This document shows, piece by piece, positions 1-64,000 of a DNA stretch of 64,000 nt (positions within the stretch are counted from its first letter, which is position 1; the number at the start of each line of letters is the position of its first letter). Below the pieces are notes generated by a model, which saw only the letters and a program-made list of their open reading frames with translations, had not been told where the DNA came from and searched no databases. Position numbers and translations under genes: made by a program. The DNA comes from an uncultured Lacinutrix sp. (GTDB lineage Bacteria; Bacteroidota; Bacteroidia; Flavobacteriales; Flavobacteriaceae): positions 62,001-126,000 of the forward strand of contig CAKZMU010000031.1 of the NCBI GenBank assembly GCA_937129145.1, given 5' to 3'.

Positions 1-2353
1 TAAAGCAGCATCAATTAGAACAATAAGAATTGGAAAGGCTAATGCTGAACAAAAAAGAGAAAAGTATACGCTTGTAGGGACAGTCAATAGTTTTAAGTCA
101 CAAAAACCTTTGTCTGATGTAACTGTAAAAGTGATTGGTTCTAGTAAAGGGTCAGTGACTGACAAAGATGGCGTCTTTAGTTTGGAATTACCTTTAGGAG
201 AAAGCATGATTGAAATTCAATCTCTAGGTTATGAGAAGATTGTTGGAAAAGTTTTTATTTATAGCGATGGAGAGGCTTCTTTTGATTTGCGTGAAGATTC
301 TCAATTATTAGATGAAGTAATTGTAGAAGCTGGAGTAGATAAAAATGTAAAAGAAACAGTTACAGGCTTAACCAAAATTGATGTAAGTGAAATTAAAACC
401 ATACCGCTTGTTCTTGGAGAGCGAGATATATTAAAGGTTGCTACAACTATGCCTGGTATTTCTAAGGCAGGAGAGGGCTCTACTGGTTATAATGTGAGAG
501 GAGGAAAAGAAGACCAAAATCTTATATTGTTAGATGACGCAGTAATATATAACCCTACTCACTTTTTTGGTCTTTTCTCAGCATTAAACCCATTTACCAT
601 TGGAGAAGTTAATATATACAAGGGTAATATTCCAGCCGAATATGGAGGTAGATTATCATCAGTATTTGATTTAAAAACAAAAAAGCCAAATAAAACTAAA
701 TTTTCAGGAGAGGCATCTATTGGTCCAGTTACAAGTAATGTTTCATTAGAAATCCCTATCATAAAAGAAAAGTCCTCGCTATTAATTGGAGGGAGAGGAG
801 CCTATTCTAACTGGGTTTTAAAAGCATTGGATGATAAAAAAATAAGTAAGAGTAGTGCTTCCTTTTACGATTTTATCGCTAAATATGACCATGAAATTAA
901 CGAGAATAATAATTTAAGTGTTACTGGCTACCTTAGTAATGACGATTTCAGTATTTCTTCTGATTCCCTTTTTAGCTATAAAAACAAACTAGTATCTCTC
1001 AAGTGGAAAAGTATAATAAATGATAAAAACACAGGGAGTTTACAATTAAAAAGTAGTAGTTATTTGTTTGATATTCTGTACGATGGTGAAGCCGTTAACG
1101 ATTTTAAATTGGGTTACGATTTAAATGAAACGGAGTTGAAATTAAAAGTAAATTATTTGATTGATGATGATTTAGAACTCGATTATGGACTAACAGGAAA
1201 GTTATATAATATTAATCCAGGTAATATTGAACCTTTTGGGTCTAAATCAATTATATCTAATATAAAACTGCCAAAAGAAAGAGCCTTAGAAACTGCTGCT
1301 TTTATTTCAGGAAAATATGATGTAAACGAAGACTTAGCTTTTAATGCAGGAATTAGGTATGTTAATTACTCTTTTTTAGGTGAAATTTCGCAACGCACAT
1401 ACGTAGATGGAGCACCTAAATCTACTGGAACAATTAATGAAACTTTGTTTTATGATAAAAATGAGGTTGTAAAATCCTATGGAGGGCCTGAAGCAAGAGT
1501 TTCTGCACGATATTTTATTGCACCTAGTGTATCTATAAAAGCTAGCTATAATAATATGTACCAATTTATTCATACATTATCTAATAACACAACAGCTTCT
1601 CCTATAGATACTTGGAAATTATCCGATTTAAATATTAAGCCTCAAAAATCGCAACAATACTCATTTGGAGTTTTTGCAAATTTTAATGATAATCTTTATG
1701 AAGTTAGTCTTGAAGGGTATTATAAAAAAATGAATAATGTATTAGACTATAAGGTTGGTGCAGATTTATTATTAAATGAAACTCTTGAAACTGAAGTTTT
1801 GCAAGGAAAAGGAAAAGCATACGGCTTAGAGTTTTTTCTTAAAAAAAGTAAAGGAAAATTAAATGGTTGGTTGTCTTATACTTACTCAAAATCTTTACTA
1901 AAACTAGATAGCCCTTTTCCTGAAGAGGTTGTTAATAAGGGAGAATATTTTCCTGCAAATTTCGATAAGCCTCATGACTTAAGCCTTATATCTAATTACA
2001 AATTCACTAAGCGTTTTAGTGGTTCTATGAATTTTGTTTATCAAACAGGACGACCAGTAACTTACCCTGTTGGTAGTTATTATCAAGGAGGACAAGAAAT
2101 TGTGGTTTATAGTGACCGTAACAAATTTAGAATACCAGATTATTATAGATTGGATTTAAGCTTTAATGTGGAAGGCAACCATAAAATAGAAAAATTAGCA
2201 CATAGTTTCTGGAATATCTCAGTATATAATGTTTTAGGAAGAAACAATCCGTATTCTGTATTTTTTGTAAATGAAGATGGAGAAATTAAAGCAAAGCAAA
2301 GCTCAATTTTTTCAATACCAATTCCTACAATAACTTATAACTTAAAATTTTAA
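1..2353 (+). CDS. TonB-dependent receptor (5' end outside window)
   Basis: Outer-membrane TonB-dependent receptor, expected to import a ligand using TonB energy. The reading frame is open from base 2, so the true start lies left of the window; the first in-frame start-like codon (TTG at 110) falls inside a domain and is not the start. Seen in order: a carboxypeptidase-like regulatory (beta-sandwich) domain with the TDKDGVFSLELPLG pattern, a plug domain with YNVRGGKEDQNLILLDD, and a long beta-barrel ending in a C-terminal phenylalanine (NLKF), typical of outer-membrane barrels. It is followed 10 bp later by two DUF4249 lipoproteins, a pairing common in Bacteroidota that suggests a receptor plus surface lipoproteins. 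The substrate cannot be told from sequence. Confidence 0.9.
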   Translation, partial: KAASIRTIRIGKANAEQKREKYTLVGTVNSFKSQKPLSDVTVKVIGSSKGSVTDKDGVFSLELPLGESMIEIQSLGYEKIVGKVFIYSDGEASFDLREDSQLLDEVIVEAGVDKNVKETVTGLTKIDVSEIKTIPLVLGERDILKVATTMPGISKAGEGSTGYNVRGGKEDQNLILLDDAVIYNPTHFFGLFSALNPFTIGEVNIYKGNIPAEYGGRLSSVFDLKTKKPNKTKFSGEASIGPVTSNVSLEIPIIKEKSSLLIGGRGAYSNWVLKALDDKKISKSSASFYDFIAKYDHEINENNNLSVTGYLSNDDFSISSDSLFSYKNKLVSLKWKSIINDKNTGSLQLKSSSYLFDILYDGEAVNDFKLGYDLNETELKLKVNYLIDDDLELDYGLTGKLYNINPGNIEPFGSKSIISNIKLPKERALETAAFISGKYDVNEDLAFNAGIRYVNYSFLGEISQRTYVDGAPKSTGTINETLFYDKNEVVKSYGGPEARVSARYFIAPSVSIKASYNNMYQFIHTLSNNTTASPIDTWKLSDLNIKPQKSQQYSFGVFANFNDNLYEVSLEGYYKKMNNVLDYKVGADLLLNETLETEVLQGKGKAYGLEFFLKKSKGKLNGWLSYTYSKSLLKLDSPFPEEVVNKGEYFPANFDKPHDLSLISNYKFTKRFSGSMNFVYQTGRPVTYPVGSYYQGGQEIVVYSDRNKFRIPDYYRLDLSFNVEGNHKIEKLAHSFWNISVYNVLGRNNPYSVFFVNEDGEIKAKQSSIFSIPIPTITYNLKF

Positions 2354-2363
2354 TTTAGATTTT

Positions 2364-3572
2364 ATGAAATTAAAAAAACACAACCATATAGAATTAATTG
2401 CTTTAGCAATGCTTCTACTATGTTTTAATAGTTGTGTTGAGTCTTTTGAATATGAATCTAAAGATTTCGAAAAACTAATAATTATTAATGCAGTAATTAC
2501 AGATGAAGTAAAGCAACAAGAAGTACACATAACTAATACAACACCAATTGATGAGCATTATGTTTCTCCTGAAACTAATGCTACAGTAATTGTAAAAGAT
2601 GATTCTCAGAATCAATACACTTTTACAGAAATTGAACCTGGAAAATATATGTCACAGAGTTCATTTGGGGCTTTAGAGGGAAATAAATATTCATTGCATG
2701 TACAGACAAGTAATGGGCGTAAATATTATTCTAAACAAGTTAGTTTAATTTCAAATAAAAAACCAGTAAGTATTATTCCAAAGCGAATAGTTAATGACGA
2801 TGGGATTATTGGTGTAGATTTATTAGCAAATAGTTATGACGAAACAAATAACTCTAAATATTATAAATACGAATATGAAGAGAGTTACAAAATAATTGCT
2901 CCTCTGTGGGTTTTACAAGACCTTGTCCCTAATCCAAATACACCTTCAGGAGTCACATATCATCTCTATGCAAAAGAAACAGAACAGGAAACATGCTATA
3001 GCACTGTTAATTCTAATGCTATTATACAAACAAATACTATTAATTTAACGGAAGATAGAGTTGAGGATTTTAGCGTAAGGTTTATTCCTATAACCGATAT
3101 GATGATAGCGCATAGATATAGTATCCTAGTTAAACAATATGTACAATCTAGAGATGCCTATGCCTATTATGAAAAAATAAAGGAAAGTATTGAAGTTCCT
3201 GGCAATCTATTTTCGCAAGCACAAGCAGGATTTGTACAAGGAAATATGCTTTCTGAGACAAATATTAATGAAAATGTAATTGGGTTTTTTGAAGTTTCTA
3301 CAGTAGTTTCAGATAGGATTTTCTTTAACTTCGAAGACGTGTTTGAAAATGATACACCTCCTAAATATGACTGCCCAAAAATTGCCCCATTAATATTCGA
3401 AGGTATTGGCGATTATCCTTTAGTAAGTTTTTTAACCAGTGGTTTTAAATTTTTAAGTTTAAATGATGAGAACCCTGGAGATGATGAAGGTCCTTTTATA
3501 CTTGTTCCACCAGCTTGTGGAGATTGTACAGTATTAGGTAATGCAGAAGTGCCAAATTTTTGGATAGAATAA
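2364..3572 (+). CDS. DUF4249 family lipoprotein, copy A
   Basis: Predicted outer-membrane lipoprotein of the DUF4249 family, 402 residues. The N-terminus is a lipoprotein signal with lipobox FNSC near residue 26. The next ~120 residues form a beta-rich domain (VTDEVKQQEV to VQTSNGRKYY). The C-terminus is short and cysteine-bearing (CGDC, ending VPNFWIE). It starts 10 bp after the receptor stop, so the two are surely cotranscribed. The next gene is a tandem paralogue. DUF4249 genes are habitually paired with TonB-dependent receptors; a role as accessory ligand-binding lipoprotein is inference. Confidence 0.85.
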   Translation: MKLKKHNHIELIALAMLLLCFNSCVESFEYESKDFEKLIIINAVITDEVKQQEVHITNTTPIDEHYVSPETNATVIVKDDSQNQYTFTEIEPGKYMSQSSFGALEGNKYSLHVQTSNGRKYYSKQVSLISNKKPVSIIPKRIVNDDGIIGVDLLANSYDETNNSKYYKYEYEESYKIIAPLWVLQDLVPNPNTPSGVTYHLYAKETEQETCYSTVNSNAIIQTNTINLTEDRVEDFSVRFIPITDMMIAHRYSILVKQYVQSRDAYAYYEKIKESIEVPGNLFSQAQAGFVQGNMLSETNINENVIGFFEVSTVVSDRIFFNFEDVFENDTPPKYDCPKIAPLIFEGIGDYPLVSFLTSGFKFLSLNDENPGDDEGPFILVPPACGDCTVLGNAEVPNFWIE

Positions 3573-3579
3573 TAATTTT

Positions 3580-4794
3580 ATGAAATTGAATGAATACAAT
3601 TATACTGGATTAATTATTTTAACAATATCTCTATTGTTTATAAATAGTTGTGTAGAGCCTTTTGAATATGAATCTGAAGATTTCGAAAAGCTTATTATTA
3701 TTAATGCAGTAATTACAGATGAAGTGAAGCAACAAGAAGTATATATAACTAATACCACACCAATTGATGAGCATTATGTTTCTCCTGAAACTAATGCTAC
3801 AGTAATTGTAAAAGACGATTCTCAAAATGAGTATACTTTCACAGAGGTTGAACCTGGAAAGTATATGTCACAGAGTTCATTTGGGGCTTTAGAGGGAAAT
3901 AAATATTCATTGCATGTACAGACAAGTAATGGGCGTAAATACTTTTCTAAAGAAGTTAGCTTAGTTTCTGGAAAAAAGCCAGTAGATATTAACCCAATAC
4001 GTAGAGTAAATGACGAAGGCGTTATTGGAGTAGATATATTAGTTAATAGTTATGACGAAGCCAATACCTCCAAATATTATAGATACGAATATGAAGAGAC
4101 TTATAAAATTATTGCACAAAACTGGAGTCCATACGATATTGTTTCAAGTGGGCTAGGGTGTGGAGAGCCTTTTACATTCGTGGTAAAACAAACAGAACAA
4201 CAAACTTGTTATAACACACTCTATTCAAAAGAAATAATACAAACAAATACCATTAATTTAATTGAGGATAGAGTTGGTGATTTTAGTGTAAGGTTTGTAC
4301 CCATGACTAATCCAATTATTAAACACAGATATAGCATTTTAGTAAAGCAATATGTGCAATCTAGAGATGCCTATGCTTATTATGAAAAAATCAACGAGTC
4401 TATCAAACAAGGAAATGTATTTTCTCAGGTACAAACTGGTTTTGTACATGGAAATATGTTTTCGGAGAGCAACCCCAATGAAAATGTAATTGGTTATTTC
4501 GAAGCGTCTTCAGTAGTATCAAATAGAGTGTTTTTTAACTTTGAGGATGTTTTTCCAGATGAAGATGAGCCAGATGAAGAGTGTAATATATTTGCTCCTC
4601 CAATATTGGAAGTAGACACTCGCGGAAATATATCATGTGTATTGACATACTATATAGAAGAGTTAAATTTTAAGTTTGTTTATGAGAACTTAACTCCCCA
4701 ACCAGGTGAAGGGCCTTATTTTATGACAATACCAAGGTGTGGAGATTGTAGAGAATTAGGTAATGCCGAAGTGCCAAATTTTTGGATAGAATAA
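3580..4794 (+). CDS. DUF4249 family lipoprotein, copy B (tandem paralogue)
   Basis: Second DUF4249 lipoprotein, 404 residues, lipobox INSC, 7 bp after copy A. The N-terminal third is almost identical to copy A in protein and, over long runs, in DNA (compare 2653-2725 with 3871-3943). The region after residue ~170 and the acidic stretch near residues 320-360 have diverged strongly. Both end with the same VPNFWIE tail. This looks like a recent tandem duplication with a conserved anchor or interaction part and a changing ligand-facing part (inference). Same operon as the upstream receptor. Confidence 0.85.
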   Translation: MKLNEYNYTGLIILTISLLFINSCVEPFEYESEDFEKLIIINAVITDEVKQQEVYITNTTPIDEHYVSPETNATVIVKDDSQNEYTFTEVEPGKYMSQSSFGALEGNKYSLHVQTSNGRKYFSKEVSLVSGKKPVDINPIRRVNDEGVIGVDILVNSYDEANTSKYYRYEYEETYKIIAQNWSPYDIVSSGLGCGEPFTFVVKQTEQQTCYNTLYSKEIIQTNTINLIEDRVGDFSVRFVPMTNPIIKHRYSILVKQYVQSRDAYAYYEKINESIKQGNVFSQVQTGFVHGNMFSESNPNENVIGYFEASSVVSNRVFFNFEDVFPDEDEPDEECNIFAPPILEVDTRGNISCVLTYYIEELNFKFVYENLTPQPGEGPYFMTIPRCGDCRELGNAEVPNFWIE

Positions 4795-4803
4795 ATATAG
4801 AAT

Positions 4804-6546
4804 ATGAATTTAAAGAAGTTATTTTTAATTATTGGTTTTCTGTTTTTTGCCTATGGTGTTAATGGGCAAACAAATAAGATGCCTCAAGAAAATGTAGCCT
4901 TTCCAACTGAAAGTGTTTTTATACATTATAACTCTGCATTGCTGTTTTCTGGTGAAACCCTGTATTATAAAATTTACTGTATTAATAATCTTTCAAACAA
5001 GCTTTCTAATATTAGTAAAGTAGCTTATGTTGAGTTGGTTGGTGAAGATGCTAAGCCATTTTTTAAGCATAAAATAAAGATTGAAAACGGTCAAGGTTCA
5101 GGAGATTTTTTATTACCAAGTAGTGTTGTTTCTGGTAATTATAAATTGATTGGATATACGCTTTGGATGAACAACAACACAGTTAATAAGTTTTTTCAAA
5201 CAGATATAAAAATTGTAAATCCCTATTTAGCAATAAACAAAAATGTGCTAAAAACCGACTCTATTGTTAACAGAAAAAGCAACAGCAAAATTAACCCACC
5301 AATTCCTGAACAAGATTATCAATTAAAAATAGATAAAGACATTTTCAAGACAAGAAGCAAAGTTCAATTAAGTATTGTTTCAAGTAAAGAAAAGTTAAGT
5401 AATGCTTCAATATCTGTTTACAAAGTGAATGAAATAAAAGCAGAGTCACCATTATCAAGCATTATTTTTTTTGATAATCATTTAAATAAAACTTTAGAAA
5501 AAACTATTCCTCAAAATAATATTATTCAATTGCCAGAAATAAGGGGAGAGCTGTTAAAAGGAGTTCTAGAAAGTGAAATTCATGATGTTTCAAATAAAAA
5601 CATAGCATTTTCAATACCAGACGGAGGACTTTTAAACATAGTTAAGACTAACGAAAAAGGAGAATTTAATTTTAGTGTTAAAGCAAATTATTACGATAAT
5701 ATAGCGTATGCTCAAATTTTAGATGATAATCCAAATGATTATAAATTAAAGATTAACTCATTATTTGAAATGGATTATAGTATGTTGGATTATGATGAAT
5801 TTGAGATTAATACGAATGATGAACAAAAAATTTTAAAAAGAAGCATTCTAAACCAAATTGATAATGCTTATTTGTTCACAAAATCAGATTCGTTAATAAT
5901 TAAAGAAAGCAACCTTCCATTTGATGATGACTATGATTTGATTTATGATTTAGATGATTATAATAGATTCTCAGATATGAGAGAAACTTTTATTGAAATT
6001 ATAAACCAAGCTCAAATTAATACAGTTTCAAAAGATAATTTTCAATTTGCAGTATTAAATCCTTTAGGAACATTCGATAGGAGCTTACCTCCACTATTAG
6101 TTATTGATGGAATAATAATAAAAGACCCTAATTTGTTAGTTAATTATAATGCCAAAAAAATTAAGTATATAAAGATAGTAAAGGATAAGTATTTTCTTGG
6201 GACTAGCGTTTTTAACGGCGTAATCTCATTCCAAACTATTAATAATGATTTCTATAAAAGCATTAATGATTCTACTGCAAGAAAACTTGAACTTTACAGT
6301 TTTGAAGACATTAAGCATTATAAAAATGCATCATACCAAGGAAATTTATTAAACGAAAAAACGAGGATTCCTGATTATAGAAGACAACTTTATTGGAATC
6401 CAAATATTGAATTAAGTAAAAAAACAAATAGTTTTACTTTTTATACATCCGATAATACTGGCAAATTTGAAATTAGGGTAGAAGGATTTACAGAACAAGG
6501 AGAACCAGTTACTTTATCTTCCATTTTTACAGTCGTAGAAGAATAA
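4804..6546 (+). CDS. Secreted protein with macroglobulin-like and plug-like domains, no barrel
   Basis: 580-residue exported protein with an N-terminal signal peptide cleaved after VNGQ. Residues ~30-130 (YNSALLFSGETLYYKIYCI and following) resemble the MG2-type beta domain found in Bacteroidota surface proteins. A later segment, PPLLVIDGIIIKDPNLL followed by IKYIKIVKDKYFLGTSVFNG and VISFQTINN, resembles the plug of a TonB-dependent receptor. No transmembrane barrel follows. It is the last gene of the receptor/DUF4249 cluster, starting 9 bp after copy B. Possible partner of the receptor in the outer membrane; function unknown. The domain assignments are by eye and moderate in certainty. Confidence 0.65.
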   Translation: MNLKKLFLIIGFLFFAYGVNGQTNKMPQENVAFPTESVFIHYNSALLFSGETLYYKIYCINNLSNKLSNISKVAYVELVGEDAKPFFKHKIKIENGQGSGDFLLPSSVVSGNYKLIGYTLWMNNNTVNKFFQTDIKIVNPYLAINKNVLKTDSIVNRKSNSKINPPIPEQDYQLKIDKDIFKTRSKVQLSIVSSKEKLSNASISVYKVNEIKAESPLSSIIFFDNHLNKTLEKTIPQNNIIQLPEIRGELLKGVLESEIHDVSNKNIAFSIPDGGLLNIVKTNEKGEFNFSVKANYYDNIAYAQILDDNPNDYKLKINSLFEMDYSMLDYDEFEINTNDEQKILKRSILNQIDNAYLFTKSDSLIIKESNLPFDDDYDLIYDLDDYNRFSDMRETFIEIINQAQINTVSKDNFQFAVLNPLGTFDRSLPPLLVIDGIIIKDPNLLVNYNAKKIKYIKIVKDKYFLGTSVFNGVISFQTINNDFYKSINDSTARKLELYSFEDIKHYKNASYQGNLLNEKTRIPDYRRQLYWNPNIELSKKTNSFTFYTSDNTGKFEIRVEGFTEQGEPVTLSSIFTVVEE

Positions 6547-6596
6547 TTACTTTTTATTTTTTGTGCTAAACAACAAAAATCAGCAAGCAATATGTA

Positions 6597-6626
6597 TTGC
6601 CATTAATAGATATGTTTGTACTTTTG
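6597..6626 (+). promoter_or_regulatory. Bacteroidota-type promoter of lpdA (first copy)
   Basis: TTG at 6597-6599, 19 bp spacer, then TACTTTTG at 6619-6626. This matches the Bacteroidota primary sigma consensus (TTG, about 19 bp, TAnnTTTG). It lies 34 bp before the lpdA start at 6660. Confidence 0.75.
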
Positions 6627-6659
6627 TAGTCGATTTTTAATTGATAGAAAATATACTTT

Positions 6660-8060
6660 ATGAACTCATACGATGTAGCCATTATCGGTTCTGGTCCTGG
6701 AGGTTATGTAGCAGCAATTCGTTGCGCACAACTTGGAATGAAAACTGCAATTATTGAAAAATACTCTACGCTTGGAGGCACATGCCTTAATGTTGGTTGT
6801 ATACCTAGTAAAGCCCTTTTAGACTCATCTCATCATTACGAGGATGCTGTAAAACATTTTGAAGAACATGGAATAGAGATTCCAGGAGATATCAAAGTAA
6901 ATTTGGAGAAAATGATTGCTCGTAAACAAGCAGTTGTTGACCAAACCACAGGAGGTATTGATTATTTGATGAAAAAGAATAAGATAGATGTTTATGAAGG
7001 TCTAGGAAGCTTTAAAGATGCTACGCATATCACTATTTCTGGAGATGAAACAACAGAGATTGAAGCTAAAAACACCATAATCGCAACAGGTTCAAAACCA
7101 TCAAACCTTCCTTTTATAAATATTGACAAAGAACGAATTATCACTTCAACGGAAGCTTTAAAGCTTAAAGAAATTCCAAAGCACCTTATAGTTATTGGAG
7201 GAGGCGTTATTGGTTTAGAGCTTGGTCAAGTTTATAAGCGTTTAGGAGCTGATGTTACGGTTGTAGAGTATATGGATAGAATAATCCCAACAATGGATTC
7301 TGGACTATCTAGAGAGTTAAATAAGGTGCTTAAGAAGCAGAAATTTAAAATTAATGCTTCTCATAAAGTAAAGTCTGTTGAAAGAGTAGGAGATGAAGTA
7401 ATTGTGAAAGCAGATAACAAAAAAGGTGAAGAAGTAGAGTTTAAAGGTGATTACTGTTTAGTATCGGTTGGTCGTCGTCCATATACAGACGGTTTAAATG
7501 CCGAAGCAGCAGGAGTAAAACTAAATGATAGAGGTCAAGTTGAGGTTAATGAACATTTACAAACCAGTGCTTCAAATATTTATGCGATTGGTGATGTAAT
7601 AAAAGGTGCTATGTTAGCCCATAAAGCCGAAGAAGAAGGGGTTTTTGTAGCTGAAACATTAGCAGGACAAAAACCACATATAGATTACAACTTAATTCCA
7701 GGTGTTGTTTATACTTGGCCAGAAGTTGCTGCAGTTGGTAAAACAGAAGAAGATTTAAAAGATGCTGGAGTAGATTATAAAGTTGGTCAATTTCCTATGC
7801 GTGCTTTAGGACGAAGTAGAGCAAGTATGGATTTAGATGGTTTTGTAAAAATACTAGCAGATAAAAGCACAGATGAAATCTTAGGTGTTCACATGGTAGG
7901 AGCAAGAGCAGCAGATATGATTGCCGAAGCTGTTGTAGCGATGGAGTATAGAGCATCTGCCGAAGATGTATCACGTATGTCCCACGCACACCCAACATTT
8001 ACCGAAGCTATTAAAGAAGCTGCACTAGCTGCAACTGATGATAGAGCACTTCATATTTAG
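6660..8060 (+). CDS. lpdA: Dihydrolipoyl dehydrogenase (E3), first copy
   Basis: Flavoprotein that reoxidises dihydrolipoamide to lipoamide with NAD+ in 2-oxoacid dehydrogenase and glycine cleavage complexes; cytoplasmic. 466 residues, full length. Visible: the FAD-binding loop IGSGPGGYVAA at residues 7-17, the redox-active disulfide motif GGTCLNVGCIPSK, the NAD-binding loop GGGVIGLELG, and the C-terminal HAHPTFTEAIKEA with the catalytic His-Glu pair. It stands alone between its own promoter and a strong terminator, without E1 or E2 genes. A second, clearly diverged copy lies at 42839-44215. Confidence 0.96.
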   Translation: MNSYDVAIIGSGPGGYVAAIRCAQLGMKTAIIEKYSTLGGTCLNVGCIPSKALLDSSHHYEDAVKHFEEHGIEIPGDIKVNLEKMIARKQAVVDQTTGGIDYLMKKNKIDVYEGLGSFKDATHITISGDETTEIEAKNTIIATGSKPSNLPFINIDKERIITSTEALKLKEIPKHLIVIGGGVIGLELGQVYKRLGADVTVVEYMDRIIPTMDSGLSRELNKVLKKQKFKINASHKVKSVERVGDEVIVKADNKKGEEVEFKGDYCLVSVGRRPYTDGLNAEAAGVKLNDRGQVEVNEHLQTSASNIYAIGDVIKGAMLAHKAEEEGVFVAETLAGQKPHIDYNLIPGVVYTWPEVAAVGKTEEDLKDAGVDYKVGQFPMRALGRSRASMDLDGFVKILADKSTDEILGVHMVGARAADMIAEAVVAMEYRASAEDVSRMSHAHPTFTEAIKEAALAATDDRALHI

Positions 8061-8077
8061 GTATATTTTTGAAACTT

Positions 8078-8115
8078 AAACAAGAAAGCAACCTAAAAAG
8101 GTTGCTTTCTTGTTT
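8078..8115 (+). terminator. Terminator hairpin after lpdA
   Basis: A perfect 17 bp stem (8078-8094 with 8099-8115) around an AAAA loop, containing AGAAAGCAACCT and its complement. It starts 17 bp after the lpdA stop codon. The T-rich right arm replaces a separate T run. Confidence 0.8.
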
Positions 8116-8288
8116 AAAAACTTATCTCTAATTAGTAAAGCAAAAAAATAATCATATATAAATAAATGATTTGGAGCTTTTTACAATTGAATTTCTATTT
8201 TTACTAGAATTCTTATTTAAAAGTAAATAGAATTGTGACCTATTTAAAATTATAGTGTCTTATAAAGCATAACACCCTAAGAGTAACA

Positions 8289-8873
8289 TTGAAAGCAGAG
8301 CAAGATTTTAACAAACTATCTGATGAAGAATTAGTAAAGACCATCGTGTCTTCTAATGACACGTTGTTGTTTGAAATTTTGTACGACCGTTTTGCAAGAA
8401 TGGTATATAATAAATGTAGAGGGTTTTCAAAAAGTGATGATGAAGCTGAAGATTTAACTCAAGATATATTTTTAAAGCTGTTTGTGAAGTTGCAAACGTT
8501 TAAAGGAAAGGCGAAGTTTTCAACGTGGCTATATGCGTTTACATATAATCATTGTGTGAATTATGTAAACAGAAATACAGCAAAGAAAATAGAAAAGCAA
8601 TCGGTTGATGCTACACATATTGAGGATTCAGGATATAGTATTGAAGATAACGATAACGACATAAATCAACTAAAAGTTGAAAAATTGAAGGAAGCATTAG
8701 AATTAATTTCTCCCGAAGAGAAAATGATTCTATTGCTAAAATATCAAGATAGATTAAGTATTAAAGAACTTACAGATATTTTAGATATTGGTGAAAGCGC
8801 AGTAAAAATGCGTATTAAAAGAGCGAAAGAGAAACTCATTAATGTATATAACGAGAATGAAAATGAGCGATAA
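8289..8873 (+). CDS. Sigma-70 family (ECF-type) RNA polymerase sigma factor
   Basis: 194-residue alternative sigma factor directing RNA polymerase to its own promoters. Region 2 is visible as LYDRFARMVYNKCRG through DEAEDLTQDIFLKLF and FSTWLYAFTYNHC. Region 4 is visible as LISPEEKMILLLKYQ and LSIKELTDILDIGESAVKMR, a helix-turn-helix for the -35-like element. The start is a TTG at 8289; no closer ATG would keep region 2 whole. It overlaps the next small gene by 17 bp and is followed by a mechanosensitive channel gene, suggesting an envelope- or osmotic-stress regulon (inference). No classical anti-sigma gene is adjacent. Confidence 0.9.
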   Translation: MKAEQDFNKLSDEELVKTIVSSNDTLLFEILYDRFARMVYNKCRGFSKSDDEAEDLTQDIFLKLFVKLQTFKGKAKFSTWLYAFTYNHCVNYVNRNTAKKIEKQSVDATHIEDSGYSIEDNDNDINQLKVEKLKEALELISPEEKMILLLKYQDRLSIKELTDILDIGESAVKMRIKRAKEKLINVYNENENER

Positions 8874-9039
8874 TCCATTTGAATATATAAACACACCTTT
8901 AAAAGAAGTTCCGCAAGAACTCAAATCTAAGGTGATGAAAGACGTTGCTATTGCAAAGCTTTTAATGGAATTGGCTAGTTTATTTTCATTAAATGCAGGA
9001 AGCGTTATTGAGCGTACCATAAAAGAAAGAAAAAAATAA
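8857..9039 (+). CDS. Small protein, possible sigma-factor partner
   Basis: About 60 residues, starting MKMSDNPFEYINTPLKEVP; start chosen at ATG 8857 (ATG 8863 is also possible), overlapping the end of the sigma gene by about 17 bp. No transmembrane segment is obvious; the middle KVMKDVAIAKLLMELASLFS is amphipathic helical. Position and overlap suggest translational coupling and a possible role in controlling the sigma factor. I do not recognise a named family. Confidence 0.7.
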   Translation: MKMSDNPFEYINTPLKEVPQELKSKVMKDVAIAKLLMELASLFSLNAGSVIERTIKERKK

Positions 9040-9061
9040 TATTACCCTAACAATATTACTA

Positions 9062-9868
9062 ATGGAAAAGCTAACAGAACTTAAAAACATGGCCATAGAT
9101 AACTTCTCTACAACAGGAGTAAGTATTTTAAAAGCACTTTTGGTGCTGTTATTTGGATGGCTGTTTATTAAATTATTACTAGTACTCTTAAAGCGAGCTT
9201 TAAAGGCGGCTAAAATAAATAAACTTGGAGAAAAGTTAAATGATATTGAAATTTTTGAAGGAAAAAAACTTAATGTTGACCTTTCAAAAATAATTGTATC
9301 GTTCATTAAATGGTCATTATTATTAATGCTTATTATAGTGGTGTCCGAAATGATGGGATTAAGCATTATTTCTGAAGAAATTGGAAACCTCATTTCGTAT
9401 TTGCCACAATTGTTGAGTGCGGCAGCCATTTTCGTAATAGGACTATTTATAGCAAATTTTGTAAAAAAATCGATTCAGTCATTTTTTAAATCGTTTGAGC
9501 TTTCAGGTTCTAAAATAGTAAGCCAATTAGTGTTTTTTATTTTATTGGCAATTATTTCCATTACAGCATTAAACCAAGCAGGCATAAACACCGATATTAT
9601 TACCAGCAACCTTAATTTAATTTTTGGCGCATTTCTTGCATCTTTTGCATTAGCTATTGGTTTGGGAGCTAGAGAAGTAGTGGCAGATTTATTAAGAACA
9701 TTTTATGCAAGACGCACGTACGAAGTGGGACAACGAATAAAATTTAACAATGTAGAAGGAGATATCCTTGCAATAGATGACATCTCTATGACGTTAAAAA
9801 CAACAACAGGTAAATTAATTATACCTATTAAAGATATTGTGAATAGTCAAGTTGAAATTTTGGGTTAA
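9062..9868 (+). CDS. Small-conductance mechanosensitive channel (MscS family)
   Basis: 268-residue inner-membrane protein expected to open under membrane tension and release solutes. Several hydrophobic segments are visible: about residues 17-40, 80-100, 113-135 and 150-172. A pore-lining glycine/alanine-rich helix follows (LNLIFGAFLASFALAIGLGAREVV), then a short beta domain (YEVGQRIKFNNVEGDILAID) as in MscS. The C-terminal cytoplasmic domain is shorter than in E. coli MscS. It lies 22 bp downstream of the small sigma-linked protein, in the same operon. Confidence 0.85.
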   Translation: MEKLTELKNMAIDNFSTTGVSILKALLVLLFGWLFIKLLLVLLKRALKAAKINKLGEKLNDIEIFEGKKLNVDLSKIIVSFIKWSLLLMLIIVVSEMMGLSIISEEIGNLISYLPQLLSAAAIFVIGLFIANFVKKSIQSFFKSFELSGSKIVSQLVFFILLAIISITALNQAGINTDIITSNLNLIFGAFLASFALAIGLGAREVVADLLRTFYARRTYEVGQRIKFNNVEGDILAIDDISMTLKTTTGKLIIPIKDIVNSQVEILG

Positions 9869-9928
9869 AACTTGTGTTATGATAAGTTATTGTTAGGGAA
9901 GACCTTAATGGATGCTAACTATTTGCAT

Positions 9929-9960
9929 ACCCTTCTTATTAATTTAGGAAGGGTTTTTTA
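9929..9960 (+). terminator. Terminator between convergent genes
   Basis: Stem ACCCTTC (9929-9935) with GAAGGGT (9948-9954), followed by a T run. It sits between the MscS gene and the convergent response regulator, and on the plus strand ends the sigma/MscS operon. Confidence 0.6.
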
Positions 9961-10677
9961 TTGGAATTTTTTCAACAACTCTAAAACGTCGTTTTTGTAA
10001 CTTCTGCTTATGGTCAATGATTTACCTTTAATAACAACTTGCTCATTGGTAAACGATGTGATTTTATTAACAGCAACAATAAAAGAGCGGTGAATTCTTA
10101 AAAACATAGCCTTTGGTAGTTTAGCTTCAATAGCGCTTATGGTTTCACGAGTAACAATGGTTTCGTTTGCTAAATGAATTTTTATATAATCGCTATAACT
10201 TTCAATATAAAGAATATCACTAAAATCAATTTTTATCATGCGTCTATCTGAACGTACAAACATAAAATTAGTAGTATCTATTTTAGTTTCAGATTCCTTT
10301 TTAGGTTGGCTATAAACTTCAAAATAAGTATTTACAGCTTTTAGTAAACGTTCAAACGATATAGGTTTTAACAAATAATCTACAGCTTGCAACTCAAAAC
10401 CTTCTACTGCGTAATCCCTATATGCTGTAGTAAAAATAATTTTTATGCTTTTATTTATGGATTTTGCAAATGAGATACCCGAAATTTCAGGCATATTTAT
10501 ATCTAAAAATACTAAGTCAATGCTGTGATTGCTAATGGTGTTAAATGCTTCCATAGCATTGCTGCAACTAGCTATAACAGTTATGTTGGATATTTTAGAA
10601 AGATGCGTTGCAATAATATCTCTTGCAATGGTTTCATCATCTACTATAAGGCACGATATGTTTTTTTGCTGTTGCAA
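9958..10677 (-). CDS. LytTR-family response regulator
   Basis: 239-residue two-component response regulator. The N-terminal receiver has acidic residues at DDE (13-15), phosphoacceptor Asp59 in LVFLDINMPE, and the conserved Thr and Lys (TTAYRDYA, DYLLKPIS). The C-terminal LytTR DNA-binding domain runs from about FMFVRSDRRMIKIDFSDILY to the end (LRIHRSFIVAVNKI). The start appears to be a TTG at 10677, immediately after the stop of the kinase gene, giving MQQQKNISCLIVDDE. This no-gap arrangement points to translational coupling with its kinase. Confidence 0.92.
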   Translation of the reverse strand: MQQQKNISCLIVDDETIARDIIATHLSKISNITVIASCSNAMEAFNTISNHSIDLVFLDINMPEISGISFAKSINKSIKIIFTTAYRDYAVEGFELQAVDYLLKPISFERLLKAVNTYFEVYSQPKKESETKIDTTNFMFVRSDRRMIKIDFSDILYIESYSDYIKIHLANETIVTRETISAIEAKLPKAMFLRIHRSFIVAVNKITSFTNEQVVIKGKSLTISRSYKNDVLELLKKFQ

Positions 10678-11730
10678 TTAGTTGTTATTAAGTTTTAAAT
10701 GCACTTTAAAAAAAGCGGTAGTATCATCAATAGTTAACGTGTATTTGTTTTTATATAGCAAATCCAGTCGCTTTTGCATATTCTGCAAACCTATGCCATT
10801 GTCTGTTTTTTCTTGTTTCGATTGTGTATTTTCAATATAAAAATCAATAGCATCTTTATTGCTGGACAAATTAATATGTATGGTCAATACACCGTTTTTT
10901 AAGCTACCATGCTTAAAGCTATTTTCAATAAAAGGCAATAACAGCATTGGAGCTATTTTAGTGGTTTCAAAAATAGTATCACACTTAAAATTCACGTTTA
11001 GCGTGTCATTAAAACGCATTTTTTCCAACTCAATATAGTCTTTAATATGGTTTATTTCTTCAGTTAATAATACAAAAGGCTTATCTACTTGATAAAGTAA
11101 ATAATCCAGGAGATTAGAGAGTTTTAATATCATTTCTGGCGTTTCATCGGCTTTTTTTAGAGCAAAACCATACATGGTGTTTAAGGTGTTAAACAAGAAA
11201 TGCGGATGAATTTGCATTTTTAAATAGTTTAATTCTTGTTCTTTTAATTTTAGTTGTGTTTCTAAAATTTTGGTTTCTAGTTTTTTGGTTTTTTCAGTAT
11301 GTTTTAAGTTTAATTTTAGCAGTTTAAATGCACTAACGATTATCACAACTAGATACACAGCAATCATTACAAAAAATAGATTTCTGCTTAAAGGCGACAT
11401 CTTGTTGTATTCAAACTCTGATAAAAACGCTAAGCCAAAAAACACCGAAACCATTATTAAATATCCTGAAATTATTAGCGTATAAACCGTGTAAACCCCA
11501 AATAAAAAGTACCTTTTTTGTACTAAATAACCTGGAATAAGTTTATAAATGGAAACGTAAGTGGTTGTTATGGTCACTGGCATTAAAAAGAGGGAAAAGC
11601 TAAGAATATAGCTATCATCATTGCTTTCAAAGCCAAAAAAATAAGTAAAAAACAAGAGTACACCACACCAAAAAATAAGGTGCAGTAGTATTTGGGTTAT
11701 TGTTTTTAAAATGACCTGTTTGGTAAACAT
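10678..11730 (-). CDS. LytS-type sensor histidine kinase
   Basis: 350-residue membrane histidine kinase. Four hydrophobic segments lie in the first ~135 residues (about 12-32, 42-62, 78-103, 118-138), then a coiled linker, then the His_kinase box QIHPHFLFNTLNTMYGFA with the likely phospho-His at 177. An ATPase domain follows with ENSFKHG and GIGLQNMQKRLDLLY. There is no large sensor domain, so the membrane bundle probably senses the signal. Paired with the adjoining LytTR regulator. Confidence 0.92.
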   Translation of the reverse strand: MFTKQVILKTITQILLHLIFWCGVLLFFTYFFGFESNDDSYILSFSLFLMPVTITTTYVSIYKLIPGYLVQKRYFLFGVYTVYTLIISGYLIMVSVFFGLAFLSEFEYNKMSPLSRNLFFVMIAVYLVVIIVSAFKLLKLNLKHTEKTKKLETKILETQLKLKEQELNYLKMQIHPHFLFNTLNTMYGFALKKADETPEMILKLSNLLDYLLYQVDKPFVLLTEEINHIKDYIELEKMRFNDTLNVNFKCDTIFETTKIAPMLLLPFIENSFKHGSLKNGVLTIHINLSSNKDAIDFYIENTQSKQEKTDNGIGLQNMQKRLDLLYKNKYTLTIDDTTAFFKVHLKLNNN

Positions 11731-11910
11731 ATCTGCAAATGTGTTACAATATTACCATAATTATTGAGCGAAAATAAGTTTTGTAGACGAATGACCAATT
11801 TAACACTTGTTTTAGCATGATGGTTATTTCAATTGCTAAATTGGTTATCTGTCGCTTTTAATTTTTAGCAATCTTTATTGCAAATATTTTTGTCTTATAA
11901 ATTATAGAAC

Positions 11911-12534
11911 ATGCTAAATAAAAAGATAAAAAAGAGGGTTGTTGTTATATTAATTGCTTTATTGACTTACGCTATCTTTTTAATACTCAAAAACCCACAA
12001 CCATATGGCAAATTAGCAATACTAGCAATTACTTTACTAGTAGTTTTTAGTTTTATTAAAAAAAGAATTATTCGAAATAGTTTAATGTCTATTTCGCTAA
12101 TTGCATTATCGTTAATATTTATTATTGGTACGCGTTCATTATTATTTAATGCTACCAATCAAGAATTATTTAATCAAGAAACACCAGTAAAATTTTCAAA
12201 GCTAACCTTCGAAAAGGCGCTTCAGTTTTCTAAAGAAACTAATAAACCATTATTTATTGATTTCTACACAGTTTGGTGTGGTCCCTGTATACAATTTCAT
12301 AAGGAGGTGTTAACTGATAAAAGTGTTGCAAATAAAATGAATAAAGCATTTATAAATTTAAAATATAACATTTATGAAGGGGAAGGGAACGCGCTTAGAG
12401 AAAAGTATGAAGTTTCTTATGTGCCTCGCTTTGTAATTATTAATGATTTAGGAGAAATAATAGAAGATATTAATACAGATTCTATCCTAAATAAAGAGCG
12501 CATGATAAAAATATCTAATAATTATTTAAAATAG
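11911..12534 (+). CDS. Membrane-anchored thioredoxin-fold protein
   Basis: 207 residues. Three hydrophobic segments (about 9-26, 34-50, 58-78) precede a thioredoxin domain with FIDFYTVWCGPCIQFHK; the CxxC cysteines are at 123 and 126. The cis-proline loop is YVPRF. The layout resembles the C-terminal part of DsbD or a DsbD-like thiol reductase without the central 8-helix domain, so the domain probably acts in the periplasm. It is 6 bp upstream of a secreted serine hydrolase and likely cotranscribed with it. Confidence 0.8.
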   Translation: MLNKKIKKRVVVILIALLTYAIFLILKNPQPYGKLAILAITLLVVFSFIKKRIIRNSLMSISLIALSLIFIIGTRSLLFNATNQELFNQETPVKFSKLTFEKALQFSKETNKPLFIDFYTVWCGPCIQFHKEVLTDKSVANKMNKAFINLKYNIYEGEGNALREKYEVSYVPRFVIINDLGEIIEDINTDSILNKERMIKISNNYLK

Positions 12535-12540
12535 AACAAG

Positions 12541-13860
12541 ATGAAGAAAATAGTATTACTGCTACTGTTAATCAGTCAAATGGCATTCACACAAAACACT
12601 AATTACAATCAGTTAAATACCCTTTTAGATTTACTCTATCAAAATGATAAGATTATGGGAAGTATGACTGTATTAAAAGATGGTCAAACCGTTTTCGAAA
12701 AATCTGTTGGGTATCAATACTTAAATGAAAACGAAAAAAAATTAGCATCATCAAAAACAAAGTATAGAATAGGTTCAATTACCAAAACATTTACAGCTGT
12801 AATGATTTTTCAATTAATTGATGAAGGGAAATTAGAGCTAAATGATAAGCTTTCAAAATACTTTCCAGAAGTAGTAAATGCTAAAAAAATTGAGATTGCT
12901 CATTTATTAAACCATAGTAGCGGATTGTTCAACATAACAGCAGATGAAAATTTTAACGAGCAAGAGCCAACAACACAAAAGGAAATGCTATCTATGATAG
13001 CTAAGCATGATGTGATTTTTCAACCAGGAGAGCGACATGAATACAGTAATACTAATTTCGTCCTGTTGGGTTATATTCTTGAAAGAATTGTTAACAAATC
13101 TTATGGAGAAATTTTAGAAGAGCGCATTGCTAAACCAATAGGTCTAAATAATACTTACTATGGTAGTGAAATTGATATAACTAATAACGAAAGCTTTTCG
13201 TATTATTATGAAGATGATAATTCCTTGCATGAAGCTAAACAAGCACATTTAAGTAATCCAGGAGGAGCTGGTGGTATTGTTTCAAATCCATCAGATTTGG
13301 TTGTTTTTATGAATGCTTTGTTCAATAATAAACTCATGTCTGAAAACAGTTTTACAATCATGACTACGATAGAAGATGAGTATGGTAGCGGGATTTTAAG
13401 CGCTAAAAAATCTGGATTAACTTTATTTACGCACAACGGAAGGATTGATTTTTTTCAATCTATGTTAGTCTATATCCCTGAGTTAAAAACTGCCATAGCA
13501 CTAACAGCAAATGCCTTAAATTATGGTATGATGCCAATTATATTTAATGCTATAAACGTATCTAGAGGTGAAGATATTAAAATGCCAAGTTTTACAAGTA
13601 TAGACTTGACCCCTTCAGAATTAAAAAAATATGTAGGGATTTATGAATGTGAGGGTTTACCTTTTAATTTAATTTTTAAAACAGATGGTAAAGTATTAAA
13701 AGGCGCACCAGAGGGAAGTGATTTAAAAGCCTTAAAAGCAACCAAAAAAGATGAGTTTGTTTTAGATTTAGGTGTTACTTTAAACTTTGATTTAAACACA
13801 AAATCATTGTTATTTAGTCAATCTGGAGACACGCCAAAAAAGTGTACCAAAAAAGAGTAA
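12541..13860 (+). CDS. Serine hydrolase of the beta-lactamase/PBP (class C) superfamily
   Basis: 439-residue exported protein with signal peptide MKKIVLLLLLISQMAFTQ. The catalytic SxxK motif is S79-ITK82 in YRIGSITKTFTAV, and the Y-x-N motif is Y168-S-N170. The third motif is HNGRIDFF, a HxG-type variant of KTG found in many class C-like esterases and peptidases. A C-terminal beta domain (YVGIYECEGLPF) resembles the lipocalin-like tail of such hydrolases. Likely a periplasmic peptidase or esterase rather than an antibiotic-resistance enzyme, though sequence alone does not decide. Confidence 0.85.
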   Translation: MKKIVLLLLLISQMAFTQNTNYNQLNTLLDLLYQNDKIMGSMTVLKDGQTVFEKSVGYQYLNENEKKLASSKTKYRIGSITKTFTAVMIFQLIDEGKLELNDKLSKYFPEVVNAKKIEIAHLLNHSSGLFNITADENFNEQEPTTQKEMLSMIAKHDVIFQPGERHEYSNTNFVLLGYILERIVNKSYGEILEERIAKPIGLNNTYYGSEIDITNNESFSYYYEDDNSLHEAKQAHLSNPGGAGGIVSNPSDLVVFMNALFNNKLMSENSFTIMTTIEDEYGSGILSAKKSGLTLFTHNGRIDFFQSMLVYIPELKTAIALTANALNYGMMPIIFNAINVSRGEDIKMPSFTSIDLTPSELKKYVGIYECEGLPFNLIFKTDGKVLKGAPEGSDLKALKATKKDEFVLDLGVTLNFDLNTKSLLFSQSGDTPKKCTKKE

Positions 13861-13979
13861 CTAGCGTAAAGCTATGCTTTAGGTTGTATAGGCTGCTAAA
13901 CTTGTCATCCACCGCATTTTAATTTTTTAATTGAAAAAGAAGGCTATGTTTGTTCAACATTAATTTAAAACCCTTATTT

Positions 13980-14360
13980 ATGAAACTCTCATTTATTCTT
14001 TTAGCAAATCTTTTTACTGATGGCGGAACACTAATGATGTCGCTCATTCTAATTTGTTTATTATTATCGTTGTTCTTTTTAATGAAAGGATTTATGGCTC
14101 TTAATAAAGACAAAATAGTTTCAAATAAAATGCTAAAACTAACTATCGATAGCAGCCTTTTAGGATTGGTATTGGGATTTTTTGGCTCTATTTTGGGATT
14201 GATTTCTGCTTTCGATTCAATAGAAGCCATGGGAGATCCAAACCCTGCAGTTTTTGCTGGAGGACTTAAGGTATCACTATTAACAGCTACATTTGGATTG
14301 TTTACCTTTATTATTGCTAGAATAGGAATTCTTATTTTAAGAGGAATGCAAAAGAATTAA
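13980..14360 (+). CDS. MotA/TolQ/ExbB-like proton channel protein
   Basis: About 126 residues. Start taken at ATG 13980 (MKLSFILLANLF), because the upstream ATG at 13950 only adds a non-conserved extension. Three hydrophobic segments: about 14-36, 52-75 and 88-115. The last two contain LLGLVLGFFGSILGLISAFD and VSLLTATFGLFTFIIARIG, the small-residue-rich helices typical of MotA/TolQ/ExbB proteins. No ExbD or TonB partner is adjacent, so it is an orphan copy; whether it energises the TonB receptors is unknown. Confidence 0.75.
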   Translation: MKLSFILLANLFTDGGTLMMSLILICLLLSLFFLMKGFMALNKDKIVSNKMLKLTIDSSLLGLVLGFFGSILGLISAFDSIEAMGDPNPAVFAGGLKVSLLTATFGLFTFIIARIGILILRGMQKN

Positions 14361-14423
14361 GACTATATAATATTTGTTTATTTAAAAGCCATACATTAGG
14401 TAGCAAATTAAAAGGCTGAATAA

Positions 14424-15209
14424 ATGAATTTTATAAAAACTGAAAACACAGACACGGTAAACAATTTCAGGAAAGCATTGTACAAAACGTTTGTCGCGCC
14501 ATTAGATTCTATGTGGCAAGACCTTTATATTGCGTCATCACAACCGTATTTAATTGAACGTGATGGTCAACAAATTGGCTATTGTTGTATAGATAGTAAT
14601 GAGGCTTTATTGCAATTATTTGTTAATAAAGAGAACAGACACCTCGTGAGAGATACTGTTAGAGATTTAATCGATTCAAGCCTGATATCTTCTGCAAGTT
14701 TAAGCGCTATAGAACCAGTATCTTTTAACGCTTGTTTATTTCACTCAAAATCAATACAAACCAACACACTTTGTTATGAATATTCTAATAAGGATTTAGA
14801 TAATGAAAACACATTGAATGTAGAATTAGTTACAACTCAATACTCCAATGCAATTAGAAGTTACTATAAAGACCATGTAGGTTTTGATGATACTTTTGGA
14901 TATGTTGATAATCTAGTGTCTCGAAAAGAACTATTTATGGCTCTTGAAGATGATACCATAATTGCCACTGGTGAATGTAGATTGAGTGTTACACAATTAG
15001 ATTATGCCGATGTTGGTGTTTCAGTAAATACGAAGCATAGAAAAAAAGGCTTAGCAACAAAAATGTTACAGCAAATGGCTCATAAAGCAATTGAGCAAAA
15101 TAGAAATCCTATATGCTCAACAACTATTGATAATATTGGCTCTCAAAAAGCCATTGAAAAAGCTGGATTTTATTGTTCCAATATTATTTTCGATATAAAA
15201 TTTAACTAG
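14424..15209 (+). CDS. GNAT-family N-acetyltransferase
   Basis: 261 residues. The C-terminal half holds the acetyl-CoA binding signature VGVSVNTKHRKKGLATKML and a later helix (NIGSQKAIEKAGFY), typical of GNAT enzymes. The N-terminal half, with IASSQPYLIERDGQQIGYC, may be a second degenerate GNAT-like fold. The substrate is not predictable. It is 8 bp upstream of rsgA and likely cotranscribed. Confidence 0.85.
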   Translation: MNFIKTENTDTVNNFRKALYKTFVAPLDSMWQDLYIASSQPYLIERDGQQIGYCCIDSNEALLQLFVNKENRHLVRDTVRDLIDSSLISSASLSAIEPVSFNACLFHSKSIQTNTLCYEYSNKDLDNENTLNVELVTTQYSNAIRSYYKDHVGFDDTFGYVDNLVSRKELFMALEDDTIIATGECRLSVTQLDYADVGVSVNTKHRKKGLATKMLQQMAHKAIEQNRNPICSTTIDNIGSQKAIEKAGFYCSNIIFDIKFN

Positions 15210-15217
15210 TATAAATT

Positions 15218-16282
15218 ATGACACTTCAAGACTTAGGATATAACGAGAGTTTAGAAACTTATAGAACAGAAAATGGTATAGAGGGTTTTGAAGTTGGTCG
15301 CGTTATTCTAGAGCATAAAGAACGTTATGTGATAAAAACACCAAACACGGAATTTGATGCAGAACTTATTGGTAATTTAAGATTTACAGCCGAAAGCAGA
15401 TACGACTTTCCAGCTGTTGGTGATTGGGTGGCTTTTTCGGAGTATGACGAAGGTAAAGCATTAATTCATAAAGTATTTCCAAGGCATTCTATTTTAGAAA
15501 GACAGGCAGTTGGCAAATCTGGACAAGTGCAAATTATAGCCACAAACATAGATTATGGTTTAATTGTTCAAGCTGTTGATAGAGATTTTAATTTAAATCG
15601 CTTAGAACGTTACCTCATTATTTGTAATGCTGCTAAAGTAGCACCAGTTATTATTTTGAGTAAAACCGATTTGATTTCTAATGAAGAATTGGAAAAGATT
15701 CTGAACCAAATTAATGATAGAATTAAAGACGTAAAAACCATTCCTGTTAATAACGAACCTATTGGATATAAGACATTAGAAGCTTTCATCCAAAAGGGAA
15801 ACACTTATTGCTTGTTAGGCTCTTCTGGAGTTGGGAAGTCCACTTTGCTCAATAGACTATCTGGAAACGAACTTATGAAAACTGCTGAAATAAGTGCTAG
15901 CGTCAATAAAGGAAAACACACAACCAGTCATCGAGAGTTAATAGTTTTAAAAGACGGAGGCATTTTAATAGATAACCCTGGAATGCGTGAAGTTGGTATA
16001 GCTGATACTGCAAGCGGCTTGGAAGTAACCTTCGATACTATTTTAGAGTATGCTGAGCAATGTAGATTTAAAGATTGTACACATGAACACGAAAATGGTT
16101 GCGTAGTACAAGAAGCACTTGAAAATGGCAATTTAGATTTGGATGCGTTTAACAATTTTAGAAAAATGGAACGCGAAAAAGAACATTTCGAGTCTGACGC
16201 TTTAGAGCGTAAAAAGAAAGATAAAGACTTAGGAAAGCTAATTAAAAAAGTGGTGAAGCAAAAAAGAGATTCTCAGTATTAG
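15218..16282 (+). CDS. rsgA: Ribosome small-subunit-dependent GTPase A
   Basis: GTPase acting in late maturation of the 30S subunit. 354 residues: an N-terminal OB fold (VGRVILEHKERYVIKTPN), then a circularly permuted GTPase with motif order G4 (LSKTDL), G1 (GSSGVGKSTLLN), G3 (DNPGMRE). A C-terminal zinc-binding region carries C-x4-C-x-H-x5-C (CRFKDCTHEHENGC). The motif order is diagnostic of the RsgA/YjeQ family. Length is slightly above the bacterial norm because of a lysine-rich tail. Confidence 0.95.
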   Translation: MTLQDLGYNESLETYRTENGIEGFEVGRVILEHKERYVIKTPNTEFDAELIGNLRFTAESRYDFPAVGDWVAFSEYDEGKALIHKVFPRHSILERQAVGKSGQVQIIATNIDYGLIVQAVDRDFNLNRLERYLIICNAAKVAPVIILSKTDLISNEELEKILNQINDRIKDVKTIPVNNEPIGYKTLEAFIQKGNTYCLLGSSGVGKSTLLNRLSGNELMKTAEISASVNKGKHTTSHRELIVLKDGGILIDNPGMREVGIADTASGLEVTFDTILEYAEQCRFKDCTHEHENGCVVQEALENGNLDLDAFNNFRKMEREKEHFESDALERKKKDKDLGKLIKKVVKQKRDSQY

Positions 16283-16452
16283 TTTTACTATCTAGACTTG
16301 CTGAACTATAGAGACGTTTTTAACTAAGTTAGTTACAAGTTTCAAGTAATACATGAATCACTTCAATTGCTTATTATTAAGAATGAAGAAGTGGTTACTC
16401 ACGCAAACCATACAACTATTAATTGAATTGAATTTAAATTTATTTCAATAAG

Positions 16453-17712
16453 TTAAAAAATTTCTTTGAGAACTGTATTTTTAGTCTTTTCATTTATAAT
16501 TGATATTTTATCAATTTCAATTACACCATAAAAACGATACCTAATACCAACCAAACGTCCCATTGTATCATTATAATAGTTTGAATAAACTTCATTATTA
16601 TTAATATATACTTTAAGTTGTTTATCAATTACTTTAAGTTGAATATCTTTTTTGGAAGAAAAATCCACACCAAGAGAAGAAAGATCGTTTTCTTTGCCAT
16701 TTAGGAAAACATCATTTAAAAATAAATTTATATCTGAAACGCATCCAGGGATTGAAAAAGGAATAATCATTGCTCCTTTTGTACCTAAAATCACAATTTT
16801 TGTTGTTTGACAAACTGCCCATTTATCATTGTAAGCATTTTTTATTGTAGTGGTTAGAGAAAAATTATCACCAGAAATATCTCCAAAGTCTTTAACGTAA
16901 TGAAATGACGATTGTATTGGGGTGTCACTGTTTGTAATCAATTTAATTGCCTCTTTTGGCATTGCCATTTTATTTGATATTACCTCTTCTTGTTGATAAT
17001 ATTTTGGAATGGGTTCATAGTCAATAGTACCTAACCAGCCATTTGATTTAACAAATAAATCATGCTCGCTAATTGTTTTGCCATTTACTAAAAGCGTAGC
17101 GTTAAAATAACCTGGAAAGTAATATATCCCTGTTGCTTGTTTCTGATTTTGTTTGAGTTTAATAGTTTTTGTTACATCCCAAAATTGTTGGATATAAATA
17201 CTATTAGAATTTATATTTTCAATGTTTAAATCAAATATGACGGAGCTTGGCAAGCTTTCACCAATAGATTTACTTTTAAAATTAACGTTAGCAAAATCAT
17301 TTTTAACAGAATTTGTTTCTCTACTTGTCAAGGAGAAAAATGAAATAAAAATCAAAGTTAGTATTGCAGCAGAAGTAACAATAACTCTCAAATTGGAGTT
17401 TATTCTATATCGTATTTTTTCAAATTTATTGTTATTGTTTTTATTTTTAAAATCTCTCCAATTAATATATCCTGCAAAGTTGGCCAGTGTATTAAGTGTA
17501 CTTATACTTGGAGCACTATTATAGTTTACCTTACCCCAAACTCGTTTTAAAGTAGTGACACTTAAGAGCACATTTGTTTTTTCATGAATAGTCTCGCTTA
17601 ATTCAGAGAACACGTCATTATGCCAGTTTGCAGAGTTTCCCCAATCAAGACATTCTTCAATTTCTCTTAAACACTTGATTACTAACTTATATTCTGAATA
17701 TGTGTTTTGCAT
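16453..17712 (-). CDS. Membrane-tethered putative regulator with extracytoplasmic domain
   Basis: 419 residues, family not recognised by name. Residues 1-90 form a helical cytoplasmic domain with LLSVTTLKRVWGKVNYNSAP and LNTLANFAGYINWRDFK. By memory this pattern recurs at the N-terminus of many flavobacterial proteins and looks like a winged or helix-turn-helix DNA-binding fold. A single transmembrane helix lies at about 108-128. The remainder is extracytoplasmic and beta-rich, ending with IRYRFYGVIEIDKISI, which suggests a concanavalin-like sandwich. It is divergent from a secreted lectin-like gene 115 bp away. A one-protein transmembrane sensor/regulator is the most economical reading (inference). 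Confidence 0.55.
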   Translation of the reverse strand: MQNTYSEYKLVIKCLREIEECLDWGNSANWHNDVFSELSETIHEKTNVLLSVTTLKRVWGKVNYNSAPSISTLNTLANFAGYINWRDFKNKNNNNKFEKIRYRINSNLRVIVTSAAILTLIFISFFSLTSRETNSVKNDFANVNFKSKSIGESLPSSVIFDLNIENINSNSIYIQQFWDVTKTIKLKQNQKQATGIYYFPGYFNATLLVNGKTISEHDLFVKSNGWLGTIDYEPIPKYYQQEEVISNKMAMPKEAIKLITNSDTPIQSSFHYVKDFGDISGDNFSLTTTIKNAYNDKWAVCQTTKIVILGTKGAMIIPFSIPGCVSDINLFLNDVFLNGKENDLSSLGVDFSSKKDIQLKVIDKQLKVYINNNEVYSNYYNDTMGRLVGIRYRFYGVIEIDKISIINEKTKNTVLKEIF

Positions 17713-17826
17713 ATTTTACAAAAGTGTTTAAAAAATGTGACCTGCACAACATTGAATCACTTTGAACAGGTTTGTTTGTGTTAGAATATAATAATATTTG
17801 AATATTGATAAAAAAATCAATTCATC

Positions 17827-18909
17827 ATGAAAAAATTAATCATTACAACTTTTCTATTAGTAGCTATAATTACTATTTCTAAATCTCAAGAAGTTATCCC
17901 ATTGGATACATTAAATTGGAATATGAATGCTAAGTCTTATGTTCTAGAAAACTATAAAGGAAATAATGCTATTTACATTCAACAAGGATATGCCACATTA
18001 AGAGGGGTCAAATTTTTGAATGGGACTATCGAGTTTGATGTGTATTTAACAGACAGGCAAAGCTTTCCAGGTGTTGCATTTAGGGCGCATGGAAATCAAT
18101 CAGAATCATTTTATTTAAGGCCTCATTTATCTGGGAAACCAGATGCAAATCAAGTCGCTCCTACAGTAAATGGAATATCACCATGGCAATTATATTTTGG
18201 GCCTAGTTACTCATTTGCTTATGATTATAATTTTAATGGTTGGACGCATATTAAGATTGTTATAAATAATGATAAAGGCCAAGTTTTTCTAGACCATTCA
18301 AAAAAACCTCACTTGTCGTGGAATTTAAAGAACCCAGTCAAGGAAGGTGAAATAATGATTGGTGGTTCTTTTGCACCAGTTCATTATGCCAATTTTAGCA
18401 TAGATAAAACCAAGACCGAGCTTGTTGACTTTAATCCAATTGAGCGACAACCAATTGCTAATGTAATACCAACTTGGGTAGTGTCTAATAAATTTGAAGA
18501 AACCGAATTAGACAATCCTGCAAATATTCCATCAATTATTAAATCAAGGAAATGGCTTGGAAACATTAGTGTTGAGGAAGGCACAGCGGCAAATATTTCT
18601 AGAAAAGTGCTTTTGCGTGATGGTAAAAAGGGAAATACAGTCTTTGCAAAAACAATTATTAATTCTGATAAAAGTGTGCTAAAACTGCTTAACTTTGGTT
18701 ATAGTGATAGAGTAGTAGTAATACTCAATGGAAAGCCAATTTATAGAGGAACTAATAAATGGCGAACAAGAGATTATCGCTATTTAGGAACAGTAGGTTT
18801 GTTTGATGCGGTTTATTTACCTTTAAAGAAAGGAAAAAACACTCTTTTAATGGCAGTTTCAGAAGATTTTGGAGGATGGCTTGTTACGGGAAAATTTGCT
18901 GATTACTAA
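17827..18909 (+). CDS. Secreted LamG/concanavalin-like two-domain protein
   Basis: 360 residues with signal peptide (MKKLIITTFLLVAIITISKS). Residues ~25-200 look like a concanavalin A/LamG-type jelly roll: LNGTIEFDVYLTDRQSFPGV, then FNGWTHIKIVINNDKGQVFL, as in DUF1080-like carbohydrate-binding folds. The C-terminal ~110 residues (LLNFGYSDRVVVILNGKPIY to KGKNTLLMAVSEDFGGW) resemble a galactose-binding domain. No catalytic motif is seen. Divergently oriented from the membrane-tethered putative regulator, which may control it or respond to the same ligand (inference). Confidence 0.65.
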   Translation: MKKLIITTFLLVAIITISKSQEVIPLDTLNWNMNAKSYVLENYKGNNAIYIQQGYATLRGVKFLNGTIEFDVYLTDRQSFPGVAFRAHGNQSESFYLRPHLSGKPDANQVAPTVNGISPWQLYFGPSYSFAYDYNFNGWTHIKIVINNDKGQVFLDHSKKPHLSWNLKNPVKEGEIMIGGSFAPVHYANFSIDKTKTELVDFNPIERQPIANVIPTWVVSNKFEETELDNPANIPSIIKSRKWLGNISVEEGTAANISRKVLLRDGKKGNTVFAKTIINSDKSVLKLLNFGYSDRVVVILNGKPIYRGTNKWRTRDYRYLGTVGLFDAVYLPLKKGKNTLLMAVSEDFGGWLVTGKFADY

Positions 18910-18960
18910 AAACGAATTAAATTTTAGCTATAGTACAAGGTTTATAAAAAACTTTATAGA

Positions 18961-19887
18961 ATGGAAACGTTTCTCTATTTATTTATCCACTATGGATTAC
19001 CATTACTTTTATTGATTTATTTTATTTTTAAAAAAATTGACAATAAACTAGGACTGATTATTACTGCCATTTTTTCCATTTCCATATTGTTATTACTTTA
19101 TTTATGGGGACAATGGCCAATAGTTGGCAGCTATTACTTTAGATATTTAGTGCTTATTCTAAAATTAGCTTTCCTACTCATATTTTATATTAAAAATAAA
19201 TCTATTTCTAAAAGTATAAAGCACTCAGGGATTTTCGGTAAAATAAGAAGCGTTCTAACTTGTCTAGTCTCCTTAATCATCATTTTTGCTTGTGTAAAGG
19301 TTATCTTTTTTAATAGCAACTATAATTATGAGACAATTGAATTAAGCTTCCCTTTGCAGAATGGCGAATTTTATGTTTCATCTGGTGGAACAAATAACTT
19401 GATGAATAATCACGTAGGGGAGTATGAAAACTCACAGCAATATGCTATAGATGTTAATAAATTGAATAATTTAAAGTCTGTATCAAAGCAAATACTATCA
19501 AAAAAAAATGAAAGTCACTTCATTTATTCGGATACAGTTTATTGTCCATGTAATGGCATTATTCAAGAGATTAAAAATAATGTTGATGACAATGTTATTA
19601 GTAGTATTAATGTTAGCAGTAAAGATGGTCTTGGAAATTTCGTTTCTTTAAAATGTGATAGTATTTATATCTCTATGTTACATCTTAAAAAAGGAAGTGT
19701 TTTTGTAACCCCAGAGTCAGAAATAAAAACAGGAGAGCCAATTGGTTTAGTTGGTAATTCAGGATTTTCTCAGGAGCCACATTTACATATTCAAGCTTCA
19801 AAATTTAATTCTGATAGTACTTTAGTTGGAATTCCAATGAAATTTAGAGATAGGATACTTTCTAGAAATAACTTATTTAAGAATTAA
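18961..19887 (+). CDS. Membrane M23-like protein (LytM fold), first His ligand replaced
   Basis: 308 residues. Four hydrophobic segments (about 3-21, 29-50, 58-78, 95-117) are followed by a periplasmic M23-like domain. The C-terminal metal motif HLHIQ is present in GNSGFSQEPHLHIQ and another His occurs in SMLHLKKG. The usual HxGxD motif reads QQYAID, so the first zinc His is a Gln while the Asp is kept. It may be a degenerate LytM domain with a regulatory role, or an M23 subgroup with altered metal binding. An intact M23 protein for comparison is at 34920-36611. Confidence 0.7.
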   Translation: METFLYLFIHYGLPLLLLIYFIFKKIDNKLGLIITAIFSISILLLLYLWGQWPIVGSYYFRYLVLILKLAFLLIFYIKNKSISKSIKHSGIFGKIRSVLTCLVSLIIIFACVKVIFFNSNYNYETIELSFPLQNGEFYVSSGGTNNLMNNHVGEYENSQQYAIDVNKLNNLKSVSKQILSKKNESHFIYSDTVYCPCNGIIQEIKNNVDDNVISSINVSSKDGLGNFVSLKCDSIYISMLHLKKGSVFVTPESEIKTGEPIGLVGNSGFSQEPHLHIQASKFNSDSTLVGIPMKFRDRILSRNNLFKN

Positions 19888-19984
19888 TAAGCTTATTTAT
19901 TAAAAATTCCAATCTCATTTTAATAAGTACAAATAGTTAAATTAATTATAAAGATAACAGCATAATAAATATAATGCTTCAAAA

Positions 19985-21148
19985 ATGATATTTTTAATGA
20001 AATTATCATTGAAATATTTTATGAAACATATCATTCTGTTCGCAATAATTGTTTTTTCTATTTGCCATACTACGACATCTCAAGTCAAAGATTCTGAAAT
20101 AAACATTGGTACTAATTATACGATTTCCTCTAAATTTTTAAATCAAGAAAGAGAGATTCAAATTTATCTTCCAAATACTTATAATAATTCAAGTCAAAAT
20201 TACCCTGTATTATACATCTTAGATGGACAATGGTATTTTTCTAGTGGTGTTTCAATACAAAAAGCATTGCGTACTCCAGGAGCTATACCAGAAATGATTG
20301 TGGTAGGTATTATTAATAGTAACCCCTTGAGGCGTACTTTATTTGGAGAGGAGAATGCAAAATTTACGTCTTTTATTAAAGATGAAGTGATTCAGTTTAT
20401 AGATTCAAACTATAGAACAACCAAAGAGCGTGTAATTTTTGGCTGGGAAGCTGCAGCCTATTATATAAGTGAGCTAATTTTAGAAGAAAGAGATTTGTTT
20501 TCTGGAGCTATTATTACTGATGGTGGATATGCACCAGAAGAAAAGGTAAAACGGTTTTCGTCAGATTCGGACGTTTATTTATATATGGCCAATTCTAAAA
20601 AAGACATTTACTATGTAGGTTCATCTGACGCTTTTAATGAGATATTAACTAAGCATAACCCAAAGCATTTAATTTGGAAGTATGAATTGTTTAATGAAGA
20701 AGTGCATGAAACCTTAGGGCATTTGGCTATGTATAAAGGCATTAAATATTATTATCATAATTACGACTCGTTAGTTTATGAAAGCTTCGAAGCATTTGAG
20801 AATTTGGGAGGATTACCATATATGGAAACATTTTATAAAGAAAGAGCGAAGCGTTTTGGAGGTGATGGTAAAATTGACGATAGCGCAAAAAACGCTTTGA
20901 TTTGGTTGGCTTGGAATAAGGATAATTTCAAATACTTTAATTTTTTTATGACCGAGTTTAAAGATGTGTTGTCTACAAGAAGATATGATTCGGCATATTG
21001 GCAAAATAGATTTGGCCAGTTTTATTTAAAACATAAAGACTATAAAAATGCTATTAAGTATTTCGAAAACGGAATTTCAACGTATCCAAATTCTACATTT
21101 GATATTGTTATGAAAGAAGGACTAAAACAAGCAAAACGTAAAAATTAG
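19985..21148 (+). CDS. Esterase-D-like alpha/beta-hydrolase fold protein lacking the nucleophile Ser
   Basis: Up to 387 residues; the signal peptide is best read from the internal Met of MKHIILFAIIVFSICHTTTS (ATG at 20021). Domain order: beta-sandwich-like start (REIQIYLPNTYNNSSQNYPV), LYILDGQ, then RTTKERVIFGWEAAAYYI. In the esterase-D/enterochelin-esterase family this place holds the nucleophile elbow GxSxG; here it reads G-W-E-A-A, with Glu155 instead of Ser (numbering from the longest start). A His-bearing loop (VHETLGHLAMYKG) is retained. The C-terminus has a TPR-like helix pair (QFYLKHKDYKNAIKYFENG). Probably non-hydrolytic or repurposed. Confidence 0.75.
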   Translation: MIFLMKLSLKYFMKHIILFAIIVFSICHTTTSQVKDSEINIGTNYTISSKFLNQEREIQIYLPNTYNNSSQNYPVLYILDGQWYFSSGVSIQKALRTPGAIPEMIVVGIINSNPLRRTLFGEENAKFTSFIKDEVIQFIDSNYRTTKERVIFGWEAAAYYISELILEERDLFSGAIITDGGYAPEEKVKRFSSDSDVYLYMANSKKDIYYVGSSDAFNEILTKHNPKHLIWKYELFNEEVHETLGHLAMYKGIKYYYHNYDSLVYESFEAFENLGGLPYMETFYKERAKRFGGDGKIDDSAKNALIWLAWNKDNFKYFNFFMTEFKDVLSTRRYDSAYWQNRFGQFYLKHKDYKNAIKYFENGISTYPNSTFDIVMKEGLKQAKRKN

Positions 21149-21243
21149 TATTTGAATTAATAGTTGCTTATTAACTTATATATGAAAGGATATAGCATTA
21201 AAAATTAATGCGTAGTATAGTTTTGTTGTAAAATTTAATTATA

Positions 21244-21273
21244 AAAAAACTCCCAATTAATTGGGAGTTTTTT
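21244..21273. terminator. Bidirectional terminator
   Basis: Near-perfect palindrome ACTCCCAATTAATTGGGAGT flanked by A and T runs. It lies between convergent genes ending at 21148 (plus) and 21276 (minus), so it can serve both. Confidence 0.8.
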
Positions 21274-21275
21274 AT

Positions 21276-22457
21276 TTAACCTCTTAAACTATACGAATTG
21301 ATAATACGTTTAAGTTTTTGTTTTAAATTTTCACCAGAATCATACACCATTTGAGAATCTGATGGAAAATGTACCTGCCTCTGATTTACCAAAGTTTTAT
21401 CGCGATTGTTTAAAGCTCGTTTATCGCCTCTAAACCTTGCATATCTGTTTTCAAATACAAATTCTGTATCTATTGGAAATGCATCTAACACTTGGTTTGA
21501 CTTTAAGTTAGTATACACAACATCAGCTAAAATTTGAGTTGATTTAAACTGACTAAACTCAGCTATTCGTGCTCTAATATTAATAATCTTATCAATCTTT
21601 ATATCATTGCCCAGACTGTCCTTCATAACGTTTCCGTCGCCATCTAGTTGATATTTCCAACCATCTACAATTTGTTTTTTTCTAATTAGTTGTCGCTCTC
21701 TAATTTCTTCTGGCGAAATATTAATATGCTTTAATTGTAATTGCATAGCATAATCATAAGCAATTGTTTCATTGCTTACTGAATGATAAACTGTCCAGAA
21801 TTGATTTAATCCATAAGTATCAAAATCTAATAAATCTTGCTCTAAACGCTGTGGAATAATTTGATGTGTTCTGTTTTCAATACCAACAATAACGTAATCA
21901 ATACCTTTTTGATGAGATTCCGTTAACAGTTCTCTAACTTCTTCAAAATTTGGATTAATACGTTCTATATAACTAAAAATATTGTAAGCTTCCCTAGCAT
22001 TATATTTATCATCAGAATCCAATAAGTCAATACCTTTGTCTATTAAGTAATCAGACGTTTTATATCTATAATCAACTAAGCTGTCGGTATAGTTATTAAA
22101 TTCTAGATTTAAATATTTGTTTCCAATTTTTAATGGAAGTACTGGTTTAATAGCTTTTTGACGTGCATCTAAATCAGCATAAATCTCATAGATTGTTTTA
22201 AAATGCTCTGGGTTACCATCTTTTTTTAGGCGTTCAATAATTTTTAAGTCACGCTCAACCACTTTGTAGTAAGCATCTTCTAACAACACAACAAATTTTT
22301 CTTTACGTTTCTTGTCTTTGTTGTTTTTAAGTTTTTTCAAAGCATTAGTAATAGCAACATCGTAGTTGCCAGAGTGCAATTGCTTTTCAATTTGTTGTCG
22401 CCCTCCACAAGATACAAGTACTGAAAGAAGGACTGTTAAGAGTAATAATTTCTTCAT
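21276..22457 (-). CDS. Uncharacterised lipoprotein, helical-repeat type
   Basis: 393 residues, with a lipoprotein signal and lipobox LVSC at residues ~14-17 followed by GG. The body is rich in charged helices (KQLHSGNYDVAITNALKKLK; EDAYYKVVERDLKIIERLKK), suggesting TPR-like repeats. The second half is beta-rich with TQILADVVYTNLKSNQVLDA. I do not recognise a named family. Likely anchored in the outer membrane facing the periplasm. Single gene, with a terminator at its 3' side. Confidence 0.75.
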   Translation of the reverse strand: MKKLLLLTVLLSVLVSCGGRQQIEKQLHSGNYDVAITNALKKLKNNKDKKRKEKFVVLLEDAYYKVVERDLKIIERLKKDGNPEHFKTIYEIYADLDARQKAIKPVLPLKIGNKYLNLEFNNYTDSLVDYRYKTSDYLIDKGIDLLDSDDKYNAREAYNIFSYIERINPNFEEVRELLTESHQKGIDYVIVGIENRTHQIIPQRLEQDLLDFDTYGLNQFWTVYHSVSNETIAYDYAMQLQLKHINISPEEIRERQLIRKKQIVDGWKYQLDGDGNVMKDSLGNDIKIDKIINIRARIAEFSQFKSTQILADVVYTNLKSNQVLDAFPIDTEFVFENRYARFRGDKRALNNRDKTLVNQRQVHFPSDSQMVYDSGENLKQKLKRIINSYSLRG

Positions 22458-22537
22458 AATCTTGTGTTTTTAATTGATTCATATAAGGTTAATTTCAATT
22501 ATGATGCCAAAATGAAATGGTTTATCTATTAAACAAA

Positions 22538-22566
22538 AAAAAGCACCATTAATAATGGTGCTTTTT
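22538..22566. terminator. Terminator hairpin
   Basis: Stem AAAAAGCACCATT (22538-22550) with AATGGTGCTTTTT (22554-22566) around AAT. On the minus strand it follows the small ORF at 22581-22670 and the ELWxxDGT gene. Confidence 0.75.
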
Positions 22567-22580
22567 AAGGGCAAAGTAAT

Positions 22581-22670
22581 TTAGATAAATAACCAAATTA
22601 TAAGTGCAGAAGTTAAATAGAAGCAAATAATAAATAGCTCTAATCTATATTTTTCAATAATATTAATCAT
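22581..22670 (-). CDS. Putative 29-residue membrane peptide
   Basis: Short open frame reading MINIIEKYRLELF then a hydrophobic run ending SALIIWLFI. It starts 3 bases after the stop codon of the ELWxxDGT gene and ends 14 bases before a strong terminator. It would encode a charged N-terminus and one transmembrane helix. The tight spacing and fit between stop and terminator support it; at this length chance cannot be excluded. Confidence 0.4.
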   Translation of the reverse strand: MINIIEKYRLELFIICFYLTSALIIWLFI

Positions 22671-22673
22671 GCA

Positions 22674-24269
22674 TTACTTTTTAATTAACTTAATAGTTTG
22701 AGATTTTGTTTCTGTTGACGCTTTGATAAAATATAAGCCAGCGCTTAAATTTTCAATATTGTGCTTTTCGTTTTTAGGGTTTAACCGTTTTATACTTTCA
22801 CCTAGAATATTTATGATGCTCAAATGTATTAAAGGCTCCGTTGATTCGATTGTGAAATTATTGGAAGTAGGATTTGGATAAAGTTTCACTTGTATTTGTT
22901 TTGCGTCGTCAATAGACAAAAGAGCTGGGTCAAAATACTTCCATAATTCTCTGCCATTTGCACCATCATCAGCATGAAAATAAAGTGCATAGTCATAAAC
23001 AACCATTCCTATAGGGTTGCTATCTCCAGTTGGATTTATATCTGCAACTTGTTGAGTGCCTAAAATGCTTCCATCTGTTGACCATAGCTCGTTCCCTGAA
23101 GCACTTGTAGCGGTAAAATATAATTTATTATTGTACACGGTAAATTTTGATGGATTACTATCTCCAGTTGGGTTTATATTAAAAAGCATATATGTTCCAG
23201 ATTGTGTTCCGTTAGACCTCCAAATTTCTACTCCGTTTGTTCCATCATCTGCTGAAAAGTAAAGTACTCCATTAAATAAAAACAGATTATCTGGATTACT
23301 GCTTGAACTTCCAGGATTAATATCATCCAATAAAAGCATAGTTCCACCAGCATTTCTATACATTATTTCTCGCCCAAAAATAGATGTAGTAGCCACCATG
23401 AAAAGGTTATTATTGTAAACTGTTAAATCACTTGGAGAACTATTTGCATTCCCAGGATTTAAATCGGTAATTCTTGCAGTACCAGCTGTTGTTCCATCAG
23501 ATTTCCATAACTCATAACCATTATTAAAATCTCTAGCACTAAAATACATTTCGTTATTATACTCTGTGAATTCAGAAGGGAATCCACTCCCGGAAGCAGA
23601 ATAGCAATCATATAATCTTACTGTTCCTCCAGCTGTCCCATCGGTTTTCCATGGTTCTCTCCCTTCGCCTTGTTTGTTTGCTGAAAAAAATAATTCTCCA
23701 TTAAACTCAAAAAACTGCTCTGGAACACTACTGCTTTGATTTGCAGGACTAATATCTAAAACTATATTAGTTCCAGCTGTTGTTCCGTCACTTGAAAATA
23801 GCTCTGAACCTATACTATTTGCTGACTTTGCAGTAAAATATAACTTGTTATTCCAAGCATAAAAGTTTTTAGGAAAGCCAGAAGATGCTGGATGAATGTC
23901 TTTTACTAAAACGGTCCCACTGGAAGTTCCATCGGTTTTCCATAATTCGGCGTTACCTTGATTTGCAGCATCATTAGCTTCAAAAAAAATTGTATTATTC
24001 CAATTATAGAACCTACCAGGATTCCCTGATGATTGATTGCTTGGAGCAATATTTTTTAAAAGTGTAGTTCCACTTGTAGTACCATCAGATTCGAATAGCT
24101 CGTTGCCAGTTGTTAAATTTGGATATCCATTAAAAAGTAATTTGTTGTTAAGAACCATAATTCTGCCTGTTACACCATCACCAGTTGGATTAATATCCTT
24201 TACGAGTGTAGCTTGCGAAAAAGTGAAAATTGGAATAGTAAATAAAGTAATAAGTAGATTTTTTTTCAT
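22674..24269 (-). CDS. ELWxxDGT-repeat protein with T9SS type A sorting domain
   Basis: 531-residue secreted surface protein. Signal peptide MKKNLLITLFTIPIFTFS. The body holds about eight copies of the ELWxxDGTxxGT repeat (for example ELFESDGTTSGT, ELWKTDGTSSGT, EIWRSNGTQSGT) alternating with NNKLYFTA-type strands, consistent with a beta-propeller. The last ~75 residues carry a T9SS C-terminal signal: VKLYPNPTSNNFTIES, ENLSAGLYFIKA and a basic end IKLIKK. Expected to be exported by the type IX system and attached to the cell surface or released. Ligand unknown. Confidence 0.9.
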   Translation of the reverse strand: MKKNLLITLFTIPIFTFSQATLVKDINPTGDGVTGRIMVLNNKLLFNGYPNLTTGNELFESDGTTSGTTLLKNIAPSNQSSGNPGRFYNWNNTIFFEANDAANQGNAELWKTDGTSSGTVLVKDIHPASSGFPKNFYAWNNKLYFTAKSANSIGSELFSSDGTTAGTNIVLDISPANQSSSVPEQFFEFNGELFFSANKQGEGREPWKTDGTAGGTVRLYDCYSASGSGFPSEFTEYNNEMYFSARDFNNGYELWKSDGTTAGTARITDLNPGNANSSPSDLTVYNNNLFMVATTSIFGREIMYRNAGGTMLLLDDINPGSSSSNPDNLFLFNGVLYFSADDGTNGVEIWRSNGTQSGTYMLFNINPTGDSNPSKFTVYNNKLYFTATSASGNELWSTDGSILGTQQVADINPTGDSNPIGMVVYDYALYFHADDGANGRELWKYFDPALLSIDDAKQIQVKLYPNPTSNNFTIESTEPLIHLSIINILGESIKRLNPKNEKHNIENLSAGLYFIKASTETKSQTIKLIKK

Positions 24270-24502
24270 GATTATTTGTTTATGATTTGGGCTTAAAAAT
24301 CTATAATATTATAATCTGTTTGTTTAATTTATGAAAAGTGGTCATGGTAATTTAGTAAGTGTTTTGTAATTATTTTTATAAGTGGTAAGGCTCATTTAAT
24401 AATTGAATATAATTTTATTATAAGTGTTAATTATTATATAATAAATGGGTTAAGTGTTATTTGTCTTAATAGACGAAAAGCCTATCTTTAAGAAGATAAT
24501 TT

Positions 24503-27370
24503 TTGACATTGAGACTACTATTTTTTTTATTCTTATTTCAAGTAAATTTTATTATTGCCCAAAACCCTTATGCTATTAAGTATAGTATTGATGAAGGATT
24601 GCCAACATCTAACATATACTCAGTTTTTGAGGATAGTAAAGGCTATATTTGGTTTGGTACTGACGTTGGTGTATTGAAGTTTGATGGTTATAATTTCCAG
24701 CATTTTAGTACTGATGATGGATTGGGAGATAACGAGGTATTTGAAATTTATGAAGATAAAAACAGCAAAATTTGGTTCCTAACACTTAATGGACAATTAT
24801 CTTTTTATGAAAATGGAGTATTTGCTAACAGTAAAAATAATGCTTTATTAAAAAAAGCATCGCACTCTAAAATTGTAGTCGAAATTTATGAAAAAGGTAA
24901 TGACCTTTTTGTCCTTTATAGAGACGGTACAATTTCACAAATAAATTTCTTGAATAATGAAGTTGCTAACAGTGAAACTAGTAATGCAGTTTTTGGTTAT
25001 TGGAATATTGAAGGGAAGTATTATTATTTAACAAAGGAATCAATAATCAATGTTGTAAACGATTTTAGTTATCCTTTTAAAAAAGAAATGGATGCCTCAG
25101 TTATTTATAGGAATGTTTTGCATAATAAGAATTATTTGTTTTCAATTAAAGAAAAATTATTCACTTTCGAGAAAGATACAATAATCAAGCAAGTTGAAAT
25201 TGACAGTGAAATTATTCATTTATCATCCATTGATAACGATTTGTGGATTGGTTCTAGAGAAGGTCTTATAATAAAATCTAGCTCCACTTTAAAAACATAT
25301 TTTAAGGACTTGGCAGTAACTTATGTGCTTAAAGATTCACAACAAAATTATTGGATTACATCTTTAAACAATGGTATTAGATTTATACCAAATTTTAACC
25401 TTATTCATCACCAAGTTTCCAATAAACATGAAAAAGTCAATGCGCTTCAAAAAGACGCAAATAGTACTTTATGGATTGGTACCGAAAATGGACTGTATTC
25501 ATTAAATAATAAAACAAAGTCAGTTACAAATCGAATTGGAAAACAAGATTATATAAAAAAAATTAGATTTTATGAGAATCAAATATTCTCCATTGGTAAC
25601 ACTAGTATTACGCAAGCCAATGACATTTCTTTTAAGACTTTAGATTTCGGAGCCAACGACCTATATTTTGATGGTTTAACTTACTTTTTTTCCTCATCAG
25701 TAGTGTTTAAATTTCCAAAAGGAGAAATACACAAATTCCCAAGACTTAGAGACGAAAACTGGTTTAAAGTTAAAACCTTGCTGAACTATACTATTCTAAA
25801 GAAAAGGACAAATGTATTGTCATTATACAAGAACAATAACTTTTTATTTGGAACGAATACTGGCTTATACTCTTACGATAATGAGAAGGTTTTTCAAATG
25901 AATAAGCAATCTGAAGAGCTAAACACATCTATTCAAGATATTTATTTTGATGCCAAGAACGATAATGTTTATGTGGCAACTAACTCAAAAGGAATAAGCG
26001 TGATTAAAAACGATTCCATTATTAATCACTTTACTAAAAAGCAGGGACTTTCCAGTAATACCTGTTATGTCATAAAACCTATAAATGACGACTTTTTAGT
26101 TGCAACTAACAAAGGAGTTGATAGGCTTATTTATAAAAACAACACTTATAAAGTAGAGTCTCTAAACAGGTTATTAGGGATGAAAAACGAAAAAGTAAAT
26201 GGCATAGAAATTATTGAAAGTACTATCTACACAGCCACTGATAGGGGTTTGTTTTCATTTATGCTTTCCGACTTATCTAATAAAAAAACGAAGCTAAAAG
26301 TAATTATTGAAAAAGTACTAGTTAATGGAGAAGAGAATAGTGATTTAAACCAACTTTCGTATAAAGAAAATAATTTGACTATTGTGTTTACTGGATTGTC
26401 TTATAAAGATTATGGTAATCTTGAATATGAGTTTAAATTAAATGATGAAAAAAAATGGACAAAAACACTCAGTAGGCAAATAGAATTTAAAAATTTACCA
26501 CATGACACTTATAATTTGAGTATTAGAACCATATCTAATGGCAATAATCACAGTTTGATAAACTCTGTAAACTTTAAAATCCATCCACCATTTTGGAAAA
26601 CTGTACCTTTTGTTATTTTATCAATCTTTGTTTTTGGGTTGCTTATTTATACACTTGTTAAGTATAGATTAAAAAAGCAGAAGCAGAAATTTGAATTAGA
26701 GCGTATAGCGTTTCAGGCTAAACAAGAGAAAATTGAATTGGAAAAACAAACCGTTCAATTAGAACAGAAAGCGATGAGAATGCAAATGAATCCGCATTTT
26801 ATTTTTAACGCGCTAAATACAATAAAAGGTTATTATTCAGGTGGAAACATTGATGAAGCTAATAAATATATTAGTCGATTTTCGAAGCTATTACGACTTA
26901 TTTTAGAAAACGACGAGCACTTAATATCGTTAGAGAAAGAGGTGGAAATGCTAGAGCTGTACATTAAATTGGTTCAGCTACGCTACCAAAATAGCTTTAC
27001 TTATGCTATAACTGTATCACCCAATATTAGGGTAAGCGATATAGGAATACCACCTTTGCTTTTACAGCCTATGGTAGAGAACGCTATCATTCACGGAATT
27101 GCACCAAGTAACAATGAAGGGACTGTAAAAATCACTTTTTCTATTGCTAATAATAAATTGATTTGCACCATTGCAGATAATGGCGTTGGCATAAATAAGA
27201 GCCAGTTAAAGCATAATTCTAATCATAAATCAAAAGCAATACATATAACTAAGGAAAGAGTAGAATTAATAAATAATTCGAACAGCCCAGATAATTTTAT
27301 TGTTTCAGAAAACAAGGGAGAAACAGGAACAACAATACTATTAAAACTACCAATTTTAAAATTATGGTAA
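24503..27370 (+). CDS. Sensor histidine kinase with periplasmic two-component propeller
   Basis: 955 residues. Signal sequence (LLFFLFLFQVNFIIAQ), then a large periplasmic beta-propeller of Reg_prop repeats (for example SVFEDSKGYIWFGTDVGVLK; DANSTLWIGTENGLYSL). A Y_Y_Y domain follows (LTIVFTGLSYKDYGNLEYEF), then one transmembrane helix (VPFVILSIFVFGLLIYTLVK). Next comes a coiled coil and a LytS-type kinase with MQMNPHFIFNALNTIKGYYS and ADNGVGINKS. The start must be a TTG (24503 or 24509); no ATG precedes the signal peptide. The next gene, 1 bp after the stop, encodes its LytTR regulator. Unlike hybrid SusR/HTCS sensors it lacks fused receiver and AraC parts. Confidence 0.92.
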   Translation: MTLRLLFFLFLFQVNFIIAQNPYAIKYSIDEGLPTSNIYSVFEDSKGYIWFGTDVGVLKFDGYNFQHFSTDDGLGDNEVFEIYEDKNSKIWFLTLNGQLSFYENGVFANSKNNALLKKASHSKIVVEIYEKGNDLFVLYRDGTISQINFLNNEVANSETSNAVFGYWNIEGKYYYLTKESIINVVNDFSYPFKKEMDASVIYRNVLHNKNYLFSIKEKLFTFEKDTIIKQVEIDSEIIHLSSIDNDLWIGSREGLIIKSSSTLKTYFKDLAVTYVLKDSQQNYWITSLNNGIRFIPNFNLIHHQVSNKHEKVNALQKDANSTLWIGTENGLYSLNNKTKSVTNRIGKQDYIKKIRFYENQIFSIGNTSITQANDISFKTLDFGANDLYFDGLTYFFSSSVVFKFPKGEIHKFPRLRDENWFKVKTLLNYTILKKRTNVLSLYKNNNFLFGTNTGLYSYDNEKVFQMNKQSEELNTSIQDIYFDAKNDNVYVATNSKGISVIKNDSIINHFTKKQGLSSNTCYVIKPINDDFLVATNKGVDRLIYKNNTYKVESLNRLLGMKNEKVNGIEIIESTIYTATDRGLFSFMLSDLSNKKTKLKVIIEKVLVNGEENSDLNQLSYKENNLTIVFTGLSYKDYGNLEYEFKLNDEKKWTKTLSRQIEFKNLPHDTYNLSIRTISNGNNHSLINSVNFKIHPPFWKTVPFVILSIFVFGLLIYTLVKYRLKKQKQKFELERIAFQAKQEKIELEKQTVQLEQKAMRMQMNPHFIFNALNTIKGYYSGGNIDEANKYISRFSKLLRLILENDEHLISLEKEVEMLELYIKLVQLRYQNSFTYAITVSPNIRVSDIGIPPLLLQPMVENAIIHGIAPSNNEGTVKITFSIANNKLICTIADNGVGINKSQLKHNSNHKSKAIHITKERVELINNSNSPDNFIVSENKGETGTTILLKLPILKLW

Positions 27371-27371
27371 G

Positions 27372-28118
27372 ATGAGAACAGTTATTATAGAAGATGAATT
27401 ACAAGCAATTACTGCTTTGAAAGAAGAATTAAAAGTGCATTGTCCAGACTTGGATATTTGTGGGGTGGCTGGTACTTTAAATGCAGCTAAAAAGCTTATC
27501 ATAGATAAAAATCCAGAATTGGTTTTTTTGGATATACAATTAAAAGATGGAAATAGTTTTGATTTATTATCTAAAATTGGTGAGTATAACTTTAAAATAA
27601 TCTTCACAACAGCTTATAGTCATTATGCACTTACTGCCATAAAAATAAGTGCATTGGATTACCTCTTAAAACCAATTGATAGTTTAGAGTTAATAAATGC
27701 AGTAAATAAAGCAAAGAAAAACTCATTTGACTTAATGCAACTTCAATTACAGAGTTTTATTCAAAATCAGCAGCTAAATACTTTAAGGAAGAAAATAGCT
27801 ATACAAACATCTAAAGGTATTTTTCTGCATGAATTGGAAACAATAATTCGCTTGCAATCTGATGGAAATTACACTTCAGTATATCTAACTAATGGAAAAA
27901 AATTAATGGTAGCCAAAATTTTAAAGGATTTTGAAGAACTACTCAGTAATTTAGGTTTTATTAGAATACACCATTCACATATTATAAACCTTAATCACAT
28001 GGAAAGTTATATTAATAAAGATGGAGGTTATGTTATTTTAAATGACAAAACAAATTTACCTGTTTCCAAACGAAAAAAGGCAGACTTATTAAACGTGCTA
28101 AATAGTTTAAATAACTAA
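27372..28118 (+). CDS. LytTR-family response regulator (partner of the propeller kinase)
   Basis: 248 residues. The receiver has the acidic EDE near residues 7-9, phosphoacceptor Asp54 (LVFLDIQLKDG), TTAYSHYA and DYLLKPID. The LytTR domain begins near IAIQTSKGIFLHELETIIRL and has the family motif IRIHHSHIINLNHMESYI. It follows the kinase gene by one base. It is a clear paralogue of the regulator at 9958-10677, but with its own kinase. Target genes unknown. Confidence 0.93.
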   Translation: MRTVIIEDELQAITALKEELKVHCPDLDICGVAGTLNAAKKLIIDKNPELVFLDIQLKDGNSFDLLSKIGEYNFKIIFTTAYSHYALTAIKISALDYLLKPIDSLELINAVNKAKKNSFDLMQLQLQSFIQNQQLNTLRKKIAIQTSKGIFLHELETIIRLQSDGNYTSVYLTNGKKLMVAKILKDFEELLSNLGFIRIHHSHIINLNHMESYINKDGGYVILNDKTNLPVSKRKKADLLNVLNSLNN

Positions 28119-28124
28119 AATGAG

Positions 28125-29405
28125 TTATTTTTTATAAACAGGAAGTAACTCTGTTTTTACTTGTCCAAATCCAATACGTACATCATCATTTTCACAAAAA
28201 GCACGCATTATGACTGTATCATTATCGTTAATAAATTTGCGTTCTGAACCATCCTTCATCTTGATAGGTTTTTCACCTCGCCAAGTCAGTTCTAGCATAG
28301 AGCCATACGAATCTTCAGTTGGACCAGAAATAGTTCCGCTTCCCATCATATCACCTGAATTTATAGGACAACCATTACTTGTGTGATGTGCCAATTGTTG
28401 TGCCATATTCCAATACATGTATTTGAAGTTTGTACGAGACACTACAGTTTCTTTGGCGTCTTTTGGTTTTATGGCCGCTTCTAAATTAATATCAAAACTA
28501 TTCTTGCCTTTGGTGCGTAAGTAAGGCAATGGTTTTGGGTCTTGCTTTGGCGATTCTACTCTAAAAGGCTCTAATGCATCTAGGGTTACAATCCATGGCG
28601 AAATGGTAGAAGCAAAGCTTTTTCCTAAAAATGGTCCCAACGGTACATATTCCCATTTTTGAATATCACGAGCAGACCAATCATTAAATAGTACTAGTCC
28701 AAAGATGTAATCTTCAGCTTCTTCAATAGGAATAGGTTCACCTAAATCGTTAGCATCAGTGGTTATAAAAGCCATTTCCAATTCAAAATCAACTAATTTA
28801 CTTGGCCCAAAAACAGGTTTTTTAGCACCTTCTGGAAAGGTTTGACCTTGTGGTCTATGTATAGGAATATGTGTTGTAATAATTGACGAACTTCTACCAT
28901 GATAACCAACAGGAAGATGTAACCAATTGGGCATTAAAGCGTTGTCTTCGCCACGAAACATGGTGCCTACATTGGTTGCGTGCTCTTTGCTTGCGTAAAA
29001 ATCGGTGTAATCACCAACTAGTACAGGCATTTGCATTTCAATTTCATCTAATCTAAAACACACAATTTCTTTGTGTTTTGTATTGTTTTTTAGTGTTGTA
29101 TTGTTGGCGTCAAAAATGTCAGCAATTCTATTTCTAACAGCTCTCCAGGTTTTTCTTCCATCAGCTATAAAATCGTTTAAAGTGTCTTGAAGAAAAATAT
29201 CGTCTGTTAACGGAATTCCATCAAAGTATCCTAATTGATGCAATGCTCCAAGGTCTATGGCTGTATCTCCAACTCGTGTACCAATGGTAATTACATCTTC
29301 TCTTGTAAGAAACACACCAAAAGGGATGTTTTGAATTGGAAAATCGGAATGTTTATTGACGTATAACCAAGATGTTCTATTCGGATTATTTGCTGATAAC
29401 GGCAT
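28125..29405 (-). CDS. fahA: Fumarylacetoacetase
   Basis: Last step of tyrosine/homogentisate breakdown: 4-fumarylacetoacetate to fumarate and acetoacetate. 426 residues, close to the family length. Visible: the N-terminal FAH domain (PFGVFLTREDVITIGTRVGD), the active-site region VGDYTDFYASKEHATNVG with metal-binding Asp and the catalytic His, YGRSSSI, VDFELEMAFI and LVLFNDWSARDIQKWEYVP. The C-terminal motif is NGCPINSGDMMGSGTISGP. Convergent with the preceding regulator by only 6 bp, and divergent from glyA. Confidence 0.95.
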   Translation of the reverse strand: MPLSANNPNRTSWLYVNKHSDFPIQNIPFGVFLTREDVITIGTRVGDTAIDLGALHQLGYFDGIPLTDDIFLQDTLNDFIADGRKTWRAVRNRIADIFDANNTTLKNNTKHKEIVCFRLDEIEMQMPVLVGDYTDFYASKEHATNVGTMFRGEDNALMPNWLHLPVGYHGRSSSIITTHIPIHRPQGQTFPEGAKKPVFGPSKLVDFELEMAFITTDANDLGEPIPIEEAEDYIFGLVLFNDWSARDIQKWEYVPLGPFLGKSFASTISPWIVTLDALEPFRVESPKQDPKPLPYLRTKGKNSFDINLEAAIKPKDAKETVVSRTNFKYMYWNMAQQLAHHTSNGCPINSGDMMGSGTISGPTEDSYGSMLELTWRGEKPIKMKDGSERKFINDNDTVIMRAFCENDDVRIGFGQVKTELLPVYKK

Positions 29406-29609
29406 AGTATTTATATTGAATTTTTTAATAAATGTTTAGTTCAAACCTACATAATTTTTTAAAACTTAATGTGATATTTAAGTTAAAAAATACAGATTAA
29501 TTAACACTTAATAAGTGGTTAATAAATTGCTAAGTAAATATATGTTTTTTGCGTAATTAAACTAATGTATTTACTATTTTTGAGTTTGATAATAAGATAA
29601 TTAAAATTT

Positions 29610-30899
29610 ATGCAACGCGACAATCAAATTTTTGAATTAATAGAAGCAGAAAAAGTACGCCAATTACATGGTATAGAATTAATAGCTTCAGAGAATTTTG
29701 TAAGTGACCAAGTCATGGAAGCTGCTGGGTCTGTTTTAACTAATAAGTATGCCGAAGGGTATCCTGGAAAACGCTATTACGGAGGTTGCGAAGTGGTAGA
29801 TGAAGTAGAGCAAATCGCTATTGACAGAGCAAAAGCGTTGTTTGGAGCAGACTACGTGAACGTACAACCACACTCTGGAAGTCAGGCAAATACTGCGGTA
29901 TTTTTTGCGTGTTTAAAACCAGGTGATAAAATACTGGGCTTTGATTTATCTCATGGAGGTCATTTAACTCATGGGTCTCCAGTAAATTTTTCAGGAAAAT
30001 TATACAATCCTGTGTTTTATGGTGTTAGCAAAGATACTGGACATATAGATTATGACCATGTAGAAGCTGTTGCTAAAGCAGAACAACCAAAATTGATTAT
30101 TGCTGGAGCATCTGCATACTCACGTGATATGGACTTTAAGCGTTTTAGAGAGATTGCAGATAGTGTAGGAGCTATTTTAATGGCAGATATTTCTCATCCT
30201 GCTGGATTGATAGCAAAAGGTATTTTAAACGATCCATTACCACATTGTCACGTTGTTACTACAACTACTCATAAAACCTTACGAGGGCCTAGAGGAGGAA
30301 TGATTATGATGGGAAAAGATTTTGAAAACCCGTTTGGATTAACTCTAAAATCTGGAAAGCCAAAAATGATGTCATCACTTTTAAATTCTGCAGTGTTTCC
30401 AGGTAATCAAGGTGGTCCATTAGAGCATATTATCGCTGCTAAAGCGATTGCTTTTGGTGAAGCGTTGACAGACGATTTTATGCACTATACCCTACAAGTA
30501 AAAAAGAATGCTGATGCTATGGCGAAGGCTTTAGTAGATAAAGACTACCACATTATTTCTAATGGTACAGATAATCACATGATGTTAATTGACCTAAGAA
30601 ATAAAAATATCACTGGAAAAGATGCTGAACAAGCTTTAGTAAAAGCTGATATCACTGTTAATAAAAACATGGTGCCGTTTGATGATAAGAGCCCGTTTGT
30701 AACCTCAGGAATTAGAATTGGTACACCTGCTATTACAACCAGAGGCATGAAAGAAGATGATATGAAGCCTATTGTTGAGTTGATTGATGAAGTAATCATG
30801 AACTACGACAACGAAGCTGTTTTAGAAGCCGTTAAAGGGAAAGTATATGATATGATGGCACACAGACCGTTGTTTGCTCAAAATGAGTATCAAGATTAG
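29610..30899 (+). CDS. glyA: Serine hydroxymethyltransferase
   Basis: PLP enzyme interconverting serine + tetrahydrofolate and glycine + methylene-tetrahydrofolate; main C1 source. 429 residues, standard size. Visible: [38 protein letters not shown], the PLP lysine in [15 protein letters not shown], and [14 protein letters not shown]. Single gene followed by a short repeat fragment and then the cassette region. The -7-like TATTTTTG at 29575-29582 may be its promoter, but the upstream TTG is badly spaced. Confidence 0.97.
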
Positions 30900-30935
30900 T
30901 AAAAGCTATACGCTATTAAACAAGAATAACGATAA

Positions 30936-30965
30936 CGTCATTGCGAACGTAGTGAAGTAATCTGT
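30936..30965. repeat. REP-like fragment CGTCATTGCGAACG...
   Basis: 30 bases beginning CGTCATTGCGAACGTAGTGA and ending AGTAATCTGT. From memory this resembles a short dispersed repeat family in many bacterial genomes (CGTCATTGCGAGG...GAAGCAATCT). Only one copy is seen here. It lies between glyA and the first cassette. Confidence 0.5.
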
Positions 30966-31030
30966 CTAAAGTATTGATTTAGCAAATCATTATGTTATTA
31001 ACTCATAGTTGTATGCAATTTGACCAAACA

Positions 31031-31414
31031 ATGAACGAAAGAACTCAAGAAATAATAAATCGTTTCGAAAAATCTTGGAATGAAACTCTTGACAGATATC
31101 AAATGCTGATTGATAATGGTGGATTTGACAAATGGATTCCAATACGTGACTTAATAATCGAAATGAAAGAAAATGGAGAGTGGAAAAATTTCCGAATTGG
31201 AACATCGATGTTTACGCTGATTTTTTCACGTTCTGTAGATTTTGGATTACGAACTGACCAGAAACACGTGAAAATCGAAACGCTGAACTTTGATGATTAT
31301 GAAGTAACTTTTCGAGACGCTGACAAATTATATCGTGAATATAGAATTTCGGATTTAAAAGACATTCGACTAACCAAATTACTTAAAACCCTAAAAGGTA
31401 CATTAATTGACTGA
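31031..31414 (+). CDS. Hypothetical cassette protein, 127 residues
   Basis: Start taken at ATG 31031 (MNERTQEIINRFEKSW), just after the shared cassette box ATTTGACCAAA; a start further upstream would cross the cassette boundary. Mixed helix/strand protein with no signal peptide or transmembrane segment: EIINRFEKSWNETLDRYQML, then FRIGTSMFTLIFSRSVDFGL, DYEVTFRDADKLYREYRISD and an L-rich helix at the end. Small acidic cytoplasmic proteins of this sort are common as immunity or cassette-borne proteins, but I do not recognise the family. CGN arginine codons appear more often than in neighbouring core genes. Confidence 0.75.
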   Translation: MNERTQEIINRFEKSWNETLDRYQMLIDNGGFDKWIPIRDLIIEMKENGEWKNFRIGTSMFTLIFSRSVDFGLRTDQKHVKIETLNFDDYEVTFRDADKLYREYRISDLKDIRLTKLLKTLKGTLID

Positions 31415-31422
31415 AATAAAAA

Positions 31423-31719
31423 ATGAAATGGAAATGGTATAAACCAAAGGATTCTACACCTAAAAATCAATGTCCTTGTTGTGATTATATTAGTTTGCCT
31501 GAACGAGGCAGTTATTTGATTTGTCCTATTTGCTTTTGGGAAGATGATGGAATTGACGTTGATGAACTTGACGCTCATTCTGGTCCAAATCATATGACTT
31601 TGAGAGAAGGAAGAGATAATTTTATAAAGTATGGAGCTTGTGATTTAAAAATGGTAAAGAATGTCATCTCTGAAAAGAAAAGAAGAAAATTTAAACTAAT
31701 TGAAAGAAATATAAAATAA
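31423..31719 (+). CDS. CPCC-type cysteine-rich protein
   Basis: 98 residues. A zinc-ribbon-like pattern CPCCDYISLPERGSYLICPI continues with CFWEDDGID, giving CxCC and CxxC pairs; DELDAHSGPNHMTLREGRDN follows. This matches the cysteine-rich CPCC family (from memory), small proteins often found near toxin/immunity or mobile loci. Second gene of cassette 1, 8 bp after the first. Its stop lies 4 bp before the left end of the attC-like site. Confidence 0.8.
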   Translation: MKWKWYKPKDSTPKNQCPCCDYISLPERGSYLICPICFWEDDGIDVDELDAHSGPNHMTLREGRDNFIKYGACDLKMVKNVISEKKRRKFKLIERNIK

Positions 31720-31723
31720 AAAC

Positions 31724-31858
31724 TGCATACAACAACGTGTATAGTCAATTGCCTGGTCTGTATGTACTCGGAAAATCCTACGGATTTTCCTTTGATTCGT
31801 TTTCTTTTGTTAACTTAGTTCTAGCCAACGCAACTAACCATACACGAACACGTTGTAG
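31724..31858 (+). repeat. attC-like recombination site 1
   Basis: Imperfect palindrome of about 135 bp. The outer arms TACAAC (31728-31733) and GTTGTA (31852-31857) pair. Inner arms CGTGTATAGTCAATTGC (31736-31752) and GCAACTAACCATACACG (31830-31846) pair with few mismatches. Between them the right side has the extra bases AACAC, unpaired in the folded strand, giving asymmetry like extrahelical bases in attC. The centre has a perfect hairpin GGAAAATCC-TAC-GGATTTTCC (31770-31790). It does not match the classical GTTRRRY core beyond GTT/AAC. Closely related to site 2. Confidence 0.6.
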
Positions 31859-32239
31859 CACATTTGACCAAAATGTTTAAATTTTTCAAAAAGAAAAAAG
31901 TCGAAATAACGCATAGAGAAGAATGGCTTGATACATTCGAAAAAATGATTACTCTATTACGTGATAATGCACATGTTGCTCAAGCGGATTGTGTTCGCCA
32001 AATCCATGGAGCTCTTTACAGAAAAGATGTATCAGATTTTCTTAAAAAACTAAGAGGAGTTGATATGTGGGGAGGATCTGGCGCAGTCTGGGAAGTTGGT
32101 TATTTTAATTCTCAAGGAGAAGAAAAAGAATTCAAAAAACTAATTATCGAACTTGTACAGCTAATGAAAAATGACAAAATCAGTCATGGAAAAGCGAATT
32201 CTGTGTCGCACTTTTTTAGAAAAACAAGTTATTAGTAAA
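31852..32239 (+). other. Gene cassette 2 (body)
   Basis: Unit beginning GTTGTAGCACATTT (31852-31865); the left end of its own palindromic site, AAATGTGCTAAAAC (32240-32253), is the reverse complement with one mismatch in 14. It carries one gene (31873-32235) preceded by the same ATTTGACCAAA box as cassette 1 (31862-31872). The start/site pairing is specific to each cassette, as in integrons. Confidence 0.6.
31873..32235 (+). CDS. Hypothetical cassette protein, 120 residues
   Basis: Start at ATG 31873 (MFKFFKKKKVEITHREEW), directly after the cassette box. Basic N-terminus, then helices: WLDTFEKMITLLRDNAHVAQ, LYRKDVSDFLKKLRG, a glycine/tryptophan turn DMWGGSGAVWEVGYF, and a final helix EFKKLIIELVQLMKN. 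No signal peptide or membrane segment. The WGGSGAVWE region is reminiscent of small immunity-type proteins, but I do not recognise the family with confidence. Sole gene of cassette 2; its stop lies 4 bp before the attC-like site. Confidence 0.75.
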   Translation: MFKFFKKKKVEITHREEWLDTFEKMITLLRDNAHVAQADCVRQIHGALYRKDVSDFLKKLRGVDMWGGSGAVWEVGYFNSQGEEKEFKKLIIELVQLMKNDKISHGKANSVSHFFRKTSY

Positions 32240-32375
32240 AAATGTGCTAAAACACCGTGTATAATTATTGCTAGTTATAACTTACTTACGGAAGCCCTCG
32301 CGGACTTTCTATCTGTGGTTTATTTGCTTTTTAGTGCTTAAATACGCAACGAAATTAGACACGAACACGTTACCA
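32240..32375 (+). repeat. attC-like recombination site 2
   Basis: Second palindromic site. Left arm AAC then ACCGTGTATAATTATTGC (32254-32271); right arm GCAACGAAATTAGACACG (32346-32363) then AACAC and GTT (32369-32371). It shares ACACGAACACGTT exactly with site 1 (31842-31854; 32359-32371). The central imperfect hairpin GGAAGCCC-TCGC-GGACTTTC (32290-32309) is in the same place as the hairpin of site 1. No gene lies between this site and the convergent receptor, so the short array ends here. Confidence 0.55.
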
Positions 32376-32443
32376 TGCAGTTTACCCCGTCCTAAATAAA
32401 GGCTACATAATTTTAAAATTTTGTGCAAAAACAAGTAAAGTAA

Positions 32444-34912
32444 CTAAAACTGCATCCCAACACGTACATTAAAAACTCTTGGTGTTAAGTAATTGGGAAT
32501 AGAATACTGTCGTTTTGAATATACATCTCTTACCCAAGTATTGGTAATAGAGTTTTGCACATCAAACATGTTAAATATTTGAAAGCCAATACTTAGTTCC
32601 TTAAATTTTTGCTTCCAACCAGAATAGGTTTTGTCCTTATTTACAATAACATACGATAGTCCAATATCTGCTCGTTTGTAATCTGGTAAACGCTCTTGAT
32701 AATCATAAGGATTGGCATAACTAGGCGAACCACCCGGAACTCCTGTATTATACACTAGGTTTAAATACATTTTTAAATCTGGGATGTTTGGCATATAATC
32801 TTGAAACAAAATACCAAATTTTAAACGTTGGTCTGTTGGTCTAGAAATGTAGCCTTGATTATTAATGTTTTCCTCAGTTTTTAAATACCCAAAACTGAAC
32901 CACGATTCGGTACCTGGAACAAATTCACCATTTAGTCTAAAATCCATTCCGTAAGCATAGGCTTTTGCATTATTATTGGCTTCATAGCGAATTCTAACAT
33001 TGTCTAAAGTATAAGGGTTCACATCACTCATGTTTTTATAATAGGCTTCAGAAACCAGTTTAAAAGGGCGTTCCCATATTTTAAAGCTATATTCATTGCC
33101 CAACACAACATGTATGGATTTTTGAGCCTTTACATCAGGGTTTACAACACCATCTTTATCTCGTAATTCACGATAAAAAGGCGGTTGATAATACAAACCA
33201 CCGCTTAATCTAAACAGCATATCTTTGTCCCAATCTGGTTTAATGGCAAATTGCGCTCTGGGACTAAATACCGTTTGTGTAGTGCTTTCAACACCTTCGC
33301 CACTCACAGTCCAGTTATGCATTCTCATACCTGCGTTGTAAAACAATTCATGACCGTTAATGTCATCACGTTTGCTCCATTGTCCGTAGGCTTGCAAGCG
33401 GTCAATTTTTGTGCTATTGGTAGCCCTTACATTTTGAAACGGCACCAAAGGGCCTTGATAGGCTTGGTAAGGTTGTTCGTTAAATTTATCAATATTTGGT
33501 GGATTTATAGAAAATCCAGCGGAATCTATCACTTCCCATTCAACTATTCTATCACGAATATCTTCGTGCGTATATTTTACCGACCATTCCAAAAGATGGT
33601 CGTTGTAATTGTAACTTCCCTTGTGTTCTACATTGGTAATAAGCGCGTCCAAATCGTTTCTAGCATGGTTTAACTGACTGCCAATGCCTTCGCTAAACTC
33701 CACTTCGCCCAAGTTTTCATCACCAATATTACTGTTTACTTCGCCAAGTCTGTATTGTGCTAATATGTCGAAATATTCTTCTTCGGTTGTATGGTATTGC
33801 GATGCGATGAGTTTCAACGTCAAATCATCACTTACAAAATAATTTGCTTTAAATGCACCAAAAAAGGTTTGGTATGTATCTTTTTCTTGACCATCATAAT
33901 ACACCAAAAGCGCTAACGGATTTGTGAGCGTTCCAAAATTGGTTTGCCTTGTTTGTGGTTCGTAGTTGTAACTGTTAATAGAAGCGTTTCCGAGGAAATT
34001 CAAATGAAATTTATCTGAAAACTTATACGTAAGATAGGTTTGAATATCAGCAAATTTTGGGTCGTAATTAGTTTCGGTTTCTTTGGCTTCGACCAGCAAG
34101 CTATTATCACGATAACGCAACCCTACAATACCTGAAAATTTAGAATCTTTTGAAATGGCTTCGGCAGACACGCTACCACCCAACAAACTCAAATCGGCAG
34201 ACACACCAAATTTTATAGGACTTCTATAAGTTATATCCAATACCGAAGATAGTTTATCCCCATATTTAGCTTGAAACCCACCAGCCGAAAAATCGACGTT
34301 TTGCACCAAATCGGTATTTACAAAACTCAAACCTTCCTGTTGCCCAGACCGAATAAGAAAAGGACGATACACTTCAATGTCGTTGACATACACGAGGTTT
34401 TCATCAAAATTCCCACCTCGAACAGAATATTGAGTACTCAATTCATTAGAAATATTAACTCCAGGAAGTGTTTTTAATAAATTTTCCACACCTGGTTGAG
34501 CTCCTTGAATGGTTCTAATGATTTCTGGTTTTATGGTTGTAATACCTTCAACACGATTTCTTTCGCTACTTGTAATGACAACAGTTTCAATTTGTTCTAC
34601 TTGCGCATCCAATACTGGATTGAACTCAAACGATTCGCCATTTTTTAAATTAAAAGTGACTGTAATTTTTTTGAAGCTTAAATGTGTAAACTCTACAACT
34701 ACATTTTTACTTGCTTCAATTTTAATTAGGTAAAAACCATTTTCGTTACTAACAGTGCCATTATTTTCAGTATCATTGGCTTTAATGTTAACACTCGAAA
34801 TTGGTAAGTTGCTCTTATCTAGTATAACACCTTTTAAGGTTGCTGTTTGCGAAAACCCTATAAGTGGTAATAGGGTAAAGAGTGTAAATATTAAAAAAGG
34901 TTTGATTTTCAA
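32444..34912 (-). CDS. TonB-dependent receptor with carboxypeptidase-like domain
   Basis: Outer-membrane receptor, about 822 residues. Start taken at a TTG at 34912 (KIKPFLIFTLFTLLPLIGFS signal peptide), 7 bp after the stop of the upstream M23 gene; an ATG at 34978 would overlap that gene by 59 bp and put a charged extension before the signal. Then a carboxypeptidase-like domain (ATLKGVILDKSNLPISSVNI), plug (YSVRGGNFDENLVYVNDIEV) and barrel ending VRVGMQF with terminal Phe. No SusD or DUF4249 gene adjoins it. Substrate unknown. Confidence 0.9.
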   Translation of the reverse strand: MKIKPFLIFTLFTLLPLIGFSQTATLKGVILDKSNLPISSVNIKANDTENNGTVSNENGFYLIKIEASKNVVVEFTHLSFKKITVTFNLKNGESFEFNPVLDAQVEQIETVVITSSERNRVEGITTIKPEIIRTIQGAQPGVENLLKTLPGVNISNELSTQYSVRGGNFDENLVYVNDIEVYRPFLIRSGQQEGLSFVNTDLVQNVDFSAGGFQAKYGDKLSSVLDITYRSPIKFGVSADLSLLGGSVSAEAISKDSKFSGIVGLRYRDNSLLVEAKETETNYDPKFADIQTYLTYKFSDKFHLNFLGNASINSYNYEPQTRQTNFGTLTNPLALLVYYDGQEKDTYQTFFGAFKANYFVSDDLTLKLIASQYHTTEEEYFDILAQYRLGEVNSNIGDENLGEVEFSEGIGSQLNHARNDLDALITNVEHKGSYNYNDHLLEWSVKYTHEDIRDRIVEWEVIDSAGFSINPPNIDKFNEQPYQAYQGPLVPFQNVRATNSTKIDRLQAYGQWSKRDDINGHELFYNAGMRMHNWTVSGEGVESTTQTVFSPRAQFAIKPDWDKDMLFRLSGGLYYQPPFYRELRDKDGVVNPDVKAQKSIHVVLGNEYSFKIWERPFKLVSEAYYKNMSDVNPYTLDNVRIRYEANNNAKAYAYGMDFRLNGEFVPGTESWFSFGYLKTEENINNQGYISRPTDQRLKFGILFQDYMPNIPDLKMYLNLVYNTGVPGGSPSYANPYDYQERLPDYKRADIGLSYVIVNKDKTYSGWKQKFKELSIGFQIFNMFDVQNSITNTWVRDVYSKRQYSIPNYLTPRVFNVRVGMQF

Positions 34913-34919
34913 GAGATTG

Positions 34920-36611
34920 TTATTTTCTAAAAAATGTTGCTTCAAATGTAGAGCTATTTCCAACATTATCGGTAACAATAATCTTTAAATTATTTTTTGT
35001 TTCTGAAACAATATTATCGTTAAAATCGTAAACTAAACTATCTTTTTTATAATCGTACTCCATTAAAATCCATTTGCCATTAATAGTGGCTCTGTAATTT
35101 TTTATTCCAGAAACGTCATCGGTTATTTTTAATTTTAAATAGCGATACTTACTTAACCATTTGCCATCTTGAAAATTTACAGGTCTTATTTTTGGTTTTT
35201 CGGTATCTGTTGCCAAGGTGTAAGTGCCGAGTGTTTTGGTGCTAGTGCTTAAAATATTTCCTTTTCTTTTAGTTGAAGAATAGGTGACGAAGTCTTTATA
35301 ACCAACTTTTCTAGCAATAAATAATTTGTCTTTGTCTGGTTCTTGATAACGACTAATATCGAAACTAATTGTAAAGTTTTTTTGTGCAGGAACTGTGCTT
35401 TCATGTAATGTTAGCGTGTCGTTTTCGGCTTTAAAATCGATAAAAAAATCGTCATAAAACGTATTGCTAGGTATATATACCGTAACATTATCATCTTCTA
35501 AAACATTAGTTTGGTCGGCATAAACAAAATGCTCAGTTGTTTTTCTAGGCTTCTTTTTTATGGTATTGCTTTTTTTACCAGAAATAGGAATGGTTATCCA
35601 CGTGTCGTTACCTTTATAATCGCTAACCCTTAATTTGTAAACCGATGCTGTACTGTCTTCGGTAACGATATAACCATTATCAATAACATTTTTGTACAAG
35701 CTAAGAGGGTTGTTGTTTTCTACAAATAATTTTTGAATCCTAGATTTCTTTTCTTTAAAATAGGCATAATCAATTAAACGGTTTAAATGTTTTGTTTCGC
35801 TAAAAGAAAACCTTTTAAAATCAATTTCAAAGTTTTTGTTACCATTATAAAACGTTTGTATGTTACTCACACCATTTTTATTGGCAGCTAAGTCTTGTTG
35901 GTCATAAGTAACCACGCCAAAACCTATTTTGCCGTAAGCATTTATGGCTTCGGCTGTATAGTCTCCACCATTTGTTGGAACAATGCGTAGTTTGGTTTTT
36001 TCATTATCGTTGTTTACATGTGAGTCTTCTCCAATAGGGTAGGCGTATAAACCAAGAATCATAGGTCGTCTAGTATCTTTTATGTCAATACCAAAAAGTA
36101 ATGGGTTTATAGGGCGCTCTTTATTATCCCGAATTTCAAAATGTAAGTGCGGTCCTCCAGAGCCTCCTGTATTTCCGCTGTAAGCAATTACTTCATCGGT
36201 ATCTACTAACAATTCGGTTATTTTAGGAAATACTTCTATTTCATAGCTTTCCTTTTCGTACTGTAGTTTTTTAATATAGGCTTCAATTTTTGGAGCAAAT
36301 TTCTGTAAATGCGCATACACTGTAGTGTAACCGTTAGGGTGCGTAATGTATAATGCTTTTCCGTAGCCCCAATGCGAAATTTTTATTCTGCTAATGTAAC
36401 CTGAAGCCGCAGTATACACTTTTAGACCTTCACGCTGTTGGGTTTTAATATCCAGTCCAGAATGAAAGTGGTTGGAGCGCAATTCGGCAAAAGTTCCAGA
36501 AAGCACCAATGTCACATCCAAAGGATTCCTAAAATAATCTTGTGGATACGGATTTTGAGCAAAAGTTAATTGCGAAATAATGATAAAAACAATGATGAGG
36601 GATTTTGCCAT
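34920..36611 (-). CDS. M23 family metallopeptidase (intact)
   Basis: 563-residue exported zinc peptidase, probable peptidoglycan endopeptidase. Signal peptide MAKSLIIVFIIISQLTFAQ. The M23 domain comes early (residues ~35-170) with the full metal set: SNHFHSGLDIKT (HxGxD type), TVYAHLQK and GGSGGPHLHFEIRD. The rest is a long beta-rich extension with Ig-like or adhesin-like strands (for example TISFDISRYQEPDKDKLFIA). Upstream of and probably cotranscribed with the TonB-dependent receptor. Confidence 0.92.
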   Translation of the reverse strand: MAKSLIIVFIIISQLTFAQNPYPQDYFRNPLDVTLVLSGTFAELRSNHFHSGLDIKTQQREGLKVYTAASGYISRIKISHWGYGKALYITHPNGYTTVYAHLQKFAPKIEAYIKKLQYEKESYEIEVFPKITELLVDTDEVIAYSGNTGGSGGPHLHFEIRDNKERPINPLLFGIDIKDTRRPMILGLYAYPIGEDSHVNNDNEKTKLRIVPTNGGDYTAEAINAYGKIGFGVVTYDQQDLAANKNGVSNIQTFYNGNKNFEIDFKRFSFSETKHLNRLIDYAYFKEKKSRIQKLFVENNNPLSLYKNVIDNGYIVTEDSTASVYKLRVSDYKGNDTWITIPISGKKSNTIKKKPRKTTEHFVYADQTNVLEDDNVTVYIPSNTFYDDFFIDFKAENDTLTLHESTVPAQKNFTISFDISRYQEPDKDKLFIARKVGYKDFVTYSSTKRKGNILSTSTKTLGTYTLATDTEKPKIRPVNFQDGKWLSKYRYLKLKITDDVSGIKNYRATINGKWILMEYDYKKDSLVYDFNDNIVSETKNNLKIIVTDNVGNSSTFEATFFRK

Positions 36612-36731
36612 AAGTAAGATATTACTGCTAAAATATTAATTTGTTGCAAATTTGCAAAGGATATTCAAAACACATGCCAACAAATATAACTACCTGATAA
36701 TTAATGTATTTTAAATTTTAGACAAAAACTA

Positions 36732-36762
36732 TTGCTAATTAACTATTGGTATGTTAACTTTG
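36732..36762 (+). promoter_or_regulatory. Promoter of the coiled-coil/zapA operon
   Basis: TTG at 36732-36734, 20 bp spacer, TAACTTTG at 36755-36762: the Bacteroidota consensus. It lies 24 bp before the start of the coiled-coil gene. Confidence 0.75.
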
Positions 36763-36786
36763 TGTAATTAGTATTGAATTTGATAA

Positions 36787-37077
36787 ATGAGTAATATTGA
36801 GGCAATTGTAGATTCTTTAGAAGACAGAATTAGTAAAGTGTTGCATAAACTAGAAGTGTTAAAGCAAACTAACGCAAAATTAAGTGAAGAATTGTCAATA
36901 TCTCAAGAAAGATTGTCAAAACAAGAAGCCGAAGTTGCCACTTGGGTTGACAAATACGAAACACTAAAATTTGCAAATTCCATACTAGGCAGTGACGAAA
37001 GTAAAAGAGAAACAAAGCTTAAAATAAATACATTAATCAGGGACATTGACCATTGTATATCACAATTATCTGAATAA
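36787..37077 (+). CDS. Small coiled-coil protein (ZapB-like)
   Basis: 96 residues, almost wholly a heptad coiled coil (LEDRISKVLHKLEVLKQTNA and SEELSISQERLSKQEAEV). No signal. It is 18 bp upstream of zapA, so a cell-division accessory role, as for ZapB in other bacteria, is likely. Homology to ZapB by sequence alone is not certain because coiled coils are low in information. Confidence 0.8.
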   Translation: MSNIEAIVDSLEDRISKVLHKLEVLKQTNAKLSEELSISQERLSKQEAEVATWVDKYETLKFANSILGSDESKRETKLKINTLIRDIDHCISQLSE

Positions 37078-37095
37078 TGTAACATAGTTTTTTAT

Positions 37096-37389
37096 ATGTC
37101 TGAAAAGCTTAAAATAAAGCTATCTATAGCTAACCGTGTATATCCTTTAACCATTGAGTCAAATCAGGAAGAGGGATTGCGTAAAGCGGCTCAGAAAATT
37201 GATGCTATGATTAAACAATTTGAGCAAAGTTATTCCGTTAGGGATAAGCAAGATGTTTTGGCTATGTGTGCTTTACAATTTGCTTCTCAAACAGAACAAA
37301 AGGAAATAGATAAAGATAATTTAAGTGAAGAAGTTGAGCATAAGCTAGTAGCTATGAATCAGCTTTTAAAAGAGTGTTTAAGCTCTTAA
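37096..37389 (+). CDS. zapA: Cell division protein ZapA
   Basis: 97 residues. Beta-hairpin head (KLKIKLSIANRVYPLTIESN, then EEGLRKAAQKIDAMIKQFEQ) and a C-terminal coiled coil, as in ZapA, which binds and bundles FtsZ at the division ring. The order zapA, 6S RNA, rny matches the E. coli pairing of zapA with ssrS and supports both calls. Confidence 0.9.
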   Translation: MSEKLKIKLSIANRVYPLTIESNQEEGLRKAAQKIDAMIKQFEQSYSVRDKQDVLAMCALQFASQTEQKEIDKDNLSEEVEHKLVAMNQLLKECLSS

Positions 37390-37413
37390 GTTCTTTAAAA
37401 TAAATAAAGGTTA

Positions 37414-37600
37414 CTGCCTACATTAGTTAATTTTTGATAAACTCAACGTTAATTCTTTAAAAAGGGTGAGTTGAAGTTGTAAAAGCGTGCTGCATGTACC
37501 GAACTCGTTTCAGTGCAAAACAGATACTTGATCAGCTTGTTAGCCCTAAACTTGTTTTTAAGGAGTTTATACAAGACAAAACTGATGTAGGCTTTTTTTT
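37414..37600 (+). ncRNA. ssrS: 6S RNA (6S-Flavo type)
   Basis: About 187-nt RNA between zapA and rny. The closing stem is seen directly: GCCTACATTAGTT (37416-37428) pairs with AACTGATGTAGGC (37580-37592, one mismatch), followed by a run of T (37593-37600) that ends it. The interior has further pairing segments (AACTCAACG with the GGGTGAGTT side; a long central region with few pairs), as expected for the open-promoter mimic of 6S RNA. 6S RNA binds RNA polymerase holoenzyme and damps transcription in stationary phase. Call based on position, closing stem and size; covariance search not run. Confidence 0.8.
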
Positions 37601-37668
37601 TAATTGAAGTGATTTAAAATTTTCGCTTAAACGTAAAAAGTTTAAACCATTTCACTAAGCACAACAAC

Positions 37669-39246
37669 ATGGAAACTAACACAATTTTATTAATTGTAGG
37701 AGGAATTATATTAGGATTAATAATAGGGTTTTTTATTGCTAAAACGCTTGAAAAAAGCAACGCTTCAAAACTCATTAAAAATGCAAAAAAGGAAGCTTCT
37801 AGCATTATTAAGGAAGCTAATCATGAAGGAGAGTCGATAAAGAAAGACAAAATTCTTCAAGCAAAAGAAAAATTTATAGAACTAAAATCTGAGCACGAAA
37901 AGGTGATTTTGTCAAGGGACAAAAAAATGGCTGAATCTGAAAAGAGAACTCGTGATAAAGAATCGCAAATTTCTTCAGAATTATCTAAACAGAAGAAAAT
38001 AAATGCTCAAATAGAAGACCAAATTAAAGACTACAATTATCGTCTAGAGCATTTAGAAAAGCGTAAAGCTGAAGTTGAAAAGGTGCATAAAAGTCAAATT
38101 CAGCAATTAGAAGTTATTTCTGGATTATCCGCCGAAGATGCAAAAGCACAATTAGTAGAATCTCTTAAAGGGGAAGCTAAAAATGAAGCTATGGCTTATC
38201 TGCAGGATACGATGGAAGAAGCAAAACTGACTGCCGAACAAGACGCAAAGAAAATTATTATCAATACCATACAACGTGTTGGTACAGAAGAAGCGGTTGA
38301 TAATTGTGTATCTGTTTTTAATATCGAATCGGATGATATTAAAGGACGCATTATTGGTAGAGAGGGACGTAATATTCGTGCCATTGAAGCTGCCACAGGC
38401 GTTGAAATTATTGTAGATGACACACCTGAAGCTATCATTTTATCTTGCTTTGATTCTGTAAGACGAGAAATTGCTCGTTTATCATTGCATAAATTAGTGA
38501 CTGATGGTAGAATACATCCAGCTAGAATAGAAGAGGTAGTTAGAAAAACCCAAAAGCAAATTGAGCAAGAAATTATTGAAGTTGGTAAACGCACAGTTAT
38601 AGATTTGGGAATTCACGGTCTCCATCCAGAACTAATTAAAATGGTTGGACGCATGAAGTACCGTTCTTCGTATGGTCAAAACCTATTGCAGCACTCTCGT
38701 GAAGTAGCAAAACTTTGCGGTATTATGGCAGCAGAATTAGGTATTAACCCTAAACTAGCTAAACGTGCAGGGTTATTACACGATATAGGAAAAGTGCCAG
38801 ATGCCGAAGCAGATATGGAAACACCTCATGCTATTTTAGGAATGCAATGGGCTGAGAAATACGGTGAAAAAGCTGAGGTTTGTAACGCCATTGGAGCTCA
38901 CCACGACGAAATAGAAATGAAATCGCTATTATCACCTGTAATTCAAGTGTGTGATGCCATTTCAGGCGCACGACCAGGAGCGAGACGTCAAGTGTTGGAT
39001 TCTTATATTCAGCGTTTAAAAGACCTTGAAGATATTGCCTTTGGTTTTTCAGGCGTCAAAAAAGCGTATGCGATTCAAGCAGGTAGGGAATTACGTGTGA
39101 TTGTGGAAAGTGAAAAGGTAAATGATGAAAAAGCATCGCAACTATCGTTTGAAATATCGCAAAAAATTCAAACAGATATGACCTATCCAGGGCAAGTAAA
39201 AGTAACTGTGATTAGAGAAACTAGAGCAGTAAATATTGCTAAATAG
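37669..39246 (+). CDS. rny: Ribonuclease Y
   Basis: 525-residue membrane-anchored endoribonuclease that starts mRNA decay. N-terminal transmembrane helix ([19 protein letters not shown], residues 5-23), long coiled coil (to ~residue 170), KH domain with [15 protein letters not shown], then HD domain with [12 protein letters not shown] and IGAHHDEIE. Full length for the family. Downstream of the 6S RNA. Confidence 0.96.
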
Positions 39247-39273
39247 ATAGAATTGACAACACAAGTTAAAAGA

Positions 39274-39299
39274 AAGCATCCAAAGTTGGGTGCTTTTTT
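39274..39299. terminator. Terminator between convergent rny and xerD
   Basis: Stem AAGCATCC with GGGTGCTT (39274-39292) followed by a T run to 39299. It ends rny; the T run overlaps the xerD stop region. Confidence 0.7.
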
Positions 39300-40194
39300 A
39301 TTTTCTAGGATGAAATTTATCTACAACACTTCGCAAATGACTTTTATCTACATGCATATAAACTTCGGTAGTGGTAATGCTTTCGTGACCAAGCATAAGT
39401 TGTATCGCTCTTAAATCGGCACCATTTTCTAAAAGATGCGTTGCAAATGAATGTCTAAAGGTATGAGGAGAAATTGTTTTTTTAATGCCTGCTTTTTCAC
39501 CTAGTTGCTTAACAATGGTAAATATCATAGCTCTAGTGAGTTGTTTGCCTCTTCTGTTTAAAAATAAAATATCACGATGTTCATCAAGAATAGAAATGTG
39601 TGTTCGCACCTCATTTTTGTAGATGTTAATATACTTTTGGGTGAGTTTTCCAATAGGTACAAAGCGTTGTTTGTCGCCTTTGCCTGTGACTTTTATAAAA
39701 CCTTCGTCAAAAAACAAGTCTGATATTTTTAAATTAATGAGTTCGCTTACACGCAATCCGCAACTATATAAAGTTTCAATAATCGCCCTGTTTCGCTCGC
39801 CTTGAGGTTTACTTAAATCTATTGCACTAACAATAGTGTCAATATCTTTAATAGATAAAGTATCTGGGAGTTTTCTGCCAATTTTTGGCGATTCTATTAA
39901 TTCTAATGGGTTGGTTTCTCTATAATTTTCGAATATTAAAAAATCAAAAAAACTTCGCAAACCAGAAATAGTTCTTGACTGACTTCTAGCATTGACTTCT
40001 TTTGCAATATTATAAATGAATTTTTGAATATTGTCCTTCTCAATTTTTATCGGAGATATTGAAATATCATTGTCTTCTAAAAAGCCAATCAGTTTTTTTA
40101 CATCTCTAGAATAGCTGCTTATAGAATTAGCTGAAAGCCCTCTTTCAATTTTTAAATAATGTATGTAATCCTCAAGGGTTTGTTGCCATTTCAT
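39298..40194 (-). CDS. xerD: Tyrosine recombinase XerD
   Basis: 298-residue site-specific recombinase resolving chromosome dimers at dif. N-terminal SAM-like domain (YIHYLKIERGLSANSISSYS), then the catalytic domain with the conserved Arg (LYSCGLRVSEL), Lys, the HTFRHSFATHLLENGADLR box with HxxR, LGHESITTTEVY and the nucleophile Tyr near the end (VYMHVDKSH). Standard length with no integron-integrase-specific insertion. Confidence 0.92.
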   Translation of the reverse strand: MKWQQTLEDYIHYLKIERGLSANSISSYSRDVKKLIGFLEDNDISISPIKIEKDNIQKFIYNIAKEVNARSQSRTISGLRSFFDFLIFENYRETNPLELIESPKIGRKLPDTLSIKDIDTIVSAIDLSKPQGERNRAIIETLYSCGLRVSELINLKISDLFFDEGFIKVTGKGDKQRFVPIGKLTQKYINIYKNEVRTHISILDEHRDILFLNRRGKQLTRAMIFTIVKQLGEKAGIKKTISPHTFRHSFATHLLENGADLRAIQLMLGHESITTTEVYMHVDKSHLRSVVDKFHPRK

Positions 40195-40365
40195 GTTTAT
40201 AACTTCAATCTTATTAACAATAAGTAAGTAAAATACTACCCATAAAACACTAGTAATAATGCGGTTTTATCGATAAAAGTACTACTTTTTAAGCCTAATT
40301 TTTGTTAAAAAGCGTTTTTATTTCTTATTTAGTTGACAATTAATCAAAAACTAAATTTACAAATT

Positions 40366-40836
40366 ATGAAAAAATTAGTATTAGTTATGGCAGTTGTGGC
40401 ATTTGGCTTCACTGCAAATGCCCAAGATTTTAAAGCTGGGGTAAACGGAGGTTTTATTTCTGGTGATTTTAGTGATGGATACTCATTTACAATTGCATTA
40501 GATGTTAGTGCATTATGGAATGTGTCAGAGCAATTTGACGCAGGAGTTACAACAGGTTATTCTCATTCTCTTGGAGAAGATAATGTAGATGCAGCTGGAT
40601 TTTTACCACTTGCTGCTTCTGGACGTTTAGGTTTAGGAGATGGATTTTCGGTTGGAGCTGATTTAGGGTATGCAGTTGGAATTTCTCCTGATGGTAATGA
40701 TGGAGGTTTTTACTATGCTCCTAGGGTTCAATACGGTGTGAGTGATGCGATAGATATTGTTGCAGCTTACAGAGGAGTTAGTGTAGATGGAGGTTCATTC
40801 AATAACATAACTTTTGGTATTGAGTTTGGACTTTAA
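40366..40836 (+). CDS. Small outer-membrane beta-barrel protein, copy A
   Basis: 156 residues from ATG 40366 (MKKLVLVMAVVAFGFTANAQ signal peptide). The remainder is a compact 8-strand-type barrel with alternating aromatic and hydrophobic residues and a terminal GIEFGL. The repeated pattern DVSALWNVSEQFDAGVTTGY is shared with the next gene, a tandem paralogue. Function unknown; possibly structural or adhesin-like. Confidence 0.8.
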   Translation: MKKLVLVMAVVAFGFTANAQDFKAGVNGGFISGDFSDGYSFTIALDVSALWNVSEQFDAGVTTGYSHSLGEDNVDAAGFLPLAASGRLGLGDGFSVGADLGYAVGISPDGNDGGFYYAPRVQYGVSDAIDIVAAYRGVSVDGGSFNNITFGIEFGL

Positions 40837-40870
40837 AGATAATATTGATTAATAGCAAGTCAAGAAAGAA

Positions 40871-40897
40871 GGAGCGTTCAATTTTGGCGCTCTTTTC
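40871..40897 (+). terminator. Terminator after barrel copy A
   Basis: GAGCG with CGCTC around TTCAATTTTGG, then TTTT. The whole downstream segment is repeated almost unchanged after copy B (41447-41474). Confidence 0.6.
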
Positions 40898-40938
40898 TTC
40901 AGCTAGTTTCAATTAATCAAAAACTAAATTTGCAAATC

Positions 40939-41412
40939 ATGAAAAAATTACTGTTAGTTATTACGATTGTAGCTTTTGGCTTTAATGCCAACGCTCAAAA
41001 TTTTAGTGGAGGTGTTACTGTTGGTTTACCAACAGGTGATTTTGGCGATTATTACTCGCTTAACTTTGGAGTCGATATAGATGCTTTATGGGAGGTGTCA
41101 GACGATTTTAATGCTGGTTTAACTACTGGGTATAATCATTCTACTTTGGATTCCAAAATAGATGGCAAGGACTTTTCTTATATGCCTTTAGCAGGTTCAG
41201 CGCGATTTAATGCATCTGAAGATTTTCAAATTGGAGCAGACCTTGGGTATGCCATTGCTATTAGCGATGGAGGTGATGGAGGTTTTTATTATCGCCCAAT
41301 GATTGGATATAATGTTGGAGGTAATACGCAAATTACAGCCTCTTATAGAGGCATAAGTGTTGATGGTGGTAGCTTTTCAACCATTAATCTTGGAGTAAAT
41401 TTCGGATTATAA
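40939..41412 (+). CDS. Small outer-membrane beta-barrel protein, copy B
   Basis: 157 residues from ATG 40939, signal peptide MKKLLLVITIVAFGFNANAQ. Same barrel family as copy A (DALWEVSDDFNAGLTTGYNH, YRGISVDGGSFSTINLGVNF). The leader before the ATG and the terminator after the stop also repeat those of copy A, so the duplication covers the whole transcription unit. Confidence 0.8.
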   Translation: MKKLLLVITIVAFGFNANAQNFSGGVTVGLPTGDFGDYYSLNFGVDIDALWEVSDDFNAGLTTGYNHSTLDSKIDGKDFSYMPLAGSARFNASEDFQIGADLGYAIAISDGGDGGFYYRPMIGYNVGGNTQITASYRGISVDGGSFSTINLGVNFGL

Positions 41413-41446
41413 GATAATATTGATTAATAGCTAATCAAGAAAGAAG

Positions 41447-41474
41447 GAGCGTTCAATTTTGGCGCTCTTTTTTT
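41447..41474 (+). terminator. Terminator after barrel copy B
   Basis: Same GAGCG/CGCTC hairpin and T run as after copy A, from the duplicated unit. Confidence 0.6.
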
Positions 41475-41532
41475 GTTATAAAATTGACGCAAACTAATGT
41501 AAGAAATATCATATAAAAACAAGTTAATTTTC

Positions 41533-41563
41533 TTGCTTTAGTAATATGTAATTTATAGTTTTG
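41533..41563 (+). promoter_or_regulatory. Promoter of the third barrel gene
   Basis: TTG at 41533-41535, 20 bp spacer, TAGTTTTG at 41556-41563; the gene starts 32 bp downstream. Confidence 0.7.
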
Positions 41564-41594
41564 CCGACTAATAAAATTAAAAACCAAATTTATT

Positions 41595-42152
41595 ATGATT
41601 AAAAAAAGTTTATTAGTAGCAGCAATAGCAGTATTAGGATTAACAACTGCTAACGCGCAAGAGGACACAGCCCAAGGGCAAACTTCTAAAGGAAAATGGC
41701 TTATTGAAGCTAACACAGGATTTACCGCTGGTGGCGAGTTTGGAATTGTTCAACATACCGCAAATACTGGTTTTGGATTAGCGTCTATCGATGGACAGAC
41801 AATGTGGTCAATAGGTACCGAAGTTGGTTATTTTGTAATGGACGATTTAGCTGTTAAAGCTGGATTAGGGTATGCAGATTATGACGGGCCTTCTGTTTTT
41901 TCTTACAAACTTGGAGCAAAATACTATGTGACAGGTAATATACCTGTACAACTTGATTTTACTGGTGCATCTAGTGATGATTTCTTTGGTGATGAAACAC
42001 CATTGTGGTTAGGTTTACAAGGCGGTTACGCTTTCTTTTTAGGGGAGAACGTTAGTATTGAGCCAGGATTAAGATACAGCCATTCTTTAAACGAGGATTT
42101 TTACGATAAAGGTATCTTTGAAGCACGTATTGGATTTGCATTGCACTTCTAG
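41595..42152 (+). CDS. Outer-membrane beta-barrel protein (porin-like)
   Basis: 185 residues: signal peptide (MIKKSLLVAAIAVLGLTTAN), a short linker, then a barrel with glycine/aromatic strands (YVTGNIPVQLDFTGASSDDF; LWLGLQGGYAFFLGENVSIE) ending ARIGFALHF with a terminal aromatic. Likely OmpW/OprG-like or opacity-type 8-strand barrel, without a recognisable ligand. It has its own promoter and terminator. Confidence 0.8.
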   Translation: MIKKSLLVAAIAVLGLTTANAQEDTAQGQTSKGKWLIEANTGFTAGGEFGIVQHTANTGFGLASIDGQTMWSIGTEVGYFVMDDLAVKAGLGYADYDGPSVFSYKLGAKYYVTGNIPVQLDFTGASSDDFFGDETPLWLGLQGGYAFFLGENVSIEPGLRYSHSLNEDFYDKGIFEARIGFALHF

Positions 42153-42169
42153 TAATAATATTAAAACTA

Positions 42170-42198
42170 AAACCGAAGTTAATCGCTTCGGTTTTTTT
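42170..42198 (+). terminator. Terminator after third barrel gene
   Basis: AAACCGAAG (42170-42178) pairs with CTTCGGTTT (42186-42194), then a T run. Strong and close after the stop. Confidence 0.8.
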
Positions 42199-42214
42199 AT
42201 GCTCTATTTTTTGA

Positions 42215-42222
42215 TACCTTTG
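42215..42222 (+). promoter_or_regulatory. Possible -7 element of aroQ
   Basis: TACCTTTG matches TAnnTTTG but lies only 4 bp before the aroQ ATG, which would give a leaderless or nearly leaderless message. No well-spaced TTG is seen. Confidence 0.35.
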
Positions 42223-42226
42223 AAAT

Positions 42227-42649
42227 ATGAAAAAACTAATCATCATTAACGGTCCAAATCTTAACTTACTTGGTAAGCGCGAACCAAATATATATGGAAA
42301 CTTAACATTTATGGAGTTTTTTGACACTGTTAAAGAAAAATACCCTGATGTAAGTTTAGAACATTTTCAATCTAATATTGAAGGAGAATTAATTGACAAA
42401 ATACAAGAAGTTGGTTTTAGTTATGATGGTATTATTTTAAACGCAGCTGCCTATACACATACATCTGTTGGAATAGGTGATGCTGTTAAAGCTATTGAAA
42501 CACCAGTAGTAGAGGTTCATATTTCTAATACATTTGCTAGAGAAGAGTTTAGGCATCAATCGTATATCTCACCAAATGCTCATGGTGTTATTTTAGGTTT
42601 TGGCTTACAGAGTTATGAGTTGGCAATACAGAGTTTCGGAACATCCTAA
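42227..42649 (+). CDS. aroQ: 3-dehydroquinate dehydratase, type II
   Basis: Third step of the shikimate pathway: 3-dehydroquinate to 3-dehydroshikimate. 140 residues, typical for the dodecameric type II enzyme. Visible: NGPNLNLLGKREPNIYG with the flexible-lid Arg and catalytic Tyr, FQSNIEGELID, ILNAAAYTHTSVGIGDAV with the conserved Asn, and VEVHISNTFAREEFRHQSYI with catalytic His. No other shikimate genes adjoin. Confidence 0.96.
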   Translation: MKKLIIINGPNLNLLGKREPNIYGNLTFMEFFDTVKEKYPDVSLEHFQSNIEGELIDKIQEVGFSYDGIILNAAAYTHTSVGIGDAVKAIETPVVEVHISNTFAREEFRHQSYISPNAHGVILGFGLQSYELAIQSFGTS

Positions 42650-42659
42650 ACTTAAACCC

Positions 42660-42838
42660 CATCCTTAATCCTTCCCATCCGCGCGCTGCCATAGTTTAGC
42701 GAAGGCGCAAGGGAAGGAAAACAACTCTTACGTTTAAAATATAGCACACAAAAAATGCGATTCAAAGTTTTTGAACCGCATTCTTTTTTGCGTTTGAGTA
42801 AGAGTTCCTCCCCTCTGGGGAGGTTAGGAGGGGCTATT
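42660..42838. repeat. GC-rich nested palindromes (REP-like) between aroQ and lpdA
   Basis: About 180 bp unlike the AT-rich surroundings. It holds an inverted CCTTCCC (42670-42676)/GGGAAGG (42711-42717), an inverted AACTCTTAC (42723-42731)/GTAAGAGTT (42798-42806), inside that a terminator-like hairpin ATGCGATTCAAA/TTTGAACCGCAT (42755-42781), and CCTCCCC-TCT-GGGGAGG (42807-42823) followed by TTAGGAGGGG. Such GC-rich inverted modules are common dispersed repeats in flavobacteria (from memory). Confidence 0.6.
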
Positions 42839-44215
42839 TTATATATGTAGCACCTCATCATAAGCCGCAGCGACAGCTTCCATCACTGCTTCACTCATTG
42901 TTGGGTGTGGATGTACAGCTTTTAATACTTCATGTCCTGTTGTCTCTAGTTTTCTTCCTAAAACAGCTTCAGCAATCATATCAGTTACGCCAGCACCAAT
43001 CATGTGGCAACCTAACCATTCGCCATATTTGGCATCAAAAATCACTTTTACAAAACCATCTTTATTGCCTCCAGCACTAGCTTTGCCTGATGCTGAAAAT
43101 GGAAATTTACCAACTTTAATATCGTAACCCTCTTCTTTTGCTTGGGCTTCAGTTAGACCAACACTAGCAATTTCTGGTGAGCAATAGGTGCATCCAGGAA
43201 TATTTCCATAATCAAGAGCTTCTACATGTTGTCCTGCAATTTTTTCAACACATAAAATACCTTCAGCTGATGCTACGTGAGCTAATGCTTGTCCAGGTGA
43301 TACATCACCAATAGCATAGTACCCAGGAATGTTTGTTTGATAGTAATCGTTAACAATTATTTTATCTCTATCAACCACTATACCAACATCTTCCAATCCT
43401 ATATTTTCAATATTTGATTTAATCCCTACTGCCGAAAGCACCATGTCTGCTTCCAATACTTCTTCACCTTTTTTAGTTTTTACAGTGGCTTTAACACCTT
43501 TGCCAGATGTATCAACACTTGTGACTTCAGAAGATGTCATGATTTTAATACCGCTCTTTTTAAACGAACGCCCTAATTGTTTTGAAACATCAATGTCTTC
43601 AACTGGCACCACGTTAGGCATAAATTCAACGATAGTCACTTCGGTTCCCATAGAGTTATAGAAATATGCAAACTCAACGCCGATAGCGCCAGAGCCTACA
43701 ATAATCATTTTTTTTGGTTGTTTTTCTAAAGTCAACGCCTCACGATAACCAATCACTTTTTTACCGTCTTGCGGTAAACTTGGTAATTCACGCGAACGAG
43801 CTCCAGTAGCAATAATAATATGGTCGGCACTGTACTCGGTACCATCGACATCAATCTTTTTTCCAGGTTTTACTTTTCCGTAGCCATTTATAACATCAAC
43901 TTTATTCTTTTTAAGAAGAAACTGCACACCTTTACTCATACCATCGGCAACATTTCGGCTACGCTTTACAACTGCATCAAAATCTTTATCGGCATCTTTA
44001 ACGGAGAGTCCGTAATCTTCGGCATGTTTTAAATATTCAAAAACTTGAGCCGATTTTAATAGAGCTTTTGTTGGAATACATCCCCAATTTAAACAAACAC
44101 CACCAAGGCTTTCCTTTTCCACTACGGCAGTTTTAAATCCTAATTGAGACGCTCTAATAGCTGTTACATAGCCTCCTGGGCCACTTCCAAGAACAATAAT
44201 ATCGTATTTACTCAT
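42839..44215 (-). CDS. lpdA: Dihydrolipoyl dehydrogenase (E3), second copy
   Basis: 458 residues, full length. FAD loop LGSGPGGYVTAIRASQLG, redox motif GGVCLNWGCIPTK, NAD loop GSGAIGVEFAYFYNS, C-terminal VHPHPTMSEAVMEA. It is a paralogue of the enzyme at 6660-8060, but differs in the redox-motif neighbours (LNWGC versus LNVGC) and the C-terminus, so the two probably serve different complexes (pyruvate or branched-chain versus 2-oxoglutarate or glycine cleavage). No E1 or E2 gene adjoins. Confidence 0.96.
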   Translation of the reverse strand: MSKYDIIVLGSGPGGYVTAIRASQLGFKTAVVEKESLGGVCLNWGCIPTKALLKSAQVFEYLKHAEDYGLSVKDADKDFDAVVKRSRNVADGMSKGVQFLLKKNKVDVINGYGKVKPGKKIDVDGTEYSADHIIIATGARSRELPSLPQDGKKVIGYREALTLEKQPKKMIIVGSGAIGVEFAYFYNSMGTEVTIVEFMPNVVPVEDIDVSKQLGRSFKKSGIKIMTSSEVTSVDTSGKGVKATVKTKKGEEVLEADMVLSAVGIKSNIENIGLEDVGIVVDRDKIIVNDYYQTNIPGYYAIGDVSPGQALAHVASAEGILCVEKIAGQHVEALDYGNIPGCTYCSPEIASVGLTEAQAKEEGYDIKVGKFPFSASGKASAGGNKDGFVKVIFDAKYGEWLGCHMIGAGVTDMIAEAVLGRKLETTGHEVLKAVHPHPTMSEAVMEAVAAAYDEVLHI

Positions 44216-44350
44216 GAGTATATATTTAAGTCTTAAATTTAGGCTACGAATTTACGAAATCACATTTGAATAATTAAATAGTTGGCTTTTTAAATTAAGT
44301 GGCATTAAAATTGAGGCTAAATAGTTACTTTTATATAATACCAACCTATT

Positions 44351-45646
44351 ATGAAAATACAGAATATACTTTTAGTTTTATTTATTGTAGCTCTTTGTTT
44401 TTCATGTAAAAATGAAAACAAAAAATCAATAATTAATGTGTCAGTAATTAAAGGAACTGTAATAAATAGAGACAGTGACACTCTTTTTTTGTTAAAAGCT
44501 ACGGATGATCCCAGACAAGATATAATAGATACAATACCTGTTATTAATGGTAAATTTGAGCATAAATTTATATCTGATGAAATAGAAATGTATGAGCTTA
44601 TTTTTAAAGACGAATTAATGACAGGTAGTTTTATGCCTACTCGGTTTTTTTCAGAAAATACCGATATAGTTTTTAATTTATATGACAGAGATAATTCAAG
44701 CAAATTTACTCGTGAGGGTGGAGAAAACAACAATTTATATCAGAAATATTTAGATTCAATTCAAGATGGCTATAATAACCAACTTAAAGCTGTTTATGAA
44801 GATTATAATCTATTTGATTCATTTGAGAAATTTAATTCTAAAGAATACAATGAGTTATTTTCTCGTTTAAGAGAGGCTAAATCTCAAGAAGAAAAAGTGC
44901 CAATTTATCAAAGCATTAAAAAATTTGAAAAAACGGGTAAACATAGAAGTGAGATAGGAAAAGAATTAGATTCAGTTGTTAATGTATTGTCTAAGCAATT
45001 TGAAAATAAAAAATATGAATTTATTGGTAATTACCCTTCTTTAGTCTCTTATTCCATTTTAATGAGAGATATGCAAAGTTTAAAATATAAAGATATTCCA
45101 AAAGAGAAAATTGTAGAAGCTTATAACACTTTGAGTGCTAAATTTCCTAATCATCCATATTCTGAACTTGCAAAAAACCTTTGGATTGGTTATACCGAAC
45201 TTCAACCTGGTGGAGAGTATATAAATTTTACGGCACCAGATATTAATGATGTTGATTACGAGCTAAAACCAATTGTCGATAAAAACAAGATTGTATTATT
45301 AGACCTTTGGGCAACATGGTGTGGACCTTGCATTGTTAAATCCCGAAAAATAAGACCAGTTTATGAAACATATAAAGATAAAGGATTCACTATTGTTGGA
45401 GTAGCTGGAGAGTTTAAAAACTTAAATGCTTACAACAAATTTATGGCAAAAGAGCAATGGCCTTGGCTAAACCTAATTGAGTTGGATAGGGAAAACAAAA
45501 TTTGGGAGAAATATAATGTAATGAACGGCGGCGGAGGTATGTTTTTAATTGATGGTTCTGGTAAAATTTTAGCTGTTGACCCAACTGCCGAAGAAGTAGA
45601 AACTATTTTGAAAGATAAATTGGTTAACAACTCTATTAAACTATAA
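44351..45646 (+). CDS. TlpA-like thioredoxin lipoprotein with DUF4369-type N-terminus
   Basis: 431 residues. Lipoprotein signal with lipobox CFSC near residue 18. The N-terminal beta domain (VIKGTVINRDSDTLFLLKAT) resembles DUF4369. A helical middle is followed by a C-terminal thioredoxin domain with LLDLWATWCGPCIVKSRKI (C324 and C327). Periplasm-facing thiol-disulfide reductase of the ResA/TlpA type, widespread in Bacteroidota. Its 3' end overlaps the convergent DUF1572 gene by 6 bp. Confidence 0.87.
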   Translation: MKIQNILLVLFIVALCFSCKNENKKSIINVSVIKGTVINRDSDTLFLLKATDDPRQDIIDTIPVINGKFEHKFISDEIEMYELIFKDELMTGSFMPTRFFSENTDIVFNLYDRDNSSKFTREGGENNNLYQKYLDSIQDGYNNQLKAVYEDYNLFDSFEKFNSKEYNELFSRLREAKSQEEKVPIYQSIKKFEKTGKHRSEIGKELDSVVNVLSKQFENKKYEFIGNYPSLVSYSILMRDMQSLKYKDIPKEKIVEAYNTLSAKFPNHPYSELAKNLWIGYTELQPGGEYINFTAPDINDVDYELKPIVDKNKIVLLDLWATWCGPCIVKSRKIRPVYETYKDKGFTIVGVAGEFKNLNAYNKFMAKEQWPWLNLIELDRENKIWEKYNVMNGGGGMFLIDGSGKILAVDPTAEEVETILKDKLVNNSIKL

Positions 45647-46195
45647 ATCGTCAGTAAAATGCTTTCTAGCTTTGTCTTTGGCAAATTTTTCTTGATTATA
45701 ACTTTTTGAGGTTCCTTTTGGAATGGACAACGATTTCCAATGGTCATCAGTTATCATTTTACCTAAAAAAACAATTTGCCCTACGTGATATGCATAATGG
45801 GCCAATTGCCTGTTAATGGCCTCGGTCACCGTGTGTCCTTGATTACGTATGTAGATAATTTGTTCAAGTTGAACTTCGTCTAATGGTTTTAAGGCGTTAA
45901 ATAAGCAGTCCCAACCATGTTCCCAAGCTTTTAGCATTTCCTCTTTGTTTTTGTATGTGTCTTCAAATTCTTCATCACGTTTACGCCATGTTTTTTCACC
46001 ATCTTCGATTAAAAAATTAGTCCATCGTGATAACATATTCCCGACAATATGCTTTACAATTATGGTAATGCTGTTACTTTCGTTATTGTATTGCCAATGT
46101 ATTTGCTCATCAGTTAATTGATTAAATGTCTTATCACCAAGACTTTTATAGTATTCAAACTGTTTTAAAATGCTTGATAAGTAGCTATTAGTCAT
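45641..46195 (-). CDS. DUF1572/DinB-like four-helix protein
   Basis: 184 residues, no signal. The helices and conserved histidines (IIVKHIVGNMLSRWTNFL; NRQLAHYAYHVGQIVFLGKM) fit the DinB-fold DUF1572 family, possible metal-dependent thiol transferases. It overlaps the upstream msrB stop by 8 bp, suggesting translational coupling. Substrate unknown. Confidence 0.8.
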   Translation of the reverse strand: MTNSYLSSILKQFEYYKSLGDKTFNQLTDEQIHWQYNNESNSITIIVKHIVGNMLSRWTNFLIEDGEKTWRKRDEEFEDTYKNKEEMLKAWEHGWDCLFNALKPLDEVQLEQIIYIRNQGHTVTEAINRQLAHYAYHVGQIVFLGKMITDDHWKSLSIPKGTSKSYNQEKFAKDKARKHFTDDL

Positions 46196-46670
46196 TTTTC
46201 TTCGGAATAAATTTTAATGCAGCACCATTAATACAATGTCGTAACCCTGTAGTTTCTTGTGGACCATCCTCAAATACATGCCCAAGATGTCCTCCACAAG
46301 TGGCACAATGCTCTTCTTTTCTGGGTACTCCAATATTGTAATCTACCGAATAGGCTACATTCCCTTTTATTTCTCTATCAAAACTAGGCCAACCTGAACG
46401 TGAGTCGTATTTGTGTTCACTTTTAAACAAAGGTGTTTTACAGGCTGCACAAACATACATGCCTTTAAGATGATTATCATTAAAAGAGCTACTAAAAGCA
46501 CGTTCCGTACCAGCTTCTCTAAGCACGTAATATTGTAAATCGGTTAATTGAGCTTTCCATTCGGCATCTGTTTTAGTGATTGGAAATGTATCTTTTTGTT
46601 CTTTTTTTTGAGCAGAACTATTACAACTTAAACAAAAGCTGATTAAGGTTAGGATTAATATCTTTTTCAT
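46188..46670 (-). CDS. msrB: Peptide-methionine (R)-S-oxide reductase, lipoprotein form
   Basis: Repairs methionine-R-sulfoxide in proteins. 160 residues. N-terminal lipoprotein signal with lipobox CLSC, so it acts in the envelope. The MsrB domain has the zinc pairs CAAC and CATC, the conserved HLGHVFEDGP, and the catalytic Cys in TGLRHCINGAALKF. Operon with the DUF1572 gene. Confidence 0.94.
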   Translation of the reverse strand: MKKILILTLISFCLSCNSSAQKKEQKDTFPITKTDAEWKAQLTDLQYYVLREAGTERAFSSSFNDNHLKGMYVCAACKTPLFKSEHKYDSRSGWPSFDREIKGNVAYSVDYNIGVPRKEEHCATCGGHLGHVFEDGPQETTGLRHCINGAALKFIPKKND

Positions 46671-46826
46671 AGTAAGAATTTAGTGTATTTTATTGTCTTT
46701 TTTGTTAAGTCGATAAAAAATAGAGATTATTACAAAGTTTTTATGTGACAAAATATCATTTACTGTGTCTTAAATTTAAGAAACCTTTTTGTATTTTTAG
46801 GTTTCATTACAAAAACCTTAAACAAG

Positions 46827-47645
46827 ATGAAATTTCGTAAACTATTAGTCACTTTTGGAGCCATACTTTTGTTTCTTTCATGTGCTACAAACCCATTTAC
46901 AGGAAAAAAGACCATGGCTTTAGTGCCAAATTCTCAATTATTCCCAACGGCTTTTGCTCAATATGATCAGTTTTTAAATGAAAACAATGTTGTTAAAGGC
47001 ACAAAAGATGCAGAAATGATAACCAGAGTAGGGCAACGTATAGCTATTGCTGCCGAACGTTGGTTAAATGCTAATGGATACCAAGGTTATTTAAACGATT
47101 ATAAATGGGAGTATAATTTAGTGAATGATAAAACAGTGAATGCTTGGTGTATGCCTGGTGGTAAAATTGTGTTTTACACTGGTATTCTACCTATTGCGGC
47201 AAATGAAACAGGAGTAGCGGCAATTATGGGCCATGAGGTGGCACATGCATTAGCTAATCATGGGCAGCAACGTATGAGTGCAGGAATGGTACAACAAGGT
47301 GTTGCTATTGCTGGTAACATAGCAATTAAAGATGAGAAGTCGAGAAATGCTTTTAATCAATATTATGGTATTGGCTCAACAGTTGGATTGATGCTTCCTT
47401 TTAGTAGAGCACATGAAACTGAAGCCGATAGAATAGGCTTATATATAATGGCAATTGCTGGCTACAATCCAGATGAAGCTGCTGAGTTATGGAAGCGTAT
47501 GAAAGCTAATAGTGGTGGACAAGCTCCTCCAGAATTTTTGAGTACACACCCTTCTAACGACACCAGAATTGCCAACTTACAAGAATTAGCTCCTACTGCA
47601 AAAAAGGAAGCTGCTAAGTTTGGTATTACATCCTTTAGAGAATAA
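46827..47645 (+). CDS. M48 family metalloprotease lipoprotein
   Basis: 272 residues. Lipoprotein signal with lipobox LSC near residue 19. Zinc motif H136-E-x-x-H140 in IMGHEVAHALANHG; the third ligand is the Glu in HETEADRIGLYIMA. Belongs to the periplasmic M48 peptidases (BepA/LoiP/YcaL-like) linked to outer-membrane protein quality control. Ends at a strong terminator. Confidence 0.92.
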   Translation: MKFRKLLVTFGAILLFLSCATNPFTGKKTMALVPNSQLFPTAFAQYDQFLNENNVVKGTKDAEMITRVGQRIAIAAERWLNANGYQGYLNDYKWEYNLVNDKTVNAWCMPGGKIVFYTGILPIAANETGVAAIMGHEVAHALANHGQQRMSAGMVQQGVAIAGNIAIKDEKSRNAFNQYYGIGSTVGLMLPFSRAHETEADRIGLYIMAIAGYNPDEAAELWKRMKANSGGQAPPEFLSTHPSNDTRIANLQELAPTAKKEAAKFGITSFRE

Positions 47646-47680
47646 AAAATTAGTCATTTAAAGATAAATGGTTACTTTAG

Positions 47681-47709
47681 AAGCTGCTCAACAAAATGAG
47701 CAGCTTTTT
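47681..47709 (+). terminator. Terminator of the M48 gene, just before the MFS gene
   Basis: Perfect 10 bp stem AAGCTGCTCA (47681-47690) with TGAGCAGCTT (47697-47706), then T run. It covers an upstream ATG at 47696, which argues that the transporter starts at 47714. Confidence 0.8.
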
Positions 47710-47713
47710 ATTT

Positions 47714-49042
47714 ATGGCAGTTTTAGAAAAAGGAAGTAAAAAACTATTAAATGCATGGGCATTTTACGATTGGGCTAACTCGGTGTATCCATTAGTTATT
47801 TCATCGGCAGTATTTCCTATATTTTATGGAGCATTGACAATTATCAAAGATGCAGATGGCAATAAAATTAGTGACACAGTTACCTTTTTAGGATATGACT
47901 TTAATAATGATTCGCTTATTAGTTATATAACTGCTATTAGTTTTTTAGTGGTCTCTATATTATCTCCTATTCTTTCAGGTATTTCAGATTTTGTTGGTAA
48001 TAAAGAAGGGTTTATGAAATTCTTTTGCTACTTAGGAGCACTTTCTTGTATTGGGCTATACTGGTTTACTCTAGATAATTTGCTTTTTGGATTGATTTGC
48101 TATATGTTGGCATTAATTGGTTTTTGGGGTAGTTTGGTTTTCTATAACTCGTATTTACCAGATATTGCTTACCCAGAACAGCAAGATAAAATAAGTGCTA
48201 AAGGATTCTCATTAGGTTATATAGGAAGTGTTATACTGCTGGTTATTAACTTAGTTATGATTCTATTCTATGACTTGTTTGGTTTTAAAGATGCAGGCCA
48301 GCCAACTAGAATAGCCTTTATTATGGTAGGAGTTTGGTGGATTTTATTTGCTCAGTACACATTTAAGCATTTACCGTCTGGAACAAATGAAGGACATAAA
48401 GTAACTAGATCTGTTTTAGCACATGGTTTTAATGAACTTAAAAAAATATGGAAAGCCCTAAAAACGAATAAGGTATTAAGACGTTATTTAAGCGCCTTTT
48501 TTGTGTATAGTATGGCAGTTCAAACTATAATGATAGCGGCCACATATTTTGCTGTTGAAGAGCTAGATTGGGGAACTCAAGACTCAACTACTGGATTGAT
48601 TATTAGTATATTACTAATTCAATTAATTGCTATTGTTGGTGCTAATTATACTGCAAAATTATCTAGTAGACATGGCAATATTAAAGTTCTAATTGTTATT
48701 GTGTTTTCTTGGATTGCTATTTGCGGTTATGCCTATTTTGTTACAAATCCAATTCAGTTTTATATTACTGCTGCTTGCGTTGGACTTGTTATGGGAGGTA
48801 CTCAATCTCTATCTAGGTCAACATATAGCAAATTGATTCCAGAACAATCAGAAGATACTGCATCCTATTTTAGTTTTTATGATGTGGCTGAGAAAATAGG
48901 TATTGTAATTGGGATGTTTATGTACGGATTTATTGCTGAAATAACAGGAAGTATGCGATATGCTATTTTATTCCTTATTGTCTTTTTTATTGGAGGTGTA
49001 ATTCTATTATATCGAGTTCCAAAAAATGAGCTTACTAATTAA
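47714..49042 (+). CDS. MFS transporter, UMF1/Atg22-like
   Basis: About 442 residues from ATG 47714 (MAVLEKGSKKLLNAWAFYDW). About 12 hydrophobic segments. The N-terminal WAFYDWANSVYPLVISSAVF motif and the mid-protein GGTQSLSRSTYSKLIPEQ match the UMF1 (Atg22-like) MFS branch. Inner-membrane export or import of unknown solutes. Start chosen after the terminator. Confidence 0.85.
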   Translation: MAVLEKGSKKLLNAWAFYDWANSVYPLVISSAVFPIFYGALTIIKDADGNKISDTVTFLGYDFNNDSLISYITAISFLVVSILSPILSGISDFVGNKEGFMKFFCYLGALSCIGLYWFTLDNLLFGLICYMLALIGFWGSLVFYNSYLPDIAYPEQQDKISAKGFSLGYIGSVILLVINLVMILFYDLFGFKDAGQPTRIAFIMVGVWWILFAQYTFKHLPSGTNEGHKVTRSVLAHGFNELKKIWKALKTNKVLRRYLSAFFVYSMAVQTIMIAATYFAVEELDWGTQDSTTGLIISILLIQLIAIVGANYTAKLSSRHGNIKVLIVIVFSWIAICGYAYFVTNPIQFYITAACVGLVMGGTQSLSRSTYSKLIPEQSEDTASYFSFYDVAEKIGIVIGMFMYGFIAEITGSMRYAILFLIVFFIGGVILLYRVPKNELTN

Positions 49043-49043
49043 A

Positions 49044-49070
49044 AAAAGCCACTCAAAGAGTGACTTTTTT
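49044..49070. terminator. Terminator between convergent genes
   Basis: AAGCCACTC-AAA-GAGTGACTT with one mismatch, with A and T runs on both sides; it can serve both the transporter and the convergent adhesin-like operon. Confidence 0.65.
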
Positions 49071-49090
49071 AGCAAAATAATTATTCTTTC

Positions 49091-49816
49091 TTAATTACTA
49101 ATTGTACCAGAGCCTGATACTTTAGTATCTTCTTTTTCAGGGTTTCCTTTGTACTCAATATCACCAGAACCTGAGACACGAGCTTTTAAGCTTTTATTGC
49201 TTACCACTTCAATATCACCAGAACCAGCTACTGCTGCAGTTGTGTTATTTGCTTGTAATCCAAACGCACTAATATCACCAGAACCTGCAACTCTAACATT
49301 TAAATCATTTGTATTGCCCTTTAAGGTTAAATCTCCAGACCCAGCTAAGCTAGCTTCAAGAGAAGATGTTTCAACATTAAGAATGACATCTCCTGCACCA
49401 GCAAGTGATACACTAAAGTCATTGCTTTTAATTTTGTCTTCATTCCATAAATCTCCAGACCCAGCTAATGATACATTATTAATATCCTCAAATGGAATTG
49501 TAATTTTGATAGTTTTATTCCAACTAGGACTTAAATTTACTTTGTTCTTTACTTTTACAATAAGATTTCCATTTTTAATTTCAGTAACGATATGTTCTAA
49601 TAAATTAGATTCACCTTCTAAAGTGATTTTTCCTTCAGTTCCAGCTACTAAAATATAATCCATCGATCCAGCACATTTAATACCATCGTAATCTCCAGTA
49701 TTTCTAGTTTCAGTAGTCATATTTCCATTGCCCTTAATTTTTTTTCCTCCCCACCATTGTGCATTAATGCTAGATACACTTAAAATAGCTGCTAATAATA
49801 AAATTGATTTTTTCAT
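49091..49816 (-). CDS. Head-GIN/DUF2807-type beta-solenoid protein
   Basis: 241 residues, signal peptide then a repeat domain in which the motif GSGD or GAGD recurs about every 18-20 residues (NVSLAGSGDLWNE; SVSLAGAGDVILNV; VAGSGDIEVVS; VSGSGDIEYKG). Matches DUF2807 (putative auto-transporter adhesin, head GIN domain). A right-handed beta solenoid is likely. Last gene of the sigma/anti-sigma operon, so probably part of its envelope-related output (inference). Confidence 0.85.
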   Translation of the reverse strand: MKKSILLLAAILSVSSINAQWWGGKKIKGNGNMTTETRNTGDYDGIKCAGSMDYILVAGTEGKITLEGESNLLEHIVTEIKNGNLIVKVKNKVNLSPSWNKTIKITIPFEDINNVSLAGSGDLWNEDKIKSNDFSVSLAGAGDVILNVETSSLEASLAGSGDLTLKGNTNDLNVRVAGSGDISAFGLQANNTTAAVAGSGDIEVVSNKSLKARVSGSGDIEYKGNPEKEDTKVSGSGTISN

Positions 49817-49841
49817 GTCTGTTTGTTTTTTTGATTGATAT

Positions 49842-50924
49842 TTAATTTTTATTGAAAGTTACACTTCCATAATCTGAGGTGATATTAATTGTGTTGCCTG
49901 ACCCTTTTGAACCATTGTAGCCAACATATTTTTTGCTACTAGATTTTTCTATACGTTTTGATGCTTCAAAATCATCTTCTCCTCTTAATGAACCATAACT
50001 AAGATCTATGTCGAAATCAAAATTATATCCTGATGAATAGCCAATGGTTATTTTCATATAATCTGATTCAATATTTACATCTCCTGCATTGCTAGTCATA
50101 TTGTCAATTTTCATAGAACCATAATCGGCAGTTACCGATACGTTTTTATAAACCTCACCAATACGTAATGTTAGGTAGTCACCATCACCTTTAATATTGT
50201 TGGCTTTACCAACTGTTAACGAGCCGTAATCACAATTGTATGAAACGTCTTCAGCAATTTCTATATTAGATTTAGTATAATCAGCATCAATTTCTAAATT
50301 ATTCGTTTTTCCTACAGTATAACTGCTATAATTAACATGTATGCTGCCACTTTTAATGTATTCGAAGTAAGAGTTTTTTGTATAGTCAAATGATATATCG
50401 TTGTTATCTGCCATTAACTCTTTGGTAGTAATTTTTCCATAGTCACAATCAATCGTGGCACGACCTTCAAGTTTATCAAGGTTGATACTGCCATAATCAT
50501 TTTCAAGGTCAACATTGTTGCTCATTGGCATTTTAATAACGTAGTTAATTTTCATACTTACATTACTGTTTCCCCAATTCCAGAAAGATTTCTTTTTAGA
50601 AAAGCGTGTTTTTGCAATTACACGATTTGAAGTTCCTGAGAACTCAACGTCTATATCATCCAGTTTTTTCTCCACTTTTTCAAGGTTATTTCCATTTGTG
50701 GTAATGGTAACGTCTATAACAATGCGGTTTTCGTTCCAAGTAATAATGTCTATATTTCCGTAGCTGTTGTCAACTTCTAAAGTAGCATCAGCGTTTACAT
50801 TAAACTCTTTATGTATTTTTTTCTCTTTTGTGTGCTTGCCAGTTTTATCATTATTGTTGGCAAATACCAATGAAGGAATTAATAATAAAGCAATTAAGAC
50901 TCTAGAGAGTAGTGCTGTTTTCAT
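49842..50924 (-). CDS. DUF4097-type putative adhesin (beta-solenoid)
   Basis: 360 residues, signal peptide MKTALLSRVLIALLLIPSLV. A repetitive beta domain follows with YGxI/YGSL strands spaced about 20 residues (DNSYGNIDIITWN, ENDYGSINLDKLEG, NCDYGSLTVGKANN, SADYGS-like to the end), typical of DUF4097-like solenoids. It overlaps the anti-sigma-like gene by 23 bp and lies 25 bp upstream of the head-GIN gene. Confidence 0.75.
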   Translation of the reverse strand: MKTALLSRVLIALLLIPSLVFANNNDKTGKHTKEKKIHKEFNVNADATLEVDNSYGNIDIITWNENRIVIDVTITTNGNNLEKVEKKLDDIDVEFSGTSNRVIAKTRFSKKKSFWNWGNSNVSMKINYVIKMPMSNNVDLENDYGSINLDKLEGRATIDCDYGKITTKELMADNNDISFDYTKNSYFEYIKSGSIHVNYSSYTVGKTNNLEIDADYTKSNIEIAEDVSYNCDYGSLTVGKANNIKGDGDYLTLRIGEVYKNVSVTADYGSMKIDNMTSNAGDVNIESDYMKITIGYSSGYNFDFDIDLSYGSLRGEDDFEASKRIEKSSSKKYVGYNGSKGSGNTINITSDYGSVTFNKN

Positions 50925-51465
50925 CTTGTTCGTTTTTTGTTTGGTTTAAATCATCTATTTGTTCTACTACATTTTGTAATAGGTCTATTCTGTCTTGAAA
51001 ATTTGATATCATGGCGTAAATAACACGCTCGTCTTGGCCACTAGTGTTTAAATCTAACTTCAATTGTTCGTAGTTTTCTTCCAAAATTTTCATTTGAAAC
51101 ATCGTATCTACAATTAAATCTTGATATTCTGGCAATTCTTCGCTATTGAGTTTTTCTAACTCGTTGGTTATGGTTGTAGTGAAAAAATTTTGCGTTGCTG
51201 CCATTTCTGGGGAAACGCTCGCTAAGTCTACCGAATTATTGTTTTTTAATACTCCAAAAGAAACAGCTAAAAGCAATACTAAAGAAGCTGCAACACCCAA
51301 TAAAGGTTTCCAAAATTTAAACATCGATTTTTTCTGTGTAATAACAACAGTATTTTGATTGTTCAATTTATTTAAGAAACGCTGTTGGTGTCCAGCATTA
51401 GGTTCTTCAGTTTCAAATTGACCTTCAAAACTTTTAAAAATGCTATTTAAATTATCTTCGTTCAT
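50902..51465 (-). CDS. Anti-sigma-factor-like membrane protein
   Basis: 187 residues. Cytoplasmic N-terminus (EDNLNSIFKSFEGQFETE), one transmembrane helix (FWKPLLGVAASLVLLLAVSFGV, about residues 48-68), then a helical periplasmic part (QDLIVDTMFQMKILEENYEQ; DLLQNVVEQIDDLNQTK). No zinc motif, so not a ZAS-type anti-sigma. It lies between the ECF sigma gene (8 bp) and the adhesin-like genes; an anti-sigma role is inferred from position and topology. Confidence 0.7.
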   Translation of the reverse strand: MNEDNLNSIFKSFEGQFETEEPNAGHQQRFLNKLNNQNTVVITQKKSMFKFWKPLLGVAASLVLLLAVSFGVLKNNNSVDLASVSPEMAATQNFFTTTITNELEKLNSEELPEYQDLIVDTMFQMKILEENYEQLKLDLNTSGQDERVIYAMISNFQDRIDLLQNVVEQIDDLNQTKNEQDENSTTL

Positions 51466-51473
51466 AATATATT

Positions 51474-52034
51474 TTAATACTCAGCGGCTAGCTGCATTTT
51501 TTGTCTTAAACTCTCTTTAGCTCGTGATATGGTTGTTCTGCAATTAGCGTACGAAATATCCATAATGTCGCTAATTTCCTCATAATCATAACCTTCAATT
51601 AAATTTAGGGTTAAAGCAATTCTGTAATTGTCCTTAAGGTTATTTAATACCTTAAGCACCTGTTGTGCTTTCAAGCTTGTAAAATCATAATCACTACCAA
51701 TGCTTTGATTCTCTTCAACTTTATAAAGCACGTTGTCAAAAGGAACGTTTTGGTATTTATGACTCTTTTTATAGTGATAAATACTATTGTTTGTAACAAT
51801 TCGTTTTAACCAGGCGCCAAAGGTTTTTAAATCTTTTAATTCACCTAATTTTGTAAACGCTGTTAAAAAAGAGTCTTGCATAATATCTTCTGCTTCAAAA
51901 CTGTCTTTTACAATTCTTAGTGAAATGTTGTACATAGCTTTATAATACCTATTGTATAACTCCAATTGGGCATTTTGATTTCCAGATTTACAAAGCTCTG
52001 CAAGCGCTTCAGTATTTAGGTTTGGTAGTGACAC
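51474..52034 (-). CDS. ECF sigma factor
   Basis: 186 residues. Region 2: LYNRYYKAMYNISLRIVKDS, EAEDIMQDSFLTAFTKL and FGAWLKRIVTNNSIYHYKK. Region 4: NNLKDNYRIALTLNLIEGYD and YEEISDIMDISYANCRTTIS. First gene of a four-gene minus-strand operon with the anti-sigma-like protein and two solenoid proteins. Probably regulates its own operon and envelope genes. Confidence 0.92.
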   Translation of the reverse strand: MSLPNLNTEALAELCKSGNQNAQLELYNRYYKAMYNISLRIVKDSFEAEDIMQDSFLTAFTKLGELKDLKTFGAWLKRIVTNNSIYHYKKSHKYQNVPFDNVLYKVEENQSIGSDYDFTSLKAQQVLKVLNNLKDNYRIALTLNLIEGYDYEEISDIMDISYANCRTTISRAKESLRQKMQLAAEY

Positions 52035-52273
52035 TAAAACAAATTGTTTATATGAAAGATTAAGGTAATTAAACTTTGTTACAGTTTAATGAAAAAAAGT
52101 TTGGTTTTATTTAAGAAAACCAATATTACAATGGCATAACAATTGAATATTAGCATGTGTAAAGTAATTGAAAACCCTATAAAAATTAGAGTTCTAAGCA
52201 TATAGCTTAGTTTATAAGTTAAATAAAAATATAAATTAGTTCTGTTTATGTGACAGAATGACCTAAAAATACT

Positions 52274-54724
52274 ATGGCGAAGTCTAAATTTACAAGTCTT
52301 GACAGTTTGTCATTTCAAGAATTTGATGAAAATTCAGAGTTAATTCCGTTAATGACACCTGAAGATGAAGCAGAAATTAATAACGAAATATTACCAGAAA
52401 CACTACCAATTTTACCATTGCGTAATACCGTTTTGTTTCCTGGCGTTGTTATTCCTATTACCGCAGGAAGAGATAAATCAATAAAACTAATTAACGATGC
52501 AAACAAAGGAAGCAAAGTTATTGGTGTGGTATCGCAAAAGGACGAAACTATTGAAGACCCTACTGCAAAAGATATCTACAAAAAAGGAACCGTAGCAAGA
52601 ATACTTAAAGTCTTAAAAATGCCTGATGGTAATACGACCATCATTATTCAAGGTAAAAAGAGGTTTGAAATAAATGATGTAATTACTGAAGAACCATATA
52701 TAAATGCTACTGTAAAAGAAGTCGCTGAGACTCGACCTGCGGATAATAATAGTGAGTTTAGAGCAATTATTGATTCTATTAAAGAACTGGCACTTCAAAT
52801 TATCAAGCAGAGTCCAAATATACCTTCAGAAGCTACGTTTGCTATTAAAAACATTGAAAGCAATTCGTTTTTAATCAATTTTGTGTCTTCAAACATGAAC
52901 CTTTCAGTTGAAGACAAACAAGAACTACTTGAAATAAACGATTTAAAGGAACGTGCTCTTGCAACGTTAAAGAATATGAATATTGAGCTTCAAAAACTGG
53001 AGCTTAAAAATGACATTCAGTCTAAGGTTCAAAGTGACATGAACCAACAACAACGTGAATACTTTCTACATCAGCAAATGAAAACTATCCAAGAGGAATT
53101 GGGTGGTGTATCATCTGATGAGGAAATTGAAGAAATGCGAGTTCGTGCCAAGTCTAAAAAATGGAGTAAGAAAATTAAGCAGCATTTTGATAAGGAATTG
53201 TCAAAAATACAACGAATGAACCCTCAAGTTGCTGAATATTCTATTCAACGAAACTACTTAGACTTGTTTTTGGATTTACCTTGGAACGAGTTTAGCAAAG
53301 ATAAATTTGACCTTAAACGTGCAAAAAGGATTTTAGACCGAGACCATTATGGTTTAGACGATGTAAAACGTCGTATAATTGAATATTTAGCGGTTCTAAA
53401 ACTTAGAAATGACATGAAGTCACCAATACTTTGTTTGTACGGCCCTCCAGGAGTTGGCAAAACATCTTTAGGAAAATCTATTGCTGAAGCTTTAGGTAGG
53501 GAATATGTACGGATGTCACTTGGTGGTTTACGTGATGAAGCTGAAATCCGTGGACATCGTAAAACATACATAGGTGCGATGCCTGGGCGAATTATTCAAA
53601 GTTTAAAAAAAGCAGGAACATCCAATCCAGTATTTGTGTTGGACGAAATAGATAAGTTGTCAAATTCGCATCAAGGCGACCCATCATCTGCGATGTTAGA
53701 GGTGCTTGACCCTGAGCAAAATTCAGAGTTTCATGATAACTTCTTGGAAATGGGTTACGATTTGTCTAAAGTTATGTTTATTGCGACATCTAACAGCTTG
53801 TCAACCATTCAACCTGCGTTACGGGACAGAATGGAAATAATAAACGTAACCGGTTATACCATTGAAGAAAAAGTTGAAATTGCTAAACGCCATTTATTAC
53901 CAAAGCAATTAAAAGAACACGGATTAACCACCAAACATTTAAAAATAGGGAAGCCACAGTTAGAGAAAATTGTGGAAGGTTACACAAGGGAATCTGGAGT
54001 TCGTGGTTTGGAAAAACAAATAGCAAAAATGGTTCGCCATGCTGCTAAAAACATAGCCATGGAAGAATCATATAATATCAAAGTCACTAACGAGGATGTT
54101 ATTGAAGTACTTGGCGGCCCAAAAATGGAACGCGATAAGTACGAAAACAACAATGTCGCTGGTGTTGTTACCGGACTTGCTTGGACACGTGTTGGAGGTG
54201 ATATTTTATTTATAGAGTCTATTCTTTCAAAAGGAAAAGGCAATATGACCATTACTGGGAACTTAGGGAAGGTCATGAAAGAATCGGCGACCATTGCAAT
54301 GGAGTACATAAAAGCTAATGCTGGTACTTTCGGAATTAATCCTGAAATTTTTGAAAAGTACAACGTACACATTCACGTACCAGAAGGTGCTACGCCAAAA
54401 GATGGCCCAAGTGCAGGTGTTACTATGTTAACATCATTAGTGTCGTTATTTACCCAGAAAAAAGTAAAGAAAAGTTTAGCAATGACAGGCGAAATTACAT
54501 TACGTGGCAAAGTATTACCAGTAGGAGGGATTAAGGAAAAGATTTTAGCAGCAAAACGAGCTAGAATAAAAGAGATTTTGCTATGTGAAGATAACAGAAG
54601 AGATATCAAAGAAATTAAAGAAGAATACTTAAAGGGATTAACTTTCCATTATGTTAGTGATATGAGCGAAGTGATTGATGTCGCTATCACAGATAAAAAA
54701 GTAAAAAACGCTAAGACCTTGTAA
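52274..54724 (+). CDS. lon: ATP-dependent protease Lon
   Basis: Degrades misfolded and regulatory cytoplasmic proteins. 816 residues. N-terminal substrate-binding domain ([20 protein letters not shown]), AAA+ module with Walker [10 protein letters not shown] (390-398) and FVLDEIDKL Walker B, sensor and arginine-finger region, then protease domain with catalytic Ser713 (DGPSAGVTM) and Lys754 ([13 protein letters not shown]). Typical length. Terminated by the hairpin at 54730. Confidence 0.97.
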
Positions 54725-54729
54725 ATTTA

Positions 54730-54756
54730 AACCTCGATTTAGCCGAGGTTTTTTTT
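54730..54756 (+). terminator. Terminator after lon
   Basis: AACCTCG (54730-54736) pairs with CGAGGTT (54744-54750), followed by a T run. Confidence 0.8.
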
Positions 54757-54820
54757 AATAGTTAAAAATAAAACTCTTTGCAAATCGTTTTAAAATAGAT
54801 TTAGTTACTTTGCCTTTTTT

Positions 54821-55843
54821 ATGATAAGAGTCTTTACCACAATATGTTTACTGGTGTTATGCATTGAAACTAGCTTTTCACAAGTTGGAGGTGAATCTAC
54901 ATATCAATTTTTAAACCTTGTTTCGTCGCCACGTCAAGCTGCTTTGGGCGGAAAAGTCATCACAAATGTAGATTACGATGTTACCCAAGGGCTCTATAAT
55001 CCAGCGACCATTAATGTGGAAATGGATAACCAATTGGCGCTTAATTACACCAGTTATCTTGGTGGCATCGGTTATGGAACGGCTGCTTATGCTTACACCA
55101 TCGATAGACGCACACAAACCATTCATGGAGGTGTGACTTATATTAACTACGGAAGTTTTGACGGGTACGATGAAAATGGTGTTTCGACAGGAAGTTTCTC
55201 AGGAAGCGAAACAGCACTTTCGGTTGGTTATGCAACGCAAATTGGGTATTCCGATTTTTATGCTGGCGCAAATTTAAAGCTCATAACCTCTAAATTAGAA
55301 CAGTATAGTTCCTTTGGTGCGGCTGTGGATTTAGGTTTGTTGTATATAAACGAGTACTTGGATTTTAACGCAGCTCTTGTGGTTAGAAATCTAGGAAGCC
55401 AAATTACCACGTATGCAGGTTTACGAGAACCGTTGCCTTTTGAAATAGATTTTGGAATGGCACAAACCCTCGAACACGTACCTTTACGTTGGCACATGAC
55501 GTTTGAAAACTTACAGGAATGGCCAATAGGGCGACCAAACCCAGCAAGGGCTACGAGCGATTTAGAAGGTAATCAAACACAAGAAAAGGTAGGATTTTTT
55601 AATAATGCCTTTCGCCATTTAATTTTAGGTGCCGAATTGTTTCCAGATAAAGGATTTAATATTAGATTAGGCTATAGTTTTAGACGTGCCGAAGAATTAC
55701 GAATTTTAGAACAGCGAAATTTTTCAGGATTATCGTTTGGAGTTGGTATAAAAATGAACAATATGCGTTTTAGTTATTCGCATGCTAGATATACAAGTGC
55801 TTCAAATGCAAGCTTTTTTGGATTACAAATAGATTTACAATAA
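54821..55843 (+). CDS. porQ: Type IX secretion system protein PorQ
   Basis: 340 residues, signal peptide (VFTTICLLVLCIETSFSQ), then an outer-membrane barrel of the PorQ type with the start STYQFLNLVSSPRQAALGGK and NPATINVEMDNQLALNYTSY. PorQ works with PorU, PorV and PorZ in T9SS cargo processing. Presence of T9SS cargo at 22674-24269 agrees. Its stop overlaps the cmk start (TAATG). Confidence 0.88.
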   Translation: MIRVFTTICLLVLCIETSFSQVGGESTYQFLNLVSSPRQAALGGKVITNVDYDVTQGLYNPATINVEMDNQLALNYTSYLGGIGYGTAAYAYTIDRRTQTIHGGVTYINYGSFDGYDENGVSTGSFSGSETALSVGYATQIGYSDFYAGANLKLITSKLEQYSSFGAAVDLGLLYINEYLDFNAALVVRNLGSQITTYAGLREPLPFEIDFGMAQTLEHVPLRWHMTFENLQEWPIGRPNPARATSDLEGNQTQEKVGFFNNAFRHLILGAELFPDKGFNIRLGYSFRRAEELRILEQRNFSGLSFGVGIKMNNMRFSYSHARYTSASNASFFGLQIDLQ

Positions 55844-56538
55844 TGCAAAACATTACCATAGCCATCGACGGATTTTCATCCACTGGAAAAAGCACGCTAG
55901 CAAAACAAATAGCTAACGAATTAGGCTATGTATATGTGGATACTGGCGCTATGTATAGAGCAGTAACCCTATATGCTTTGCAACATGATTTTATTGATGA
56001 AAATGATTTTAGAGTCAACGATTTTGTACTAGAGCTAGATAACATCAAGGTATCTTTTAAATTCAATGAAGCTTTAGGGTTTTCTGAAATGTATTTAAAT
56101 GGTGTGAATGTTGAAAAAGAGATTAGAACCTTAGAAGTATCAAGCTATGTTAGTAAAGTATCAGCAGTTCCTGAAGTGCGTTATCAATTGGTAAAACAGC
56201 AACAAAAAATGGGCGAAGGTAAAGGCATCGTCATGGATGGACGCGATATTGGTACGGTGGTGTTTCCTCAGGCGGAATTAAAAATATTCATGACGGCTTC
56301 ACCAGAAATTAGAGCGCAACGCAGATATGACGAACTTATTAAAAGAGGAGATGAGGTAAATTTTGATGAAGTGCTACAAAATGTGCAAGAGCGAGATTAT
56401 ATAGATTCACATCGCGAAGATTCACCATTAGTTAAAGCTGATGATGCCATAGAAATTGATAATTCAAACCTTACCCTAGAAGAGCAATTTGAAAGCATTA
56501 TGAACTTGGTTAGAATGACACTTGAAGGTCAAGAATAG
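55843..56538 (+). CDS. cmk: Cytidylate kinase
   Basis: Phosphorylates CMP/dCMP with ATP. 231 residues. P-loop IDGFSSTGKSTLAKQIA at residues 7-23, YVDTGAMYRAVTLYAL, MDGRDIGTVVFP and RRYDELIKRG. The P-loop has F-S-S-T rather than the common P-A-A-S/P-S-G-S, still compatible with activity. Translationally coupled to porQ by TAATG overlap and followed by rpsA, the classical cmk-rpsA neighbourhood. Confidence 0.96.
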   Translation: MQNITIAIDGFSSTGKSTLAKQIANELGYVYVDTGAMYRAVTLYALQHDFIDENDFRVNDFVLELDNIKVSFKFNEALGFSEMYLNGVNVEKEIRTLEVSSYVSKVSAVPEVRYQLVKQQQKMGEGKGIVMDGRDIGTVVFPQAELKIFMTASPEIRAQRRYDELIKRGDEVNFDEVLQNVQERDYIDSHREDSPLVKADDAIEIDNSNLTLEEQFESIMNLVRMTLEGQE

Positions 56539-56610
56539 TAGTTTCATTTCCAATACTTTAAAATCTTCATTTCTAGTAAAATAAAATTAGCCAATTCCAT
56601 AAATAATATG

Positions 56611-56618
56611 TATTTTTG
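56611..56618 (+). promoter_or_regulatory. -7 element of rpsA
   Basis: TATTTTTG matches TAnnTTTG; no clear TTG 19 bp upstream. A leader of roughly 110 nt would follow, with a possible stem TTCTGTGTG (56677-56685)/CATACAGAA (56710-56718) shortly before the rpsA ATG. Confidence 0.6.
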
Positions 56619-56736
56619 CACTCCTTTTAGCGAATTATCAGGAAATTAAAAGGAATAAAAAAACAAATTATAACGCTTCTGTGTGTTAATCGCTTAATTT
56701 TTCTGAAGACATACAGAATACAAATTTTAATCAGCA

Positions 56737-58569
56737 ATGGCTGAAAAAAAAGAAAAAGCAGTAGAAGCACAAGTTGAAGACACTGCAAAAACCGAAGCTC
56801 CAGTAGTCTCTGAAGCGCAAGCAAATCCAGACAAATTTCTAAAAGATTTTAATTGGCACAATTACGAAGAAGGAATTGACCCAGTTGATGACAAACAATT
56901 AGAAGAATTCGAAAAATTAGTAGCCGAAAATTTTGTTGACACTTTAGATGACGAAGTTGTAGAAGGTGAAGTAATCCACATTACAGACCGTGATGCTATT
57001 ATTGACATCAATGCAAAATCTGAAGGTGTTATCTCTCTTAACGAGTTTCGTTACAACCCAGACTTAAAAGTTGGTGACAAAGTAGAAGTATTAATTGATG
57101 TTCGCGAAGATGCCACAGGACAATTAGTATTATCTCACCGTAAAGCTAGAGTAATTAAGGCTTGGGACCGTGTAAATGCAGCTCACGATTCTGGAGAAAT
57201 AGTAAATGGTTTTGTTAAATGTCGTACTAAAGGTGGTATGATTGTCGATGTATTTGGCATTGAAGCTTTCTTACCAGGTTCTCAAATCGATGTGAAACCT
57301 ATTAGAGATTACGACCAGTACGTAAACAAAACAATGGAATTTAAAGTGGTTAAAATCAATCACGAATTCAAAAACGTTGTGGTATCTCATAAAGCGCTTA
57401 TTGAAGCTGATATCGAGTTACAGAAGAAGGAAATTATTAGTCAATTAGAAAAAGGTCAAGTACTTGAAGGTTCTGTTAAAAACATTACTTCTTATGGTGT
57501 GTTTATGGACCTTGGTGGCGTTGACGGATTAATTCATATTACAGACCTTTCTTGGTCTAGAATTAACCACCCAAGTGAGGTTGTTGAGTTAGACGAGAAA
57601 ATTAATGTTGTAATCCTTGATTTTGATGAAAACAAATCAAGAATTCAATTAGGTCTTAAACAATTAAGTAAACATCCTTGGGAAGCTTTAGGCGAAGACA
57701 TAAAAATTGGAGATAAAGTTAAAGGAAAAGTTGTTGTAATTGCTGATTACGGTGCATTTATTGAAGTTGCTGAAGGCGTTGAAGGACTAATTCACGTATC
57801 TGAAATGTCTTGGTCAACACATTTACGTTCTGCACAAGATTTTGTTACTGTTGGTGACGAAGTTGAAGCACAAATATTAACTCTAGATAGAGAAGAACGT
57901 AAAATGTCTCTTGGAATTAAGCAATTAACTCCAGACCCTTGGACAGATATTACTAAGAAATATCCTGTAGGTTCTAAGCATTCAGGTATTGTACGTAACT
58001 TTACAAACTTTGGTGTGTTTGTTGAATTAGAAGAAGGTATTGATGGATTAATTTACATCTCTGATTTATCTTGGACTAAGAAAATTAAGCATCCATCTGA
58101 GTTCTGTGCTGTAGGTGATACTTTAGACGTAGTAGTATTAGAGTTAGATGTTGAAGGACGTAAATTAAGTTTAGGTCACAAACAAACAACTGAAAATCCT
58201 TGGGATAAGTATGAAACTGAGTTTGCATTAAACTCTACACATACTGGAGCTATTGAAGAAATAGTTGACAAAGGTGCTACTGTTAAGTTTAACGAAGACA
58301 TCGTTGCCTTTATTCCTTCTCGTCATTTAGAGAAAGAAGATGGTAAAAAGCTTAAAAAAGGAGAAGAAGCAGAGTTTAAAATTATTGAATTCAATAAAGA
58401 ATTTAAACGTGTTGTAGCTTCTCATACAGCTATCTTTAGAGAAGAAGAAGCAAAAATTGTAAAAGCTGCTGCTAAAAAAGCTTCAGCTGCTGCTGCAGAG
58501 GCAAAACCAACTTTAGGTGATGCTAATGACGCTTTACAAGCGCTTAAAGATAAAATGGACGGGAAATAA
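56737..58569 (+). CDS. rpsA: 30S ribosomal protein S1
   Basis: 610 residues. An acidic N-terminal leader (EAQVEDTAKTEAPVVSEAQA) is followed by several S1 RNA-binding repeats, clearest at GSVKNITSYGVFMDLGGVDG, GKVVVIADYGAFIEVAEGVE and GIVRNFTNFGVFVELEEGID. C-terminal alanine/lysine tail. Helps mRNA docking on the 30S; in Bacteroidota, which use few Shine-Dalgarno sites, it is especially important. Confidence 0.96.
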   Translation: MAEKKEKAVEAQVEDTAKTEAPVVSEAQANPDKFLKDFNWHNYEEGIDPVDDKQLEEFEKLVAENFVDTLDDEVVEGEVIHITDRDAIIDINAKSEGVISLNEFRYNPDLKVGDKVEVLIDVREDATGQLVLSHRKARVIKAWDRVNAAHDSGEIVNGFVKCRTKGGMIVDVFGIEAFLPGSQIDVKPIRDYDQYVNKTMEFKVVKINHEFKNVVVSHKALIEADIELQKKEIISQLEKGQVLEGSVKNITSYGVFMDLGGVDGLIHITDLSWSRINHPSEVVELDEKINVVILDFDENKSRIQLGLKQLSKHPWEALGEDIKIGDKVKGKVVVIADYGAFIEVAEGVEGLIHVSEMSWSTHLRSAQDFVTVGDEVEAQILTLDREERKMSLGIKQLTPDPWTDITKKYPVGSKHSGIVRNFTNFGVFVELEEGIDGLIYISDLSWTKKIKHPSEFCAVGDTLDVVVLELDVEGRKLSLGHKQTTENPWDKYETEFALNSTHTGAIEEIVDKGATVKFNEDIVAFIPSRHLEKEDGKKLKKGEEAEFKIIEFNKEFKRVVASHTAIFREEEAKIVKAAAKKASAAAAEAKPTLGDANDALQALKDKMDGK

Positions 58570-58595
58570 TATTTCTTAGACATTTATATAAAACT

Positions 58596-58624
58596 AAAGC
58601 CTTCCGTTTGGAGGGCTTTTTTTA
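58596..58624 (+). terminator. Terminator after rpsA
   Basis: AAAGCCTTCC pairs with GGAGGGCTTT around GTTT, followed by a T run. Confidence 0.8.
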
Positions 58625-58640
58625 TTGCTATATAAAACCA

Positions 58641-58671
58641 TTGCAAACACTAATTTTTTACCTTAACTTTG
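58641..58671 (+). promoter_or_regulatory. Promoter of the pyrR-pyrB operon
   Basis: TTG at 58641-58643, 20 bp spacer, TAACTTTG at 58664-58671; pyrR starts at 58697. Full match to the Bacteroidota consensus. No anti-terminator or PyrR attenuator hairpin is evident in the short leader. Confidence 0.75.
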
Positions 58672-58696
58672 CCAACCAAATACGTTTGGAAACTAT

Positions 58697-59236
58697 ATGA
58701 GTCAAAAAGTGTTACTTAATGCAAAAGAGGTAAACATCATTCTTCATCGATTGGCTTGTCAACTAATTGAAAATCACAACGACTTTTCTAACACGGTATT
58801 AATAGGAATTCAACCTAGAGGAAAATTTCTAGCTAACCGCTTGTGCAAAATGCTTCGTGAAGATTATAAAATTAAAAATGTTGAATTAGGTCAATTAGAC
58901 ATCACTTTTTTTAGGGATGATTTTAGACGTGGCGATAAACCATTAGAAGCAAACACCACCGAAATAGACTTTGTGGTCGAAAATAAAAAAGTAGTTTTTA
59001 TTGATGATGTCTTATATACTGGAAGAAGTATTCGTGCAGCATTAACAGCCATACAATCATTTGGAAGACCAGACGAAATAGAACTACTAACGCTTATCGA
59101 TAGGCGTTTTAGCAGGCATTTACCAATTCAACCAGATTATAGAGGACGACAAGTAGATGCTATTAATGATGAAAAAGTAAAAGTAAACTGGATTGAAAAC
59201 GAAGGGGAAGATTCAGTGTATTTAATAAATAAATAA
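58697..59236 (+). CDS. pyrR: PyrR-type phosphoribosyltransferase
   Basis: 179 residues. PRPP-binding motif VVFIDDVLYTGRSIRAAL, the N-terminal LIGIQPRGKFLANRL, and DITFFRDDFRRGDKP match bifunctional PyrR (uracil phosphoribosyltransferase and pyrimidine operon regulator). It heads an operon with pyrB. Without a visible attenuator in the leader, the regulatory role in this organism is uncertain. Confidence 0.92.
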   Translation: MSQKVLLNAKEVNIILHRLACQLIENHNDFSNTVLIGIQPRGKFLANRLCKMLREDYKIKNVELGQLDITFFRDDFRRGDKPLEANTTEIDFVVENKKVVFIDDVLYTGRSIRAALTAIQSFGRPDEIELLTLIDRRFSRHLPIQPDYRGRQVDAINDEKVKVNWIENEGEDSVYLINK

Positions 59237-59239
59237 AAT

Positions 59240-59386
59240 ATGTTTATAGCTATTGGACCAATTCAGGTAATTTTAATTTTAATAGTACCTATAGGAATCT
59301 TTTTTTTAGGATATATTGTAGGTAGAAAATCTGGTTACATTAAAAGAGTTAAAGAGACTGAAAAACAAAACAAGCAATTAAATTAA
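59240..59386 (+). CDS. Small membrane protein between pyrR and pyrB
   Basis: 48 residues: MFIAIGPIQVILILIVPIGI then FFLGYIVGRKSGYIKRVKET, ending KQNKQLN. One transmembrane helix (about residues 9-30) and a basic cytoplasmic tail. It starts 3 bp after the pyrR stop and lies before pyrB in the same orientation, so it is cotranscribed. No named family is recalled with confidence. Confidence 0.75.
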   Translation: MFIAIGPIQVILILIVPIGIFFLGYIVGRKSGYIKRVKETEKQNKQLN

Positions 59387-59412
59387 CTAAAATTGTATTA
59401 GATAAATTAGTT

Positions 59413-59447
59413 AAAAACTGTAAACTGCTACTGAATACTGAAAACTA
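59413..59447. repeat. Degenerate ACTG heptamer repeat
   Basis: ACTG occurs at 59417, 59424, 59430 and 59437, and ACTA at 59444, a 7,6,7,7-base spacing. It lies in the 66 bp gap before pyrB. Confidence 0.5.
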
Positions 59448-59452
59448 ATATT

Positions 59453-60382
59453 ATGAGCGAATTAAGTGTCAACCACTTATTAGGAATAAAATATCTTACC
59501 AAGGAAGATATTCAGCTTATTTTTGAAACAGCCGATCATTTTAAAGAGGTAATTAATAGGCCTATTAAAAAAGTACCTTCGCTTAGAGATATTACTATTG
59601 CCAATTTATTTTTTGAAAACTCCACCCGAACAAAACTATCATTTGAGCTTGCAGAAAAACGTTTATCAGCAGATGTTATAAACTTTTCAGCATCGCAATC
59701 ATCAGTTAAAAAAGGTGAAACCTTAATAGATACAGTCAATAACATTCTATCTATGAAAGTAGATATGGTAGTAATGAGGCACCCTAATCCAGGTGCAGGT
59801 GTGTTTTTATCAAACCATATTAATGCAAGTATAATAAATGCAGGTGATGGCGCTCACGAACATCCAACACAAGCATTGTTAGATTCTTATTCAATTAGAG
59901 AAAGACTAGGAGAGGTAAAAGGAAAAAATGTGGTTATTGTAGGAGATGTTCTGCATAGTCGTGTAGCCTTATCAAATATATTCGCCTTGCAATTACAAGG
60001 AGCTAAAGTGATGGTTTGCGGTCCAAAAACTTTGATACCAAAATACATAGATAAATTAGGTGTAAAAGTTGAAACTAATTTACGTAAAGCTTTGGAATGG
60101 TGTGACGTAGCAAATATGCTTCGCGTGCAAAATGAACGTATGGATATAAGCTATTTTCCTTCTACAAGGGAATATGCGCAGCAATTTGGAGTGACTAAAG
60201 AATTACTCAATTCCCTAAATAAAGAAATCACCATTATGCACCCAGGCCCAATAAATCGTGGTGTAGAGATAACCAGTGATGTAGCAGATTCAGACCAAGC
60301 AATTATACTCAATCAAGTAGAAAATGGCGTAGCAATTCGTATGGCAGTTATATATTTATTAGCCTCTAAAATTAAACAGTAG
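59453..60382 (+). CDS. pyrB: Aspartate carbamoyltransferase catalytic chain
   Basis: First committed step of pyrimidine synthesis: carbamoyl phosphate + aspartate to carbamoyl aspartate. 309 residues. Carbamoyl-phosphate site ENSTRTKLSFELAEKRL, the loop SQSSVKKGETLIDT, RHPNPGAG, NAGDGAHEHPTQALLD and the C-terminal HPGPINRGVEI. Typical length; no pyrI nearby. Confidence 0.97.
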   Translation: MSELSVNHLLGIKYLTKEDIQLIFETADHFKEVINRPIKKVPSLRDITIANLFFENSTRTKLSFELAEKRLSADVINFSASQSSVKKGETLIDTVNNILSMKVDMVVMRHPNPGAGVFLSNHINASIINAGDGAHEHPTQALLDSYSIRERLGEVKGKNVVIVGDVLHSRVALSNIFALQLQGAKVMVCGPKTLIPKYIDKLGVKVETNLRKALEWCDVANMLRVQNERMDISYFPSTREYAQQFGVTKELLNSLNKEITIMHPGPINRGVEITSDVADSDQAIILNQVENGVAIRMAVIYLLASKIKQ

Positions 60383-60385
60383 ATT

Positions 60386-60718
60386 ATGATTTTTGATAAA
60401 GATGGCAGTACTTCAATCATTACCCAAGAAAAGGCATCCATTGTAGAACTGGTAAAAAAACTACAAGTAATTTATAAAAGGTTTAAAAACGATAATATTA
60501 TTATAAACCTTACAACATTAAAGCCTCTTAAGGCAGAAGATGTTATAGAGTTTTTACAAATTTCCAATCAGCACAGAAAAGCAAAACAGTCTTTTGTTAT
60601 TGTGACCGATAAAATCCATAACGACCAAATTCCTGACGAATTGGTAATAGTGCCAACACTACAAGAAGCCTACGATATTATTGAGATGGAAGAAATTGAA
60701 AGAGATTTAGGGTTTTAA
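60386..60718 (+). CDS. STAS-like small protein linked to rnz
   Basis: 110 residues, no signal: a compact alternating fold (IIINLTTLKPLKAEDVIEFL; AKQSFVIVTDKIHNDQIPDE; VPTLQEAYDIIEMEEIERDL), resembling a STAS/anti-anti-sigma fold. It is 3 bp before rnz and 3 bp after pyrB, clearly in the operon. Sometimes labelled ribonuclease Z-associated in flavobacteria (from memory). Function unknown. Confidence 0.7.
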   Translation: MIFDKDGSTSIITQEKASIVELVKKLQVIYKRFKNDNIIINLTTLKPLKAEDVIEFLQISNQHRKAKQSFVIVTDKIHNDQIPDELVIVPTLQEAYDIIEMEEIERDLGF

Positions 60719-60721
60719 TTT

Positions 60722-61627
60722 ATGAAACTAACAATTTTAGGTTGTCATAGTGCTACACCGCGAATAAATACACATCCAACCTCACAAGTTCTTGAAATAC
60801 GAAACCATATTTTTTTAATAGACTGTGGCGAAGGCACCCAAGTACAACTTAGAAAGAACAAAGTCAAATTCAATAGAATAAAACATATTTTTATTTCGCA
60901 TTTACATGGCGACCATTGGTTTGGTTTGGTTGGATTAATATCAACATTTAGGTTGTTAACTCGTGAAACCGATTTGCACATTCACGGTCCAAAAGGCATA
61001 AAGGAAGTCATTACCATGCAAATGAAACTTGCCGATTCCTGGACCAATTATAAATTGATTTTTCACGAATTGACATCAAATACTTCTCAATTAATTTTTG
61101 AAGATGATAAAGTGGAGGTTTATACCATTCCATTAGACCATCGTGTTTATACCAATGGCTTTTTGTTTAAAGAAAAAGAAAACGAACGTAAATTATTACT
61201 TGGAGCTGCTGAAGATGCTAACATAGACAAAGCTTATTACAGAAAACTCAAACAAGGATTTGATGTGGTAAATAAAGATGGTAAATTAATTAAAAATGAC
61301 ACCGTTACCAAAGCTGGGAATCCGCCAAAAAGTTATGCCTTTTGTAGCGATACAGCTTATAGCGAATCCATTGTGCCAATAATTAAGGATGTAGATGTGC
61401 TGTACCACGAATCTACTTTTTTAGAGAAACTATCTCATTTGGCGACAAAAACCAAACACTCTACAGCCAAACAAGCAGCTACCATTGCAAAAATGGCTAA
61501 TGTTAAACAATTAATTTTAGGGCATTTTTCTACACGTTACGATGATGTATCTGAATTTATTGACGAAGCCTCAGAGGTTTTTGAAAACGTGGATACCGCA
61601 AAAGCAGGAAAAACGTTTGAATTTTAA
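60722..61627 (+). CDS. rnz: Ribonuclease Z
   Basis: Zinc beta-lactamase-fold tRNA 3'-processing endonuclease. 301 residues. N-terminal LGCHSATPRINTHPTSQVLE, metal motif FISHLHGDHWFGLVG (HxHxDH), FCSDTAYSESIV and the final LILGHFSTRY with a His ligand. Last plus-strand gene of the pyr operon; its stop overlaps the convergent next gene by 4 bp. Confidence 0.95.
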   Translation: MKLTILGCHSATPRINTHPTSQVLEIRNHIFLIDCGEGTQVQLRKNKVKFNRIKHIFISHLHGDHWFGLVGLISTFRLLTRETDLHIHGPKGIKEVITMQMKLADSWTNYKLIFHELTSNTSQLIFEDDKVEVYTIPLDHRVYTNGFLFKEKENERKLLLGAAEDANIDKAYYRKLKQGFDVVNKDGKLIKNDTVTKAGNPPKSYAFCSDTAYSESIVPIIKDVDVLYHESTFLEKLSHLATKTKHSTAKQAATIAKMANVKQLILGHFSTRYDDVSEFIDEASEVFENVDTAKAGKTFEF

Positions 61628-61935
61628 GACTTCTTATAAAACTTTTGTGCATGTATCACCATAATAATAACGCCAATTATTACAATAGAACTGGTAATTA
61701 ATATTCCATAGTGTTCCTTTATTTTCAAAAGAGTCATTATAGACCCAAAAGCTATCACTAAAGCACCAATAATGATTAGCCCTTTTTTCATCATTAACGA
61801 TAAATTGTCAATATCTACTTTTTCTTTATCTTCCTTATTCATGGTATTATATCCAGCAATAAGGTTTGGGTATTCTTTTACCAAGAACCCACATATAATA
61901 AGAATAGCACCCATTAATAAAGATGAAAAAAGCAT
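61624..61935 (-). CDS. DUF3784-like small membrane protein
   Basis: 103 residues. Three hydrophobic segments (about 3-20, 48-66, 75-95) and the sequence NLIAGYNTMNKEDKEKVDID, the hallmark of DUF3784 proteins. Inner-membrane protein of unknown function. Single gene, convergent with rnz. Confidence 0.8.
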   Translation of the reverse strand: MLFSSLLMGAILIICGFLVKEYPNLIAGYNTMNKEDKEKVDIDNLSLMMKKGLIIIGALVIAFGSIMTLLKIKEHYGILITSSIVIIGVIIMVIHAQKFYKKS

Positions 61936-62017
61936 AGTGACAGGTTTTTATAAGTCTAAGTTAGTAGTTTTTTAAATTCTGATAAAATATGATTATTAAA
62001 ACTTGTAAATTGCACCT

Positions 62018-62668
62018 ATGAATAATAACGATTTAAGTAACTATCGTAAATCCTATGAAAAAGGAGCACTGCTAAAAAGTAATGTGCCTGAAAATCCTAT
62101 GGAATTGTTTCAAAAATGGTTTTACGAAGTTGATAATAATGATTCTATTGATGAAGCTAATGCCATGACTGTTTCGACCATTGGTTTAGATGGATTCCCA
62201 AAGGGTAGAGTAGTGCTACTAAAAAAATATACCTATGAAGGCTTTATTTTTTACACCAACTATAATAGTGAAAAAGGAAAAGCGATTAGCGCAAACCCAA
62301 ATGTGTGTTTATCTTTTTTTTGGCATGCAGCCGAACGACAGATAATTATTAAAGGTAAAGCAGAAAAAATCGTTGAGAACTTGAGCGATGGCTATTTTGA
62401 GTTGCGTCCACGAGGAAGTCAATTGGGAGCAGTAGTTTCAAATCAAAGCGACGTTGTTAAAAACAGAAAAGAATTGGAAGACAAACTTCAAGACCTAGAA
62501 AAAGAATTTCAAGGAAAAGAGATATCACGACCAAAACATTGGGGCGGATTTATTGTAAAGCCTGTTGAGATGGAGTTTTGGCAAGGTAGAGCCAATAGAC
62601 TGCACGATAGGATTAGATATAGGCTTCAGGAAGATTATAATTGGCACATAGATAGATTAGCGCCATAA
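62018..62668 (+). CDS. pdxH: Pyridoxamine 5'-phosphate oxidase
   Basis: FMN enzyme making pyridoxal 5'-phosphate from PNP or PMP. 216 residues, typical. Visible: RKSYEKGALLKSNVPENPME, AMTVSTIGLDGFPKGRVVLL, FYTNYNSEKGKAI, the FMN/PLP-site SFFWHAAERQ, and the C-terminal WQGRANRLHDRIRYR signature. Ends at a strong terminator. Confidence 0.96.
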   Translation: MNNNDLSNYRKSYEKGALLKSNVPENPMELFQKWFYEVDNNDSIDEANAMTVSTIGLDGFPKGRVVLLKKYTYEGFIFYTNYNSEKGKAISANPNVCLSFFWHAAERQIIIKGKAEKIVENLSDGYFELRPRGSQLGAVVSNQSDVVKNRKELEDKLQDLEKEFQGKEISRPKHWGGFIVKPVEMEFWQGRANRLHDRIRYRLQEDYNWHIDRLAP

Positions 62669-62702
62669 AAAAAGAACCGTTATTGTTAACGGTTCTTTTT
62701 TT
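62667..62702 (+). terminator. Terminator after pdxH
   Basis: AAAGAACCGTTA pairs with TAACGGTTCTTT around TTGT, with A run before and T run after. The left A run includes the end of the pdxH stop codon. Confidence 0.85.
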
Positions 62703-62730
62703 ATTTTATCACTTATGAGTTATACTTAAC

Positions 62731-63225
62731 CTATTTTTTTATAAATATATTGGTAAAATACCATTTCCCTTCTGGGTCTTTTTCTGCTGAAATATCAAAG
62801 TTTGTAAAGTCACCTTCTATAATCTCTTTATGTCCACTACTATTTAACCAAGCATTTACAACGGACTGTGCCGAACTATAACCGTAAGCTACATTTTCAC
62901 CTACTTTAGTTGCACCAGGATTATTTTTTAAACTACTACTACGTAAGTAGAAATTATCATGTGATACCTCTTGCTTATCTCTCATATAGTCTGTATGGCT
63001 ATATGCTGTAGCTTTCACTTTACTCATATCACTTAGAGGGTTTAACCCAATTGTAATTCTATGGTCGTTTATCAATTCTAGAATTTCAATTTCTATAGCT
63101 TTTGTCTGTGGAACATAAGAAGCAGAAAGCGCTTCAATATTATCTTCTTCAATAGAATCTGTTGAACAAGAAAAAGACATTACAGTTAACAGTGCCAAAG
63201 CTGGCAAAAACTTTGATAATTTCAT
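62731..63225 (-). CDS. CAP-domain lipoprotein
   Basis: 164 residues from ATG 63225 (MKLSKFLPALALLTVMSFSC), chosen because it gives a proper lipoprotein signal with lipobox SFSC; a longer in-frame start at 63342 would only add a non-signal extension. The rest is a SCP/PR1-like CAP domain: LINDHRITIGLNPLSDMSKV, AYSHTDYMRDKQEVSHDNF with conserved His, and GENVAYGYSSAQSVVNAWLN with SSGHKEIIEGDFTNFDIS. Bacterial CAP proteins are extracytoplasmic, function often unknown. Confidence 0.87.
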   Translation of the reverse strand: MKLSKFLPALALLTVMSFSCSTDSIEEDNIEALSASYVPQTKAIEIEILELINDHRITIGLNPLSDMSKVKATAYSHTDYMRDKQEVSHDNFYLRSSSLKNNPGATKVGENVAYGYSSAQSVVNAWLNSSGHKEIIEGDFTNFDISAEKDPEGKWYFTNIFIKK

Positions 63226-63632
63226 AAGTAGGTTATTAAGATTTGGGACTGTAAAATTAGCAGGCATCTTAAAAAACACTGTTAAAGAAATGTTAAAATC
63301 GATGAAAAACACGTATTTCATCGAAATTATAATACATATCATCGATGAAATGCACGTTAATGGATATTTTTATGCTTTTAATCGGTGGTAATTAAAGCAT
63401 TTGATTTTATTGAAGCATTTTATGGGGTAATTATAACGCTTTTTTGAGCGAAAATAATTGAAGAATAGTGAAGATAAGTTGAAGATTTTGTTCAATTTTT
63501 GGCAATAAAAAAGCCGCTCAAAAAGAGCGGCTTTCAGTGTAATAAGTTATTATCAGAATTTACAACCAACCAATAAGTAAATTTCTATTCTTCTAACATA
63601 GAGTAGGGAAGATATAACGTTATTACATTATT
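63226..63632. other. Gene-free gap with repeated TCGATGAAA box and a terminator
   Basis: 407 bp between two minus-strand genes. It holds three copies of TCGATGAAA: 63299-63307 and 63342-63350 on the plus strand, and its complement TTTCATCGA at 63316-63324. A terminator lies at 63510-63534. No gene was found; the box cluster lies 74-125 bp upstream of the CAP start and may be a regulator site. Confidence 0.6.
63510..63534 (-). terminator. Terminator after the OmpA-family gene
   Basis: AAAGCCGCTC (63510-63519) pairs with GAGCGGCTTT (63525-63534). On the minus strand it is followed by a T run, ending the gene at 63633. Confidence 0.8.
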
Positions 63633-64000
63633 TTAGTTTTCGCATTTTCCTTGAACAATCAAGAATTTAGAGCGTCTATTTTTTTGGTGCTTTTCTTTCG
63701 AACATTTCACGCCATTGCTACATTCGTTAAGTAATTGTGTTTCACCGTAACCTATAGCACTTTCAATACGTTCGGGTGCAATATTACGTGATAGGAGATA
63801 ATCTCTAGTAGATTTTGCTCTTCTATCAGATAGTTTAATGTTGTACCTGTCACCACCACGACTATCGGTATGCGATTCAATTTTAATGACCATTTGTGGG
63901 TGGTCCCTTAAAACTGTTACAATGTTTTCAAGTTCATATTTTGCATCAGTTCTAATATTCCATTTATCAAAATCAAAGAATATTGGGTTGATAACAATTT
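63633..64000 (-). CDS. OmpA-family protein, C-terminal part (5' end outside window)
   Basis: The minus-strand frame is open to the right edge; only the last ~122 residues are present. They form an OmpA C-terminal peptidoglycan-binding domain: INPIFFDFDKWNIRTDAKYE, LENIVTVLRDHPQMVIKIES, HTDSRGGDRYNIKLSDRRAK and AIGYGETQLLNECSNGVKCS, ending KCEN. The conserved Asp and Arg that bind diaminopimelate are present. In Bacteroidota such domains often sit at the end of PorE/OmpA-type envelope proteins; the rest is not visible. Confidence 0.9.
   Translation of the reverse strand, partial: IVINPIFFDFDKWNIRTDAKYELENIVTVLRDHPQMVIKIESHTDSRGGDRYNIKLSDRRAKSTRDYLLSRNIAPERIESAIGYGETQLLNECSNGVKCSKEKHQKNRRSKFLIVQGKCEN

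Follow-up and report, generated by a model that had tools for sequence, protein, structure and literature searches.

Transmembrane regulators of the ToxR/CadC/TcpP type were surveyed in 2023 with Pfam DNA-binding models, and the part of that survey drawn on here describes the action of membrane-fixed regulators as poorly understood (PMC10269533). A second kind is represented by SusR, whose DNA-binding domain lies at the C-terminus and which is associated with direct repeats with a long spacer, according to the cited section of its description (PMC3878776).

Here we analyse a divergent gene pair, SENS and LEC, in a window of 64,000 nucleotides (the whole stretch of DNA studied) from an uncultured Lacinutrix sp. 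Like the ToxR/CadC/TcpP type, SENS is predicted to join a cytoplasmic N-terminal DNA-binding-like domain to one membrane helix and a periplasmic sensor; membrane-based regulation is known for that type and would apply to SENS by inference. As far as the cited section describes them, the SusR-like regulators of Bacteroides share with SENS the membrane location, a periplasmic sugar sensor and a cytoplasmic DNA-binding domain (predicted in SENS), together with direct-repeat operators (a candidate in SENS) and a host in the Bacteroidota. A description of the SENS family was sought in the open-licence literature, and none appeared by title or abstract start among the matches listed. Our analysis suggests that SENS probably senses sugars outside the cell through a lectin domain and grips evenly spaced DNA repeats inside it.

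Results

SENS and LEC form a conserved divergent pair

The two genes are arranged as follows.

16453-17712, minus strand: SENS, 419 aa, predicted transmembrane one-component regulator (open reading frame, AlphaFold2 model, conservation)
17827-18909, plus strand: LEC, 360 aa, exported two-domain protein (open reading frame, Pfam)

The list of open reading frames places the two divergent genes, a 419-residue protein opposite a second gene, as the initial annotation of this DNA had described them. The distance of 115 bp given there is corrected to 114 bp, the length of the intergenic region (17713-17826) that separates the start codons.

Matches to SENS at E 1e-3 or better were found in 36 of 249 genomes of the family, and a full-length relative with at least 50% identity in 17 of the 249, the window's own genome included; this sample contained one further genome from the window's genus, which gave no SENS match at E 1e-3. 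The organisms behind the 22 named loci include Aquimarina, Flagellimonas, Psychroserpens and Winogradskyella, and several are uncultured. Across the phylum, the profile of the N-terminal domain (N-domain) at E 1e-4 was found in 14 of 198 genomes. All five N-domain carriers of one family outside the window's class (f22) possess the whole sensor, with a divergent LEC in four of the five.

With duplicates removed, LEC is divergent from the sensor in 32/32 close relatives and in 17/26 distant relatives, the other 9/26 being without a divergent LEC. Repeated sensors with identical first 80 residues were dropped from this count and from the charge count below, and sensors scoring worse than 1e-60, for example the pieces at locus L086, were left out of the pairing count. 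The gap between sensor and LEC in close relatives has a median of 117.5 bp, measured between start codons that we chose. Three of the genes scored as LEC, at L072, L076 and L085, have the first domain only (208-225 aa). Other sensors have a different divergent partner: a DUF5107-TPR protein at L089 (Pfam) and likewise, by sequence, at L090 and L091, an alpha/beta hydrolase at L074 (Pfam) and a GIFT-domain protein at L093. At L088 a GH115 gene lies downstream of the sensor on the same strand. SENS and LEC are a conserved module at otherwise changing chromosomal places.

The DUF5107 and TPR partners at L089-L091 are 1,103-1,118 residues long (Pfam on L089 only). At L082 and L086 the sensor gene is split or broken, as two open reading frames in the former and in pieces with one internal TAA in the latter, and a LEC relative still adjoins it.

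Predicted architecture of SENS

The AlphaFold2 model of SENS, built with 23 sequences, had a mean pLDDT of 78 and a pTM of 0.58. The following parts were delimited.

17434-17691, minus strand: five-helix HTH-like domain, residues 8-93, cytoplasmic by prediction (AlphaFold2, Foldseek, VIA)
17329-17388, minus strand: single transmembrane helix, about residues 109-128 (model, K/R bias)
17023-17283, minus strand: first periplasmic beta domain, residues 144-230 (strands from the model)
16459-16914, minus strand: galectin/L-type-lectin-like (ConA fold) periplasmic domain, residues 267-418 (Foldseek, VIA)

The helical N-terminal domain, single transmembrane helix and beta-rich outside domain of the initial annotation are thus all present in the predicted structure. 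The helices of the N-domain were modelled at residues 8-22, 32-46, 52-58, 70-79 and 85-93, and the domain folded alone (pLDDT 88.4, pTM 0.78) likewise displayed five helices and no wing strands. Foldseek returned 12 weak matches for it, headed by the TP901-1 CI repressor (E 0.51, probability 0.72) and including lambda repressor and PrgX. Upon VIA re-ranking of 72 chains, the best 30 of the 72 rows (Z 5.8 to 4.2) comprised 26 whose titles name XRE-type regulators, phage repressors or antitoxins, including EspR, DdrO, HipB, SinR, C.AhdI, PrgX and lambda repressor, as well as two MPnS rows and two complexes counted by title only (9iaq_D and 7pwj_CCC). The next row dropped from Z 4.2 to Z 2.9, and all Z values for the N-domain were below 8, for which the tool gives a warning about common arrangements. 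A DNA-binding fold had been anticipated for this region, and residues 1-95 were indeed modelled as a bundle of helices that, among solved structures, comes closest mainly to XRE-type DNA-binding domains. This fold resemblance, of modest Z, suggests that the N-domain is XRE/lambda-repressor-like, with residues 52-58 and their T-L-K-R motif as the putative recognition helix.

Sequence searches with SENS or its N-domain against Pfam, NCBIfam and PDB sequences gave no reliable match. Similarly, 15 diverse N-domains matched no convincing Pfam family (best HepT-like_2, E 0.0022, in 2 of the 15), and Trans_reg_C was absent from the nine families reported for them at E up to 10. Caspase-4 rows obtained with the N-domain sequence at E 0.25 were taken as chance.

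In further genomes of the phylum the N-domain is also part of shorter proteins, and at L061-L063 it starts long open frames of 823-876 aa, with STAND/NACHT-like Pfam matches in L061 and L062 that are weak and below cut-off. The latter three loci hint that the domain belongs to a wider regulatory family for which Pfam has no model. Open frames of 312-393 aa at L064-L066 matched the N-domain profile in its later part only; by eye these have a membrane helix and an outside part, and are perhaps another class of membrane regulator. The presence of the same domain at the start of weakly STAND/NACHT-like proteins and in shorter ones, as well as the modest structural Z, would also suit an HTH-shaped protein-protein adaptor, in which case SENS and LEC would merely be co-inherited. 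We regard such a role as very unlikely, as it leaves the phased array adjoining the sensor, described below, unexplained.

In the model, a long helix (residues 97-129) contains the membrane span, and beta structure is found from residue 144 on. When K and R were counted over 20 residues on either side of the most hydrophobic stretch, 54 of 58 distinct full-length sensors had more before than after it, two had equal numbers and two had fewer before; a count over 67 rows, in which some genes were present twice, gave 62 with more, three equal and two with fewer. Because the K/R excess precedes the membrane helix in 54/58 sensors, residues 1-95 most likely lie in the cytoplasm, and by charge SENS most likely has its N-terminus in and its C-terminus out. 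A DNA-binding role as annotated depends on an N-domain within the cytoplasm, and it is on the inner side that the charge bias puts it.

Outside the membrane, residues 144-230 may be Ig/PKD-like, judging from a motif and the modelled strands. Residues 223-410 group with galectins and L-type lectins in Foldseek and VIA (best Z 11.7, rmsd 2.7, 130 aligned), and a distant homologue matches PF06439 at E 4e-05, below cut-off. Furthermore, C301 and C324 are invariant across the 23 sequences, consistent with a periplasmic disulfide.

LEC is an exported protein with a ConA-like first domain

LEC carries a signal peptide, recognised by eye as MKKLIITTFLLVAIITISKSQ, and no lipobox was seen by eye. Pfam assigned the following domain.

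LEC residues about 61-192: first domain, 3-keto-disaccharide-hydrolase/ConA-like (Pfam PF06439)

Of 18 LEC family members, 17 matched PF06439 with their first domain at E 0.1 or better (best E 2.3e-10). The LEC homologue of L021 scored 27.5 bits; the window's LEC, at 15.5 bits, is under the curated cut-off of 26.8, and LEC differs from the PF06439 family in carrying an extra C-terminal domain. The description of LEC as a secreted two-domain sugar-binding-like protein therefore holds for the signal peptide and the ConA-like first domain, whereas the C-terminal domain has no assignment. When LEC and the profiles of LEC and the ectodomain were searched against PDB sequences, no hit surpassed E 0.046. 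Close homology between the sensor ectodomain and LEC was not supported, the profile comparison giving only 25% probability (E 7.8e-4).

The pairing in 32/32 close relatives and the ConA-like lectin domain in both proteins are what one would expect if SENS and LEC formed a periplasmic co-receptor complex, like ToxR/ToxS or VtrA/VtrC. LEC would then be a sugar-binding subunit or an inhibitor of SENS, and divergent transcription would balance their amounts. The ectodomain and LEC profiles agree weakly, however, and the DUF5107-TPR partners of L089-L091 and the alpha/beta hydrolase of L074 show that distant sensors do not require LEC as a partner. We consider a complex of this kind possible but doubtful; it is compatible with a role of SENS as a regulator.

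A phased repeat array lies between the genes

The intergenic region contains an operator-like array.

17741-17777, plus strand: four direct repeats, CTGCACAACA / TTGAATCACT / TTGAACAGGT / TTGTTT (sequence, alignment, statistics)

In the window the units are exactly 10 bp apart, starting at 17742, 17752, 17762 and 17772. The consensus of 25 non-redundant close intergenics reads aCAAAa.Tc.t.AAAa, then a.tTG.ACAAcATTGAAt..atTTG.Ac.AAcTTGTtT, with capitals for 85% or more. Among 24 aligned relatives, a majority base of at least 90% was present in 20/37 columns of the array, 8/28 on the sensor side and 3/49 on the LEC side. L040, which has a misplaced start, was excluded from these column statistics, and L040 and L083 from the block listing.

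Periodicity was tested as the self-similarity of six-base words by lag, against 300 shuffles. Intergenics of at most 40 bp or at least 200 bp, according to our start choices, were left out (L041, L053, L057, L070, L075, L077, L088, L092 and L105), and removal of near-identical sequences reduced the close set from 33 to 25 and the distant set from 25 to 22. The 25 close intergenics scored 161 at lag 10 against 30.4 expected (z 14.0) and peaked also at lag 20, values reached by none of the 300 shuffles. The 22 distant intergenics scored 117 at lag 11 against 28.1 expected (z 11.0), and 78 at lag 10 against 29.4 (z 5.2). Control intergenics free of sensor sites gave z 0.1 at lag 10 and -0.7 at lag 11 for 31 divergent regions, and z 1.0 at both lags for 152 regions of all kinds (the 31 included), their top peak being at lag 21 (z 2.3-2.4); an 85-sequence control that contained the sensor sites (lag 10, z 14.2) was set aside. 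Taken singly, 9/25 close and 11/22 distant sequences (20/47 together) had p <0.05, and the window's own intergenic had p 0.096.

Lag 10 was seen in sensor subfamilies I (25 sequences, z 14.3) and II (7, z 10.3), and lag 11 in subfamilies III (8, z 7.4), IV (4, z 6.4) and V (3, z 3.6). The subfamilies were first named by eye from a display that also showed the repeats. Clustering of the proteins only, into five groups, merged I and II and partly mixed III and IV, the remaining groups being V and L079 alone; at four word settings, I and II together had lag 10, the three groups from III-V had lag 11, and for L079 the lag was undecided. The period difference between subfamily II and III-V had p 4.5e-4, uncorrected for kinship. 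Since close relatives are not independent, the z and p values are overstated, and the agreement of divergent groups is a stronger point than the z and p of close relatives. The repeat period, 10 or 11 bp, follows the sensor subfamily.

At L089-L091, where LEC is replaced, an 11-bp repeat array of the ACTTTGTACAG ACTTTGCACAG type lies between the genes, and by eye TTGAAC-type repeats precede the sensor start at L075 and L077, which are without LEC. Inspection of L070 and L088 by eye revealed no clear array upstream of the sensor. Since some sensors that lack LEC also have repeats next to them, the repeats are probably the sensor's own.

Candidate promoters and uniqueness of the site

Three candidate promoter elements were located in the intergenic region.

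17719-17726, minus strand: candidate -7 box of SENS, CACTTTTG, called without shuffle control
17747-17749, minus strand: candidate TTG of the SENS promoter, 20 bp upstream of the -7 box, within the array
17772-17774, plus strand: candidate -33 TTG of LEC, within the last repeat

The -7 candidate of SENS resembles the flavobacterial promoter box TAnnTTTG as given in the cited part of PMC9723704. On the sensor strand, TTG followed after 19-21 bp by nAnnTTTG was present in 20/25 close relatives, again without shuffle control. The call of a LEC promoter is weak: the -7 box was better than shuffles at 0.05 in 1/23 sequences, and in many relatives the best match lies 25-26 bp from the TTG, farther than usual.

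In the window's own genome a strict operator pattern gave no match, and a relaxed one, with up to three mismatches, gave a single match, the known site. Across the 249 family genomes a strict pattern matched 12 times in 11 genomes, with ten matches at the sensor-LEC intergenic and two elsewhere, the latter equal in number to the two matches of a reversed control pattern. It caught the site in 10 of the 17 family genomes with a close sensor and missed it in 7, so that a regulon of more divergent sites could have escaped it. No regulon beyond the SENS-LEC pair was found by these pattern searches of the own and the 249 family genomes.

Neighbouring genes

Neighbour clustering revealed no conserved third gene at a fixed place across genera. 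A LytTR response regulator family was present in 15/36 and a histidine kinase family in 14/36 close loci, a set that includes duplicates of the same place and five near-identical Aquimarina; these genes lie on one side of the sensor or the other, at a distance of 1 to 10 genes. Their family identity was determined by Pfam for 2 of 20 LytTR members and one histidine kinase member. We judged their presence near the sensors to reflect family size, not linkage.

At the close loci L034, L035, L037-L039, L051, L097 and L098 the sensor has a LytTR response regulator and histidine kinase pair 1-3 genes away, on one side or the other (Pfam run on L034 and L098 only); elsewhere the pair is farther away or was not seen. 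At 12541-13860 the window encodes a serine beta-lactamase-family protein (PF00144); relatives occur at varying distance in nine sampled sensor loci, the window's included, possibly by chance.

Alternatively, the protein that binds the array could be a different, cytoplasmic one such as a LytTR response regulator, or the array could be a promoter feature, with another target for SENS. It does overlap the candidate promoter boxes, contact between SENS and the array is deduced from sequence, and LytTR family members were found within ten genes of the sensor in 19/62 sampled loci. Nevertheless, the period tracks the sensor subfamily and is missing from control intergenics, the repeats stand beside sensors without LEC, the own genome holds no second site within three mismatches, and the LytTR genes are at variable distance on either side. 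Taken together, we consider binding by another factor unlikely.

Discussion

A proposed local regulator of its own gene and LEC

We are fairly confident that SENS is a local transmembrane one-component regulator of its own gene and of LEC. The idea of a one-component sensor and its target, already put forward in the initial annotation, is supported by the conserved divergent pairing, the phased array and a period that follows the sensor subfamily; that annotation was right in substance, and the array and the breadth of the module are what the present analysis adds.

In the proposed mechanism, the periplasmic lectin-like domain of SENS would sense a glycan or a glycan-bound state, and the membrane-held XRE-like N-domain would bind the repeats at 17741-17777. 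The periodicity suggests that SENS subunits may line up along the same face of the double helix, with one subunit for each turn, and the switch could be occupancy of the array or clustering of SENS in the membrane. Because the array covers the -33 candidates of back-to-back promoters, the two genes are most likely under the joint control of SENS. As regards sign, we moderately favour activation of LEC, since the last repeat overlaps the candidate -33 TTG and the best -7 match is, in many relatives, unusually far from it, although this ground is weak. LEC is exported and is proposed to bind or cut sugar, and the pair would therefore be a local sugar-response cassette.

Comparison with described regulators

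The DNA-binding domain of the ToxR/CadC family is a winged helix of the OmpR/PhoB type (Trans_reg_C). SENS differs from the ToxR/CadC/TcpP type in its predicted all-helical, XRE-like domain, which is not a winged helix, and in its lectin-like ectodomain. Given that SENS has no convincing Pfam DNA-binding match and that the survey, in the part cited, is Pfam-based, the survey should have missed this family (PMC10269533). In contrast to SusR, SENS has its DNA-binding-like domain at the N-terminus and tandem 10/11-bp repeats, and its C-terminus is lectin-like and predicted outside. By analogy, SENS resembles the hybrid two-component systems (HTCS) in that a periplasmic sensor is tied to genes of exported sugar-related proteins; however, a Pfam scan of SENS detected no kinase, receiver or AraC domain, unlike HTCS. 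The scan likewise gave no FecR match (FecR-type anti-sigma).

The architecture and topology of a transmembrane one-component regulator fit SENS by prediction, and DNA binding is suggested by fold resemblance and by the repeats. In the preferred explanation SENS would work like ToxR/CadC or SusR, and by the features tested it is outside both families. On balance we lean slightly towards a joint reading in which SENS represents a third kind of membrane-anchored sugar regulator in Bacteroidota, beside the SusR-like regulators and HTCS. It would combine a domain family that Pfam does not model, an XRE-like grip on DNA at the N-terminus, a sensor resembling galectins and helix-phased repeats whose period of 10 or 11 bp is set by the subfamily, for instance through how long the loop following the recognition helix is. 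If so, membrane-held subunits along one DNA face would make readout of an array by membrane-bound protein a principle of regulation. The SENS-LEC cassette offers a compact model, with two genes, one array found once in the genome and natural 10- and 11-bp variants. It also suggests that Pfam-based surveys under-count such regulators in flavobacteria, and it would provide a way into glycan sensing that involves neither SusR nor HTCS.
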